Of a stretch of 52,486 nucleotides of DNA, positions 1-52,486 are shown one piece after another. Both the position numbers and the translations under genes were made by a program. The notes under the pieces are model-generated. The model was not told the origin of the DNA, ran no database searches, and worked only from the letters and a program-made list of their open reading frames with translations. Numbering within the stretch: the stretch's first letter is position 1; every line of letters begins with the position of its first letter. This DNA comes from an uncultured Chloroflexus sp. (GTDB lineage Bacteria > Chloroflexota > Chloroflexia > Chloroflexales > Chloroflexaceae), in the NCBI RefSeq assembly GCF_937129525.1, contig NZ_CAKZNK010000023.1:1-52486 (forward strand). The letters run 5' to 3'.

Positions 1-1
1 A

Positions 2-37
2 GAACCAACGCCAGAACCAACACCAGAACCAACGCCG
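2..37 (+). repeat. 12-bp tandem repeat encoding Glu-Pro-Thr-Pro
   Basis: Three consecutive copies of a 12-bp unit (GAACCAACGCCA with small changes) encode an E-P-T-P linker in the partial gene. The array probably extends left of the window. In-frame 12-bp units like this change linker length by whole repeats. Confidence 0.8.
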
Positions 38-490
38 GTACCACCAGTGATCGATCCGGCCCAGGCCAATCCTGCTCTGGTTAGCCCCGGCACTGAGCTG
101 ACCAGCAATGGGTGGGGCTACGATTTTAATCAGCCTACCTATGCTGCGCCGATTATCGGGCCACTCAATGGCGTGACGCCGAACAATGGGCGCTTCGTGG
201 TGGTGCTGGCTTTCGTGCGCAATACTACCGGTCAGGATCAACCGGTGCCGCTCGATTTCTTCGTGCTGAAAGACGCGCAGGGTCGCGTGTGGACGCCGCG
301 CCTCGACGCTTCGGATGCGTATGTGATTCGCGGGGTGAATGCCGATTTGAGTCACAGCGAGCCGGTGCCTGCCGATAGTTTTGTGCGCAGTGTGGCAATC
401 CTGTTTGACGTGGCGCCTGACGCGACCGATCTGGTCTTCTTCGCCCGTAGCAATCCCAATCAGGGTTGGCTGGTGCTGAGCCGGGTGTAA
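2..490 (+). CDS. 3' end of a proline-rich linker protein with a C-terminal beta domain (partial)
   Basis: The reading frame is open from the left edge, so the gene starts outside the window. The GTG at 47 lies inside the repeat-rich linker and is unlikely to be the real start. The visible part begins with a Glu-Pro-Thr-Pro repeat linker, followed by about 140 residues with alternating hydrophobic strands and no Cys. This C-terminal part resembles the DUF4352-type immunoglobulin-like domains of bacterial surface proteins, and it looks like the C-terminal domain of the next gene: both have a run ending in V-x-L-x-A/I-V/F, then F-x-L-x-D, then a late L-F-D-V. The gene ends 15 bp before the next one, so the two are probably co-transcribed. 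Function is unknown; an extracytoplasmic location is inferred from the linker style and the neighbour's membrane anchor. Confidence 0.75.
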   Translation, partial: EPTPEPTPEPTPVPPVIDPAQANPALVSPGTELTSNGWGYDFNQPTYAAPIIGPLNGVTPNNGRFVVVLAFVRNTTGQDQPVPLDFFVLKDAQGRVWTPRLDASDAYVIRGVNADLSHSEPVPADSFVRSVAILFDVAPDATDLVFFARSNPNQGWLVLSRV

Positions 491-505
491 TGACGCGGAG
501 GCCGG

Positions 506-1567
506 GTGGGGGAAGAGACATCCATCGATCTTGAGCAGTGGTTGCGCCGCGGCGCGTGGGCAGCGCGCCGCGGCGATCTTGTCAGCGCGCGCCGGATCTT
601 TCGCGCGCTGGCCCGGATCGCCCCCTCCGACCGGCGCGTATGGATCGGGTTGGCGCGAGTTGCGGAAAGTAGCGCCGAGCGCGAAGAGGCGTTACACCAC
701 GTCGCCACGATAGTTGCCGAACCGTTGCCGCCACCGTTACACCCGTCTGACCACAGCAGTGACAGCACACAAGCATCAGCGTTACGCAAGCCTGACCATA
801 GCGCCGACAGCGCACAACTACCGGCATTGCCAGTCTCAGCTACGGTCGCCGAGACAACGTTACCACCACCGCTTGCGCCTGTTCCCCCCCGCGACCAACC
901 GGTTCGATCCCGACGCAGCGCATACCGATGGTTACTTGCAACGTTGATTGCGCTCGCCATCGGGTTACTTGGGTTCGGATCATGGTTTCGTTCTGACCCT
1001 ACCATATCATCATCATCGCCCAATCTCCCCCCCTCACTCGCCGCAATCGGCCCTTTGCCGACTCCGCTGGCGACCGGTATCGTTGTGATCACTCAGGTGA
1101 TCCCATCACCATCGCCACTACCACCAACACCTTCACCGGTCCCAACCAGTTCGCCTGAGCCGAATATGCGCCCGGTAGGGCAGTTGATAGATCACGATAA
1201 CTGGCAGATTGGCCTGTTGCGACCGGAAGATATTGTGATTATCGACGGCGAGCTGGGGATGATTCAACCGGCAGGCCGTTTATTGATTGTCCTGATTGCG
1301 GTGAGTAATGAAGCGATGACCGATCGCAGGCTGCCCGCCAATCTCTTCATGCTCGAAGATGATGCCGGGCAGCGATACTACCCTCTCAGCGAAGCGTCGA
1401 GTCGGTACCTCGAACAGTTCGGGCGCGGGTTGTACGGCGATCTGGCGCTCGAAGATGTGTTTACGGCGCAGAGTGGCTTGCGCAGCGTTCCGCTGTTATT
1501 TGATGTGCCAACGCATCGCGCGCCGGTGCGCCTGTGGGTAGGCGGCGAAGGATGGACACTGCGGTGA
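506..1567 (+). CDS. membrane-anchored protein with N-terminal helical repeat and C-terminal beta domain
   Basis: The product has 353 residues and starts at GTG 506 behind a GCGGAGG ribosome site. Residues 1-70 are helical and basic, with a single TPR-like unit (W-L-R-R, A-R-R-I-F-R-A-L). A Ser/Pro-rich stretch follows to about 135. One transmembrane helix spans about 140-161, followed by a Pro/Ser/Thr linker to about 220. A beta-rich domain occupies about 223-353 and resembles the C-terminal domain of the preceding gene. The topology suggests a cytoplasmic TPR-like end and an exported beta domain. No enzyme motif is visible. It converges with the cobalamin operon, which ends 46 bp downstream. 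No function can be assigned; a role in cell-surface assembly or sensing is only a guess. Confidence 0.7.
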   Translation: MGEETSIDLEQWLRRGAWAARRGDLVSARRIFRALARIAPSDRRVWIGLARVAESSAEREEALHHVATIVAEPLPPPLHPSDHSSDSTQASALRKPDHSADSAQLPALPVSATVAETTLPPPLAPVPPRDQPVRSRRSAYRWLLATLIALAIGLLGFGSWFRSDPTISSSSPNLPPSLAAIGPLPTPLATGIVVITQVIPSPSPLPPTPSPVPTSSPEPNMRPVGQLIDHDNWQIGLLRPEDIVIIDGELGMIQPAGRLLIVLIAVSNEAMTDRRLPANLFMLEDDAGQRYYPLSEASSRYLEQFGRGLYGDLALEDVFTAQSGLRSVPLLFDVPTHRAPVRLWVGGEGWTLR

Positions 1568-1613
1568 ACTACCGGTGTTACCCTTCCTCACATCGGTAGC
1601 TTGTTGATATGCG

Positions 1614-3089
1614 TTATGTCGAAATAGGAAATAACCGCTCAAGTGCAGTTGATCCCAACGCCGCCGCAACGTGATCAGCCCATCGATCGAATGGATCGAC
1701 CGATGGCGTCAGCTCGGCTGGTGGTTGCCAGCCGAGCTGACGGAGCCAGCCGCGCCGAAACTCATCATTGGCAAACAGTCCGTGCAGGTAGCAACCCCAC
1801 ACCCGACCATCGGGGCTGAGACAGCCATCGTCCTCTGCGATTGGTTCGTGGCCGCGCCGAACGAGACGCAGCAACGGTTGCGCCGCGCCGAGGCGACGAC
1901 TGCGTCCCATGTGAATCTCGTATCCGCGCAGAGGCCCGGCGCCAGCCCAGGTTACGAGCGCATGCGCCTCGGTTTGCGTTGTCTGTTTTTCGGCGGCAAA
2001 GACGGTCTCGACCGGCAACAGACCCAGGCCTGCGTCCTCGCCACCGTCACCCTCTACGGCAAGCGGATCGCTGATCCGTTCACCGAGAAGCTGGTAGCCG
2101 CCACAAATCCCGACTATCGCCCCGGGGAAACAGCGCAGAGCCGCATCAAACCCTTGCTCGCGCAGCCAGCGCCGGGCAGCAAGGGTGTGTTTGGTGCCGG
2201 GTAAGATCACCGCTGCCGCGCCGGTTAATTCTGCTGGATGGTCGATGTAGCGCACGGTAACGCCTGGTTCATGGGCCAGCGGATCGAAGTCGTCGAAGTT
2301 GGCGATGGCCGGCAAGCGGATGACGGCAATCGTCAGACTACCTGATCCGAAAGCGGCAGTCTGATCAAGCGCCACTGCATCCTCTTCGGGCAGAGCGAGA
2401 TCGGTCAACCATGGTATGACGCCTAACACCGGCAAGCCGCTCCGCTCTTCCAGAATCCGCACACCATCGATAAAGAGCGCTGGGTCGCCACGAAAGCGAT
2501 TGACAATCAGGCCTTCAACCAGTCTGCGCTCTTGCGGTTCAAGCAGCATCAGGGTGCCGAGCAATTGAGCAAAAATCCCGCCACGATCGATGTCTCCCAC
2601 CAAGAGTACGCGGGCCTGGGCATAGACGGCTACCCGCATATTGACAATATCACCCGCCTTGAGGTTGAGTTCGACCGGACTGCCGGCTCCTTCCACAATC
2701 ACCAGATCGTATTCGGCGCGTAGCGCAGCGAGGTTGCGCGTGACAACCGACCACAAGGCTGCCTTGCGTTGCCAGAAATCGGCAGCATCGAGGGTATGCC
2801 ATGGTTTGCCTTCGACGATGATCTGACTTCGGCGCGATCCTTCTGGTTTGATCAAGATCGGATTCATGGCGACAGTGGGCGCAATACCGGCAGCGGCAGC
2901 CTGCATAGCGGTACTGCGCGCGATCTCGCCACCATCGGCAGTGACAGCGGCATTGTTGCTCATGTTTTGGGCTTTGAATGGCGCGACCCGGAGACCACGC
3001 CGGGCCGCCAGCCGGCAGAGGGCCGCGACCAGCACACTCTTGCCAACTGACGAGGCCGTGCCGACAACCATTAAGACGGGCGCAGGCAT
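1614..3089 (-). CDS. cobQ: cobyric acid synthase (CbiP/CobQ)
   Basis: This glutamine-dependent amidotransferase amidates the b, d, e and g side chains of adenosylcobyrinate a,c-diamide to give adenosylcobyric acid. The product has 491 residues, the usual family length. The N-terminal dethiobiotin-synthetase-like domain has the P-loop G-T-A-S-S-V-G-K-S near residues 10-18 and the F-K-A-Q-N-M-S-N-N segment. The C-terminal class I glutaminase-like domain has Cys329 in G-I-C-G-G-Y-Q and His436 in C-Y-L-H-G. The ATG at 3089 follows a GGGGGAA ribosome site, and the family's M-P-A-P opening supports it over in-frame starts at 3119 and 3242; the latter would overlap cobD. It is the last gene of the riboswitch-controlled operon. 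Confidence 0.95.
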
Positions 3090-3157
3090 AGAAATTCCCC
3101 CGTAGATACGAATGCTCATTCCAAATTGATCAAATGTTCCTGCGCAACGCGCGCGAT

Positions 3158-4240
3158 CTACTGCTCCAGTTCGAGGAGTTCCTGCCATGCTGCCAGCAAG
3201 CGAGCATTCTCTGCCGGACGACGCGGCGCAACCCGCACCCATTCCGGTAAGCCAAACGATGTACAGTCACGCACCACACAACCACGAGCGAGCAACCGGC
3301 GGCGCGTGAGCGCACCATTAGCGCATTGCGCTAGCATGAAAGGCAAATGGGCGCGCCAGACGGTCAAACCAAGCTGGCGCAAACCGCGCATGAGATCGTC
3401 ACTGACTGCCCACCATTGAGACAGAGTCGTCGGCAAAAACGTGGTATCGGCAAGCATGGCGAGCGCCGCCGTCTGCGCCGCACTGCTGACACTCCAGGCC
3501 GGCTGGTAGCGCGCGATGGCAGCAACGATGGCGGGATCGGCGATCAGATACCCGATACGCAAACCGGCAACGGCATAGCTCTTGGTGAGCGAATAGATTC
3601 GGATCAGGCGCGCTGGCGTCTCCTGATCAAGTGGATCGTGACCGGTATCATCCCGACCTAACCCGAAGTAAGCCCGATCAAGGACGAGCCAGCCATTAAT
3701 ATCGGCGCAGGCATGCGCCAGCGCAATGATCGATCCGATTGCCAGGCTGGTTCCCACTGGATTGTTGGGCGAACAGAGCCACACCAGTCGCGGACGCACC
3801 TGTGCGATGGTCGCCAGGAGCGCGTTCAGATCGAGTTGAAATTGCTCATGGGCAGCGCTTTGCACCTCTACTACCGGCATTGCGACCAGTCGGCAGGCGT
3901 GCGCATACTCACCGTAGACCGGAGTCACGATGAGCGCAATTGCGCCGGCTTCACCGAGCGCGCGCGCCGTCAGATGGATGAGTTCGTTGGCGCCGTTGCC
4001 GACCAGTACCGAGTCGATGTGACATTGGTGACGAGCAGCCAGTTGCCGGCGCAGGCGCAGGCAACTGCGATCCGGATACGGTGCGGGATTGAGGTTCTGC
4101 AATGCATTTAGCACCGCCGCAGGTGGGCCGAAGGGGTTGATATTGCTGCTAAAGTCGATGAGCGATTCGACGGACACACCGAGCGCCGCCAGCTCGGCCT
4201 CGTCAAGCGCGCCATGCACTACTGTGCCACCCGATTCCAT
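3158..4240 (-). CDS. cobD: L-threonine-O-3-phosphate decarboxylase (CobD/CobC type)
   Basis: This PLP enzyme of aminotransferase fold I makes (R)-1-amino-2-propanol O-2-phosphate, the linker attached to cobyric acid by CbiB. The product has 360 residues. Visible marks are F-S-S-N-I-N-P-F-G near residue 30, G-N-G-A-N-E near 81-86, C-S-P-N-N-P near 156-161, and the PLP lysine K220 in S-L-T-K-S-Y, followed by the A-G-L-R-I-G-Y phosphate-binding segment. It overlaps cobU by 22 bp, so the two are translationally linked. Histidinol-phosphate aminotransferase is the nearest alternative by fold; operon position favours CobD. Not to be confused with the Pseudomonas-type CobD, which is CbiB here. Confidence 0.9.
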
Positions 4241-4773
4241 GCTGCCTCCAGTGCGCGTAGTTCGACCGGAATACCGCAGACAACCAGATAGACCGCCGTT
4301 GCCGCAGCAGCCACTCGCTGATTGGCCAACCCTAGCAGATCGCGGTATTGACGGCCAAGAGGATACGCGGGCACGATGCCCATACCAACCTCGTTGGTGA
4401 CGACAATCAGCGTCAGATCGCGCTGAGAAACAATAGCCAGCAAATGATCGAGTTCTCGATTAATAGCCGGCTCAGGATCTGATTCATAAGCCAGCAAAAG
4501 ATTGCTTAGCAACAGTGACAGACAATCGAGCAAGACAACCGTCCCCGCCGGTAGATCGGCGAGAGGAGCGGCGACATTGAGGGACGCTTCGATTGTGCGC
4601 CACGTCAGCGGACGCCGGGCGCGATGACGGGTAATTCGGTCGCGCATCTCGTCATCACCGGCAGTGGCTGTGGCGAGATAGACAACCTGTTCGCTCAACT
4701 GAGCGGCGTAACGTTCGGCGCACCGGCTTTTGCCGCTCCGCGCGCCGCCGGTAAAGAGGATGATCGCGCTCAC
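4219..4773 (-). CDS. cobU: adenosylcobinamide kinase / adenosylcobinamide-phosphate guanylyltransferase
   Basis: This bifunctional nucleotide-loop enzyme phosphorylates adenosylcobinamide and then transfers GMP from GTP to give adenosylcobinamide-GDP. At 184 residues it has the normal length. It opens with the CobU P-loop G-G-A-R-S-G-K-S (residues 9-16), has the R-I-T-R-H-R-A-R-R-P region carrying the family's guanylylated histidine, a Walker-B-like V-V-L-L-D-C-L-S segment, and the late V-T-N-E-V-G-M-G-I-V-P motif typical of the family. It lies between cbiA (38 bp upstream) and cobD (22 bp overlap). The next enzyme, CobS (GDP-cobinamide:ribazole transferase), is not found in this window. Confidence 0.95.
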   Translation of the reverse strand: MSAIILFTGGARSGKSRCAERYAAQLSEQVVYLATATAGDDEMRDRITRHRARRPLTWRTIEASLNVAAPLADLPAGTVVLLDCLSLLLSNLLLAYESDPEPAINRELDHLLAIVSQRDLTLIVVTNEVGMGIVPAYPLGRQYRDLLGLANQRVAAAATAVYLVVCGIPVELRALEAAWNRVAQ

Positions 4774-4811
4774 CGCTGGTTACCTCCAGGCTTGCGGATT
4801 ACCGATATTCG

Positions 4812-6215
4812 CTATGGTGAACCTGATTCTGTTTGCGCGCCAGCATATTGCTGCGCGGCGATAACGAAGCGCTCAGCGGCATGCGGACAACTCAAGAAGT
4901 GCAGGTGAATGTATGAAGCCAGGGTCTGCCCGATCACAACTCCCTCATTCACCACCTGCGAGCGCATCGCATCTGGGAGACAGGTGTACAGTGTTGGCAG
5001 GATAAGCGGGCGATCTTCCCAAACCGAATAGTGAAATTCGTGCCCGCGCAGCGTCTCGCCAGCCCGCCAGAGCCACGTATCGATCTGCGCCACAACGGTG
5101 CGGTAGCCTAGCGTCAGACGGCCAGTCATCCGCGAGCGACCAGGCAAGAGGCCAACCATTGGAAACGCCTGACCGTGCTGATCGATTAAGGTCTCGGTGA
5201 GATACATCAGGCCACCACACTCGGCGTACACCGGCATATCGGCGCTGGCCGCGGCGCGGATAGCGTTCAGCATCGATTGATTTGCGCTCAATTGAGCGGC
5301 GTAGAGTTCGGGAAAGCCGCCGCCCAGGTAGATTGCCGCTACTCCTGCCGGCAATGCAGTGTCGCGCAGTGGGCTAAAGAAGGCCAGCTCGGCGCCGGCG
5401 GCGCGCAACAGATCAAGATTATCTGGATAGATAAAATTGAAAGCTTCATCGCGAGCGACAGCAATTAGAGGGCGAGTACCTGACACCGGCCTGACCGGTA
5501 ATTGATCGGACGTCTCCAAAGATGGCGCTGTCTCTGCAATTGCCAGCAGCCGATCGAGATCAATCGTTGCCGCTACCTGGTCTGCTACCGCATCGAGCCA
5601 TTCCTGCCAGCGTCCCGGCTCGGCAACAGGAACCAGGCCGAGATGGCGTTCGGGGAGGGTGAAGGTTTCGGTTCGCGGCAGATAGCCAAGCACCGGCACG
5701 CCAACGGTCTGTTCGATAGCAGTCGTGATCATTGCCGCGTGACGCGGACTGCCAACCCGATTGAGAATGACACCGCCGATCTGAAGCCGCCGGTCAAAAT
5801 CGCGCAAACCGGCGATCAGAGCAGCGGCAGTGCGAGCCATTGCCCGCGCATCAAGCACGATCAGCACCGGCGTAGCGGTCAGGCGCGCAATATGGGCGCT
5901 GCTGCCGGTATCGTCATCACCGGCATAGCCGTCGAACAAGCCCATCACCCCTTCGATCAGGGCAAGATCGGCATTGACACTGCGGCGGACGAGAACGCCG
6001 GCTATCTGCGCCGATGGGATTAACCACGAGTCGAGATTGAAGCAGGGATGCCCGGCAGCCAGGCTGTGGTAACCGGGATCGATATAGTCAGGCCCGCACT
6101 TAAACGGTGCGATACGCAGACCACGCCGGCGCAGGGCTGCGATCAAACCGGCAGTGATGGTCGTTTTACCGCTACCGCTCATTGGCGCAGCGAGTAAGAG
6201 ACGAGGCAAACGCAT
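4812..6215 (-). CDS. cbiA: cobyrinate a,c-diamide synthase (CbiA/CobB)
   Basis: This ATP- and glutamine-dependent enzyme amidates side chains a and c of cobyrinate. The product has 467 residues from ATG 6215, which follows a GTGGAG ribosome site; the longer frame from 6266 is less likely. The P-loop A-P-M-S-G-S-G-K-T-T is at about 10-19, followed by F-K-C-G-P-D-Y-I-D-P. The glutaminase-like domain has Cys333 in Y-A-E-C-G-G-L-M-Y. It belongs to the same superfamily as the cobQ product. In the early-cobalt route inferred here, the substrate is Co(II)-cobyrinate. Confidence 0.95.
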   Translation of the reverse strand: MRLPRLLLAAPMSGSGKTTITAGLIAALRRRGLRIAPFKCGPDYIDPGYHSLAAGHPCFNLDSWLIPSAQIAGVLVRRSVNADLALIEGVMGLFDGYAGDDDTGSSAHIARLTATPVLIVLDARAMARTAAALIAGLRDFDRRLQIGGVILNRVGSPRHAAMITTAIEQTVGVPVLGYLPRTETFTLPERHLGLVPVAEPGRWQEWLDAVADQVAATIDLDRLLAIAETAPSLETSDQLPVRPVSGTRPLIAVARDEAFNFIYPDNLDLLRAAGAELAFFSPLRDTALPAGVAAIYLGGGFPELYAAQLSANQSMLNAIRAAASADMPVYAECGGLMYLTETLIDQHGQAFPMVGLLPGRSRMTGRLTLGYRTVVAQIDTWLWRAGETLRGHEFHYSVWEDRPLILPTLYTCLPDAMRSQVVNEGVVIGQTLASYIHLHFLSCPHAAERFVIAAQQYAGAQTESGSP

Positions 6216-6291
6216 AGCAGACGCTCCACATGTAAGTTGCGCTGGCGCGAGCGCAGCGCCTCGCAAAGGTTACGTAGACCGCACCGGTAAG

Positions 6292-7074
6292 CTATCTTTC
6301 TTCCCATAGCATCGGTTCGGTAGCAACGCTCATTGGATCGAACCACGCCAGCGCACTGGCCAGCTTTGCCACTTCACCAACCACCAGCACCGCCGGCGGC
6401 GGCAGTTGCGCATTCTGCTGATAAGCAGGCAACGCGGCCAGCGTGGCCAGGAGCAGGCGCTGATCGCAACTGGCCCCGCGACTGATCAGGGCAGCCGGCG
6501 TCGCCGGATCGCGTCCGGCTGCGATGAGATGGGCACAAACCTGCTCTAACCGGCCAAGAGCCATCAATACTACCAGCGTCGGCGAGGCAGCCAGCAACGC
6601 CCAACTGACGCCACTACAGCCGTCAGGAGTCACTTCGTGGCCGGACACTACCGTGAATGCTGAAGCGACACCCCGCCACGTAAGGGGAATGCCGGCGTGC
6701 AGTGGCACGGCCAGCGCCGACGAGACACCGGGCACGATCTCGAATGGCAAACCGGCAGCCGCCAGCGCCGTTGCTTCTTCGACCAGATGGGCAAAGACTC
6801 CGGGATCGCCACCCTTCAACCGCACAACCTGCAAGCCGGCCCGCACCAGTCGCACCAGCGTCTCGGTGATGCCATCCTGACGGAAAGTGTGACAGCCGGG
6901 TCGTTTGCCAACAAAAATCCGCTCGGCGTGGGGCGGCGCTTCATCGAGCAGGCTGGCTGCAATCAGACGGTCGTAGATGACGGCATCGGCTTGCCGCAAA
7001 ACGGTCAATCCGCGAACAGTAATGAGGTCGGCACGACCAGGGCCGGCGCCGACAAGATACGCTTTACCGGTCAT
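6292..7074 (-). CDS. cobA: uroporphyrinogen-III C-methyltransferase (SUMT)
   Basis: The enzyme methylates uroporphyrinogen III at C2 and C7 with SAM to give precorrin-2, the committed step toward cobalamin and siroheme. The product has 260 residues, typical of stand-alone SUMT, starting at ATG 7074 behind CGGAG. Motifs: V-G-A-G-P-G near residue 8-13, D-A-V-I-Y-D-R-L, V-R-L-K-G-G-D-P, and I-V-P-G-V-S-S-A. There is no fused CysG dehydrogenase part; that domain is instead fused to the gene upstream. HemD, which supplies uroporphyrinogen III, is encoded in this window at 41745. A 147-bp gap separates it from the upstream fusion gene. Confidence 0.95.
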   Translation of the reverse strand: MTGKAYLVGAGPGRADLITVRGLTVLRQADAVIYDRLIAASLLDEAPPHAERIFVGKRPGCHTFRQDGITETLVRLVRAGLQVVRLKGGDPGVFAHLVEEATALAAAGLPFEIVPGVSSALAVPLHAGIPLTWRGVASAFTVVSGHEVTPDGCSGVSWALLAASPTLVVLMALGRLEQVCAHLIAAGRDPATPAALISRGASCDQRLLLATLAALPAYQQNAQLPPPAVLVVGEVAKLASALAWFDPMSVATEPMLWEER

Positions 7075-7221
7075 AATGCACTCCGGTGATGAAAACACGC
7101 GGTCGAACCAAAACGCACAGAGTCTCACGTTCCTGTTTGCTGTACTGGTGAAGGTCTGACCATCGGCAGACAAAGAGCCGGTGAATTGCATGCCATGTAG
7201 AGCGGCGAGAAGGGTAACACA

Positions 7222-9636
7222 TTACGCCCCCTGATCAATCTTCATCTGCAACCACTGCGCAATGGCATCACGCATGGCGCTGACGCGGGCCGGCGCTGCG
7301 CCACTACTGCTCACGGCAATGGTCAGGCCGCCGCTGCGGTGAACGGCAGGCACATGAAAATCGCCGGCGGCAGGATCATCAACGACATTGCAGAGCGCAC
7401 CGGTGGCGCTGGCAGCCGCCGCAATGCGCGCATTGACTGCGCGATCATCGGTCGCAGCGAAGACGAGCCGCGCCCCGGACAGATCGCCAGCCTGATAGTC
7501 ACGCTGTTCCCAGATCAAACGGCCTTCAGCCGCCCACGCTGCCAGGGTTGGAGTCACCGTAGGGCTGATCAATCGCACCGGAAAGCCGGCATTGAGGAGA
7601 CCCTGCACTTTGCGCTCGCCAACAGTGCCGCCGCCGATGACGACTGTCGGTAGATGAGATGGTTTGGTCAACACGATTGGATACGTCCGTGGCGGATCGG
7701 ATGACTCGACCGGCGTAGCCGTCGAGTGCCTTGGCGTTGTATAGCCGCGTGGCGTCACCATCCGCCCGGCCAGGGTGAAGCTCTGGCTATTGCCGATCAA
7801 GACCACAGTGAGCATATCAGCCTGGGCAGGATCGGCTTCGGCCAGGGTTACCAGCGTAATCTGCTCATCGGCGCGGGATACCTGGCGACCGAATGCAACC
7901 GGCGTAGATGAGGGACGATATTCGCGCATAATGGCGAGAGCGGCAGCCAGTTGCCAGTTTCGCCCCTGCGAACGCGGATTGTAGAGCGCGACCACGAAAT
8001 CGGCCTGCGCAGCGGCGCGTAGACGGCGTTCGATCAACGGCCATGGCGTGAGCAGATCGCTGAGACTGATCAAACAGAGATCGTGATTGACCGGCGCCCC
8101 AAGACAGGCCGCCAATGCCTGAAATGCACTCACACCGGGAATGACTTCAACTGCTGGATGGCTACCATCCCAACCTTCGGCCTGGAGTGTTTCGAAAACC
8201 GGCGCGGCCATCGCATAGATGCCGATGTCGCCGCTACTCACCAGCGCCACTCGCCGACCAGCTCGCGCCAGTTCGATAGCTGCGCGCGCCCGCCCCAGCT
8301 CATCGCCCATCGCCGGCGTGACGATCAGCTCCTGATCGGGTCGTAGCAGTGGCCGGATAAGGTCGATGTAACGGCCATAGCCGGTTACGACCTCGGCCTG
8401 CGAGAGCGCCAATCGCGCCGCTTCAGTCAGATGCGCCAGATCACCAGGACCAATGCTCACCAGGGTGAGCTGACCTGAGGCGGGAGTGGTGCGGTGGAGG
8501 TTACCGGCAGTTGATTGGACGGCTACGAGCTTGTTGGGCGGCTGCGGCTGAGGTGAGAGCGCCGACAGATCGCGTCGCAACGCAACCGCAACGGTGCAGC
8601 GAGCAAAGGCGCGCTTGGGCACGAGCAGCGGCCCCCCGGCAACCAGCGCGGCACACGGTTCGGCCACACCCGGTAAATCGAAGCGAGCAGCCGCGCTAGG
8701 GCTAAACGCTTCCGGGTCGAGCTTGCGCAACTGTTCGGCAGTGATGACCGTCAGCGGAACATTCATCTGCGCGGCCAGCGCAACGAGTCCCGGCTCGGCA
8801 GCTTTGAGTTCGACGGTGGCCACAGTTGCCACATATTCCGGGCAGAGATCGGCTGCCGCCAGCACGCTCGCCACGGCATCAGCTAATTCGGCAACCGGTG
8901 TGTCGCGCCGACAACCAACGCCGACGACCAGAGCCGGCAGCAGGTAGCGCAACCCTTTGTGGCGCAGCTCGGCCCACAGACCGTTTAACCGACGGTGGGA
9001 AACGAAGATTACGGCGGCAAAGCGTTCGTCGGTCAACGCAGTTGGTTGATTAACCCATTCCACCGCAGGCGCTGCTGAGAGTTCGCTAGCCAGCAGGTCA
9101 CGCGCCTCCAGCAGCGCCGGATCGACCCACACTCCGAGCCGATCACCGTTGACAAGGCATGCCATCACGTGAGTCGTCGCCGAGTCGGCTGCCAGCCGCC
9201 AGCCCTGCGCGCGCCCGATCAAATCGAGCGCTGGCAAGCCCTGCGTATCGCTAGAAGTGGTGATTACTGCCTGGCCGCCGGTAAGCATTGCCAGGCGACG
9301 AGCCAAATCGTTGGCGCCGGCGCGATGACCACCGGCCAGCGGGATCGCGAAGCGACCATCTTCGGCCAGGCAGACCACCGCTGGATCGGTGGTCTTGTCG
9401 CGCAGCAATGGCGCAATCATACGCACAGCGATGCCGGTTGCGCCAATGAAGATGATGGCCCGCGCAGTTATCCAGATCATCCGTACCGCCTCGGCCAGCA
9501 CGGTGTATGGACGGGCCGCAGGCGCGGCGGTCGCAAAACGGGCCGGCACCCACACGGTGGCCGTCAACTCGCGCGCGAGATGCTCGGCCAGTGTAACGCC
9601 GGCGCGCGTGATTGCAATGATAGCAAGTTCGGACAT
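7222..9636 (-). CDS. cbiGH: CbiG - CbiH (precorrin-3 C17-methyltransferase) - precorrin-2 dehydrogenase fusion
   Basis: One 804-residue frame joins three cobalamin enzymes, starting at ATG 9636 behind GAGGTG. Residues 1 to about 357 are CbiG (cobalt-precorrin-5A hydrolase), with the [11 protein letters not shown] motif and [10 protein letters not shown]. About 390-633 is the C17-methyltransferase CbiH/CobJ, which contracts the ring; it shows [16 protein letters not shown] and V-I-P-G-V-S-A-F. About 650-804 is a CysG-N/Met8-like NAD-dependent precorrin-2 dehydrogenase, with the [11 protein letters not shown] dinucleotide loop (668-676) and F-A-A-T-D-D. CbiG-CbiH fusions are known; the extra dehydrogenase is unusual. 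No frame break is seen across the three domains. The set fits the cobalt-early pathway: the dehydrogenase makes sirohydrochlorin for CbiX. Confidence 0.92.
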
Positions 9637-9694
9637 ACAACACCTCAGCACGGCATCTATGGAGGAGCAAGCAACATGCTGAAACCTCCGCGCA

Positions 9695-10504
9695 TCAATC
9701 GTCACCGCCTGCGCGCCGACGCAGACGGTGGCTGTAGGTCGGATCGTAGAGGCGACTGGTCGGGCGATCTGCGCGTTTGTGCGCCGGATTCAGCGCTTCA
9801 CCAACCAGAATCAAGGCCTGACGGGTAAAGCCAGCCGCCTTGACTCGAGCAGCAATGTCGCCCAAAGTGCCGTGAATGATCACTTCGTCAGGCCACGTGA
9901 CACGATACGCAACCACCACCGGCGTGTCGGCAGTGTAGACGCCACCGGCCAACAGCTCAGCCACCACTTGCTGAATGCGCGTGATACCGAGATAGATTGC
10001 CAGCGACGCGCCGTGAGTAGCCAGTTGCGCCAGTTGCTCGCGCTCGGGCAGAGGGGTGCGTCCGGCGGGGCGAGTGAAGATGATGGTCTGCACCAGTTCC
10101 GGTACGGTCAGCTCGACGCCAAGGCGGGCAGCGAGCGCAAAGGCAGCAGTTACTCCCGGCACCACTTCGTAAGGAACGCCGGCTGCCTCCAGCGCGGCCA
10201 TCTGTTCGTGGATTGCGCCGTAGAGAGCGGGATCGCCGCTGTGCAAGCGCACCGTCACCTGACCGGCCCGGGCTGCTTCTACCATCAGATTGACGATCTG
10301 GTCGAGATGCATGGTGACTGTGCCGAGAATACGCGCATCGGCGCGAGCATAAGCCGCCGGCAAGGCCGCATCGACCAGGCTATCGGCGTAGAGGATCAGA
10401 TCGGCCTGCGCGAGTAGATCGCGCCCGCGCACCGTGATCAGATCAGGCGCGCCGGGGCCGGCGCCAACAAAGTAGACGGTTCCAGGAACAGCAAGATAGG
10501 TCAT
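9695..10504 (-). CDS. cbiF: cobalt-precorrin-4 C11-methyltransferase (CbiF/CobM)
   Basis: This SAM-dependent methylase of the tetrapyrrole methylase family acts at C11. The product has 269 residues. Motifs: [13 protein letters not shown] near the start, [11 protein letters not shown] (distinctive of CbiF/CobM), [12 protein letters not shown], and V-P-G-V-T-A-A-F. The ATG at 10504 overlaps the stop of cbiL by 4 bp, so translation is coupled. The basic C-terminal tail (S-H-R-L-R-R-R-A-G) is a little longer than usual. Confidence 0.95.
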
Positions 10505-11223
10505 AACATCTCTCCACGACGGACAATCACCAGTGACAGGTAAGGGCGATGCTGCGGATCGAGTGCGCGCAGATCGCGGGTGATAAACTCGCCCTCCAGT
10601 CCCACTCTCTCAGCATAGAGGGCGTGGTCGAGCAGACCGGCCTGTTCAAGCGCAGTCACGATGGACGGCAAGACCGAACCGGCCTTCATCAACACTACCG
10701 TCGCAAACTCGGCGAGCAGACGTTGCAAGGCGGCGGCATCAGTCTCGTAGCTGGCCGGCAACACAATTAGCCGTTCATCGGCCAGAGCGAGTGGCAGACC
10801 ACCGGCAGCAGCAGCGGCGGCAAATGAGGTGACGCCGGGAATGATCTTGACCGGGAGATCGGGCGCAAGCGTCCGCAATTCGCGCCAGAGGTAGACGAAG
10901 GTGCCGTAGAGCAGCGGATCGCCGAGCAAGAGGTAAACACCGCGCGGTCGTTCGCGTAGCCCGGCGGTCATGACCGCAGCGGCTGCCTGCCACGCCGGGC
11001 GCAATTGACCAGAGTCGCGCGTCATCGGCAGCGGCAGGGTGACGATGCGCTGACGGTCGTGATCGATCCACAGGTCGGCAATGCGTAGCGCAATGCTGCT
11101 GTCGCCGTCGCGATTCTGCGGGGCAAAGATGATGTCAGCAGCTTGCAAAGCGCGCAGACCTTTAAGCGTAATCAATTCGGGGTCACCGGGGCCGAGACCG
11201 ATGACGGTCAATTCTGCATTCAT
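10501..11223 (-). CDS. cbiL: cobalt-factor II / precorrin-2 C20-methyltransferase (CbiL/CobI)
   Basis: The enzyme methylates C20 of the cobalt-sirohydrochlorin intermediate. The product has 240 residues. The start has V-I-G-L-G-P-G-D-P-E-L-I-T-L-K, then L-L-G-D-P-L-L-Y-G-T, and I-I-P-G-V-T-S-F-A, which match this branch of the tetrapyrrole methylases. It lies 30 bp after the CbiE/CbiT fusion gene and overlaps cbiF by 4 bp. Substrate preference (cobalt-factor II rather than metal-free precorrin-2) is inferred from the presence of CbiD, CbiG and CbiX in the same operon. Confidence 0.93.
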   Translation of the reverse strand: MNAELTVIGLGPGDPELITLKGLRALQAADIIFAPQNRDGDSSIALRIADLWIDHDRQRIVTLPLPMTRDSGQLRPAWQAAAAVMTAGLRERPRGVYLLLGDPLLYGTFVYLWRELRTLAPDLPVKIIPGVTSFAAAAAAGGLPLALADERLIVLPASYETDAAALQRLLAEFATVVLMKAGSVLPSIVTALEQAGLLDHALYAERVGLEGEFITRDLRALDPQHRPYLSLVIVRRGEML

Positions 11224-11253
11224 AGCTGATCCGTTACGCTAACGACGCTTTCC

Positions 11254-12483
11254 TTACCCGGACGGGTTCGGAGGCGCGTCATCTTTCATCCACGTCACCA
11301 CAAAAACCGGATTGAGCGCAACCAGGCGCAGATCGGTCTGGATCGGTACAGCCCGGTTGATCTGCACCTGCATGACTCGCGCTGTCGGCAAGAGCGCCAG
11401 CGCCTCGGTCAGATGACCGGTGAGCACGAGATTGAGCACCAGCCGTCCTCGCGGACGGAGCCGCTGCCGGGCCAGGGCAATGATCTCACGCAACCGGCCA
11501 CCGCTACCGCCGACAAAGATCGCTGCCGGATCGGGCCAGTCAGAGCAGGCTTCGGGCGCTTCACCATGCGTCAGATGCAGATTTGGAGCCGGAAAGCGAC
11601 TCAGATTGACGCGAATGTGCTCAATAAAGTTCGCCCGTCGCTCGACGGCGTAGACGCGCGCGGTTGGACAGGCGCGCGCCGCTTCGATTGCCACCGAACC
11701 ACTGCCGGCGCCGATGTCCCAGAGCACTTCACCGGGCTGGAGTGCCAGTTCGGCCAGACTGAGCAGACGCACTTCGCGCTTGGTAATCTGGCCGGCCTCA
11801 GTGCTGAATACTTCATCAGGGAGACCAGGAGGAACAGGCCGCAGCGGATGCTCGTTCCAGACTACCAGTACATTGAGCGGATCGAACTCAGTCGCGAGGA
11901 TGTCGGCGAGAGTTGCTGCTATCACGCGCTGGCGCGGCCCACCGAGCTGTTCGCACACAGCGCAACGACTGTTTGGCGCCAGTCCCGCTTCGATGAGCGC
12001 GCGGGCAATCACGGCTGGGGTTTGGATGCGGTCGGTGAGAATGGCTGCTTTGGTGGCGGTAAGCACAGTTGGAATGATTGCAGCTACTGGACGACCATGA
12101 GCGCTGAGCAGCACTGCATCGTGCCACGGCTCGGCCAATGCGGCAAAGGCGAGCTGGGCCGACGTTGGCGCGGGTAGAATTTCGAGAGCATCAGGAGGGA
12201 AAACCCGCCGTAAACTGACACCAATACCGTACCAGAGCGGATCGCCAGAAGCCAGCACGACCGCAGTGGCGCCGCTTTCCCAGACCTGTTGCAGACGAAC
12301 CAGCGCCGGTTCGACACTGGACTCGATCACCAGCCGTTCGCCGGTAAACTCAGGGAAGGCAGCCAGATGGCGCTTCCCGCCAACCAGAAGATCGGCGTGA
12401 GCGATCCGCTCATAAAGGTGAGCCGGCAAACTATCTCGCCCGGCATCGGTCAGGCCAAGCACAAGAATGGAAGCCCGCGTCAT
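11254..12483 (-). CDS. cbiET: precorrin-6Y/7 C5,15-methyltransferase, CbiE-CbiT fusion (CobL type)
   Basis: The 409-residue product combines the C5 methylase CbiE (about 1-200) with the C15 methylase and decarboxylase CbiT (about 210-400). CbiE shows the loose opening I-L-V-L-G-L, then A-S-G-D-P-L-W-Y-G-I-G. CbiT shows a Rossmann SAM site, W-D-I-G-A-G-S-G-S-V-A-I-E-A, followed by V-E-R and I-F-V-G-G-S-G-G, a CbiT mark. The fused form corresponds to CobL of the aerobic pathway, though here it sits among anaerobic-type genes. Its ATG overlaps the stop of cbiD by 4 bp. Confidence 0.95.
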   Translation of the reverse strand: MTRASILVLGLTDAGRDSLPAHLYERIAHADLLVGGKRHLAAFPEFTGERLVIESSVEPALVRLQQVWESGATAVVLASGDPLWYGIGVSLRRVFPPDALEILPAPTSAQLAFAALAEPWHDAVLLSAHGRPVAAIIPTVLTATKAAILTDRIQTPAVIARALIEAGLAPNSRCAVCEQLGGPRQRVIAATLADILATEFDPLNVLVVWNEHPLRPVPPGLPDEVFSTEAGQITKREVRLLSLAELALQPGEVLWDIGAGSGSVAIEAARACPTARVYAVERRANFIEHIRVNLSRFPAPNLHLTHGEAPEACSDWPDPAAIFVGGSGGRLREIIALARQRLRPRGRLVLNLVLTGHLTEALALLPTARVMQVQINRAVPIQTDLRLVALNPVFVVTWMKDDAPPNPSG

Positions 12484-13715
12484 CCTTCCTCCTCCGCGAT
12501 TGCGTCAGTTTCGGGTAGCGGGTCGGTCACAATTCGTTCGATCAGCGGCGGCGGCGGCGTGGATGGGGCGACACGACCGGCGCTTTTGGTTGCAGCGCGC
12601 GCCAGCACAGTGCCGTCAAAATCGACCAAAATCACCTCTACATCCATTGCCCCACCCTGGGCAGTGATGAAACGCACACACTGCTCAAGCGCCAGTTCGA
12701 CAATCCGCTGCAATGGGGCGCGTTGACCGGCGGCCTGACACAACTCAAGCACGTGGCGACCGGTATTGGCCTGAGCCACTGCCTGCACCAATTCGTCCGG
12801 CGCGCCTGTATCGCGACAGACCTGGGCCACAAAGGCAACATCGACCTGATTGCCGGCAACGTGGGTTTGCATATGTCCCTGAGCGGTTTTGATCATCTTG
12901 CCGATCATGCCGACAAACACGACTGCGGGAACGCCGTGGGCAACGCAGGTTTTGAGCGCATCGCCGGTAAAGACACTCAACTCGACAAAGGCAATCTCCG
13001 GCAATTCGGGAAATATGTGCATGGCAAATTTTTCGGAGCGCCCCCCGGTACAGAGAACAATTTTCGGCACACCGTTGCGCGCCGCCATTTCAACAGCCTG
13101 GATGACGCTGGCTCGCCAGGCTGCTGTGCTGTAGGGAAAGACCTTCCCGGTCGTACCGAGAATGCTGATCCCGCCGATGATGCCAAGACGAGGATTAAGA
13201 GTCTTTTGCGCGATTTGCGCGCCATTGGGCACGCTGATAATCACTTCCAGACCAGCCTGGCTGAGAAACGCTTCGCCACCGGGCGCGTATTCACGCGCGG
13301 CATCGGTCACGTTGGCGGTGATCTGCTGGCGCGGAACCGGGTTGATGGCCGGGCCGCCAACCGGTAAGCCCAGACCGGGCAGGGTCACCCGTCCTACGCC
13401 CTCGCCGCCTTCGAGATGAATACCTGGCGTTTCAACGATGCGCACCGTGGCACAAATCAGCGCGCCGTGAGTCACATCGGGATCATCACCAGCGTCTTTG
13501 CGCATGCAGCAATAGGCGCCGGTTGCGTCCAGGCGTTTCACGACCGGCGTCATAGTGGCGGTTTCGCCAATGGGCAAGGTGATGGTTACCTGTTCGGGCC
13601 ATTCACCGCTGAACAACGCGATGGTAGCGGCTTTGGCCGCAGCAGCAGCATTGCTGCCGGTGGTGTAACCGGTGCGCGAACCGCGTTTGTTGCGAGGTGG
13701 AACCATATCAGCCAT
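12480..13715 (-). CDS. cbiD: cobalt-precorrin-5B C1-methyltransferase (CbiD)
   Basis: CbiD methylates C1 and is a hallmark of the cobalt-early route. The chosen start at ATG 13715 follows CGGAG with suitable spacing and gives 411 residues; a start at 13736 (418 residues) is possible, and the frame up to 13826 would run into cbiC. The signature R-T-G-Y-T-T-G-S-N-A-A-A-A-A-K-A lies at the start, later C-T-G-G-R-S-E-K-F-A and V-G-M-I-G-K-M-I-K. The C-terminal end (after V-D-F-D-G-T-V-L) is a Pro/Glu-rich tail, probably disordered. A 58-bp gap separates it from cbiC upstream. Confidence 0.94.
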   Translation of the reverse strand: MADMVPPRNKRGSRTGYTTGSNAAAAAKAATIALFSGEWPEQVTITLPIGETATMTPVVKRLDATGAYCCMRKDAGDDPDVTHGALICATVRIVETPGIHLEGGEGVGRVTLPGLGLPVGGPAINPVPRQQITANVTDAAREYAPGGEAFLSQAGLEVIISVPNGAQIAQKTLNPRLGIIGGISILGTTGKVFPYSTAAWRASVIQAVEMAARNGVPKIVLCTGGRSEKFAMHIFPELPEIAFVELSVFTGDALKTCVAHGVPAVVFVGMIGKMIKTAQGHMQTHVAGNQVDVAFVAQVCRDTGAPDELVQAVAQANTGRHVLELCQAAGQRAPLQRIVELALEQCVRFITAQGGAMDVEVILVDFDGTVLARAATKSAGRVAPSTPPPPLIERIVTDPLPETDAIAEEEG

Positions 13716-13773
13716 CTGGCTGCTCCGTTCTTGCATTGACAGGCACAGATTGCCGGTCTGGTTGCTGGCGGTA

Positions 13774-14439
13774 TCACACGGCGCGATTATCCTCGCCGGC
13801 TGCCAGGCGCAACAGGGCATTGACAATCGCTGCCGCTACCGGCGAACCGCCCTTGCGACCGGCAGTAACGATCCAGGGTACATCAGTGCGCTCCATGAGC
13901 GCGGCTTTACTTTCAACCGTATTGACAAAGCCAACCGGCACGCCGATGATCAGCGCCGGTTGCGCGCCACTGTCGAGCAGGTGCAGTAACTCGAACAGAG
14001 CGGTTGGCGCGTTGCCAATCGCCACAATCGCGCCGGTCAAGAGAGCTTGCGCGCTGGCCCATCGCAACGCTGCCGCGCTCCGGGTAAGGCCGGTTGCGGC
14101 AGCCAGTTGACTGACCTCCGGTCGGTCATTGAAACAATGAACGCTGCCTCCGAGACGCTGAAGCCGCGCCTGATCGATGCCAGCGCGCGCCATCTGCACA
14201 TCAGTAATGACGGAACAACCACGTTGCAAGGCTGCTCTGCCGGCTTCAATGGCGCCGGGACTGACGCGGGTAATAGCGGCAAACTCGAAATCAGCCGTGG
14301 TGTGAATGATGCGTTCCACGATAGCAGCCAGCGGTTGCGGTAACATCATTCCGCGTTCGGCCAGCTCGGCGCGGATGATCGTGAAGGACTGGGCCGCAAT
14401 CTCGCTCCCGGCTGTAAATACAGGTGATCGTTCGCTCAT
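13774..14439 (-). CDS. cbiC: cobalt-precorrin-8 methylmutase (CbiC/CobH)
   Basis: This enzyme moves the C11 methyl group to C12 to form cobyrinate. The product has 221 residues from ATG 14439; the longer frame from 14583 would overlap the upstream flavodoxin gene and lacks support. Family marks are the catalytic His46 in I-I-H-T-T-A-D-F-E-F-A, G-C-S-V-I-T-D-V-Q-M-A-R, A-I-G-N-A-P-T-A-L-F-E, and G-V-P-V-G-F-V. The start overlaps the stop of the flavodoxin-like gene by 4 bp. Confidence 0.95.
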   Translation of the reverse strand: MSERSPVFTAGSEIAAQSFTIIRAELAERGMMLPQPLAAIVERIIHTTADFEFAAITRVSPGAIEAGRAALQRGCSVITDVQMARAGIDQARLQRLGGSVHCFNDRPEVSQLAAATGLTRSAAALRWASAQALLTGAIVAIGNAPTALFELLHLLDSGAQPALIIGVPVGFVNTVESKAALMERTDVPWIVTAGRKGGSPVAAAIVNALLRLAAGEDNRAV

Positions 14440-14960
14440 AGGTTTAACCCCCGGCGCAATTGAGACGCGATCTGCGCCACACGCCGACCCAATGCCTGGG
14501 CCTGGATCAGATCGGCTTCGGTGATGGTACCGACCGCAGTGGCGCCGTAGTATGAACCGGCCTGCTCCATGAGTGGCGTCCACGGTAGACCGACAATGAT
14601 CATGCCGCCGCCGAGCATCCAGTGCAGCACCGAGAGCAGGGTAAACTCGGTACCGGAATGGCGACCGGCGCTACTGGTGAAGGCTGCGCCAACTTTACCG
14701 GCCAAAGAACCCTCTTCCCAGAGGTCACCGGTAGTATCGAGCCACCGCTTGAGCGTCCCTTTGATGCCGGTCCAGTTTGGCGTGCCAATAATGATCCCAT
14801 CCGCCTCAAGCAGATCGGCTTTGGTTGCCTGCCGGGGCAGACGCACTTTGACCACGACGCCGGGAACTGTCGCCGCGCCAGTAGCGATGGCCTGAGCTAG
14901 TTGGGCAACTTGATCGCCAGTGTCGTGCAAGATGAAGATCCGACAGGGGTTTTCAGTCAT
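14436..14960 (-). CDS. flavodoxin / WrbA-like flavoprotein inside the cobalamin operon
   Basis: The 174-residue product has a flavodoxin fold. The N-terminal FMN phosphate loop H-D-T-G-D-Q is followed by the second FMN loop G-T-P-N-W-T-G-I-K-G-T-L-K-R-W-L-D, and T-S-S-A-G-R-H-S-G-T-E, then G-M-I-I-V-G-L-P-W, all close to WrbA-type NAD(P)H:quinone oxidoreductases. It overlaps cbiX upstream and cbiC downstream by 4 bp each, so it is made together with ring-modifying enzymes. Possible jobs, all inferred: reduction of cobalt-precorrin-6A in place of the missing CbiJ, reduction of Co(II) corrinoid to Co(I) for CobO, or electron supply to another operon enzyme. No CbiJ-like sequence is visible in the window. 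Confidence 0.85.
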   Translation of the reverse strand: MTENPCRIFILHDTGDQVAQLAQAIATGAATVPGVVVKVRLPRQATKADLLEADGIIIGTPNWTGIKGTLKRWLDTTGDLWEEGSLAGKVGAAFTSSAGRHSGTEFTLLSVLHWMLGGGMIIVGLPWTPLMEQAGSYYGATAVGTITEADLIQAQALGRRVAQIASQLRRGLNL

Positions 14961-16354
14961 TGGCGGATGTGCTCCTTCCAGTAGTGATAGGTCTTGGCAA
15001 CCGCAGTCACCACATTTTTGATCTCAGCTTCAAGCCGGAATTGTGGCCCGGCTGGTAGCAGCAAGAGGCGATCTTCGCGTCGCGCGCTGACATTTTCGAC
15101 GATAATTGCGCGCAACAGCCAGATTGCCATCTCTTCGCTATCGCACACCAGCCCGATCCATCCCGGCGCGACATCAGTTTTGACCGGCAAGTCTGTTACC
15201 ATCGTCAGCGCGCGAGTGAGTTCGGCAATTACGCGCTGATAGCCGTCGGGATCGGCCCGAATGGTCGCCGGATCGACCGGTTCCAGGAGCGTGCCACGGT
15301 GTGGTGGTCCACCGGCCAGGGCCAGCTCGCAGAAGGGATTATTGGGATCATCGCCACCCCAGACCCGATCCCAGGCTACCTGACCATGTTCGTCAAACAC
15401 CAGCGGCGCGGCGGTCATAGGAGCCGCGCTGACCGGTTGTCCACCACGATAACGAGGCGGCAGTAGAGTAGCAAGCGGCGACGGCGACGCTTCGCCACGC
15501 AAGCCGTGTTCGTGATCGCTGCTCTGCGGACGACCAAAGTCGGCGGTAAAACCGGGAAAGAGACGACGGTATTTACAGACATCACAGTTGACCGCAACCT
15601 GTCCGGCAACGGCTTCGTGAAAGCGTTGCTCGATAGCGGCCAGGACACCTTCGTGCAGACCGAGATGATCGGTCAACAACAATTCACGGTCGGGATAGCG
15701 TTGGCGAGCAGTCTCCACCTGGCCGCGGATCCGCTGCAAAATCCGTCCGGTGAAGAGCAGGTAGGGGATCACAATCACCCGTCGCGCGCCGAGCGCGATA
15801 CAGGCGTCGATAGTTTCAGGTACTCGCGGCGTCGTCACGCTGTAGAAGCCGTATAGCACCCGCGCATAGCCGCGGCCTTCCCACAACAGGCGAGCCATTC
15901 GGGCCACATCAGCGTTGCTATCAGGATCGCTGCTTCCGCGTCCGATCACCGCTAACGCTGTCTCGGCGCGCGGAAATGGAGGCGCAGCAGCTTCGACGGC
16001 GGCCAGTCGATCCGACAGGGCTTTGAGCAGGGGATATTGCACGCCCAACGGCGCGCTGTACTGAATGGTGAGGTCTGGCCAGCGGAGGCGGGCCTGACGC
16101 AGCGCCACCGGAATATCGTTTTTCTGGTGGCCAGCCGCGCCCAGCAACAACGGTAACGCCACGATCCGCTGATAGCCGGCGCGCGCGCATTGATCGATAG
16201 CCTGACCAATCGGCGGATCGGCCAGTTCGAGAAAGCAGGGTTGCACGAAGCAATCCAGTCTTTGCTGAACCATGGTGGCCAGTTGGTGGTATTCGGCTAA
16301 TCCAGCAGCATCATCGGTGCCGTGACCGATCAGCAAGAGCGCAGTTGCGGTCAT
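14957..16354 (-). CDS. cbiX: sirohydrochlorin cobaltochelatase CbiX with a long C-terminal extension
   Basis: CbiX inserts cobalt into sirohydrochlorin, the first cobalt-containing step. The product has 465 residues from ATG 16354 (GAGGTC upstream). Two chelatase halves occupy about 1-125 and 130-250; the metal-site histidines are probably H11 (I-G-H-G-T) and H76 (G-A-A-G-H-Q-K-N-D). A Cys pair C-D-V-C-K-Y-R (257-263) and an acidic-His patch D-H-E-H (280-283) follow, as in Fe-S- and His-bearing long CbiX proteins. Residues about 310-465 form a further domain that I do not recognise, with two Cys (342, 404) and a helical end. The gene overlaps cbiB upstream and the flavodoxin downstream by 4 bp each. 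Confidence 0.9.
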   Translation of the reverse strand: MTATALLLIGHGTDDAAGLAEYHQLATMVQQRLDCFVQPCFLELADPPIGQAIDQCARAGYQRIVALPLLLGAAGHQKNDIPVALRQARLRWPDLTIQYSAPLGVQYPLLKALSDRLAAVEAAAPPFPRAETALAVIGRGSSDPDSNADVARMARLLWEGRGYARVLYGFYSVTTPRVPETIDACIALGARRVIVIPYLLFTGRILQRIRGQVETARQRYPDRELLLTDHLGLHEGVLAAIEQRFHEAVAGQVAVNCDVCKYRRLFPGFTADFGRPQSSDHEHGLRGEASPSPLATLLPPRYRGGQPVSAAPMTAAPLVFDEHGQVAWDRVWGGDDPNNPFCELALAGGPPHRGTLLEPVDPATIRADPDGYQRVIAELTRALTMVTDLPVKTDVAPGWIGLVCDSEEMAIWLLRAIIVENVSARREDRLLLLPAGPQFRLEAEIKNVVTAVAKTYHYWKEHIRQ

Positions 16355-17322
16355 GATGCAGACCTCGATTCGGTTAAACGGGCCAATCCAAACAGGCAAA
16401 TCAATCCGAACACCAGTATGGCGATGACGAGCCGACCCAACCGGCGCGCTTCGCCGATCATGGCAGCGTCAGGGATACGACGACCATCACCGAGGATATA
16501 ATGATCGCGTTTGGTTAGTGTGGTATCCAGCGCGCCGGCCATCGCCGCCATTGGCCAACCGGCATTGGGGGAAGCGGTACGACCGGCATCGCGCCACATC
16601 ACCGTCAGCGCTTGACTTCCACGCCGATACATCAGGTGCGCCGCGAGCGCAATCAGGATGGCAGTCAGGCGAGCCGGGAACAGATTGAAGGCATCGTCGC
16701 AGCGCGCAGCAGCTTTGCCCAAATGTTCGAAACGCTCGGTGCGATAGCCCCACATCGCATCAGCGGTATTGGTGAAGCGATAGAGATACATAGCCGGCAA
16801 ACCTCCTGCCAGCAATGCCAGCAATGGCGCCACGACACTATCGCTCAAATTTTCGGCCAGCGACTCGATTGCCGCTCCGGCCACTTCAGCAGCGCTCAGA
16901 TCGTCAGTTGGCCGGCTCACCAAATGCCAGGCCAGCAAGCGCCGCGCCGTAGCGAGATCGCCAGCGTTCAACGCCGTTTCCACCCCGGCCACTGCGCGAT
17001 CGAGGCCGCGATAGGCCAGCAACAGGGAAGCGAGCGCCCCTTGAGCCAGTGGATGATGCGGCAGCAAGTTTACAACCCCGCTCAACAACCAGCCACTCGC
17101 CAGCCAGCCTGCGCCCCAGATCAGGCGAGCGCCCGGTTGCGATGGCGCTAGCCGTTCGCCAAACTGCAACCAGCGGCCCATGAACCCAACCGGATGCAAT
17201 TGGCTGGGGGGATCACCCAACACGGTATCGATAGCCAGCGCGACAAGCGCAATTCCCGCTCGTCGCGCGAGGAGGGCGACGAACCGGCGTCCAGGTTGTG
17301 ACAATGACGGCGCTCCGTGCAT
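16351..17322 (-). CDS. cbiB: adenosylcobinamide-phosphate synthase (CbiB), membrane protein
   Basis: CbiB attaches aminopropanol phosphate to adenosylcobyric acid in the membrane. The product has 323 residues from ATG 17322, which follows AGGTGA; a TTG at 17349 would add nine residues and directly abut cbiO. The sequence has several hydrophobic helices and the family marks D-T-V-L-G-D-P-P-S-Q-L-H-P-V-G, E-N-L-S-D-S-V-V-A-P, and A-D-A-M-W-G-Y-R. It uses the product of cobD and feeds cobU. It overlaps cbiX by 4 bp. Confidence 0.94.
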   Translation of the reverse strand: MHGAPSLSQPGRRFVALLARRAGIALVALAIDTVLGDPPSQLHPVGFMGRWLQFGERLAPSQPGARLIWGAGWLASGWLLSGVVNLLPHHPLAQGALASLLLAYRGLDRAVAGVETALNAGDLATARRLLAWHLVSRPTDDLSAAEVAGAAIESLAENLSDSVVAPLLALLAGGLPAMYLYRFTNTADAMWGYRTERFEHLGKAAARCDDAFNLFPARLTAILIALAAHLMYRRGSQALTVMWRDAGRTASPNAGWPMAAMAGALDTTLTKRDHYILGDGRRIPDAAMIGEARRLGRLVIAILVFGLICLFGLARLTESRSAS

Positions 17323-17349
17323 GGAGTTCACCTGCGATACAACGAACAA

Positions 17350-18090
17350 TTACTCTAGCCATATCTCTGGCGGCGCGATCAGCGCGCGCAACGACGGATC
17401 GGCCCACACCTGCGCCGGCGGCGCTACCGCAGCAATCTGACCTTCCCGCAGCACAACCACCAGATCGGCCCAACATCGAGCCAGGGCCAGATCGTGGGTC
17501 GCCAGCAAAATGGTTGTCTCCTGCTCGACCAGACGATTGAACACCTGCAATACGTGGTGCCGCGCCCACAGATCCAGGCCCGACGTTGCTTCATCGACCA
17601 GGAGGCAGCGCGGACGCATCGCCAGCACGCCGGCCAGCGCCACCCGCGCCTTCTGACCACCACTGAGGGCATGTGTTGGCCGGTCGAGCAAATCGGTCAC
17701 ATCGCAGAGCGCAGCGGCCTCGATCACCGCATGATGCGCTTCTTCGGCGCTCAGACCTAGATTCAGCGGACCGAAGCTAATGTCCTGGCGAACGCTGGCG
17801 CTAAAGAGCTGGTCATCGGGTGATTGCATCACCAGGCCAACGCACTGGCGCAAGCGACGCAAACCCTGACGCGAATAGACGACCGGCGCGCCATCAAGGC
17901 GGATCGAACCACGCTGCGGGCGCAGGATACCGGCAGCAATCAACAAGAGGGTGCTTTTACCGGCGCCATTGCGCCCCAGCAGAACGATACGTTGACCGCG
18001 CTCAATATGTAGCGACACGTCTCGCAACGCCGGCGACGGACTGTCGGGGAATCGGTACGAAACCTCTTCCAGGGTCAACACGGCTGTCAT
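17350..18090 (-). CDS. cbiO: cobalt ECF transporter ATPase CbiO
   Basis: This is the ATP-binding subunit of the cobalt importer CbiMNQO. From ATG 18090 it has 246 residues. Walker A is G-R-N-G-A-G-K-S-T (39-47), the Q-loop is V-M-Q-S-P-D-D-Q-L-F, the signature is L-S-G-G-Q-K-A-R-V-A-L, Walker B is C-L-L-V-D-E-A-T-S-G, and the switch His is in L-A-T-H-D-L. Q-S-P-D-D-Q is typical of ECF ATPases. The start overlaps the cbiQ stop by 4 bp. Confidence 0.95.
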   Translation of the reverse strand: MTAVLTLEEVSYRFPDSPSPALRDVSLHIERGQRIVLLGRNGAGKSTLLLIAAGILRPQRGSIRLDGAPVVYSRQGLRRLRQCVGLVMQSPDDQLFSASVRQDISFGPLNLGLSAEEAHHAVIEAAALCDVTDLLDRPTHALSGGQKARVALAGVLAMRPRCLLVDEATSGLDLWARHHVLQVFNRLVEQETTILLATHDLALARCWADLVVVLREGQIAAVAPPAQVWADPSLRALIAPPEIWLE

Positions 18091-18860
18091 ACCAACCACC
18101 CGGCCAGCGTCAGGCTCATCACGATCAGGCCGGCAATCCACCACAAACGTCGATCAGCGACGTAGGTTAAGGGCAAGACCCGCAAATCACCGCTAAATCC
18201 GCGCGCGGTCAGAGCCAGTTCGAGCGCCTGGCTACGCCGGAACGCAGCGATAAACAACTGACTGCCCAGCAGCGCCGAACTGCGCATCGTCGCCCGCCAC
18301 GAAGCATAGCCCAAACGAGCGGTTTGCGCGACGGTCATCTGTTCAAGGGTTTCGAGCAAGATGAAGATGGCGCGATACGTTAACATCATCAATTCGATCA
18401 CCAATGCCGGCATGCGTAACCGGCGCAACAGTTCGATCAGATCGACCAGCGGCGTGGTCAAGATGAGAAAGTTCAAGGCAGACGCAGCGCCCAGCGTTCG
18501 GCTCAGCACATGCAACGCCGTCTGCAACGACTCATTGCTTACGCTAACCCAGATCGGCCCTAGCGATAATGCTAATTGCGCCTGATCGGGATACTCAAAG
18601 CCAATACTCACCACAAGACCGATGACTGAGAGCGCCAGAAAGACACTCTCAGCCCCCAAAACTGTCACGACAATGCGCATCGGTATGCGCCCATAACCAA
18701 CAGTCATTCCAACCATCCAGAGCAGTGCCATCAGTCCGACAATTGGTCGATCAAGCGCGACACAGAGCAGAATCACGCCGAGAGCAATCCCGCCCTTTTG
18801 CGCTGGATCGACCGCGCGCAATCGATTGGCAAAGGCGTAACGATCAATCACGCGCAGCAT
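18087..18860 (-). CDS. cbiQ: cobalt ECF transporter transmembrane protein CbiQ
   Basis: This is the coupling membrane subunit of the CbiMNQO cobalt importer. The product has 257 residues with four to six predicted hydrophobic helices. Two Ala-Arg-containing cytoplasmic motifs typical of T-components are visible as A-Q-T-A-R-L-G-Y-A-S-W and L-E-L-A-L-T-A-R-G-F; the second matches the usual A-R-G form. The start lies 3 bp after the cbiN stop. Substrate cobalt is inferred from the CbiM/CbiN partners and operon context. Confidence 0.93.
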   Translation of the reverse strand: MLRVIDRYAFANRLRAVDPAQKGGIALGVILLCVALDRPIVGLMALLWMVGMTVGYGRIPMRIVVTVLGAESVFLALSVIGLVVSIGFEYPDQAQLALSLGPIWVSVSNESLQTALHVLSRTLGAASALNFLILTTPLVDLIELLRRLRMPALVIELMMLTYRAIFILLETLEQMTVAQTARLGYASWRATMRSSALLGSQLFIAAFRRSQALELALTARGFSGDLRVLPLTYVADRRLWWIAGLIVMSLTLAGWLV

Positions 18861-18863
18861 GGT

Positions 18864-19163
18864 TCACCGATCGCGCCGCTGTCGGCGACCGTGTTGCCAG
18901 CCGAAAAAGTAGCCGATAAAACCCGCCCCCAGGCCAGCTTGCAACGCAAACAACAGGCTTTCGGTTTCGCCGCCTGGCGGTTCAAACAACGGCGCAAACC
19001 ATGGCTCATAATCGGGAGCAATCTCGAGAACAGCCTCTTCGGCTGCAACGTCGGCGCCACCAAACTCAGTATCCCGGATGAGCATGATCGGCGCTATCGC
19101 CAATCCAATCACGACCAGCCAGAGCGTGACAATCAGCGGCCAGCGTAACGGTTTTGCATTCAT
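18864..19163 (-). CDS. cbiN: cobalt transport protein CbiN
   Basis: This small auxiliary subunit is specific to cobalt importers of the CbiMNQO type. The product has 99 residues with two transmembrane helices (about 11-31 and 70-88) separated by an acidic outside loop ([17 protein letters not shown]), a CbiN hallmark. The late [19 protein letters not shown] segment is also typical. The start overlaps the cbiM stop by 4 bp. Confidence 0.95.
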
Positions 19164-19900
19164 GATCGCACACCCTTGATCTCAAGCGCTTGCAGCTCAG
19201 CGGCAGCGCTGGTTTGCAGCGCGTTCATCACCAATACGGTCAAAATTCCTTCGCTGATCGCCAGCGGAATTTGCGTCACAGCAAAGATGGCGCCAAACTT
19301 GACGAACGAAGCAGCAATCCCTCCCACCGGATCGGGATGAGCCAGCGCTAACTGGAGGGAAGTCATAACGTAGGTAGCCAGATCGGCCAGCGCCGCAGCC
19401 AGAAAGACGGTCAGCCAGAACGACGCGCGTCCAACCAGACCCCGCCAGATCAACCAGGCTACAAAGGGGCCGACCACCGCCATGCTGAACGCATTCGCTC
19501 CCAACGTGGTCAGGCCGCCGTGGGCGATGAGCAGGGCCTGAAAGAGCAGGACGATTGAACCAAGCACGCTCATCACCCATGGCCCAAACAGGATCGCGCC
19601 CAGACCGGTGCCGGTTGGGTGACTGCTCGAACCGGTGACGCTGGGCAGTTTCAGCGCGCTCAACACGAAGGTGAAGGCAGCGGCAAAGCCAAGCAATAGC
19701 CGCGCTTCCGGCTTCTCGCGCGCAATCCGTTGAATCTGGCGAAAACCCACGATCCAGAAGGGAATAGTGACGGCAAACCAGAAGAGCGCCCATAGCGGTG
19801 GCAGGAACCCTTCCATGATGTGCATGGCATAAGCGGGCCGCGCCTCGAATGTGATCAGGAGTATCGCGCCAAGGATGACAATAAGCCAGCGCCGTTTCAT
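19160..19900 (-). CDS. cbiM: cobalt transporter substrate-capture protein CbiM
   Basis: CbiM binds cobalt at the outer face and passes it into the cell. The product has 246 residues from ATG 19900 behind GAGGTG; a GTG two codons earlier is possible. A signal peptide covers about 1-25 and ends A-Y-A, which leaves Met26-His27 as the mature N-terminus; this [10 protein letters not shown] segment gives the metal ligands known for CbiM/Nik[10 protein letters not shown] supplies another conserved His. Six or seven hydrophobic helices follow. It is the first gene of the transporter block and begins 58 bp after cobT. Confidence 0.96.
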
Positions 19901-19958
19901 AATCACCTCATGTCATCAACTGCACTACGGCCAGACATTGCGATTGCCCAACCTGTCG

Positions 19959-21020
19959 TTACTCACTGTGCTTCTCAGACACACCTGCCTCGGCGAAGGT
20001 TGCCATCTCATCTAACACCTTGCAGGCGGCCTGGCAGATCGACATCGCCAGCACTGCGCCCGTGCCTTCCCCGAGTCGCATGTTGAGATCGAGCAGCGGT
20101 TGCAGATCGAGGTGACTGAAGACCGCAGCGTGGCCGCGCTCAACCGAGCGATGACCGGCGATCATGTAGGGTATCGCTGCCGGCGCCAGAGTTGCCGCAA
20201 TTAGCGCTGCGGAGCCGGCGATAAATCCATCGATCACGATCGGTACTCGTCGGGCAGCCGCGCCCAGAATCACACCGGCCAGACCACCAATCTCTAACCC
20301 ACCCACTTTTGCCAGCACGTCAATGCCATCGCGCGGGTTTGGTTGGTGTAACGCCAGGGCCTGCTCGATCACGGTAATTTTGCGAGCCAGGCCGGTATCA
20401 TCGATACCGGTACCGCGACCGGTCACTTCCGACGCCGGTCGCCCGGTAATGGCTGCCACTACTGCGCTCGCCGCTGTCGTGTTGGCAATACCCATCTCAC
20501 CGGTAGCCAGAAGATCGGCGCCGCTATCGATGGCTTCGTTGGCGCAGGCAATACCAACTTCAATTGCCTGCTGGGCCAGTTCCCGGCTCATTGCCGGCTC
20601 CTGGCTAAAATCGGCAGTACCATAGGCCAGCTTGCGGCTGACCAGTTCGGGATGTGACGGCAGATCGGCAGCCACGCCGATGTCAACCACAATCACCCGA
20701 GCGCCGACATGGCGGGCGAGCACGTTGATTGCTGCGCCACCGCGCAGAAAGTTCAAAACCATTTGCGGCGTTACTTCAGCGGGAAAGGCGCTCACACCCT
20801 GACGGGCCACGCCGTGATCAGCAGCCATCACAATCACCGCCGGATTTGTCAGGCGCGGTCGCTCACGCCCGGTGATGCCGGCAATGCGAATCGAGAGTTC
20901 TTCCAACCGTCCGAGCGAACCGGCAGGTTTGGTCAGCGTATCCTGGCGACGACGCGCTGCCGCTGCTGACTGATCGACGAGCGGTCCGATCTGATCGATC
21001 GTCTGTTTGAGTAACGTCAT
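19959..21020 (-). CDS. cobT: nicotinate-nucleotide:dimethylbenzimidazole phosphoribosyltransferase
   Basis: This enzyme makes alpha-ribazole phosphate, the lower-ligand precursor of cobalamin. The product has 353 residues from ATG 21020 behind AAAGGAG. Family marks: L-T-K-P-x-G-S-L-G-R-L-E-E near 29-41, M-A-A-D-H-G-V near 65-71, G-E-M-G-I-A-N-T-T near 174-182, and the catalytic Glu318 in R-L-G-E-G-T-G-A. It is the NaMN-type CobT, not the chelatase subunit of the same name. No dimethylbenzimidazole synthesis gene (bluB or bza) is visible in the window. Confidence 0.96.
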   Translation of the reverse strand: MTLLKQTIDQIGPLVDQSAAAARRRQDTLTKPAGSLGRLEELSIRIAGITGRERPRLTNPAVIVMAADHGVARQGVSAFPAEVTPQMVLNFLRGGAAINVLARHVGARVIVVDIGVAADLPSHPELVSRKLAYGTADFSQEPAMSRELAQQAIEVGIACANEAIDSGADLLATGEMGIANTTAASAVVAAITGRPASEVTGRGTGIDDTGLARKITVIEQALALHQPNPRDGIDVLAKVGGLEIGGLAGVILGAAARRVPIVIDGFIAGSAALIAATLAPAAIPYMIAGHRSVERGHAAVFSHLDLQPLLDLNMRLGEGTGAVLAMSICQAACKVLDEMATFAEAGVSEKHSE

Positions 21021-21069
21021 TGGTTGCTCCTTTCTCATCACGCTACCGCGATAACGGATTGGATGAATG

Positions 21070-24000
21070 CTATTGAGAATACAATCCTTCCCGCTGTTCT
21101 TCCCCCCAGGCCAGCACTGCATCGATAGCGGCCTGAGCTTCAGCCGAGGGTTCGCGCCACATCCCGCGTCCGATCGCCTCGTTTAAGCGTTCAGCGATCG
21201 CCTGCAAGGCCCAGGGGTTGACCTCTTGCAGCCATTGCTGCACTTCAGGATCGCGCAGGTAACGCTCGGTGACCTGTTCGTACATCCAGTCGGCCAGCAC
21301 CTGAGCGGTGGCATCGTAGCCGAAGAGGTAATCGACGGTGGCCGCCAGTTCAAGGCCGCCTTTGTAACCGTGCCGACGCATACTGGCAATCCACTTCGGA
21401 TTGACCACGCGAGCGCGAAACACTCGCCGCGCCTCTTCACGCAGATCACGGGTGCGTGGGCGGGCAGGATCGCTGCTGTCGCCAAAGTAGCGCGCAGGAT
21501 TGCGCCCGCTCAGGGCGCGAATGGCGGCAATCATGCCGCCGTGAAACTGGAAGTAGTCATCACTATCGAAGATGTCGTGCTCGCGGTTGTCTTGATTTTT
21601 GGTCGCTACCTGCACCGTCGATAACGCCGCAGCAAAAGCCTGTTCTGCCGGCACACCCTGTTCGGTAGCGGTGTAAGCGTAACCACCCCATTTCAGGTAG
21701 ACCCGGGCCAGATCGGCATCACCTGTCCAGTTTTGGCCATCGATCAGTGGCAACATCCCGGCGCCGTAACTCCCCGGCGGGCTGCCGAAGATGCGGTACG
21801 CCGCTTCACGTTGGGCAGTTTCGTCATCCAGCCCGCTCGCAACCAGTGACTGAGCGGTCGTCAGCGCATGCTTGCGGGGGAAGTTGTGCGTGAGTGGCTC
21901 GTCGAGCGCAATCACTGCCTGTACCGCCTGATCGATTAACTCGATCAAATGGGGGAAAGCATCGCGGAAGAAACCGCTAATCCGGCATACCACATCGATC
22001 CGGGGACGACCAAGTTCGGCGAGAGGGATGATCTCAAAGCCGATGACTCGCCGGTTCTCCCGTTGCCAGCGCGGGCGAACACCCAGTAAAGCCATCACCT
22101 GGGCCACATCATCACCGGCAGTGCGAATGAGGCTGGTACCCCAGATGCTGATACCAACGCTTTCGGGGAAGGTACCGTACTCACGGCGATAACGCTGGAT
22201 CAGATCGCGCGCCAACCCCTGACCGGTCTCCCAGGCAGCGATGCTCGGTATGCTGCGTGGATCGAGGCTGTAGAAGTTGCGACCGGTCGGCAACACGTGC
22301 GCCATACCGCGGGTTGGCGCGCCACTCGGCCCCGGCGGCACAAACTGGCCGGCCAGCGCAGCCAGCAGATGCGCGATTTCAGCCGTGGCGCTCTGGCGTA
22401 GCTTCGGCACAATCCAGTCACAGGCGAACTGTAACGCAGTGGCGACTGGCTCTGTATGGTGAGCCGCCGGCAGATGATGCGAGATAATCGCTGCCACAGC
22501 ATCGACAGACCAGTCAGCATCGTTAAGCCGGCTCAATAGTTGCCGGCAAAGATTTTCTACATGCTCGATGAGATCGGCATTGGTCAGGAAACGGGTATCG
22601 CCGAGTCGTCGTCGTCCCGGCTGTTCCTGGAGGGCGCGCCAGTCTTCCCCCAACGCTGTCGCCACTGCCGCCGGCAAAGACGGCGCGGCCAAATTGGGCA
22701 ACCGCAAGAGATGGTAGACCAGATCGACCAGTTGCGTTCCTGACGGTAAAGTTCCCAAAATATGCAGGCCATCACGAATCTGCGCGCCGGTCAATTCGCA
22801 CAAATAACCTTCAATGTCTTCGAGCAAGTGAGCAACCTCGCGCCCTTCTAGCTCAGCCAGCACTGTAGGCGTACCATCTTCGAGCACACTGCCATCCCAC
22901 TCGTGGCGATGGTCTCCGTGATCGGCCTGCAAGATGTAGCGCAGATCATCGGCCAACTTACTGCGCTGTAACACCTCCCAAATCTGGCGCTGCAACAGTG
23001 GCAGCTTGCCCGGATCAAGCCGCTCCATCCGATAATATTCGTCAACCAGTTGGGCCAGCTCGGCCAGGTCACCATACGCACCGGCGCTGGTCATCGGCGG
23101 AGTAAGGTGATCAACGATCACTGCATGGGCGCGACGTTTCGCCTGTGTGCCCTCGCCGGGATCGTTGATGATGAAGGGATAGATGAGCGGGAGATCGCCC
23201 AGGAAGGGATCAGGAAAGCAGATCGCGCTCAGTCCAACGCCTTTGCCGGGTAGCCATTCGAGCGTGCCGTGCTTGCCCAGATGGATAATGGCGTCGGCCT
23301 GCCATTCATCGCGCAACCAGCGGTACAGGGCATAGTAGTTGTGCGGCGGCGGCAGATCGGGCCGATGGTAGATTGCATTGGGATCCATGTCGTAGCCACG
23401 GGGTGGTTGCAGCGCAACAAAGACGTTACCGAACTCAAGTCCGGCCAGCGCCAGGGTATCTTGATGAACGTATGCGCTCCCCGGAGGCGGCCCCCACTGG
23501 CGGATCATCGCTTCTTGCAGGGCTGATGGCAACCCGGCAAACCAGCGCCGGTAGGTGGCAACGGAGACACGATACGCCTGAGCCAATTGCTCGCTGGTCA
23601 ACCACGTCTCATCATACGAACAGCGAGCCACAAGATCGGCAATTAATTGTTCACCGGTTTCCGGCACTTCGCCAATCGTGTAACCGGCTTCGCGCAAGGC
23701 AGCCAACAAGCGTAGCAGCGAGGCCGGCGCGTCGAGACCAACTGCGTTGCCGATCCGTTGCGCTTTGGCGCTACTATTAGTCAGGATCACAGCAATGCGT
23801 TTATCGGAATTTGGCTTACGTCGCAACTGCGCGAGACGCCAGACCAGACCGGCCAGGCGTTCGATCCGTTCTGGATCGGGCAACGAGCGCGCTGCGCTAT
23901 CGCCCGCCTGTTCCTTGAATGCCACCGGCACGCCGATGATGCGACCATCAAGTTCAGGCAGAGCAACGTTCATTGCTGTGTCGAGTGGCCCTAAGCCCCG

Positions 24001-25308
24001 ACCATCACGCTGCCATGATTCTCGATCGGTACTGCTGACCAGTGCCTGAACGACCGGCGCATTGAACCGGCTGAATGGGTGTGGATCACCGTCACCGATT
24101 GCAAAACTGAGTGTCGAGATCACCACATCGACCGGCCCGGCCTGATTGATCAGGTTGAGCGCGACCGGCACGCCTTCGGCATCGGTTTCTTTGAGCGAAT
24201 GGGTGTAGACAGCGCGCGCCTGTAGACCACGGGCCTGCAACCCGTTGATCAATGCATCAATGAAGGCGGTATTACCGCCAAGCAAATGAGCGCGGTAGAA
24301 GAGCACGCCAACCGTTGACGCCGCACCTGCGGCAACCTCGGGGTTCTCTTGCGCTGCCTGTCGCCTGCGCCGCGGACGTGGCGGAACGTAGAGGCCGTGG
24401 AGTGGCAACTCAACCGGCGGATCGTAGCCCCAACCGCTGACCAGCAGGTGATCGCTGAGACATTGCAGGCCGTTGGCAAGATTGACCGCGCCGCCGGCCC
24501 GAAAGTAGGCGCTAGCCAGCATTGCCAGCGGCACCCCCACCGTCGAACGCGCCATCAGTTCCGGATCAACCTGCTCAACTGCCGGCAGGCAGAGCAGAAA
24601 ACCACCGGTTGCCGCAGCCCACTGTTGTAACCGCTCCAGTCCGTATGCAAACGCTGCCGGACTATGCAACCGCGCGACGACAACAGCGGCATCGGGCAAG
24701 TACACCTCGAGCAAACGATCAATCGCCGCCGGTTCAGTGACCCGCCCTACATGAGCCATTCGCACCGGCGCAAAACCCTCTGGCAACAGCGTGACAGCCT
24801 GCTCGAGCGCCAGCAGATCGGTATCCGCCTGACTCAAGACCAGGAACCCATTGCCGACAACGGCAGGGATGGCCTTCGTTCCTTCCGCCAGCGCGCCGCT
24901 CCCATCCCAGGCAAACCCGTTGAACAGATGGGGAATGAGCGGCGGCGGCGGCGCCAGTGGCCGGTCGGTAGCGAGCAGCGCTTCGATAAAATCGTACAGA
25001 ATTGGAATGAGGGCCGGATCGTTGAGTGAGTGGAACCAGTAGGGTCGGCCATCCATCAAGAGGAGGGCGACATTGGCGAGCGGACATGGCCCCAGACACC
25101 CACCCTGGCTCAGGTGAACACGGTTACGGAGCCGACGCCGTCCCCATTCAGTATGGTACAGATCGGTTGGAACCGGCGCAAATCCGCGTTCGGTGTGGCC
25201 GCAACAACAGCCAGTGGCACAGACAATCAGCATCCCGCGCCGGGCGCCGGCATTGACCATACGGCCATCGAGACGCTGCACCATATTGCGCTTGAGCGAT
25301 TCTGCCAT
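21070..25308 (-). CDS. cobN: CobN-family cobaltochelatase large subunit with N-terminal 2Fe-2S thioredoxin-like domain
   Basis: The 1412-residue product starts at ATG 25308 behind AGGTGAGG. The bulk (about 120-1412) is a CobN/BchH large chelatase subunit, showing H-L-G-K-H-G-T-L-E-W-L-P-G-K and G-R-P-R-I-D-V-V-C-R-I-S-G-F-F-R-D. The first about 110 residues are an added domain with Cys30, a Cys triplet at 34-36 and C-L-G-P-C (71-75), the pattern of thioredoxin-like 2Fe-2S ferredoxins. CobN normally inserts cobalt late, into hydrogenobyrinate diamide, with CobS and chelatase-CobT partners; none is present here, and cbiX in the same operon already provides early insertion. Its role is therefore open; it could use the BchI/BchD-type ATPase of the magnesium chelatase. 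Confidence 0.88.
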   Translation of the reverse strand: MAESLKRNMVQRLDGRMVNAGARRGMLIVCATGCCCGHTERGFAPVPTDLYHTEWGRRRLRNRVHLSQGGCLGPCPLANVALLLMDGRPYWFHSLNDPALIPILYDFIEALLATDRPLAPPPPLIPHLFNGFAWDGSGALAEGTKAIPAVVGNGFLVLSQADTDLLALEQAVTLLPEGFAPVRMAHVGRVTEPAAIDRLLEVYLPDAAVVVARLHSPAAFAYGLERLQQWAAATGGFLLCLPAVEQVDPELMARSTVGVPLAMLASAYFRAGGAVNLANGLQCLSDHLLVSGWGYDPPVELPLHGLYVPPRPRRRRQAAQENPEVAAGAASTVGVLFYRAHLLGGNTAFIDALINGLQARGLQARAVYTHSLKETDAEGVPVALNLINQAGPVDVVISTLSFAIGDGDPHPFSRFNAPVVQALVSSTDRESWQRDGRGLGPLDTAMNVALPELDGRIIGVPVAFKEQAGDSAARSLPDPERIERLAGLVWRLAQLRRKPNSDKRIAVILTNSSAKAQRIGNAVGLDAPASLLRLLAALREAGYTIGEVPETGEQLIADLVARCSYDETWLTSEQLAQAYRVSVATYRRWFAGLPSALQEAMIRQWGPPPGSAYVHQDTLALAGLEFGNVFVALQPPRGYDMDPNAIYHRPDLPPPHNYYALYRWLRDEWQADAIIHLGKHGTLEWLPGKGVGLSAICFPDPFLGDLPLIYPFIINDPGEGTQAKRRAHAVIVDHLTPPMTSAGAYGDLAELAQLVDEYYRMERLDPGKLPLLQRQIWEVLQRSKLADDLRYILQADHGDHRHEWDGSVLEDGTPTVLAELEGREVAHLLEDIEGYLCELTGAQIRDGLHILGTLPSGTQLVDLVYHLLRLPNLAAPSLPAAVATALGEDWRALQEQPGRRRLGDTRFLTNADLIEHVENLCRQLLSRLNDADWSVDAVAAIISHHLPAAHHTEPVATALQFACDWIVPKLRQSATAEIAHLLAALAGQFVPPGPSGAPTRGMAHVLPTGRNFYSLDPRSIPSIAAWETGQGLARDLIQRYRREYGTFPESVGISIWGTSLIRTAGDDVAQVMALLGVRPRWQRENRRVIGFEIIPLAELGRPRIDVVCRISGFFRDAFPHLIELIDQAVQAVIALDEPLTHNFPRKHALTTAQSLVASGLDDETAQREAAYRIFGSPPGSYGAGMLPLIDGQNWTGDADLARVYLKWGGYAYTATEQGVPAEQAFAAALSTVQVATKNQDNREHDIFDSDDYFQFHGGMIAAIRALSGRNPARYFGDSSDPARPRTRDLREEARRVFRARVVNPKWIASMRRHGYKGGLELAATVDYLFGYDATAQVLADWMYEQVTERYLRDPEVQQWLQEVNPWALQAIAERLNEAIGRGMWREPSAEAQAAIDAVLAWGEEQREGLYSQ

Positions 25309-25342
25309 TGCGCCTCACCTCACTGCATTCAGGCTGCGGCTC

Positions 25343-25951
25343 TCAATATTCGATCCCCGGCTGGGCGCGAATGCCCTGATCGTTAAACGGGTGTTTGACT
25401 TCGCGCATCTCGGTGACCAGATCGGCATATGCAATCAACTCAGGCGGCGCATAGCGACCGGTGATAATCAGATGCAGCATTGGCGGCTTGTGGGCCTTCA
25501 ACCAGGCCACCACCTCAGCGGTAGAAACCCACCCATAATGCATCACATAGGTAAACTCATCGAGCAAGAAGACATCGTAATCACCGCTGACAATGCGCTC
25601 TTTTGCCACCTCCCAGCCGTGCAGCGCCCGCGCCTGCGTCTCATCGAGGTTGCGACTCGTCCAGGTAAAGCCATCGCCAAGCGGCGTAAGTGTGATCCCC
25701 ATCCGTTCGAGCGCGCGCAATTCGCCGAATTTTGCCTGTTCGTGCTTGATGAACTGCACGCCACCCACGCGCATATTGCGCCCCCAGGCTCGCAACAGAA
25801 TGCCAAGGGCAGCCGTCGTTTTGCCCTTGCCATTTCCGGTATTGACAATCACCAACCCCTTTGGTCGATGGCTGGCCCGCACAGCCTGCCGACGGGCTTC
25901 GGCTTCCGGCGACGATCCTGGCCCGCCTGGCGTGGTAGCTTCATCAGACAC
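25343..25951 (-). CDS. cobO: cob(I)yrinic acid a,c-diamide adenosyltransferase (CobO/CobA type)
   Basis: CobO transfers the adenosyl group of ATP to Co(I) corrinoid. The product has 202 residues from GTG 25951, preceded by AAGGAG six bases upstream. The P-loop T-G-N-G-K-G-K-T-T is at about 38-46, with V-Q-F-I-K near 65 and L-L-D-E-F-T-Y-V in the middle. The frame stays open upstream to an ATG at 26059, but that stretch runs through the riboswitch terminator and has no family similarity, so the GTG is preferred. First gene of the cobalamin operon. Confidence 0.93.
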
Positions 25952-25971
25952 AGCTAACTCCTTCCGCTGAC

Positions 25972-26010
25972 ATATAAACAAAAACCCCGACCTTCTGTTG
26001 CCGGTCGGGG
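25972..26010 (-). terminator. intrinsic terminator between the cobalamin riboswitch and cobO
   Basis: On the minus strand an 8-bp GC-rich stem (26010-26003 with 25992-25985, CCCCGACC / GGTCGGGG) with a 10-base loop is followed at once by TTTTTGTTT. It lies between the aptamer and the cobO ribosome site, where a transcriptional off-switch is expected. When adenosylcobalamin binds, this hairpin should stop transcription of the operon. Confidence 0.88.
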
Positions 26011-26093
26011 TTATGTAACGATGACGCAGTAGCAAGCAATGCTGGCGCGCCCCGTTCATCCTCCTTGGCTCGAGAAGGGCTGAACGAACATCA

Positions 26094-26215
26094 CATCGCG
26101 GCAGGCGTCCTGGCTTCCGGTCACAAATGACCGGTTACAGTTGCGGCACAGCGCTGGACTTACACCAGCTTCCACCTTTACGCCCTGGCATCCGGGCCTG
26201 CGGGTCACCGCGATG
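26094..26215 (-). promoter_or_regulatory. adenosylcobalamin riboswitch aptamer
   Basis: On the minus strand, a perfect 8-bp P1 stem closes the element (26215-26208 CATCGCGG with 26101-26094 CCGCGATG). Inside are the conserved core parts: GGTGGAAGCTGGTGTAAGTC, GCTGTGCCGCAACTGTAA, and the B12 box AGCCAGGACGCCTGCC near the 3' side. A further hairpin (CGTTCA / TGAACG, around 26050-26087) follows and may be the kissing partner or part of the switch. Together with the downstream terminator this makes a transcriptional control unit for the whole cob operon. Confidence 0.95.
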
Positions 26216-26248
26216 GTTCATATACTGGCAATGTGCAGAACGTGACGT

Positions 26249-26278
26249 ATTATAGCACAATGTTGAGACAACTGTCGA
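26249..26278 (-). promoter_or_regulatory. promoter of the cobalamin operon
   Basis: The minus strand reads TCGACA (26278-26273), an 18-base spacer, and TATAAT (26254-26249) with TG one base upstream (extended -10, TGCTATAAT). The start point would be near 26242, which leaves about 25 bases before the riboswitch P1 stem and about 290 bases before the cobO start. Confidence 0.75.
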
Positions 26279-26391
26279 TTCGTTACCGGCGTGAAGCGGT
26301 GCGTTAGCGCGGAATGTGCTCGCGTCTAGCCCTCGCTGCTCACTCCCGTAAGGGAAAGAGACGATACTTCTCTCTGCCGGAGAAACGGAAA

Positions 26392-26438
26392 CGGCTGGTC
26401 ATGTCTCGCCATAGGTTTGAGACATGACCGCACAGCCG
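26392..26438 (-). terminator. hairpin downstream of the threonine deaminase gene
   Basis: An 11-bp perfect inverted repeat (GGTCATGTCTC at 26397-26407 with GAGACATGACC at 26419-26429) is extended by CGGCT/AGCCG at its base. It lies 18 bp after the ilvA stop. There is no clean T tract, so it may act as a processing or partial termination hairpin, separating ilvA from the cob operon promoter. Confidence 0.5.
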
Positions 26439-26446
26439 CAAGCAAT

Positions 26447-27964
26447 CTATTTCAAGAACAGGTGGTAAGCCGGATTATCGCTCTGCTCGCGATACGGATA
26501 ACCCAGGCGGCTCAACGAAGCATAGAACCGATCGAGATCGGCATCTGGCACTTGAATCCCGGCCAGCACACGCCCGTGAGCGCTACCGTGATTGCGGTAG
26601 TGGAACAGGCTGATATTCCACGACGCATCGAGCGACTCGAGAAATTGAAGCAATGCGCCTGGCCGTTCAGGAAACTCGAAGGAGAAGAGACGTTCATCGA
26701 CAGCTTCGGGCGCCCGTCCACCAACCATATGGCGCAGATGGATAATCGCCAGTTCGTCATTGGTAAGATCGACCACAGTATAACCGGCGTTGCGCATCCG
26801 CTCGGCCAGCTCGTGGCGCTGACGGGCATCGGTCAGTTGCACGCCAACAAAGACATTGGCGTCAGGACGCGGCGCGTAGCGATAATTGAATTCGGTGATA
26901 TTGTGCGGCCCGATCACGCGGCAAAATTGCTTGAACGAACCGGGCTGTTCGGGAATTGTCACTGCAAAGAGCGCCTCGCGCCGCTCGCCGATCTCGGCCC
27001 GTTCGGCAACGTGACGCAGGCGATCAAAATTCATGTTTGCGCCACACGTCAACGCGACTGCGGGCAGATCGGCGCCACGCTCGGCAATGTAGCGCTTCAA
27101 TCCGGCCACCGCCAGCGCCCCTGCCGGCTCCATAATCGCGCGGGTATCTTCAAACACATCTTTGATGGCCGCGCACACCTCATCGGTAGTAACGCGCACG
27201 AAGTCATCAACGTACCGTTGCACGATGGCAAAGGTGTGTTCGCCAACGCGCCGCACCGCCACGCCATCGACAAAGATACCGACCTGATCGAGCGTCACCC
27301 GATAGCCGGCGCGGACACTCTGATACATGGCGTCAGAGTCATCTGGCTCAACGGCAATGATTTCGATATTGGGATTGATACTCTTGAGAAAGATCGCAAT
27401 CCCGGCAATCAAACCGCCACCGCCAACCGGGACAAAGACCCGATAGCGTTCGGCGCGCATCTGTTGGGAAATCTCCAGGCCAATCGTGCCTTGTCCGGCA
27501 ATCACCAGGGGATCGTCGTAAGGATGAATAAACGTCAAACCCAGCTCTTGTTGCAACCGATACGCATGCGCCTCGGCATCGCTATAGCTGTCGCCGTAGA
27601 GCACCACTTCGGCATTGCGCCGACGGCAGGCAGCCACCTTGATCTCGGGTGTGGTCACCGGCATCACAATGGTAGTACGGATACCCAACTGCTGGCCGGA
27701 ATAGGCCACACCCTGAGCGTGATTGCCGGCAGAAGCGGTAATCACGCCGCGTTCCTTTTCAGCCGGACTAAGATGCGCCATGCGGTTGTAGGCGCCGCGC
27801 AGCTTAAACGAGAAGATCGGCAACAAATCTTCGCGCTTAAAAAAGATCGGCAACCCTAGCCGGGCGCTGAGCAATGGCGCCGGCTGCAACGGCGTCTCTT
27901 GTACCACATCATAAACCCGACTGGTCAGAATGCGTTGCACATACGTAAAATCAGGATTCGGCAT
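26447..27964 (-). CDS. ilvA: threonine ammonia-lyase, biosynthetic (IlvA)
   Basis: The PLP enzyme converts threonine to 2-oxobutanoate, the first step to isoleucine. The product has 505 residues from ATG 27964 behind AAAGGAG. The PLP lysine is K54 in F-S-F-K-L-R-G-A-Y-N-R; S-A-G-N-H-A-Q-G-V-A and P-V-G-G-G-G-L-I-A-G are the cofactor loops. The C-terminal third carries two ACT-like regulatory repeats (F-A-V-T-I-P-E-Q-P-G-S-F and F-S-F-E-F-P-E-R-P-G-A-L), as in isoleucine-inhibited enzymes. Its start lies inside the end of the upstream diguanylate cyclase gene (14-bp overlap). Confidence 0.95.
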   Translation of the reverse strand: MPNPDFTYVQRILTSRVYDVVQETPLQPAPLLSARLGLPIFFKREDLLPIFSFKLRGAYNRMAHLSPAEKERGVITASAGNHAQGVAYSGQQLGIRTTIVMPVTTPEIKVAACRRRNAEVVLYGDSYSDAEAHAYRLQQELGLTFIHPYDDPLVIAGQGTIGLEISQQMRAERYRVFVPVGGGGLIAGIAIFLKSINPNIEIIAVEPDDSDAMYQSVRAGYRVTLDQVGIFVDGVAVRRVGEHTFAIVQRYVDDFVRVTTDEVCAAIKDVFEDTRAIMEPAGALAVAGLKRYIAERGADLPAVALTCGANMNFDRLRHVAERAEIGERREALFAVTIPEQPGSFKQFCRVIGPHNITEFNYRYAPRPDANVFVGVQLTDARQRHELAERMRNAGYTVVDLTNDELAIIHLRHMVGGRAPEAVDERLFSFEFPERPGALLQFLESLDASWNISLFHYRNHGSAHGRVLAGIQVPDADLDRFYASLSRLGYPYREQSDNPAYHLFLK

Positions 27965-29732
27965 ACGTTGAAAGCTCCTTTGCGCCACAAACAAGATTGC
28001 GCCCTCGGCGTTTCGCCAGATAGAGGGCCTGGTCAGCGTCGGCAATGAGCCGCGCCGGATCGGTATGCAATTGCGATTGAAAGGTTGCCACGCCAATGCT
28101 CAACGTCAGGCTGAGCAATCGTCCATCAATTGCCATCGGTGTGGTGGCAATGAGGAGACGAAGGCGATCGGCGACCTGTAAAGCGGCTTCGTAATCAGTT
28201 TCCGGCAAAATCAGACTAAACTCTTCACCGCCATAGCGAGCCAGCGTATCGATGTCACGCAGATGTCGGCGACAGCATTGCGCTATTTCGCGCAAGACCC
28301 AATCTCCCACCAGATGGCCGTGGGTATCATTCACCAGTTTAAAGTGGTCAAGGTCAATAATAGCGACGCTCAACGGGTGCTGATAACGGCGCGTGCGTTC
28401 CATCTCCTGGTGCAGCAAATGGAGAAACTGGCGCCGGTTGACCAATTCGGTGAGCGTATCGGTAATGGCCAGCGATTGCAGGTGAGCGAAGCGCAGCGCA
28501 TTGTGCAGGGCCACCGCCACGGTAGAGGCAAGCATTTCCAGCGCGCTTAAATCATTCGTCGTGTAGGCATCACGCCGGTCGCTTGCCACCACCAGCGCAC
28601 CAATGATCCGATCGGCCACAATGAGCGGCGTAGCCAGCAACGATCCCCGCGTCAGATCGCCATCGATTTCAGGATCCGGCAACGCTGTCGGTTCGGGCAA
28701 CGACTGCGCGCCAGACAACCGCAACGAGACCCCTACCCGCAAAACATACCCGGCAACCCCTTTGGCAATCGACTCTCGTCGCGTCGGATGTTGACCTGCT
28801 GGGGCAATCAGATAAACATACTCGAACGTCTGATGGTCAACCGGTAGCGCAATAGCAAATCTGACGTGATCGACCAGCTTGCTGACGGCGCGATGAATGG
28901 CCTGATAGAGTTGGGCAAGATCGAGGGTAGCGCCAATCTCAACGCTGGCCCGGTAGAGTGCGTAACGCTGATCAGCATTGCGGATAGCGCGCTGATACAT
29001 GCGGGCGCTCTGCAAAGCAATCGCGGTCTGGCGCGCAATTGCCTGCAAGAGATCGCGATCCCGTTCCTGAAACGGTTCATCGCGCATGCGATAGAGGGCC
29101 AGAATACCTAACGGTGTGTTGCCATGCTTGATCGGCGTTGCCAGCAACGAACGCACGCCAGCTCGCACCAGTTCAGGCAAGACATGCGACTGAGCGGCAT
29201 AGTCGGCAATCAGCAGCGATCGATTCTGATTGATGATCTGCCACATCAGCCCTTTCCGCTCACCGGTCACCGGCGAGATCAGATCAACCGGCAAATTCAC
29301 CAGATGGCCGGGCAAGAGCCGGTCGCGATCAGGATCGTAGATCGGCAGAGCGCCGGCATCAGCATCAAGCAGATCCATTGCGAACCGCACAACCTGTTCC
29401 AGCACATGCTCGATCTCAAGCTTACTCGCAATGGCCAGTGCCATCTCGCCGAGTCGTCGATCAGACAGCAACTCAGTTGGTTGCCAAAAAACCAGGAGCA
29501 TTCCTAGCAGTTCACCCGCCTGATGCCAGAGCAGTTCACGTTGTACCACGTACCGTTGCCCGTTAAGAAAGACCTCAGAGACTTCGGTTGCGTGAACCAG
29601 ATCGGCCAGCAGCGGTTTCACCGATGGCAGCAACGGATGGCTGGTATGGCTTACCGCCAATACGTTCGTATCGAGCGAAACCAGCAGCGAAAGGACGGGT
29701 GAATGCGACAGATCGCCAATCATACCAACCAC
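27951..29732 (-). CDS. GAF-GAF-GGDEF diguanylate cyclase
   Basis: The product (593 residues from GTG 29732, or 590 from ATG 29723; neither has a strong ribosome site) should make cyclic di-GMP. An N-terminal segment to about 95 has the look of a small sensor domain but no clear family. GAF domains lie at about 100-245 and 265-415. The GGDEF domain at about 421-585 has an intact active site G-G-E-E-F (501-505), D-x-D-H-F-K for metal and substrate, and an inhibitory site R-D-I-D (492-495) five residues ahead, so it is probably active and product-inhibited. No transmembrane helix is clear. It lies between two threonine-degrading enzymes and overlaps ilvA by 14 bp. The signal sensed is unknown. 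Confidence 0.9.
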   Translation of the reverse strand: MVGMIGDLSHSPVLSLLVSLDTNVLAVSHTSHPLLPSVKPLLADLVHATEVSEVFLNGQRYVVQRELLWHQAGELLGMLLVFWQPTELLSDRRLGEMALAIASKLEIEHVLEQVVRFAMDLLDADAGALPIYDPDRDRLLPGHLVNLPVDLISPVTGERKGLMWQIINQNRSLLIADYAAQSHVLPELVRAGVRSLLATPIKHGNTPLGILALYRMRDEPFQERDRDLLQAIARQTAIALQSARMYQRAIRNADQRYALYRASVEIGATLDLAQLYQAIHRAVSKLVDHVRFAIALPVDHQTFEYVYLIAPAGQHPTRRESIAKGVAGYVLRVGVSLRLSGAQSLPEPTALPDPEIDGDLTRGSLLATPLIVADRIIGALVVASDRRDAYTTNDLSALEMLASTVAVALHNALRFAHLQSLAITDTLTELVNRRQFLHLLHQEMERTRRYQHPLSVAIIDLDHFKLVNDTHGHLVGDWVLREIAQCCRRHLRDIDTLARYGGEEFSLILPETDYEAALQVADRLRLLIATTPMAIDGRLLSLTLSIGVATFQSQLHTDPARLIADADQALYLAKRRGRNLVCGAKELSTYAES

Positions 29733-29755
29733 CGGTCAGGCGGTGTAGCTACGGG

Positions 29756-30829
29756 TTACGCCAAGATTTCGGCAGCGACGCTAATCACCCGCTCAATATG
29801 CGTCGCCTCGATCCCATAGTGAGTGACAGCGCGAATGCTGGTACTACTCATACTTCCCATAAGAATGCCATGGGTGCGCAAGGCTGCCAGAAATTCAGAT
29901 ACGCTCAGGCGCGGATGCGCCAGATCAAAACGAACGATATTCGTCTGCACGCGATTGAGATCGATCTGTATACCGGGCAATTCGGCCAACCCGGCAGCCA
30001 GGCGTCGGGCATGCACGTGGTCTTCAGCCAGCCTATCAACCATTTCGTTGAGCGCAACGATACCAGCGGCAGCAATCACGCCGGCCTGCCGCATCCCGCC
30101 ACCGAGCTGCTTCCGAACCCGGCGCACGCGGGCAATCACATCTGCCGGCCCGGCGACCAGCGAACCGATCGGCGCAGAGAGACCTTTTGAGAGGCAGAAC
30201 ATCACTGTATCGACGTGGGCGGTCAAGGCGGTAACCGGCACGCCGAGCGCAATGGCGGCATTAAAGATGCGCGCGCCATCGAGATGCAGCGGCAAGCCAT
30301 GGGACTGCGCCAGCTCGCGCACTTGAGCCAGATAGTCAGGACTCAAGACGACCCCACCACAACGATTATGGGTGTTCTCGAGGCAGATGACGCCGGGAGG
30401 AGCAAAATGGCTATCATCAATGCGCGTTGCTGCGTCTGCCAGCAGATCGAGATCGATCCGACCATCGGCAGCCGTCGGCAGCGGGTGGTAGATCAAGCCA
30501 CCGAGCGCACTGGCGCCGCCAGCTTCGTAATTGTAGATGTGGCTCTCATTGCCGAGGATCACGCGCTGACCGCGCTGACAATGGGTAAGCAGCGCGGACA
30601 GATTGCCCATCGTGCCACTGGGCACCAGCACCGCTGCTTCTTTGCCGACCCGTTCGGCAGCGAGGCGCTCGAGCGCATTGACCGTCGGATCTTCGCCGTA
30701 CACATCATCACCCAGCGCAGCGTGAGCCATTGCAGCGCGCATCGTCGGCGAAGGCAGAGTCACCGTATCACTGCGCAGATCGATCCGATCATCCAGCGTA
30801 TCGGTGACCGGCAAAACATAGCCTTGCAT
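29756..30829 (-). CDS. ltaE: low-specificity L-threonine aldolase
   Basis: The PLP enzyme splits L-threonine and allo-threonine into glycine and acetaldehyde. The product has 357 residues, the usual length. Marks: D-L-R-S-D-T-V-T near 17-24, G-D-D-V-Y-G-E-D-P near 40-48, S-G-T-M-G-N near 71-76, H-L-D-G-A-R near 182-187, and PLP Lys215 in C-L-S-K-G-L-S-A-P. The stop is about 25-30 bp before the diguanylate cyclase gene, so the two are likely co-transcribed. Confidence 0.93.
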   Translation of the reverse strand: MQGYVLPVTDTLDDRIDLRSDTVTLPSPTMRAAMAHAALGDDVYGEDPTVNALERLAAERVGKEAAVLVPSGTMGNLSALLTHCQRGQRVILGNESHIYNYEAGGASALGGLIYHPLPTAADGRIDLDLLADAATRIDDSHFAPPGVICLENTHNRCGGVVLSPDYLAQVRELAQSHGLPLHLDGARIFNAAIALGVPVTALTAHVDTVMFCLSKGLSAPIGSLVAGPADVIARVRRVRKQLGGGMRQAGVIAAAGIVALNEMVDRLAEDHVHARRLAAGLAELPGIQIDLNRVQTNIVRFDLAHPRLSVSEFLAALRTHGILMGSMSSTSIRAVTHYGIEATHIERVISVAAEILA

Positions 30830-30874
30830 AGTGGAAACATTCCTCCATTGCCCGCAGTTCAGTTACGTTGAGCC

Positions 30875-30880
30875 ATTATA
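30875..30880 (-). promoter_or_regulatory. -10 element ahead of the threonine aldolase gene
   Basis: The minus strand reads TGCTATAAT, an extended -10 box, 46 bases before the ltaE start. No good -35 hexamer is seen at the usual distance, which fits an extended -10 promoter. Confidence 0.5.
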
Positions 30881-31353
30881 GCACGCTTGCCATAACTGAC
30901 GTTGCATAGCACATCAGCAAGCGAGCGCTAGCGCGACCTGGCGTTTCTGGTGTCAGCGCGAGCGCAGAATCACCAACGACATCACAGGCTGCGCGCTGCG
31001 TCTCTATATCCTTCTCAGGCAACACTCTCGCTCTCTTTTGTCGGCGCAGACTGCTGATGAACCGCCGAAGCGTATGGCGTGCCCGCTCGCCTTTTTCAGT
31101 GCGAAAAGCGGTAACCGCCCACGCTCTGGCAACTGCGGTTACTGCACACTCGCGCATGGACACAGAGGAGACACGATGATAGAGCGCGCATCGATACCTT
31201 ATCGGCAATTGATTACCTGAAAACCATTAACAGAATGGTTATCCCGCAACTCATGCAAAAAACTGCCCACCTTTGAAAACCCGATTTGCAGGAATCAAGG
31301 CCAGGAAAAACCCTTTCTAACCAGCTATTCGCCCGATCTTTACCAAACGCAAA
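30881..31353. other. long intergenic region between ltaE and bchM, mostly unassigned
   Basis: Apart from the ltaE -10 box at its left edge, this stretch holds no gene that I can support. A 110-codon frame on the minus strand (30876-31208) is Arg-rich and has no ribosome site or recognisable family; it also overlaps the ltaE promoter. A perfect 7-bp inverted repeat is present at 31222-31240. The sequence becomes clearly AT-richer after about 31200, as expected ahead of the bchM promoter. Confidence 0.5.
31222..31240. repeat. 19-bp palindrome upstream of the bchM promoter
   Basis: AACCATT-AACAG-AATGGTT is a perfect 7-bp inverted repeat with a 5-base spacer. It lies about 115 bp upstream of the conserved bchM promoter module and could be an operator for a dimeric regulator. 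No second copy was noticed in the window. Confidence 0.4.
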
Positions 31354-31406
31354 GATTTTGCACAAACATTGTCTATATTCCATTTTGTTGACTCTCATGC
31401 TACAAT
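31354..31406 (+). promoter_or_regulatory. bchM promoter module, shared with bchN
   Basis: This 53-bp stretch runs from GATTTTGCAC to the -10 box ATGCTACAAT (TACAAT at 31401-31406, extended -10 form TGCTACAAT). The stretch at 47076-47128 ahead of bchN has the same length, the same first ten and last ten bases, and similar TTGT-TATA and TTG elements between. No good -35 box lies at 17 bases, so activation or extended -10 use is likely. The start point should lie at about 31413. Confidence 0.72.
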
Positions 31407-31420
31407 TTGTTTGAACGTTC

Positions 31421-31441
31421 GTAGTTTTGATTCAGCACTAC
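31421..31441 (+). promoter_or_regulatory. inverted repeat GTAGT-N11-ACTAC, bchM leader copy 1
   Basis: The exact 5-bp arms are spaced by 11 bases and followed by A. The element starts 14 bases after the bchM -10 box, so it overlaps or directly follows the transcription start. The bchN leader has the same arrangement with a 13-base gap. Confidence 0.7.
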
Positions 31442-31501
31442 ACATTCCGGCTCAATCAAGTGTGGCAATAACCTCCTGGCAAGCACTCATTCTTTGTGAA
31501 C

Positions 31502-31522
31502 GTAGTTCCAAGTTTGGACTAC
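31502..31522 (+). promoter_or_regulatory. inverted repeat GTAGT-N11-ACTAC, bchM leader copy 2
   Basis: Second copy in the same leader, 81 bp after copy 1 (close to eight helical turns). It ends 22 bases before the bchM GTG and 9 bases before its AGAGGAG ribosome site. The inner bases (CCAA / TTGG) add further self-complementarity, so it could also fold in the RNA. Confidence 0.7.
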
Positions 31523-31544
31523 ATCGTAGCTAGAGGAGAACGAC

Positions 31545-32225
31545 GTGCTTGAGATCTCGCAGCACAAAGCTCAACTGCGCGAGTATTTCAACGGTTTGGG
31601 CTTTGAGCGCTGGTCAGCCATCTACGGCAACGCCCCGTTGTCGCTTGTTCGTCAAAGCATTCGCGAAGGCCACAACCGCATGTTAGCAGTCGCCGATGCA
31701 TGGCTGGATGATCAACCACCGCCAACTACTGCGCTCGATGTCGGCTGTGGGGTCGGTCTGTTCAGTCTGATGCTGGCCCGCCGTGGCTATCGAGTGCGCG
31801 CCGCCGACATCGCGCCACAAATGGTGGCAGCCACCCAGCGTGCTGCCGCTGAGGCCGGCCTGGCCGACCGGATCGAGTGCATCGAGGCCGATATTGAATC
31901 GCTGCGCGAACCGGCGCAGGTGGTGGCCTGCTTTGATGTGCTGATCCACTACCCGCAGCCGGCATTTGGCCAGCTTTGCACCCATCTCGCGGCTCTGACC
32001 GGCCACACCTTGCTCATGACATACGCGCCATACAGCACATTGCTCGCCGCTTTGCACCGGATCGGTGGCTGGTTTCCCCACAGTCAACGGCGCACCGAAA
32101 TTCAGATGATTCGCGACCAGGAAGTGGCGGAAATACTGGCTCGCGCCGGTTTGCGAGTGCAACGAAGCCAGCCGATCCGTAGCAGGTTTTATCACGTTAC
32201 GCTGATCGAGGCCCGACGGGCCTGA
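31545..32225 (+). CDS. bchM: magnesium-protoporphyrin O-methyltransferase
   Basis: BchM methylates the C13 propionate of Mg-protoporphyrin IX with SAM, giving the monomethyl ester used by AcsF. The product has 226 residues from GTG 31545 behind AGAGGAG. It opens with Y-F-N-G-L-G-F-E-R-W-S-A-I-Y-G, typical of BchM/ChlM, and the SAM motif A-L-D-V-G-C-G-V-G-L-F-S is near 63-74. The V-L-I-H-Y-P region and the C-terminal S-R-F-Y-H-V-T-L-I-E also match the family. It is followed after 45 bp by a small gene and acsF, so it heads a Mg-branch operon. Confidence 0.95.
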   Translation: MLEISQHKAQLREYFNGLGFERWSAIYGNAPLSLVRQSIREGHNRMLAVADAWLDDQPPPTTALDVGCGVGLFSLMLARRGYRVRAADIAPQMVAATQRAAAEAGLADRIECIEADIESLREPAQVVACFDVLIHYPQPAFGQLCTHLAALTGHTLLMTYAPYSTLLAALHRIGGWFPHSQRRTEIQMIRDQEVAEILARAGLRVQRSQPIRSRFYHVTLIEARRA

Positions 32226-32237
32226 TTTGATAAGGTC

Positions 32238-32258
32238 GTAGTTCAGAAACGAGACTAC
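32238..32258 (+). promoter_or_regulatory. inverted repeat GTAGT-N11-ACTAC between bchM and the small gene
   Basis: Third copy of the element. It ends directly against the AAGGAG ribosome site of the next gene and 12 bases before its ATG. No promoter is obvious between bchM and this copy, so here the repeat may act in the mRNA. Confidence 0.7.
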
Positions 32259-32270
32259 AAGGAGCGAGGC

Positions 32271-32606
32271 ATGCGACGATTGTTAGCTGTAATGGCCCTT
32301 GGCGCAGCCTTCTTCGCGCTGCACAAGTGGTACAACCGCGAGGTTTTGCTGGAGGGTGAGGGGTTTGTTCGCTTGCAGAGCGAACATGAGCATTTCCACT
32401 TCCACGTTGATTTGCCCCCCGGTATGGAGATTCAGCCCGGCGATACGCTTGAGATCATGCACCTGCCACCGACCGAAGACGGTCGCACGAATGGCGAGAT
32501 CTGCTACCGCAGCCCCATCCGGCTGTACAAAGCGAGCTGGTTGCGCCGTTTCCTGACCAAGAAGAGCAGTCTCGTAGAGATCAACGAGCTGGTGGAACAT
32601 CCGTAA
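32271..32606 (+). CDS. small membrane-anchored protein of unknown function next to acsF
   Basis: The 111-residue product starts at ATG 32271 behind AAGGAG. Residues 1-16 form a hydrophobic signal anchor (L-L-A-V-M-A-L-G-A-A-F-F-A-L). The rest is soluble, with a His-rich strand E-H-E-H-F-H-F-H-V-D (38-47), P-G-D-T-L-E-I near 56-62, and a basic W-L-R-R-F-L-T-K-K (90-98) before an acidic end. I do not recognise the family. It lies between bchM and acsF, is preceded by the GTAGT-N11-ACTAC repeat, and ends 69 bp before acsF. Accessory proteins of the oxygen-dependent cyclase are known in purple bacteria (BciE) and cyanobacteria (Ycf54); an analogous role is inferred from position only. Confidence 0.8.
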   Translation: MRRLLAVMALGAAFFALHKWYNREVLLEGEGFVRLQSEHEHFHFHVDLPPGMEIQPGDTLEIMHLPPTEDGRTNGEICYRSPIRLYKASWLRRFLTKKSSLVEINELVEHP

Positions 32607-32675
32607 CAGAGGCTGATGAGCAGGCGTGAATCCGGTATTCAGACTGGAATTTCCAAATCGCAAAGGAGCGTAACG

Positions 32676-33803
32676 ATGTTCTGGATCAGCCCGTTGATGA
32701 TGGAAATGCCCGGCGAGTTTAGCCGCACCACTCGCCATGCGCTCAAGGAGGCCATTCTCTCGCCTCGCTTCTACACCACCGATTTCAAGGCTATCGATAA
32801 GCTCGAGATCGATCGCAACGGTCTGCGCGACGAGTTTGACTGGATCCGCGACGAGTTCGCTTACGACTACAACCGCACCCACTTCCGGCGAACCGATGAG
32901 TTCTTGCAGAATTTCGATGATATGCCTGAGCGCGATGCGTTCATCGATTTTCTCGAGCGCTCATGCACGGCTGAATTTAGCGGTTGTCTGCTCTATGCCG
33001 AAATGGTTAAGCATCTGCACGATCCGACCATGAAGGCGATTTTCAAGTATATGAGCCGCGATGAGGGACGCCACGCCGGCTTCCTCAATCGCACGATGGC
33101 CGACTTGAATGTCGCGCTCGATCTGACCGTCTTGCAGAAGCGCAAGAAATATACCTATTTCCAGCCCAAGTTTATCTTCTACTCGGTTTATCTCTCTGAG
33201 AAGATCGGTTACTCGCGCTACATCCACATTTATCGTCATCTTGAACAGAATCCGCAGTACTGCATTCACCCGATCTTTAAGTGGTTTGAGCAGTGGTGCA
33301 ATGACGAGTACCGCCACGGTGAATTCTTCGCTTTGTTGATGCGCTCGCAACCCGAAATGCTGCGCGGCGCGAATTTGCGCTGGATCCGGTTCTTCCTGCT
33401 CGCGGTGTACGCGACGATGTACCTGAACGACGCGCGTCGGGCCAATTTCTACGCCGCTCTCGGGCTGCACTGGCGCGATTACGATCAGAAGGTTATCCGA
33501 CTCTGCAACGATATTTCTACCCAGGTCTACCCTGAAACGATGAACCTCGACGACCCACGCTTCTTTGGTTACATGGATAAGCTGGTCGAATACGACCGCA
33601 AGCTGCGAGAATTAGAGGGGCGCAATGATCCTGTGGCACTGGCTCAGTCAGCTCGCCTGAAAGCGGCGATTGCGCTGCGGCTGCTGGCTATCTACCGTCT
33701 GCCAACCCGCAAGACAACCGAAGCGATCCGCTGGAAGGGGTTGCCTGGCTTCCCCAACTACCCCGGTCCTAACCGGACACCGCGGGTCGCCGCAGCCGAC
33801 TAG
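32676..33803 (+). CDS. acsF: Mg-protoporphyrin IX monomethyl ester oxidative cyclase, oxygen-dependent
   Basis: AcsF is the diiron enzyme that builds ring E with O2, giving divinyl-protochlorophyllide. The product has 375 residues from ATG 32676, which follows AAAGGAG; an earlier start at 32616 is unlikely. Family marks: S-P-R-F-Y-T-T-D-F near 29-37, then iron ligands E100 (T-A-E-F-S-G-C), E130 and H133 (D-E-G-R-H-A-G-F), and E211 and H214 (D-E-Y-R-H-G-E). It uses the product of bchM. The enzyme fits aerobic or microaerobic growth; the anaerobic BchE is not in this window. Confidence 0.96.
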   Translation: MFWISPLMMEMPGEFSRTTRHALKEAILSPRFYTTDFKAIDKLEIDRNGLRDEFDWIRDEFAYDYNRTHFRRTDEFLQNFDDMPERDAFIDFLERSCTAEFSGCLLYAEMVKHLHDPTMKAIFKYMSRDEGRHAGFLNRTMADLNVALDLTVLQKRKKYTYFQPKFIFYSVYLSEKIGYSRYIHIYRHLEQNPQYCIHPIFKWFEQWCNDEYRHGEFFALLMRSQPEMLRGANLRWIRFFLLAVYATMYLNDARRANFYAALGLHWRDYDQKVIRLCNDISTQVYPETMNLDDPRFFGYMDKLVEYDRKLRELEGRNDPVALAQSARLKAAIALRLLAIYRLPTRKTTEAIRWKGLPGFPNYPGPNRTPRVAAAD

Positions 33804-33877
33804 TAGCAACGGCGCAGAGATGTTTGCGGCAATCCAATGAACCGGTAGCTATCGCTGTATTTGGGGTAATTGCTGCG

Positions 33878-33897
33878 CGCGTGAGCGATCTCACGCG
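33878..33897 (+). repeat. short hairpin between acsF and bchH
   Basis: A perfect 8-bp stem CGCGTGAG / CTCACGCG with loop CGAT, in the 219-bp gap after acsF. It is followed 44 bases later by a second, stronger hairpin. It may take part in termination or mRNA processing. Confidence 0.5.
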
Positions 33898-33940
33898 ATG
33901 AAAGCAACTCCAGCATGACAATTCTAACCCGATTGGCTCC

Positions 33941-33965
33941 GGCGGCAGGAGCAGTTCCTGCCGCC
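33941..33965 (+). terminator. strong hairpin between acsF and bchH
   Basis: A perfect 10-bp stem GGCGGCAGGA / TCCTGCCGCC with loop GCAGT lies 138 bp after acsF and 58 bp before bchH. It is followed by TTGGGTT rather than a pure T run, so termination may be partial, or the hairpin may protect the upstream mRNA and set the AcsF-to-BchH ratio. I see no convincing promoter for bchH in the gap. Confidence 0.5.
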
Positions 33966-34022
33966 TTGGGTTCGCGTTCACTGAGAAACGGTTTAGCCCA
34001 GCACGAGTGGTGAGGAACGCCA

Positions 34023-37000
34023 ATGCATTTCGTGGTGCTAACCATCGACGGCAATCATCGTCCGGCATTACTGGCGGCTGCAGATCGCCTGCGGCGCGAG
34101 CACAAGGTTACGCTGAGTCTGGCGGTGTACGACGCAACGATGTTGCGCGATGCAGCGGGATGGGCACAGCTCGATCGCGATTTAGCCAAAGCCGATTTTA
34201 TCTTTGGCGCGCGTCTGTTCAGCGAGGATCTGGTGCGACCGCTCATCGGCCGGCTGGCTCGTTGCGAACAACCTACGCTGATCATCACCTCCAACCCGGC
34301 TTTGATCCGTTGCACGCGGATCGGTGGCTTTTCGCTGCGCCGCGAGAGTGAGACTGAGCCGGGCCCACTGCGACGCTGGGTTCAGAAACTTCGTCCACAG
34401 GGTGGGGCCGGTGAAGCTCGCCGCCAACTGGCGATTTTGCGTAACCTCAGTAAGGTGCTAAAGGTTATTCCCGGCACCTCGCGCGATCTTTATACGTATA
34501 TCACCAGTCATCAGTACTGGCTGAATGCTTCGCCTGAAAACCTTTACCGCCTGCTTTGCGTCTTGATCAGTCGTTATGGTCCGCAACCACGGCCCAAATT
34601 GCCACAGCTCGATCCGCTATCCTATCCTGATACCGCCATCTATCACCCCGATGCGCCTGAGCTATTCGCTTCGTTACAAGATTACCGGCGCTGGCGCGGC
34701 AAGCGGATTCCCGGCGGCGGGAAGGTCGGGATTCTGACCCTGCGCACGGTGGTGTTGAGCGGCAATACGTCACATCTCGAAGCGCTGGCGCGCGCCATCG
34801 AGGCGCGCGGCCTCGAGGCGCGTATTGCCTATGCCGCCGGCCTCGATATGCGGCCTTTGCTGGAAAAGGAGCTGGCTGATGTCGATCTGCTGGTGAATGC
34901 TACCGGATTTGCGCTGGTCGGTGGCCCGGCTGAGAGTCAACCCCAGCAGGCTGCTGAGGCGCTCATCCGCTTCGATCGCCCCTATCTGGGATTGGTGCCG
35001 CTGGCTTTTCAGCGGCTCGATGATTGGCACGCCGATGACAATGGTCTGGCGCCGGTGCAACAGGCATTGAGCGTGGCGATTCCCGAACTCGAAGGCGCTG
35101 CTGAGCCGATGATCTTTGGCGGTCCGGCGGCTGATGGTCAGCGCTTTGCGCCGGCACAGGCTGAGATCGATCAGATTGCCGAGCGAATTGCCCGCCGGGT
35201 GGCGCTGCGGCAGACGCCGAACGCCCAAAAACGGCTGGCAGTGGTGATTTATAACTTTCCACCGTCATTAGGGACGGTCGGCACGGCGGCGTATCTCGAT
35301 GTCTTTGCCAGCCTGTACAACCTGTTGCAGGCGCTGGCTGCCGATGGCTACCGGGTTGAAGTGCCACACAATGTTGATGAATTGCGTCGTCTGTTGCTGG
35401 CCGATGGCCCGGCGCATGGCGCCGATGCTCATATTGCTGATTGGCTGAGCGCCGATGAGTATCGTCGGTTGTTCCCGCACTACACCGAGATTGAACCCTA
35501 TTGGGGACCGGCGCCAGGTGAATTGCTGCGCGATTCGCGTGGCATTCGCATCCTTGGCCGTCACTTCGGGAATATCTTTATCGGTGTGCAACCCAGTTTC
35601 GGCTATGAGCGCGATCCGATGCGCCTGTTACTGGCCAAAGATGCGGCGCCAAATCACGCCTTCGCCGCCTTTTATACCTGGATCACGCACAAATTCCGCG
35701 CCGATGCGGTAATCCATCTGGGCACGCACGGCGCAATGGAATTTATGCCGGGCAAGCAGGTGGGGCTGAGCGCGCGCTGCTGGCCGCTGCGCCTGATCGG
35801 GCCACTACCTAACTTCTATGTCTACAGTGTGAATAACCCTAGCGAGGCAGCGATTGCCAAACGGCGCGGCGCGGCAACGCTGGTCAGCTATCTGGTGCCG
35901 CCAGTGCAACAGGCCGGCCTCTACAAAGGATTGCGCGCCCTTCGTGATGCCATCGAGCAGTATGAGCGCAATCCCGACCCGGCACTGGCAGCCGATCTGC
36001 GCGATCGGGCTGCCCAACTCGGGATCCCGATGGAGAATAGCGGCGACGAGCGCGCCGATGTAGCCGGTCTGGCTCACGAGCTGCTCCGGATCGAGCAGCG
36101 CATGATCCCGCTCGGCCTGCACGTGCTTGGTCAACCGCCGGCTCCCGCCGAGCTGGCCGACTTCTTGTTCCTCTATGCCAGCCTGCAGCCCGATGGTGGC
36201 CTGCCGGCGCTGATTGCGCGCGGGATGGGAATTGACTATCAGCAGCTCTGTGCCCGCTTGAGCAATGACCTGACGGCGCAAAACCAGCTTCGCGCAATCG
36301 AAGCCCGTGGCCGCGCGGCAATGCTGGCCTATGCCGAAGCGCCTGACGCTGCCGCTGGCGCGCGTGCCGCCGCAGCTCAACTGGCCGATCTGACCCCTGA
36401 AACGGCCTTGCGCCCACTCTGGCCGAAACTGGCCGAGCTACGTAACGGCTTGCTCACCAATCACGAGCTGCGCAACCTGCTGCACGGTTTGCGCGGCGGT
36501 TTTATCCCACCCTCACCCAGTAACGACGCGGTGCGCAATCCGGCAGTGCTCCCAACTGGACGCAATCTATTTGCTCTCGATCCGTACCGGGTGCCAACCC
36601 CAGCCGCGATGCAGCGGGGCGAAGCGCTGGCGCATGAACTGGCTTCCCGCCTGCGCGCCGAACAAGGGCGGTGGCCAGAAAGCATCGCAATTGTGTTGTG
36701 GGGCACTGATAATCTCAAGAGCGATTGTGAAGGTGTCGCTCAGGTGCTGGCCCTGATGGGCGCCCGTCCGGTCATCGACGAGCTGGGAAATGTAGCCGAT
36801 GTGACACTGCGGCCATTGTCCGAACTGGGCCGACCGCGCATCGATGTCGTCGTCACAGTGAGCGGCATCTTCCGCGATCTGCTCGGCAACCAGATGCGGC
36901 TGATCGATCGGGCGGCGTATCTGGCGGCTGTCGCCGATGAGCCGCCAGAGTGGAATTTTGTGCGATCCCACGCGCTGGCACAGATGGCTGAGACGGGTAT

Positions 37001-37760
37001 AACGCTTGAAGAAGCGGCGATCCGCGTCTTTGCCAACGCGCCCGGCAGCTACGGCGCAAATGTGAACTTCCTGGTCGAAAGTGGAACCTGGGAGAGTGAA
37101 GATCAGTTGAGCGATGCTTTCCTGTCCCGCAAGAGTTTCGCGCGAACCGCCAGTGGTCAGTGGCGCGAGGCGCGCGGTCTGCTTGAAGGGGCATTGCGGC
37201 ACGTGCAGGCGACATTCCAAAACATTGACAGTTTTGAGGTTGGTCTGACCGACATCGACAACTACTACGAAAATCTCGGCGGTGTCGCCAAGAGTGTGGA
37301 GCGACTGCGTGGTGAAGCGCCGCCGGTGCTGGTCGCTGACGCGATTAGCGCGCCTGGCGCCAGTCGGATCGCCTCGATTGAGACGATGCTACGGCTTGAG
37401 ACGCGCGCCAAGCTGCTGAATCCGAAGTGGCACGAGGCCATGCTGGCGCATGGCTTCGCCGGGGTGCGCGAGATCGAAGCTCGCGTCAACCATACGTATG
37501 GCTGGAGCGCGACTGCCAATGCCGTGGAAGGCTGGATTTACGACGAGATTGCGGCAACCTACGCGCTTGATGACGCAATGCGTGAACGCATGGCCGCGCT
37601 CAATCCAGCCGCCGCCGCCGGGGTCGTGCGCCGCTTGCTCGAAGCTGCCGGACGCGGCTTCTGGGCCGCCGATGAAGCGACGCTCAATCGCCTGCAAGAG
37701 ATATATCACGATCTCGAAGATCGGCTCGAAGGCATTACAGAAGAGAGGAGTGTAGGATGA
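34023..37760 (+). CDS. bchH: magnesium chelatase subunit H
   Basis: BchH binds protoporphyrin IX and, with BchI and BchD, inserts Mg2+. The product has 1245 residues, the usual length, from ATG 34023 behind GTGAGGA. It shows the family's first-domain start M-H-F-V-V-L-T-I-D-G-N-H, G-N-T-S-H-L-E-A, H-L-G-T-H-G-A-M-E-F-M-P-G-K, and G-R-P-R-I-D-V-V-V-T-V-S-G-I-F-R-D. H-G-A-M-E-F separates it from the CobN-type gene at 21070, which has H-G-T-L-E-W. Its stop overlaps the start of the transporter gene (ATGA). Chelatase subunits I and D are not in this window. Confidence 0.95.
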   Translation: MHFVVLTIDGNHRPALLAAADRLRREHKVTLSLAVYDATMLRDAAGWAQLDRDLAKADFIFGARLFSEDLVRPLIGRLARCEQPTLIITSNPALIRCTRIGGFSLRRESETEPGPLRRWVQKLRPQGGAGEARRQLAILRNLSKVLKVIPGTSRDLYTYITSHQYWLNASPENLYRLLCVLISRYGPQPRPKLPQLDPLSYPDTAIYHPDAPELFASLQDYRRWRGKRIPGGGKVGILTLRTVVLSGNTSHLEALARAIEARGLEARIAYAAGLDMRPLLEKELADVDLLVNATGFALVGGPAESQPQQAAEALIRFDRPYLGLVPLAFQRLDDWHADDNGLAPVQQALSVAIPELEGAAEPMIFGGPAADGQRFAPAQAEIDQIAERIARRVALRQTPNAQKRLAVVIYNFPPSLGTVGTAAYLDVFASLYNLLQALAADGYRVEVPHNVDELRRLLLADGPAHGADAHIADWLSADEYRRLFPHYTEIEPYWGPAPGELLRDSRGIRILGRHFGNIFIGVQPSFGYERDPMRLLLAKDAAPNHAFAAFYTWITHKFRADAVIHLGTHGAMEFMPGKQVGLSARCWPLRLIGPLPNFYVYSVNNPSEAAIAKRRGAATLVSYLVPPVQQAGLYKGLRALRDAIEQYERNPDPALAADLRDRAAQLGIPMENSGDERADVAGLAHELLRIEQRMIPLGLHVLGQPPAPAELADFLFLYASLQPDGGLPALIARGMGIDYQQLCARLSNDLTAQNQLRAIEARGRAAMLAYAEAPDAAAGARAAAAQLADLTPETALRPLWPKLAELRNGLLTNHELRNLLHGLRGGFIPPSPSNDAVRNPAVLPTGRNLFALDPYRVPTPAAMQRGEALAHELASRLRAEQGRWPESIAIVLWGTDNLKSDCEGVAQVLALMGARPVIDELGNVADVTLRPLSELGRPRIDVVVTVSGIFRDLLGNQMRLIDRAAYLAAVADEPPEWNFVRSHALAQMAETGITLEEAAIRVFANAPGSYGANVNFLVESGTWESEDQLSDAFLSRKSFARTASGQWREARGLLEGALRHVQATFQNIDSFEVGLTDIDNYYENLGGVAKSVERLRGEAPPVLVADAISAPGASRIASIETMLRLETRAKLLNPKWHEAMLAHGFAGVREIEARVNHTYGWSATANAVEGWIYDEIAATYALDDAMRERMAALNPAAAAGVVRRLLEAAGRGFWAADEATLNRLQEIYHDLEDRLEGITEERSVG

Positions 37761-39055
37761 GCTGGTTTAAGATGATTCGTCTTGGCATGCTCCATGTCGC
37801 TGTTGCCATCAGTTTAGTGCCAATCACCGGCGTTCTTAACCGGATCATGATTCACGAACTGGGCATCATGGCCAGTGTAGTCGCGGCGCTCATCATCCTG
37901 CCGCATCTCTTCTCGCCGATCCAGGTCTTCATCGGCCAGTTCTCCGATCGCCATCCGATCGGCGGCTATCGGCGCACGCCGTATATTGCCCTCGGCATCT
38001 TGCTCTGCGTCATCGGCGCGGCGTTGACGCCATTTGCCGCCTTTGCCATGGATGCCAGCTTCTGGCCGGGGCTGGCGCTGGCACTGCTCATCTTTGGCAT
38101 GTGGGGCGTCGGTTTCAACACGGCGGTCGTCTCGTATCTCTCGCTGGCGAGCGATATGTCACCCGCGCATCTGCGCTCGCGAACCATCGCGGTGATGTGG
38201 TTTATGATGATTACCGCCGTGATCGGCACTGCGATCGGAGCGGGACGCGCGCTTGAGCACTACACGCCTGAGCGTCTGATCGAAGTCTTCGCGATCTGCG
38301 CCAGCGTTGCTCTGACTATTGCCACGTTGGGACTGATCGGACTTGAGCCGCGCAACGCTACACCGGTTAGCCACGAAGAGCGCCACAGCGCCGTTGACTC
38401 GGTGCGCACTGTGGTCGCCGATCCGCTCGCCCGCCGGTTTTTCATCTATCTGATGCTCATGCTCTCGGCGATCCTCGGTCAGGATGTGCTGCTTGAACCC
38501 TATGGCGCAGCAGCTTTTGGCATGAGTGTGCGTGAAACCACCCAGTTGACGGCAACATGGGGTAGCGCAACGCTGCTTGCGCTGTTGCTGCACGGCATCT
38601 TGTTTAGCCGCTGGCTGAGCAATAAGCGCGGCGCAATGCTGGGTGGCGCTATTGCTGCAACCGGTCTCACACTGATCGCGCTGAGCGGGATCCTGCGCCT
38701 GCAACCACTGTTTGTGCCGGCAGTCGCAATTCTCGGTTTCGGCACCGGTATCGCCACTGCCACAAATCTGGCATTGATGCTCGACATGACAACACCGCAA
38801 CAAGTCGGTCTGTTCATTGGCGCATGGGGTGTCGCTGACGCTGCCGCGCGCGGTCTGGGCAACCTGCTGGCCGGGATGATCCGCGACCTCACTGCGCTGG
38901 TTGCCGGCCCAACCGGCTCTTACGCTACCGTATTCCTGATCGAGGCGCTGATCCTCGGTGTCGCGCTGGTTATGCTGCGCGCTATCGATGTCAGCGCATT
39001 CCGCAGTCAGCGCCGCGAGCTGGGTCAACTGGTTGCGGTCATGGGAGATGCATAG
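37757..39055 (+). CDS. BCD-family (PucC/LhaA-like) transporter
   Basis: The 432-residue product has about 12 hydrophobic helices and belongs to the major facilitator superfamily. The family mark F-S-D-R-H-P-I-G-G-Y-R-R-T-P-Y lies near residues 61-75, a hallmark of the BCD group, which helps deliver bacteriochlorophyll or assemble light-harvesting and reaction-centre complexes. The start overlaps bchH by 4 bp, so it is translated with the chelatase. What it moves here (chlorophyll, an intermediate, or an assembly role) cannot be told from sequence. Confidence 0.9.
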   Translation: MSWFKMIRLGMLHVAVAISLVPITGVLNRIMIHELGIMASVVAALIILPHLFSPIQVFIGQFSDRHPIGGYRRTPYIALGILLCVIGAALTPFAAFAMDASFWPGLALALLIFGMWGVGFNTAVVSYLSLASDMSPAHLRSRTIAVMWFMMITAVIGTAIGAGRALEHYTPERLIEVFAICASVALTIATLGLIGLEPRNATPVSHEERHSAVDSVRTVVADPLARRFFIYLMLMLSAILGQDVLLEPYGAAAFGMSVRETTQLTATWGSATLLALLLHGILFSRWLSNKRGAMLGGAIAATGLTLIALSGILRLQPLFVPAVAILGFGTGIATATNLALMLDMTTPQQVGLFIGAWGVADAAARGLGNLLAGMIRDLTALVAGPTGSYATVFLIEALILGVALVMLRAIDVSAFRSQRRELGQLVAVMGDA

Positions 39056-39095
39056 GAAAGTATAGAAATACGCAGATTTTTAAACTGATCGGCAG

Positions 39096-39101
39096 TATAA
39101 T
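39096..39101 (+). promoter_or_regulatory. possible -10 box of the hem operon
   Basis: TATAAT lies 131 bases before hemA. The bases 17-18 upstream do not make a good -35 hexamer, so the promoter would be weak or assisted. The mRNA would start close to the large hairpin at 39108-39141. Confidence 0.4.
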
Positions 39102-39107
39102 ACAGAG

Positions 39108-39141
39108 GCCTGCGCCAGAGCAACGGCGCGCTGGCGCAGGC
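39108..39141 (+). repeat. long GC hairpin in the hemA leader
   Basis: A perfect 11-bp stem (GCCTGCGCCAG / CTGGCGCAGGC) with a 12-base loop, followed by a smaller CCGGGT/ACCCGG hairpin at 39145-39169. It may end transcription from the transporter gene upstream or form the 5' end of the hem mRNA. Confidence 0.5.
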
Positions 39142-39232
39142 ATACCGGGTTGTTGCTGCCAATACCCGGCTGGATGGAGGGGAAGGTCGCATTCGTTATC
39201 GTAGAAGCTTTGCAGAGCAAAGGATCAGGGGT

Positions 39233-40585
39233 ATGAATCTGCTCCTTGCCGGTCTCGATCACACTACTGCGCCGGTTGAAATTCGCGAACAACTTGCTTT
39301 CAGTCAGACCGATTTACCATCAGCGCTGATGCAACTGACTCAGGCCGAAAACGGCGCAACGCCGCTGTTTGCCGAGGCCGTCATTCTATCAACATGCAAT
39401 CGAGTTGAGATCTACGGGGTTGCCAATGCCGGGACAACCGCGCAACACGTGGTTGATTTTCTCGCCAGCTTTCATCATCGACCTATCAACAGCTTCGTCC
39501 ATACCCTCTACTTTTACCAGGGTGAAGCCGTCGTCCGTCACCTATGCGCCACTGCAGCCGGCTTGCGTTCGCTCGTATTAGGAGAGGCTCAGATTCAGGG
39601 GCAGGTGCGCTCGGCGTATGAAGCAGCGCAACGCATTGGCAGCGTCGGTTCGACGCTACATCGCCTCTTCCAGATTGCGCTGGTAGCCGGCAAACGGGTG
39701 CGTCACGAGACAACGATCGGTCGCGGCGCGGCCAGCGTCTCGCAGGCCGGGGTAGAGCTGGCCAGACGCCGTCTCGGCGATCTGCGTGGACGCGAGGTGT
39801 TGCTGATCGGTGGCGGCGAAGTGAGTGAACTGGCGGCGCAGAATCTGATTGCCAACGGCGCCGATCGGCTGACGATTGTGAACCGGACATCGGCGCGCGC
39901 CGCCGCGTTGGCCGAGCGTTACGGCGCTGAGATGCTTGATTTTAGCGCATTGCCCGAAGCCCTGGCTCGCGCCGATATTGTCATCAGTTCAACCGCTGCC
40001 CCGGTACCGATCATCTACCGCCACCACGTTGCCGATGCGCTGGAGCATAAACAGCGCGCTCGCGCCTGCGGCGATTGCGATCCGCCGGCAATGCTGCTGA
40101 TCGATCTGGCAGTGCCGCGCGATATTGCTGCTGATGTTGCTCAATTGCCCGGCGTTCATCTCTTCACCGTTGACGATTTACGCGAAGTGGTGAGTCATAC
40201 GATTGAGCTGCGCAGCGCCGTGATCGAGATTGCGCAGCAGATTGTGGAAGAGCAGGTGCGCGAGTTCATCGACTGGTGGCGCACACAGGAAGCATTACCG
40301 GTGTTGACCATGCTCCGTCAACGAGCTGAAGAGGTGCGCAACGAGGAGTTGGAGCGCGCGCTGCGCCGCCTGAACAATCTCTCGCCCGAACAACGGGCCG
40401 TGATCGAAGGATTGTCACGCAGTATCGTGAATAAACTGCTTCATCCACCGACCCGCTGCTTACGCGAGGCTGCCGCTCACGGTCAGGGCAAACGCTACGC
40501 GACTATGCTGGCCGAGCTGTTTAATCTGGAACACGGCACTGAGCGAACGGTAAGCGTGATAGGCAATACAGAGCCGGTTGGGTAA
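39233..40585 (+). CDS. hemA: glutamyl-tRNA reductase
   Basis: This is the first enzyme of the C5 pathway, reducing Glu-tRNA(Glu) to glutamate-1-semialdehyde. The product has 450 residues. The start has [13 protein letters not shown], the catalytic Cys55 lies in [10 protein letters not shown], then [11 protein letters not shown], and the NADPH loop I-G-G-G-E-V. The C-terminal helical dimer domain is complete. It is GluTR, not the ALA synthase also called HemA. Its partner hemL is four genes downstream. Heads the hem operon. Confidence 0.96.
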
Positions 40586-40773
40586 GCGGAACAGGGATTT
40601 GGTCAGCGTCGGTCACGCGATTGATTTGCCGTTGCCGCGCAGCGGTTCCGCCTGCGTAGCCCTGGCCCCAGGGAACTATCCGCACCCTGAGCCAGGGCAG
40701 ATGAGATCGATTAGCGCTATGCGCGACCAACACTATCACACCTTTGCGTTATGTTGCATTGATGAGAGGAACT

Positions 40774-41748
40774 ATGACTCGCTTACTCCTCGGCACCCGC
40801 GGTTCGGCCCTGGCCCGCGCGCAGTCAGAATGGGTCGCCAGCGCGTTACGCGCCGCTTTGCCCGATCTCTCCGTTGAACTGCGGGTGATTACAACCACCG
40901 GCGATCGCGTGCTTGATGTGGCGCTATCGGCAGTCGGTGACAAGGGGTTGTTCGTCAAAGAGCTGGAACAGGCATTGCTGGCAGGGGAGGTTGATCTCTG
41001 CGTGCATAGCGCCAAAGATATGCCCACTGAAACGCCGACCGGCCTGACTCTGTCCGCTTTTCCGGCGCGAGAAGATCCGCGTGACGCGCTGGTCTTGCGG
41101 CAGAACGGTCTGGGTCACGATCTGACCAGCCTGCCGCGCGGGGCGCGGGTGGGCACCTCTAGCCTGCGTCGCGCCAGCCAGTTGCGCCACCATCGGCCCG
41201 ATCTGCAACTGGCCGATGTGCGCGGCAATGTTGACACCCGACTACGCAAGCTTGCCGAAGGTCAGTACGATGCACTGATTCTGGCCGCTGCCGGCCTGCG
41301 CCGGTTGGGGTTGTGGGATGGCACACCCGGCGCAACAATTGGTGAAGCGGTTGTCTTCCCGCTCGATCCACAGGTGATGCTACCGGCAGTGTCACAGGGC
41401 ATTTTAGCAATTGAGACCCGCGCCGATGATGCCACGACCCGCGCTGTGGTAGCCACCCTCGATGATCCGGCGGCGCGGGCCGCTGCGCTGGCCGAACGCG
41501 CCCTGCTGCGCCGGCTTGAAGGCGGTTGTCAGGTGCCGGTGGCAGCGCATGCAGCAGTGACTCCATCAGGCATTCATCTCCGTGGCATGATCGGCGCACT
41601 CGATGGCAGCGCGCTGGTGTTTGCGGAACAAAGCGGCGCAGTTGATCAGGCAGAGGCGTTGGGCGTTGCCGTCGCTGAAACCTTGCTCGCGCAGGGAGGA
41701 GACGCCATTCTGGCTTCGATCCGTAGCCAACTGGAGGCGCGGCAATGA
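40774..41748 (+). CDS. hemC: porphobilinogen deaminase (hydroxymethylbilane synthase)
   Basis: It joins four porphobilinogens to hydroxymethylbilane. The product has 324 residues from ATG 40774 behind GAGAGG; in-frame starts at 40744 and 40762 are less likely. Marks: L-G-T-R-G-S-A-L-A-R-A-Q near the start, H-S-A-K-D-M-P-T near 78-85, and the dipyrromethane-binding Cys252 in L-E-G-G-C-Q-V-P-V. The start is 188 bp after hemA, the longest gap in the hem block, and that gap has no clear promoter. It overlaps hemD by 4 bp. Confidence 0.96.
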   Translation: MTRLLLGTRGSALARAQSEWVASALRAALPDLSVELRVITTTGDRVLDVALSAVGDKGLFVKELEQALLAGEVDLCVHSAKDMPTETPTGLTLSAFPAREDPRDALVLRQNGLGHDLTSLPRGARVGTSSLRRASQLRHHRPDLQLADVRGNVDTRLRKLAEGQYDALILAAAGLRRLGLWDGTPGATIGEAVVFPLDPQVMLPAVSQGILAIETRADDATTRAVVATLDDPAARAAALAERALLRRLEGGCQVPVAAHAAVTPSGIHLRGMIGALDGSALVFAEQSGAVDQAEALGVAVAETLLAQGGDAILASIRSQLEARQ

Positions 41749-42500
41749 GTGGTCTGGCCGGTCGTCGGATTGCGATCACACGTCCGGCAGGGCGCGGCGA
41801 TACGCTCGCCGAACGATTGCGCGCGTTGGGAGCAATTCCGCTGCTTACCCCTCTGATTGCTTATGCGCCACCAGCCGATCCGGCTCCCTTGCAACAGGCA
41901 ATTGGTCGCCTTGCTGCCGGCGAATACGACTGGCTGGTTGTGACCAGCCGGCAGGCGGTGCAGGCGCTGGCCGGGGTGACAGTGCCGGACACCACCGCCA
42001 TTGCTGCCGTTGGCAAAGGAACTGCTGCTGATTGCCGGCATATTTGGGGACGCGCCCCGACCAGCGTGCCCGACGAAGAGGTAGGGGCAGCGTTACCACA
42101 GGCAATGGGGTTGCTCACCGGCAAGCGCGTGTTGCTGCCCTGCGCAGATATTGCTCCGCCGACGCTGGCGACAAACCTGCGCGCCGCCGGCGCAATCGTA
42201 GATCGGGTGACGGCCTATTGCACGATTGCCGGCCCAGGCGCGGCTGATCTCGCGGCTGCATTGCAAGCCGGCGCAGTTGATGCCATTGTGCTTGCCAGTG
42301 GTTCGGCGGCGCGCCAGTTGCGTTCGCTCATGCCACCGTCTGCGCAACTGCCAGCGCTGGTCTGCATCGGCCCCAGCACTGCGGCTGCGTGCGATGAATT
42401 GGGATTGCCGGTAGCGGCCATTGCCGCGCGACCAAACGACGACGCGCTGATCGCCGCGCTGGAACAGGTGTTTATTGCTCACCATGCGCAACAAGATTGA
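41745..42500 (+). CDS. hemD: uroporphyrinogen-III synthase
   Basis: HemD closes and inverts ring D of hydroxymethylbilane to give uroporphyrinogen III, the branch point between heme/bacteriochlorophyll (HemE) and cobalamin (CobA, encoded at 6292). The product has 251 residues. The family is weakly conserved; visible marks are the early R-I-A-I-T-R-P-A-G-R, D-W-L-V-V-T-S-R-Q-A-V, and the late I-G-P-S-T-A-A-A-C. Position directly after hemC with a 4-bp overlap supports the call. Confidence 0.93.
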   Translation: MSGLAGRRIAITRPAGRGDTLAERLRALGAIPLLTPLIAYAPPADPAPLQQAIGRLAAGEYDWLVVTSRQAVQALAGVTVPDTTAIAAVGKGTAADCRHIWGRAPTSVPDEEVGAALPQAMGLLTGKRVLLPCADIAPPTLATNLRAAGAIVDRVTAYCTIAGPGAADLAAALQAGAVDAIVLASGSAARQLRSLMPPSAQLPALVCIGPSTAAACDELGLPVAAIAARPNDDALIAALEQVFIAHHAQQD

Positions 42501-42549
42501 CCCAAAGAGAGTCAGGCACTCAAGGCGTACTGAACGATGGATGGAGTAA

Positions 42550-43614
42550 ATGACTATGGAAACGCTCTCTGACCGGATACCGGCCACCAATGGCATTACC
42601 GGCCATCTACCCACTCCGCTACACCGTCCGCGACGGCTGCGTGTCAGTCCTGCGCTGCGCGATCTGGTGCGCGAAACCCGGCTGACACCCGCCCAACTGA
42701 TTGCGCCAATCTTTGTGCGTCACGGGCACGACCTCCGAATAGCCATCCGCTCGATGCCCGGCCAGTTTCAGATGTCGCCCGATCAGGCCGCGCAGGAGGC
42801 AATTGCACTGGCTGAACGTGGCATTCGCGCCGTCTTACTCTTCGGCATTCCGGCCCACAAAGACTCTTGCGGGAGCGAGAACGCCGATCCGGATGGGATT
42901 GTGCCCCAGGCTATCCGCGCTATCAAAGCAGCCGTGCCAGGCATGGTCGTTATCAGCGATATGTGTTTCTGCGAGTATACCGACCACGGCCATTGCGGCG
43001 TGCTCAATACGCCTGACCGAAGCGATTTTCAGCCTCAACTCGGCGAAGGTTATCTGCTCAACGATCCGACGCTCGCTCTGCTCGCGGAAGCATCGGTCGT
43101 GCATGCCCGCGCCGGCGCCGACATCATTGCCCCCTCTGGCATGATCGATGGCATGGTGGCAACCATCCGTGCCGCGCTCGACGCTGCCGGTTTCAGCCAC
43201 ACCTCAATTATGAGTTACGCTGCCAAATATGCCAGCGGATTCTACGGCCCCTTCCGTGACGCCGCCGAAAGCCCTCCCCAATTCGGCGATCGCAGCCAGT
43301 ATCAGATGGATCCGGCTAATGCGCGCGAGGCGCTGCGCGAAGTCGATCTCGATGTGGCGGAAGGCGCCGACATCCTGATGGTCAAACCGGCGCTGGCTTA
43401 TCTTGACATCATTCGCCAGGTGCGCGACCGCCACACCTTACCGCTTGCCGCCTATCAGGTCAGCGGTGAGTACAGCATGGTTAAGGCGGCGGCGATGCAG
43501 GGCTGGCTTGACGAGCAGCGGATTGCGCTCGAAATGCTCACTGCGATTCGCCGCGCCGGCGCTGACATGATCATTACGTATTGGGCGAAAGAAGCTGCCG
43601 AGTGGCTGGGATAA
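42550..43614 (+). CDS. hemB: porphobilinogen synthase (delta-aminolevulinic acid dehydratase)
   Basis: HemB condenses two 5-aminolevulinates to porphobilinogen. The product has 354 residues, from ATG 42550 behind GGAG; a second ATG lies two codons later. Schiff-base lysines are K226 (S-Y-A-A-K-Y-A-S) and K279 (L-M-V-K-P). The Cys triad C139, C141 and C149 ([14 protein letters not shown]) marks a zinc-dependent enzyme. The N-terminal about 25 residues are an extension without clear motif. Confidence 0.96.
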
Positions 43615-43654
43615 ACGGCGCGCTCGGATTTGTAATAACACGCGAGGAGACACT

Positions 43655-44725
43655 ATGCGCGATCGTTTTCTCCGCGCCTGCCGCCGCCAGCCAGTTGACC
43701 GCACCCCGATCTGGCTGATGCGGCAAGCCGGTCGTTACATGCCTGAATACCGCGCCGTGCGCGAGCGATACGGCTTTTTGCAAATGGTCAAAACCCCCGA
43801 AGTAGCCGCCGAAGTAACACTGCAACCGATACAGGCATTTGGGGTGGATGCAGCGATCATTTTTGCCGATATTTTGCCACCGCTAGAGGGGTTAGGCTTC
43901 CGGCTCACCTACGAAAAGGGGGAAGGGCCGGTTATCCACAACCCGGTTCGTCAGGCCGGTGATGTGGCAGGATTGCAGGTATGCGATCCACGCGAGACGG
44001 TGGCATACACGCTCGAAGCGTTGCGGCTGGTGAAACGTGAACTCAACGGTTTGCCGCTGATTGGCTTTAGCGGCGCTCCCTTCACGCTGGCCAGCTACGC
44101 CATTGAAGGCGGCGGTTCGAAAGAGTACCGCCTGACCAAACGATTCATGTACGAGCAGCCGGCGGCCTGGCACACGCTGATGGAGCGGCTCAGCAACCTG
44201 GTAGCCGAATACCTGATCGCGCAGGTGGAAGCAGGCGCTGATGCGGTACAGATCTTCGATAGCTGGGCCGGCGCGCTCGCGCCTGCCGATTATCGCGATT
44301 ACGTGTTGCGACACACGCAACAGGTGATGACGACCGTCCGCGCGCGTCTAGGTGACGCCGCGCCGCCAATTATCTACTTCGGCACCGACATGGCCGGACT
44401 GGCCGGGGAATTGCGCCAGCTCGGCGCAGACGTACTGGGCGTTGACTGGCGCATCGATCTCGATAAAGCCTGGGCGCAATACGGTTACGAGCACGCAGTG
44501 CAGGGCAACCTCGATCCGATGACGCTCTTTGCTCCACCAGAACTCATCGCTACCCGCGCCCGCGAGATTCTGGAACGCGCTGGCGGACGACCCGGTCACA
44601 TCTTCAACCTTGGACACGGCATTCTGACCGAAACCCCGGTTGATCACGTGCGCTACTTAGTAGAATTTGTTCAATCCTTCCCGTTGCCGACTACGACGTC
44701 GGTTTTGCAGGAGGTTATGCAATGA
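43655..44725 (+). CDS. hemE: uroporphyrinogen decarboxylase
   Basis: HemE removes four carboxyl groups to make coproporphyrinogen III. The product has 356 residues from ATG 43655 behind GAGGAGA. Marks: [16 protein letters not shown] near 19-34, [12 protein letters not shown] near 133-144, F-D-S-W-A-G, and the late F-N-L-G-H-G-I. It overlaps hemL by 4 bp. This step commits uroporphyrinogen III to heme or bacteriochlorophyll rather than to cobalamin. Confidence 0.97.
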
Positions 44726-46038
44726 GTGTTGCAACCGAGCGCTACGCTCGTTCCCAGGCCAACTTCGCCGCCGCGCAAGCGGTGATTCCCGGTGGCGTCA
44801 ACTCGCCGGTACGCGCCTTCCGTGGCGTCGGCGGCACCCCAATCTTCTTCGAACGCGGGCAAGGCGCTTATCTCTGGGATGTTGACGGGAACCGCTACAT
44901 CGATTACGTGCTCTCGTGGGGGCCGTTACTGCTCGGCCATGCTCACCCCACGGTAGTCAGCGCAATAGCCGAACAGGCGCAGCGCGGTACCAGTTTCGGC
45001 GCGCCAACCGAACTCGAGACCGAGCTGGCCCGGCTGGTCATCGAGCTGGTGCCATCAATTGAACAGATTCGCTTCGTCAATAGCGGCACCGAAGCGACAA
45101 TGAGCGCGCTACGCCTGGCCCGCGCCGCTACCGGACGACGCCTGATTGTCAAATTCAACGGTTGCTACCACGGTCACGCCGATATGCTGCTGGTACAGGC
45201 CGGGAGCGGAGTCGCCACGCTCGGCCTGCCTGATAGTCCCGGCGTACCACCCTCGGTGGCCGCCGAAACCATCACCATCGAATACAACGATCTCGATGCG
45301 GCAGCCTCACTCTTCGCCAACCGAGGGCAAGAGATCGCGGCAGTCATTGTCGAGCCGATTGCCGCCAATATGGGTTTCGTGCTACCCAAACCCGGCTTTC
45401 TCAGCGGATTGCGCGAACTCACTCAGCGCCACGGCGCCATCTTCATTCTCGACGAAGTGATGACCGGCTTTCGCGTTGCTCCCGGCGGGGCACAGGCGCT
45501 GTGGGGCCTCGACCCCGACCTGACCTGTCTGGGGAAGGTCATCGGCGGCGGCCTGCCGGTTGGCGCCTACGCCGGCAAACGGCAATATATGCAACTAGTC
45601 GCTCCAGCCGGGCCAATGTATCAGGCCGGCACTCTGAGCGGCAATCCGCTGGCAATGATTGCCGGACTGACCACGCTGCGCGCGGCATTTGCCGGTGATG
45701 GCGTAGCGTTCCGGCAGGCGATTGCGCTCACCACCAACCTGGCTAACGGTCTGCGCGAATTGGGCGAGCGCTACCGTATTCCGTTGCAGGTTGGCAACGT
45801 GGGCACGATGTTTGGCTGCTACTTCCTGCGCCATCCTGACACTCAGATCACCAACTACGCAGAAGCGAAGGCCAATGCCGATCCGCAACGCTACGCCCGT
45901 TTCTTCTGGGCGATGGCTGAACGGGGTGTTTACCTGGCTCCATCACAGTTTGAAGCCGGTTTTGTCAGCACTGCGCATACCGCTGCTGACATCGACCAGA
46001 CCCTGTCGGCGGCGGAAGAAGCCTTCGCGCAATTGTGA
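44722..46038 (+). CDS. hemL: glutamate-1-semialdehyde 2,1-aminomutase
   Basis: The PLP enzyme isomerises glutamate-1-semialdehyde to 5-aminolevulinate and completes the C5 pathway begun by hemA. The product has 438 residues. Marks: [11 protein letters not shown] near 23-33, [10 protein letters not shown] near 121-130, L-D-E-V-M-T-G-F-R near 243-251, and PLP Lys272 in C-L-G-K-V-I-G-G-G. The start overlaps hemE (ATGA) and the stop is 29 bp before hemF. Confidence 0.97.
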
Positions 46039-46067
46039 GCAAGCGCTACCAGGCAAAGGAGGCAGTG

Positions 46068-46976
46068 ATGACCGTTACCGACACGCGCGCGACCGTCTAC
46101 GAGCTGATGCGCGCCGGCCAACAACAACTCTGCGCCGCTTTTGAAGCGACCGACGGTCAGCAACACTTTATCGCTTACAGTTGGGAACGACCCGGCGGAG
46201 GTGGCGGAACTGCCCGTATAATGACTGATGGCGCCGTCTTTGAGCGCGCCGGCGTCAACGTCTCGGCAGTCTACGGCGAAGAGGTTCCGCCGAGTATCTG
46301 GCAACACCGCCCCTCGACCCGCGGCCAACCCTACTTTGCTACCGGAATTTCGATGGTCTTGCACCCGCGCAATCCTTACGTACCCGCCTTTCACGCCAAT
46401 TTTCGCTACTTTGAGGCCGGCGAAGACTGGTGGTTTGGCGGCGGCATGGATCTGACACCGAGCTATGGGTTTGAGGAAGATGCCCGCCACTTCCACGTCA
46501 CCCTGCGCGACTACTGCGCGCGCCACCCGATAGCCGACTATCAGACCATGAAAGAGACCTGCGACCGCTACTTCTTTCTCAAACACCGCAACGAAATGCG
46601 CGGGATTGGCGGTATCTTCTTTGACGATCTCAATCCAGCGGGGACAGATGGCTTTGAGCGCGCGTTCGCCTTTGTCAGCGATGGCATTACCACCATCCTC
46701 AATGCCTACCTGCCAATCGTTCACCGCCGCATGCACACCCCCTACGGCGAACGCGAACGGTCGTGGCAGCTCTACCGGCGCGGTCGCTACGTCGAATTCA
46801 ATCTGATCTATGATCGCGGCACTCTGTTTGGGTTGCAAACCGGCGGCAATATCGAAGCGATTTTGATGTCGTTACCACCGTTGGCGCGCTGGGAATTCAA
46901 CTATCAGCCGGAACCCGGATCCCCCGAAGCGGCGATGGCCGAATTTTTGCGCCCGCGCGATTGGGCAGCAGCGTAA
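46068..46976 (+). CDS. hemF: coproporphyrinogen III oxidase, aerobic
   Basis: HemF uses O2 to decarboxylate coproporphyrinogen III to protoporphyrinogen IX. The product has 302 residues from ATG 46068, behind AAAGGAGG. Marks: [11 protein letters not shown], the conserved [11 protein letters not shown], and [16 protein letters not shown]. Together with acsF it shows O2-using routes. An anaerobic hemN and protoporphyrinogen oxidase are not found in this window. Last gene of the hem block. Confidence 0.97.
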
Positions 46977-46993
46977 AATGCCCGCCACCACTG

Positions 46994-47025
46994 CCGGAGG
47001 GCTACGCAATCAAGCAGCCCTCCGG
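46994..47025 (+). terminator. hairpin after hemF
   Basis: A perfect 10-bp stem (CCGGAGGGCT / AGCCCTCCGG) with a 12-base loop, 18 bases after the hemF stop. No T tract follows, so this may be a weak terminator or a 3' mRNA-protecting structure that separates the hem block from the bchN promoter. Confidence 0.6.
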
Positions 47026-47075
47026 AGAAACCACCACAGATACGGCGCGCCAACTGTTGTTACATTTTATGCACT

Positions 47076-47128
47076 GATTTTGCACCGGATTTGTTTATAC
47101 TTCACCTTCTTGCTTTTTATGCTACAAT
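47076..47128 (+). promoter_or_regulatory. bchN promoter module, shared with bchM
   Basis: This stretch has the same 53-bp architecture as 31354-31406: it begins GATTTTGCAC and ends ATGCTACAAT (TACAAT at 47123-47128). Upstream of it is AT-rich sequence. No strong -35 box is visible. The transcription start should lie near 47135. Confidence 0.72.
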
Positions 47129-47141
47129 ATTATTAAACTCA

Positions 47142-47162
47142 GTAGTTCCAAATCGGCACTAC
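47142..47162 (+). promoter_or_regulatory. inverted repeat GTAGT-N11-ACTAC in the bchN leader
   Basis: Fourth copy of the element. It begins 13 bases after the -10 box and ends 5 bases before the GAGGAGG ribosome site and 16 bases before the bchN ATG. In this short leader the same repeat takes both the start-proximal and the ribosome-site-proximal positions that the two bchM copies occupy separately. Confidence 0.7.
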
Positions 47163-47178
47163 ACTGCGAGGAGGCGCT

Positions 47179-48456
47179 ATGCACAAAGCAAGCACCATCC
47201 GCGAGGATGGCCTCTACCACTCGTTCTGCGGCCTCGTCAGCGTCGGCTGGCTCTACCAGAAGATCAAAGACAGCTTCTTCCTCATCCTTGGCACCCACAC
47301 CTGCGCTCACCTGCTGCAAAACACGCTCGGCGTAATGATCTTCGCCCGGCCACGCTTTGCCGTCTCGTTGCTGGAGGAAGCAGATCTCAGCTCGTCGCAA
47401 CCCGATATTTCGGCCCAGATCGAAGAGATCAAGCGCGAGCACCATCCCTCGGTTATCTTCCTGCTCTCGTCGTGTACGCCGGAAGTGATGAAGGTGGAGT
47501 TTGAAGGACTGGCCGCATCAGTCAGCACTCCCGAAGTGCCGGTACTGTTTGTGCCTGCTTCTGGCCTCGATTACACCTTCTCGCAGAGCGAAGACTCGGT
47601 CTTGCAGGCCCTGATCCCCTTCTGCCCGCCGGCTCCACCCGAAGACAAGCGCGTTGTCTTCCTCGGTTCGGTGAACGATGCGATTGCCGACGATTTTTCG
47701 CTTGAAGCGGCTCGCCTCGGCATTCCGGTGGCCGGTTTCTTGCCTGCCAGCCACTTTAGCGAGCTACCGCCAATCGGGCCAGGCACTGTTGTCGCGCCGC
47801 TGCAACCCTACCTGCACAAGACCGCGACACAACTGCGCAATGAGCGCGACTGCACCGTGCTCTCATCGCTCTTCCCCTTTGGGCCGGACGGTACGCGCCG
47901 TTTCTGGGAAGATCTGGCCGCGCAATTTGGCATGAAGATTGATCTGAGCGAGCGGGAAGCCGCAGCCTGGGAGCGGATCAAACGCCATACCGACCTGCTG
48001 CGCGGCAAGAAGATCTTTTTTGCCAGCGATACGCTGATGGAGCTGCCATTGGCGCGCTTCCTCAAGGCCTGTGGCGCTGAGGTGGTTGAGTGCTCGACAC
48101 CCTACATCAACCGGCGCTTCCACGCGGCTGAACTGGCGGCGCTCGAAGGGGTGCGACTGGTCGAGCAGGCCAATTTTCACCGCCAGTTGCGCACAATCGC
48201 TGAAACCAAACCCGATCTGATTATCTCCAACATCATCACCACCAACCCGCTCGTCGGTCAGGGTGTGGTCGCCAAATGGGGCACCGAATACTGCTTTTTG
48301 CCCATCCACGGCTGGGCCGGAGTCAACGCGCTGGTCACATCGTTTACCCGCGCGCTCGAACGGCATGCCAAACTCGACCCGCTCGGTTCCGACCCGATCT
48401 GGCTGACCGGCATGATGCCCAGTTCACCCGGTGGCGTTATCTCGTTACAGTCGTAG
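47179..48456 (+). CDS. bchN: dark-operative protochlorophyllide reductase subunit N
   Basis: BchN forms the catalytic NB complex with BchB, reducing the C17=C18 double bond of protochlorophyllide without light. The product has 425 residues from ATG 47179 behind GAGGAGG. Three cysteine cluster ligands are visible as C17 (H-S-F-C-G), C42 (T-H-T-C-A) and C99 (L-S-S-C-T-P-E-V). The enzyme is nitrogenase-like and oxygen-sensitive. bchB follows after 144 bp. Confidence 0.97.
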
Positions 48457-48600
48457 GGCAGCAAGATGCAGGCAAGCCATGGAGAGGAGTTAAACGCTGT
48501 TGTGCGGCTGGCTCGATGTTGTCAGCACCACCACAACCTGGAATAGTCTACCGGCGACCACTGCAACAGGCCGCAGGAACTCGATAGAGGAGCCGATACT

Positions 48601-50238
48601 ATGCGTCTGGCTTACTGGATGTACGAGGGTACCGCTCACCATGGCGTTGGTCGCATTGCCAACAGCATGCGCAATGTTCACGCCGTCTTTCATGCCCCGC
48701 AGGGTGACGATTATGTCAATGCGATCTTCGCCATGCTCGACCGCACCCCCAACTTTCCGGCGATGACAACCAGCGTGGTCAGCGGCACCGATCTGGCCCG
48801 CGGCACTATCCGGCTACCGGAAACGTTGCGGCAGGTAGAAGAGCGTGTCCATCCCGATCTGATCGTCGTCGTCGCTTCGTGCTCGACGATCTTGCTGCAA
48901 GAGAATCTGGAGATCGCGGCTCAGCATGCCGGTCTTCAGTGCGAGGTGATGGTGTACGACGCCAATCCCTACCGCATGCAAGAGATTGTCGCCGCCGAAA
49001 GTCTTTTCACCGATCTGGTGAAGCGTTTTGCCAAACCGCAGTCACGCACCGAACGACCAACGGTCAATATTTTAGGGCCGGCCTCGCTCGGCTTTCATGC
49101 CCGCCACGATCTGATCAGCCTGCGCCGCATGCTGAAAACCCTTGGCGTTGAGGTGAACGTGGTTGCGCCGTGGGGCGCGACCATCGCCGATTTGAAACGC
49201 CTGCCGGCGGCGTGGCTGACAATTGCGCCGTACCGTGAACTGGGACTGCGCGCGGCTCTGTACCTCGAAGAGCAGTTTGGCGTGCCGGCGCTGCTCGATG
49301 CGCCGATTGGGGTGCAACCAACTCTGCGCTGGATCGAACGTCTGCGCGAGCTGCTGGCCCAGGCTGGCGCCGAGATTCCGATGCCGCCGTTGACCGCCTT
49401 TTCGCTCGATGGCATGTCAGCTCCTTCGGCTGTGCCGTGGCTGGCCCGCACTGCCGACATGGATAGCTTCTCAGGGAAACCGGCCTTCGTCTTCGGCGAT
49501 GCCACCCACGTGGTTGGTATCACGCGCTTTTTGCGCGACGAGCTGGGCATGCCAATCGCCGGCGCCGGCACCTATGTCAAGCATCAGGCCGATTGGGTGC
49601 GCGAGCAACTGGCCGATTATGTCGATGAACTGCTGGTGACCGATGAATTCCAGAAGGTGGCTGCGCGCATTGCCGAACTCCGCCCCGAACTGGTCTGTGG
49701 CACTCAGATGGAGCGCCATACGTCTCGACGCTACGACCTGAACTGTATGGTGATTTCGCCGCCAACCCATATCGAGAACCATCTGCTGGCCTATCGGCCT
49801 TTCCTCGGTTTCGATGGAGCTGACGTGATTGCCGACGAGGTGTATACGACCTGCACCCTCGGTATGGAGAAGCACTTGATCGATCTGTTCGGCGATGCCG
49901 GTCTTGACTTGCCCGAACAGGCGAAAGAAGCAGATGCAACTTCGTTGCCAGAACCGGCGCCGACGGCTGTAGCGATCGAGACGCCCAAACCGGTCGATGA
50001 ACCGGTCGTTGCCGTGGCAGCGCCGTCAGTCACTGCTCCTGCGCCAGCAGCGTCGGCTGCGCCGGCCACTCCGGTCGATCCGGTATGGGCCGCTGATGCC
50101 GAAGCGATGCTCAAGAAAGTGCCCTTCTTCGTGCGCGGTCGGGTGCGGGGAAATGTTGAGAAATATGCGCGCCAGCGCGGTCACGCAGTGATCACGGCTC
50201 AGGTGCTGCTGGCGGCCAAAGAGGAGCTGGGCGCATGA
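48601..50238 (+). CDS. bchB: dark-operative protochlorophyllide reductase subunit B
   Basis: BchB is the partner of BchN in the catalytic complex. The product has 545 residues from ATG 48601 behind AGAGGAG. The fourth cluster ligand of the NB complex, an aspartate, is D36 in H-A-P-Q-G-D. The small C-terminal PCP-red domain (about 492-545, [16 protein letters not shown]) is present, joined by an Ala/Pro-rich linker of about 45 residues, longer than usual in my recollection. It overlaps the next gene by 4 bp. Confidence 0.97.
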
Positions 50239-51542
50239 ACACAGCCATGTCACCCAAAATGCCGCGCCGTTCCCAACCGCCGCGCCCATTGACTGAAATC
50301 GGGTTGCTGGCGCGCGAAGAACGGTTGGCCGGTCGGCCCAAGCTGTGTAGTGACTGCGGTATTTGCACTGGCGAGTTGCGCCCGCTGATGGCGCAGAGCT
50401 GCGTCTTTGTTAATAATCGCGCCGAAGAGATTGAACGACGTTTGCACGGTCGCAACCGACGTGACGGTGACGAACTCCTCTTCGGCATCTACCGCGAGCT
50501 GCGCGTCTTTCGCATGAAGCCGCCGGTTCCCGATGCCCAATGGAGTGGCGCCGTTACCAGTCTCGGCGCACTATTGCTCGAACGGGGACTGGTCGAAGGG
50601 GTGATTACGACTGCCGCCGTGCCCGGCACCCGCTTCGCGCCGATGCCGATTCTGGCCCGCACCCCCGAAGAGGTACGGGCTACCCGCGGCAACAAGCCGT
50701 GTCTTGCGCCAACCCTCGATGTGCTCACGCAAGTGCGGCAGACCGGACTCCGCCGCATCGCCTACATCGGCACGGGCTGCCAGGTGCATGCGCTGCGCGC
50801 CATCGAAGATCAACTCGGCCTCGAACGACTGTATGTGATCGGGATACCCTGCACCGATAATACAACGTACCCCGATCTGCAACGTTTCTTGCAAGTGGTC
50901 TCACGCTCGCCAGAGACGGTTGTTCACCACGAGTTCATGCAAGATTTCCGTATCTGGCTCAAGCATGAAGATGGTACTATCGAGAAGGTCAACTTCGTCG
51001 ATCTGGACGTATCGAAACTGGGTGGCGAGATAGGCGTATTCCCGCCGGCCTGCCTGAGCTGTTTCGACTATCAGAACGGGTTGTCAGATCTGACGATCGG
51101 CTACATGGGCGCGCCACTGCCGCCAACCGAACGCTGGCAATGGACGCTCATCCGCACTGAGCGCGGAGCCGAGCTGTATGATCTGCTACGCCCCTACGTC
51201 GAGGAACGCGAGCCGATCAGTGGCGGTGACCGCACCCGTGGCATGCCGGCCTACATTCAGATGCTGCGCAAACCACCGCGGCGCGCGCCGTGGCTGATCC
51301 GTCAACTGGTTGCCTTCATTCAACGCCGCAGCGGGCCGAAGGGTCTCGAATTTGCCCGTTCGGTGATCGAGATGAAACTTCTGCGTAACCTGACGTTTGT
51401 GCGCCAACGGCATGGCAGGCTCGAACGCCGCATCGTACCGGGGTACGTCTATCGCGCACTCGCGCGCTACGCCGATGTCTACCGACGCGAGTTTGGCTGC
51501 GAGCTGGAACCGGCGGTACAGGTCGCTCAAGGAACAGACTGA
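50235..51542 (+). CDS. bciB: ferredoxin-dependent divinyl chlorophyllide 8-vinyl reductase (BciB), FrhB family
   Basis: The 435-residue product belongs to the FrhB/coenzyme F420 hydrogenase beta family that includes BciB and 7-hydroxymethyl chlorophyll a reductase. The cluster motif C-S-D-C-G-I-C (C38, C41, C44) with C56 is near the N-terminus, and more Cys follow at G-I-P-C-T-D-N-T and P-A-C-L-S-C-F-D. Placement between bchB and bchL with a 4-bp overlap to bchB supports a role in reducing the C8 vinyl group of the divinyl intermediates. The related hydroxymethyl reductase activity cannot be excluded. Confidence 0.88.
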
Positions 51543-51615
51543 TCGGAATTTGCCCGGATCAAGACTGCGCAGTCAACAGATGCTGGCAATGCCGGCCTAC
51601 GAGAAGGAGTTGTCC

Positions 51616-52437
51616 ATGTCCATCATCCTCGCGATCTATGGCAAGGGTGGGATCGGCAAATCGACCACCTCAGCCAACCTCTCAGCAGCAATGGCGCTCA
51701 AAGGCGCCAAAGTGCTCCAGATCGGCTGCGATCCGAAGCACGACAGCACCTTTCCGCTCACCGGTCATTTGCAGCCGACCGTCATTGACGTGCTGGATAG
51801 CGTCAATTTCCATCTGGAAGATGTGAGCAAAGAAGATGTGATCCACACCGGCTTTGCCGGCGTCGATACGCTCGAGTCAGGCGGCCCGCCAGCCGGTAGT
51901 GGCTGCGGTGGTTATGTGGTTGGCGAGACGGTTAAACTGCTGAAAGAGTTTGGTCTTTATGACAAATACGATGTGATAGTGTTCGACGTGCTCGGTGACG
52001 TGGTGTGTGGCGGTTTTTCCGCGCCGCTCAACTATGCCGACTACGGTCTGATCATCGCCTGCAACGATTTCGACAGCATCTTCGCGGCCAACCGGCTATG
52101 TCTGGCGATTGCGCAGAAATCGCAGCGCCACAAAGTCAAGCTGGCCGGGATTATCGCCAATCGGGTCGATTACGAATATGGTGGCGGCACCAACCTGCTT
52201 GACCAGTTTGCCGAGAAGGTGGGCACAAAGATTATTGGTCGGGTGCCGTACCACGATCTCATCCGCCGATCACGGCTCGCCGGCAAGACGCTGTTTGAGA
52301 TGGAAGGGCCTGGCAAAGAGGAATGCACCCGCCCCTTCGAGGAGATGGCCGAGTACCTGCTGGCCCAACCGCAGGCGACGGTACCGAATCCCTATCACGA
52401 CCGGGCTATCTTCGAGGCGATTGGTGGCTGGCGATAG
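51616..52437 (+). CDS. bchL: dark-operative protochlorophyllide reductase iron protein L
   Basis: BchL is the NifH-like ATPase that passes electrons to BchN-BchB. The product has 273 residues from ATG 51616, behind GAAGGAG; the frame open from 51397 overlaps bciB and is not used. The P-loop G-K-G-G-I-G-K-S-T is at 9-17, switch I near D-P-K-H-D-S-T, and the cluster cysteines are C97 (G-S-G-C-G-G-Y) and C131 (D-V-V-C-G-G-F). The stop codon lies in the first unit of a heptanucleotide repeat array. Confidence 0.97.
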
Positions 52438-52486
52438 GCGATAGGCGATAGCCGATAGCCGATAGGCGATAAGCAATAGGCAATAG
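52431..52486 (+). repeat. heptanucleotide tandem repeat, eight units
   Basis: Eight consecutive 7-bp units fill exactly 56 bp up to the window edge: GCGATAG three times, CCGATAG twice, GCGATAA once, then GCAATAG twice. The first unit overlaps the last codon and the stop (TAG) of bchL. The array probably goes on beyond the window. Confidence 0.92.

Follow-up and report, generated by a model that had tools for sequence, protein, structure and literature searches.

Background

What does a protein of 111 residues, encoded between bchM and acsF in Chloroflexus, contribute to the formation of ring E, the step that makes chlorophylls green? The question is raised by a single locus in the window, by which we mean the whole stretch of 52,486 nucleotides analysed here, from an uncultured Chloroflexus sp. 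A first-pass annotation of that DNA had proposed an accessory factor of the cyclase AcsF and had left two alternatives for its origin: a factor new to this lineage, or a distant relative of BciE, which we take to be RSP_6110, a gene adjoining acsF.

The answer bears on how cyclases are classified. The available text of one study distinguishes three classes, a Ycf54-dependent class, a BciE-dependent class found in alphaproteobacteria, and an AcsF-only class (PMC7319587). In the accessible part of a 2026 review, AcsF is given as the sole component in Betaproteobacteria, Gammaproteobacteria, Acidobacteria and Chloroflexi (PMC13297055). Reviews, these two included, assign Chloroflexi to the AcsF-only class.

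A conserved coding gene upstream of acsF

The open reading frame begins with ATG preceded by AAGGAG, and its location between bchM and acsF (Table 1), as first annotated, is confirmed by the reading frame itself and by the NCBIfam matches of both neighbours. The start of acsF is the most likely ATG, picked by reading the sequence. Across four pairs of Chloroflexus sequences, between 42 and 73 of the 333 bases of the small gene have changed, mostly at third positions, as against 3 to 9 residues of its product, and dN/dS is approximately 0.02-0.03 in the three Chloroflexus pairs where dS is computable; this is therefore a real coding gene under strong purifying selection. Its closest named relatives, in Chloroflexus islandicus and other Chloroflexus records, are 97% identical. 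Searches of Pfam and NCBIfam with the 111-residue protein matched no family, and when 24 sequences drawn from both branches of the family discussed below were used, no Pfam or NCBIfam family was matched by many of them, the best E value being 0.0009 and the hits scattered over unrelated families.

Table 1. Coordinates, within the window, of the gene under study, its neighbours, the parts of its product and the nearby palindromes
Feature	Position	Strand	Details
BciE-like gene (proposed cyclase auxiliary/maturation subunit)	32271..32606	+	111 aa
bchM, Mg-protoporphyrin IX methyltransferase, makes the cyclase substrate	31545..32225	+	NCBIfam TIGR02021, 207 bits
acsF	32676..33803	+	TIGR02029, 429 bits; PF02915, 124 bits
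Residues 1-21, hydrophobic N-terminal anchor, basic residues at its start	32271..32333	+	Missing in alphaproteobacterial relatives
Residues 31-62, conserved core VxLQSEHEHFHxHVDLPPGMEIxPGDTLEI	32361..32456	+	H45, V46, P56, G57, D58 common to alphaproteobacterial proteins
Residues 75-111, G-E, (K/R)-A-S-x-L basic segment, C-terminal E-L-x-E motif	32493..32603	+	Shared invariants G75, A88, E106, L107
Palindrome GTAGT-N11-ACTAC, candidate operator upstream of the gene	32238..32258	.	9/10 other genomes
Two more palindrome copies upstream of bchM (31421-31441, 31502-31522)	31421..31522	.	

Co-occurrence and linkage with acsF

Among 82 genomes of the order Chloroflexales, profile searches find an intact copy of the gene in 37, and these are the same 37 genomes that carry acsF. 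In every one of them the gene directly precedes acsF and shares its contig and strand, with 39-353 bases between it and the point where the AcsF profile match begins. The first-pass annotation had named absence of the gene beside acsF in relatives as evidence that would count against its proposal; within the order, all 37 acsF-bearing genomes have the gene. Conversely, none of the 82 genomes belongs to a phototrophic relative that keeps the gene and has no acsF, if the broken acsF of genome G023 is set aside. In that genome (71% complete) an intact copy of the gene is adjacent to an acsF match in three overlapping-frame pieces (L025, G023:C269:9606-10587), either an assembly fault or an early stage of decay in which the gene has outlived acsF, and we counted it as acsF-bearing. 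Weak or short profile matches were not counted as intact; these are the remnant in G056, matches in G108, G363, G386 and G409, and a contig-end fragment in G432. The last of these (G432:C554:3-107, L097; profile positions 1-36) is a second fragment of the gene besides the intact copy in the same genome, possibly the result of strain mixture.

The window's own genome and 60 relatives form a smaller set in which the gene is found in 32 of 61 genomes, the same 32 that hold AcsF, with only fragments in one of them (G027). BchM scores above the cut-off in 43 of the 61, to which we added G022, where BchM is in two pieces and falls below the cut-off, making 44 genomes with bchM. The gene is intact in 31/31 of these that carry acsF, and in 0/13 of those that have no intact acsF (Fisher 1.9e-11, uncorrected for kinship). 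Because all 44 bear bchM, phototrophy alone is not the explanation. In three genomes (G016, G021 and G031) bchM is on a separate contig, and the gene is still found beside acsF. A mere passenger of phototrophy, such as a reaction-centre or antenna assembly factor linked to acsF by chance, would not be expected to be missing from all 13 of the bchM genomes in question, and no puh gene is present among the named neighbours in the window. We therefore regard the passenger explanation as distinctly improbable, even though puhB, puhC and puhE, the neighbours of the alphaproteobacterial counterpart described below, are annotated as photosynthetic-complex assembly proteins.

The gene and acsF also decay together. 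Using the AcsF of the window and of G034 as queries, we found pieces of both genes in G027, between bchM and bchH (L068, about 2622-3119): the C-terminal part of the small gene (approximately residues 67-111) is kept, along with abutting N- and C-terminal pieces of acsF, i.e. the two genes carry separate lesions. In G056 (L070, about 2898-3089) an N-terminal piece of the gene continues directly into a C-terminal piece of acsF and the upstream palindrome is retained, as if a single deletion had removed the middle of the pair. Four genera (g6, g11, g14 and g23) each mix genomes that have both genes with genomes that have no intact copy of either, which suggests several losses, subject to the caveat that genes may be missing from, or spuriously added to, draft assemblies.

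In the phylum at large, an even draw of 400 Chloroflexota genomes from a larger group contained AcsF in 22 (21 above the cut-off), and the gene is alongside in all but one of these, counting the fragment in G027. The exception, G315, belongs to another family of the class and encodes a divergent AcsF (335 bits; L075 1483-2589 / L093 9315-10421, minus strand). No relative of the gene was detected near this AcsF, nor anywhere in the G315 genome when the joint profile was run with an E limit of 1, and a search of the same genome for Ycf54 (PF10674) also gave none. The AcsF of G315 may belong to another class. Co-occurrence with acsF across Chloroflexota, which the first-pass annotation had proposed to check, stands throughout the order (37/37) and breaks down at the divergent, lone AcsF of G315.

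Relationship to alphaproteobacterial BciE

In alphaproteobacteria, bciE has been placed between puhC and acsF (PMC10576062). Our search by way of AcsF for alphaproteobacterial plasmids with photosynthesis clusters reached 11 records, the eleventh being an unannotated one from a cyanobacterium. In 9/9 intact alphaproteobacterial loci, puhC and acsF flank a gene for an unnamed protein 96-98 residues long. The tenth record, from Sulfitobacter sp. THAF37, yields only a weak trace (E 0.8) upstream of an unannotated piece of acsF, and we left this decayed locus out of the alphaproteobacterial alignment (A2, 9 sequences). The plasmid in question, pTHAF37_b (L067), carries a decaying photosynthesis cluster in which the acsF match has no annotated gene. 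We assign the nine proteins to BciE on gene position, following the operon order in PMC10576062.

The Chloroflexales protein is homologous to these proteins at the bciE position. For the comparison we built an alignment (A1) from the 31 intact sequences that the 61 genomes supply, less the near-copies G001, G002 and G005, which gives 28 rows; it includes neither the fragment in G027 nor the six genomes identified subsequently (G276, G423, G425, G428, G431 and G432). The profile-profile comparison suggested in the first-pass annotation does produce a match: hhalign of the 28 Chloroflexales against the 9 alphaproteobacterial sequences, both shallow profiles with Neff of about 2, gives a probability of 95.0%, P 3.6e-8 and a score of 47.2; the 76 matched columns cover almost all of the soluble part of the protein. 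Removal of the anchor leaves the probability at 95.3%. None of 200 column shuffles scored above 20.6, and reversing the alignment gave 12.9. As further controls we used four proteins from the alphaproteobacterial operon, PuhB (12.6), PuhC (11.9), PuhE (16.1) and PuhA (26.6; 15.8%, P 0.0016), the last being the highest control, above the shuffles and far below 47.2. In a joint alignment of 24 rows (A5; 17 of the 28 from A1 and 7 of the 9 from A2), the residues H45, V46, P56, G57, D58, G75, A88, E106 and L107 are invariant.

The relationship is a distant one. The alphaproteobacterial proteins share 22-27% identity with the protein of the window, and a plain tblastn search with the Chloroflexus protein found no alphaproteobacterial gene, the plasmids giving two chance matches at E 5 and 7. 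Such values, and the low Neff, are what one might see if an independent small protein had come to lie beside acsF and the profile match were accidental. This, however, is very improbable in view of the distance between the observed score and all shuffles and same-operon controls, the colinearity of the match over nearly the whole domain, and the fact that the neighbour shared by the two settings is acsF. Membership of the BciE family thus appears well supported by sequence and position together, and of the two alternatives left by the first-pass annotation it is the distant BciE-like protein that profile-profile homology and strict co-occurrence and linkage with acsF favour.

The two genomic settings otherwise differ. 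As in alphaproteobacteria, the Chloroflexales gene is immediately upstream of acsF, and acsF is the only immediate neighbour that the settings have in common, the cluster being bchM-X-acsF-bchH in Chloroflexales (X being the gene under study) and puhC-bciE-acsF-puhE in alphaproteobacteria. In the AcsF tree, Chloroflexales form one group and alphaproteobacteria another, and with only two long-branch rows outside them the tree does not position either group with respect to the other or speak to joint inheritance.

Anchor, histidine row and topology

The three sequence features singled out in the first-pass annotation, a signal anchor, a His-rich strand and a basic patch, all recur among the orthologues. 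Each of the 28 aligned sequences has a hydrophobic stretch at its N-terminus, whose core is 15-17 residues long when counted from residue 4 to a conserved W-Y/F; H39, H41, H43 and H45 are invariant in the same 28/28; and conservation extends to the basic segment near K87-R93. The N-terminal anchor and the complete invariant histidine row distinguish the Chloroflexales protein from alphaproteobacterial BciE, with which it shares the H-V, P-G-D, G, A and E-L invariants; the anchor is missing in all 9 alphaproteobacterial proteins, 7 of which are in the joint alignment.

The orientation of this anchor is a complication. Net charge is +1 to +2 at the N-terminus in 28/28 sequences and -4 to +1 after the hydrophobic core, so that by the positive-inside rule the protein would be N-in/C-out and its domain would be extracytoplasmic, away from AcsF. 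At its length, the core may not span the membrane at all. Charges of this kind, together with an anchor that alphaproteobacterial BciE does not have, would be expected of a BciE homologue whose task has changed, the anchor bringing the domain to the outer membrane face or to some other partner, where it would act beside AcsF (on substrate, product or electron supply) and not in maturation. Since H45 is the only member of the histidine row invariant in both groups, the remaining histidines could serve metal or pigment, which would also suit a changed task. We nevertheless consider such a change unlikely, because the strict tie to acsF and the residues conserved in both branches fit the same partner, because inspection by eye shows no signal-peptide cleavage site, and because a membrane-spanning helix would ordinarily have a longer core.

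Structure prediction and comparison with Ycf54

AlphaFold models of the whole protein (from 6 sequences, pLDDT 73) and of the domain alone (from 4 sequences, pLDDT 71), both of intermediate confidence, contain an N-terminal helix, four strands, a short helix and a C-terminal tail of low confidence. No fold could be assigned, either from a Foldseek search with the model of the full-length protein, whose best E was 0.75, or from VIA-align with both models, where the best Z scores of 3.7 and 3.9 went to phage tailspike rows. A weak likeness to the FAD barrel of ferredoxin-NADP reductase and NOX-like proteins, which would favour an altered task and is tempting in view of the ferredoxin-fed cyclase of barley, has Z of 2.0-3.4, the range of unrelated folds, and we rejected it as within noise. 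Sequence searches of the PDB with either profile gave best E values of 1.8 and 0.38.

Ycf54 of oxygenic phototrophs resembles our protein in being small, of similar length, and in its role as we propose it, that of an auxiliary or maturation protein of the same enzyme. There is no detectable sequence relation, however: the Ycf54 family PF10674 has no match to the protein at a limit of E 10 and is found in 0/7 genomes searched, while the control, Synechococcus elongatus, was positive. (Ycf54 structures were absent from the VIA-align rows, which accordingly offer no proof against Ycf54.) The link to Ycf54 that had been raised for this protein finds no backing here, and we give a distant Ycf54 hardly any chance.

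A proposed role in AcsF maturation

Our preferred reading is that the protein is a membrane-anchored BciE homologue, probably one that serves AcsF as a maturation or assembly subunit. The conserved beta-rich domain (residues about 25-111) would bind AcsF and would aid its folding, the uptake of its diiron centre or its assembly into the active form, as Ycf54 does in barley, and the N-terminal hydrophobic helix would keep this maturation step at the membrane, where AcsF works. From the homology and the linkage we infer that the protein would be in physical contact with AcsF, would be required for activity, would take part in maturation and not in catalysis, and would have its domain on the cytoplasmic side.

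The barley enzyme provides the model. In the available text of PMC7570240, activity of the barley cyclase depends on co-expression with Ycf54, although the assay itself can do without that protein; Ycf54 hardly co-purified and its later addition was no help, and it therefore acts during production of the enzyme. The same text has ferredoxin as the source of electrons for the barley cyclase. AcsF proteins are described as membrane-bound in the accessible part of PMC7319587, and the AcsF of C. aurantiacus has been detected in chlorosome fractions, as given in the available part of PMC3150298. An anchored helper would suit a membrane-bound AcsF, but the charges flanking the core predict the opposite topology.

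Implications for the classes of cyclase

Unlike BciE, the Chloroflexales gene comes from a phylum listed as AcsF-only in the available text of the 2026 review (PMC13297055), and a putative BciE-type gene beside acsF does not fit that listing. In the literature searched, which included few subscription journals, the matches listed, in the text available for them, name no BciE relative in Chloroflexota. What is new here is an apparently anchored variant of BciE type in a phylum described as having none; BciE itself was already known. We lean, by a little, towards the view that the oxygen-dependent cyclase of Chloroflexales is a two-component system with a membrane-anchored subunit of BciE type, and not an AcsF-only enzyme. 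The cyclase of Rubrivivax gelatinosus, the AcsF-only example, has a catalytic subunit of the same family, and differs in being described, in the available part of PMC7319587, as working without an auxiliary subunit.

With the gene beside acsF in all acsF-bearing genomes of the order, the AcsF-only class may be misdrawn. If the two-component reading is true, the BciE/AcsF pair spans two phyla, by shared ancestry or by joint transfer, and the published three-class scheme needs to be redrawn, AcsF-only becoming either a derived state or a merely unexamined one. The gene also gives a named component for co-expression with the AcsF of Chloroflexus or Roseiflexus, and a second, distant branch of BciE from which the functional residues of the family might be read.

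A palindrome upstream of tetrapyrrole genes

The first-pass annotation had credited the gene with its own copy of an inverted repeat, and GTAGT-N11-ACTAC is indeed found at 32238-32258. The window contains four exact sites (starting at 31421, 31502 and 32238, and at 47142-47162) against 0.01 expected, and they precede bchM (twice), the BciE-like gene and bchN. Five exact sites exist in the whole genome, and the fifth (G000:C19:26647-26667, L094) precedes the likely start of hemN. A mirrored control pattern is found equally often, five times in all, so the number of palindromes is unremarkable; it is their placement that is remarkable, since the stretch that holds four of the five makes up 1.2% of the genome (post hoc binomial 9e-8).

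Among 10 other genomes checked, 9, from several genera, have the palindrome a short way upstream of the gene or of what remains of it, the miss being G011. Genome G010 has no acsF, yet palindromes (G010:C88:51148-51168 and 51941-51961, L072) precede both its bchM and the next gene, which is bchH-like; the site is therefore independent of acsF. All five exact sites of the window's genome stand before tetrapyrrole genes, and the palindrome is a candidate operator.

Expression data from C. aggregans put acsF and bchM in one diel transcription group, as given in the available part of PMC8004040, where the BciE-like gene is unnamed. Judging by the flanking tags in the text available, the gene would correspond to the locus tags Caur_2589 and Cagg_1284. 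Elsewhere in the window, a protein of 432 residues encoded between bchH and hemA (37757-39055), without an NCBIfam match at E 1e-30, looks by eye like a membrane protein of the PucC/LhaA type.
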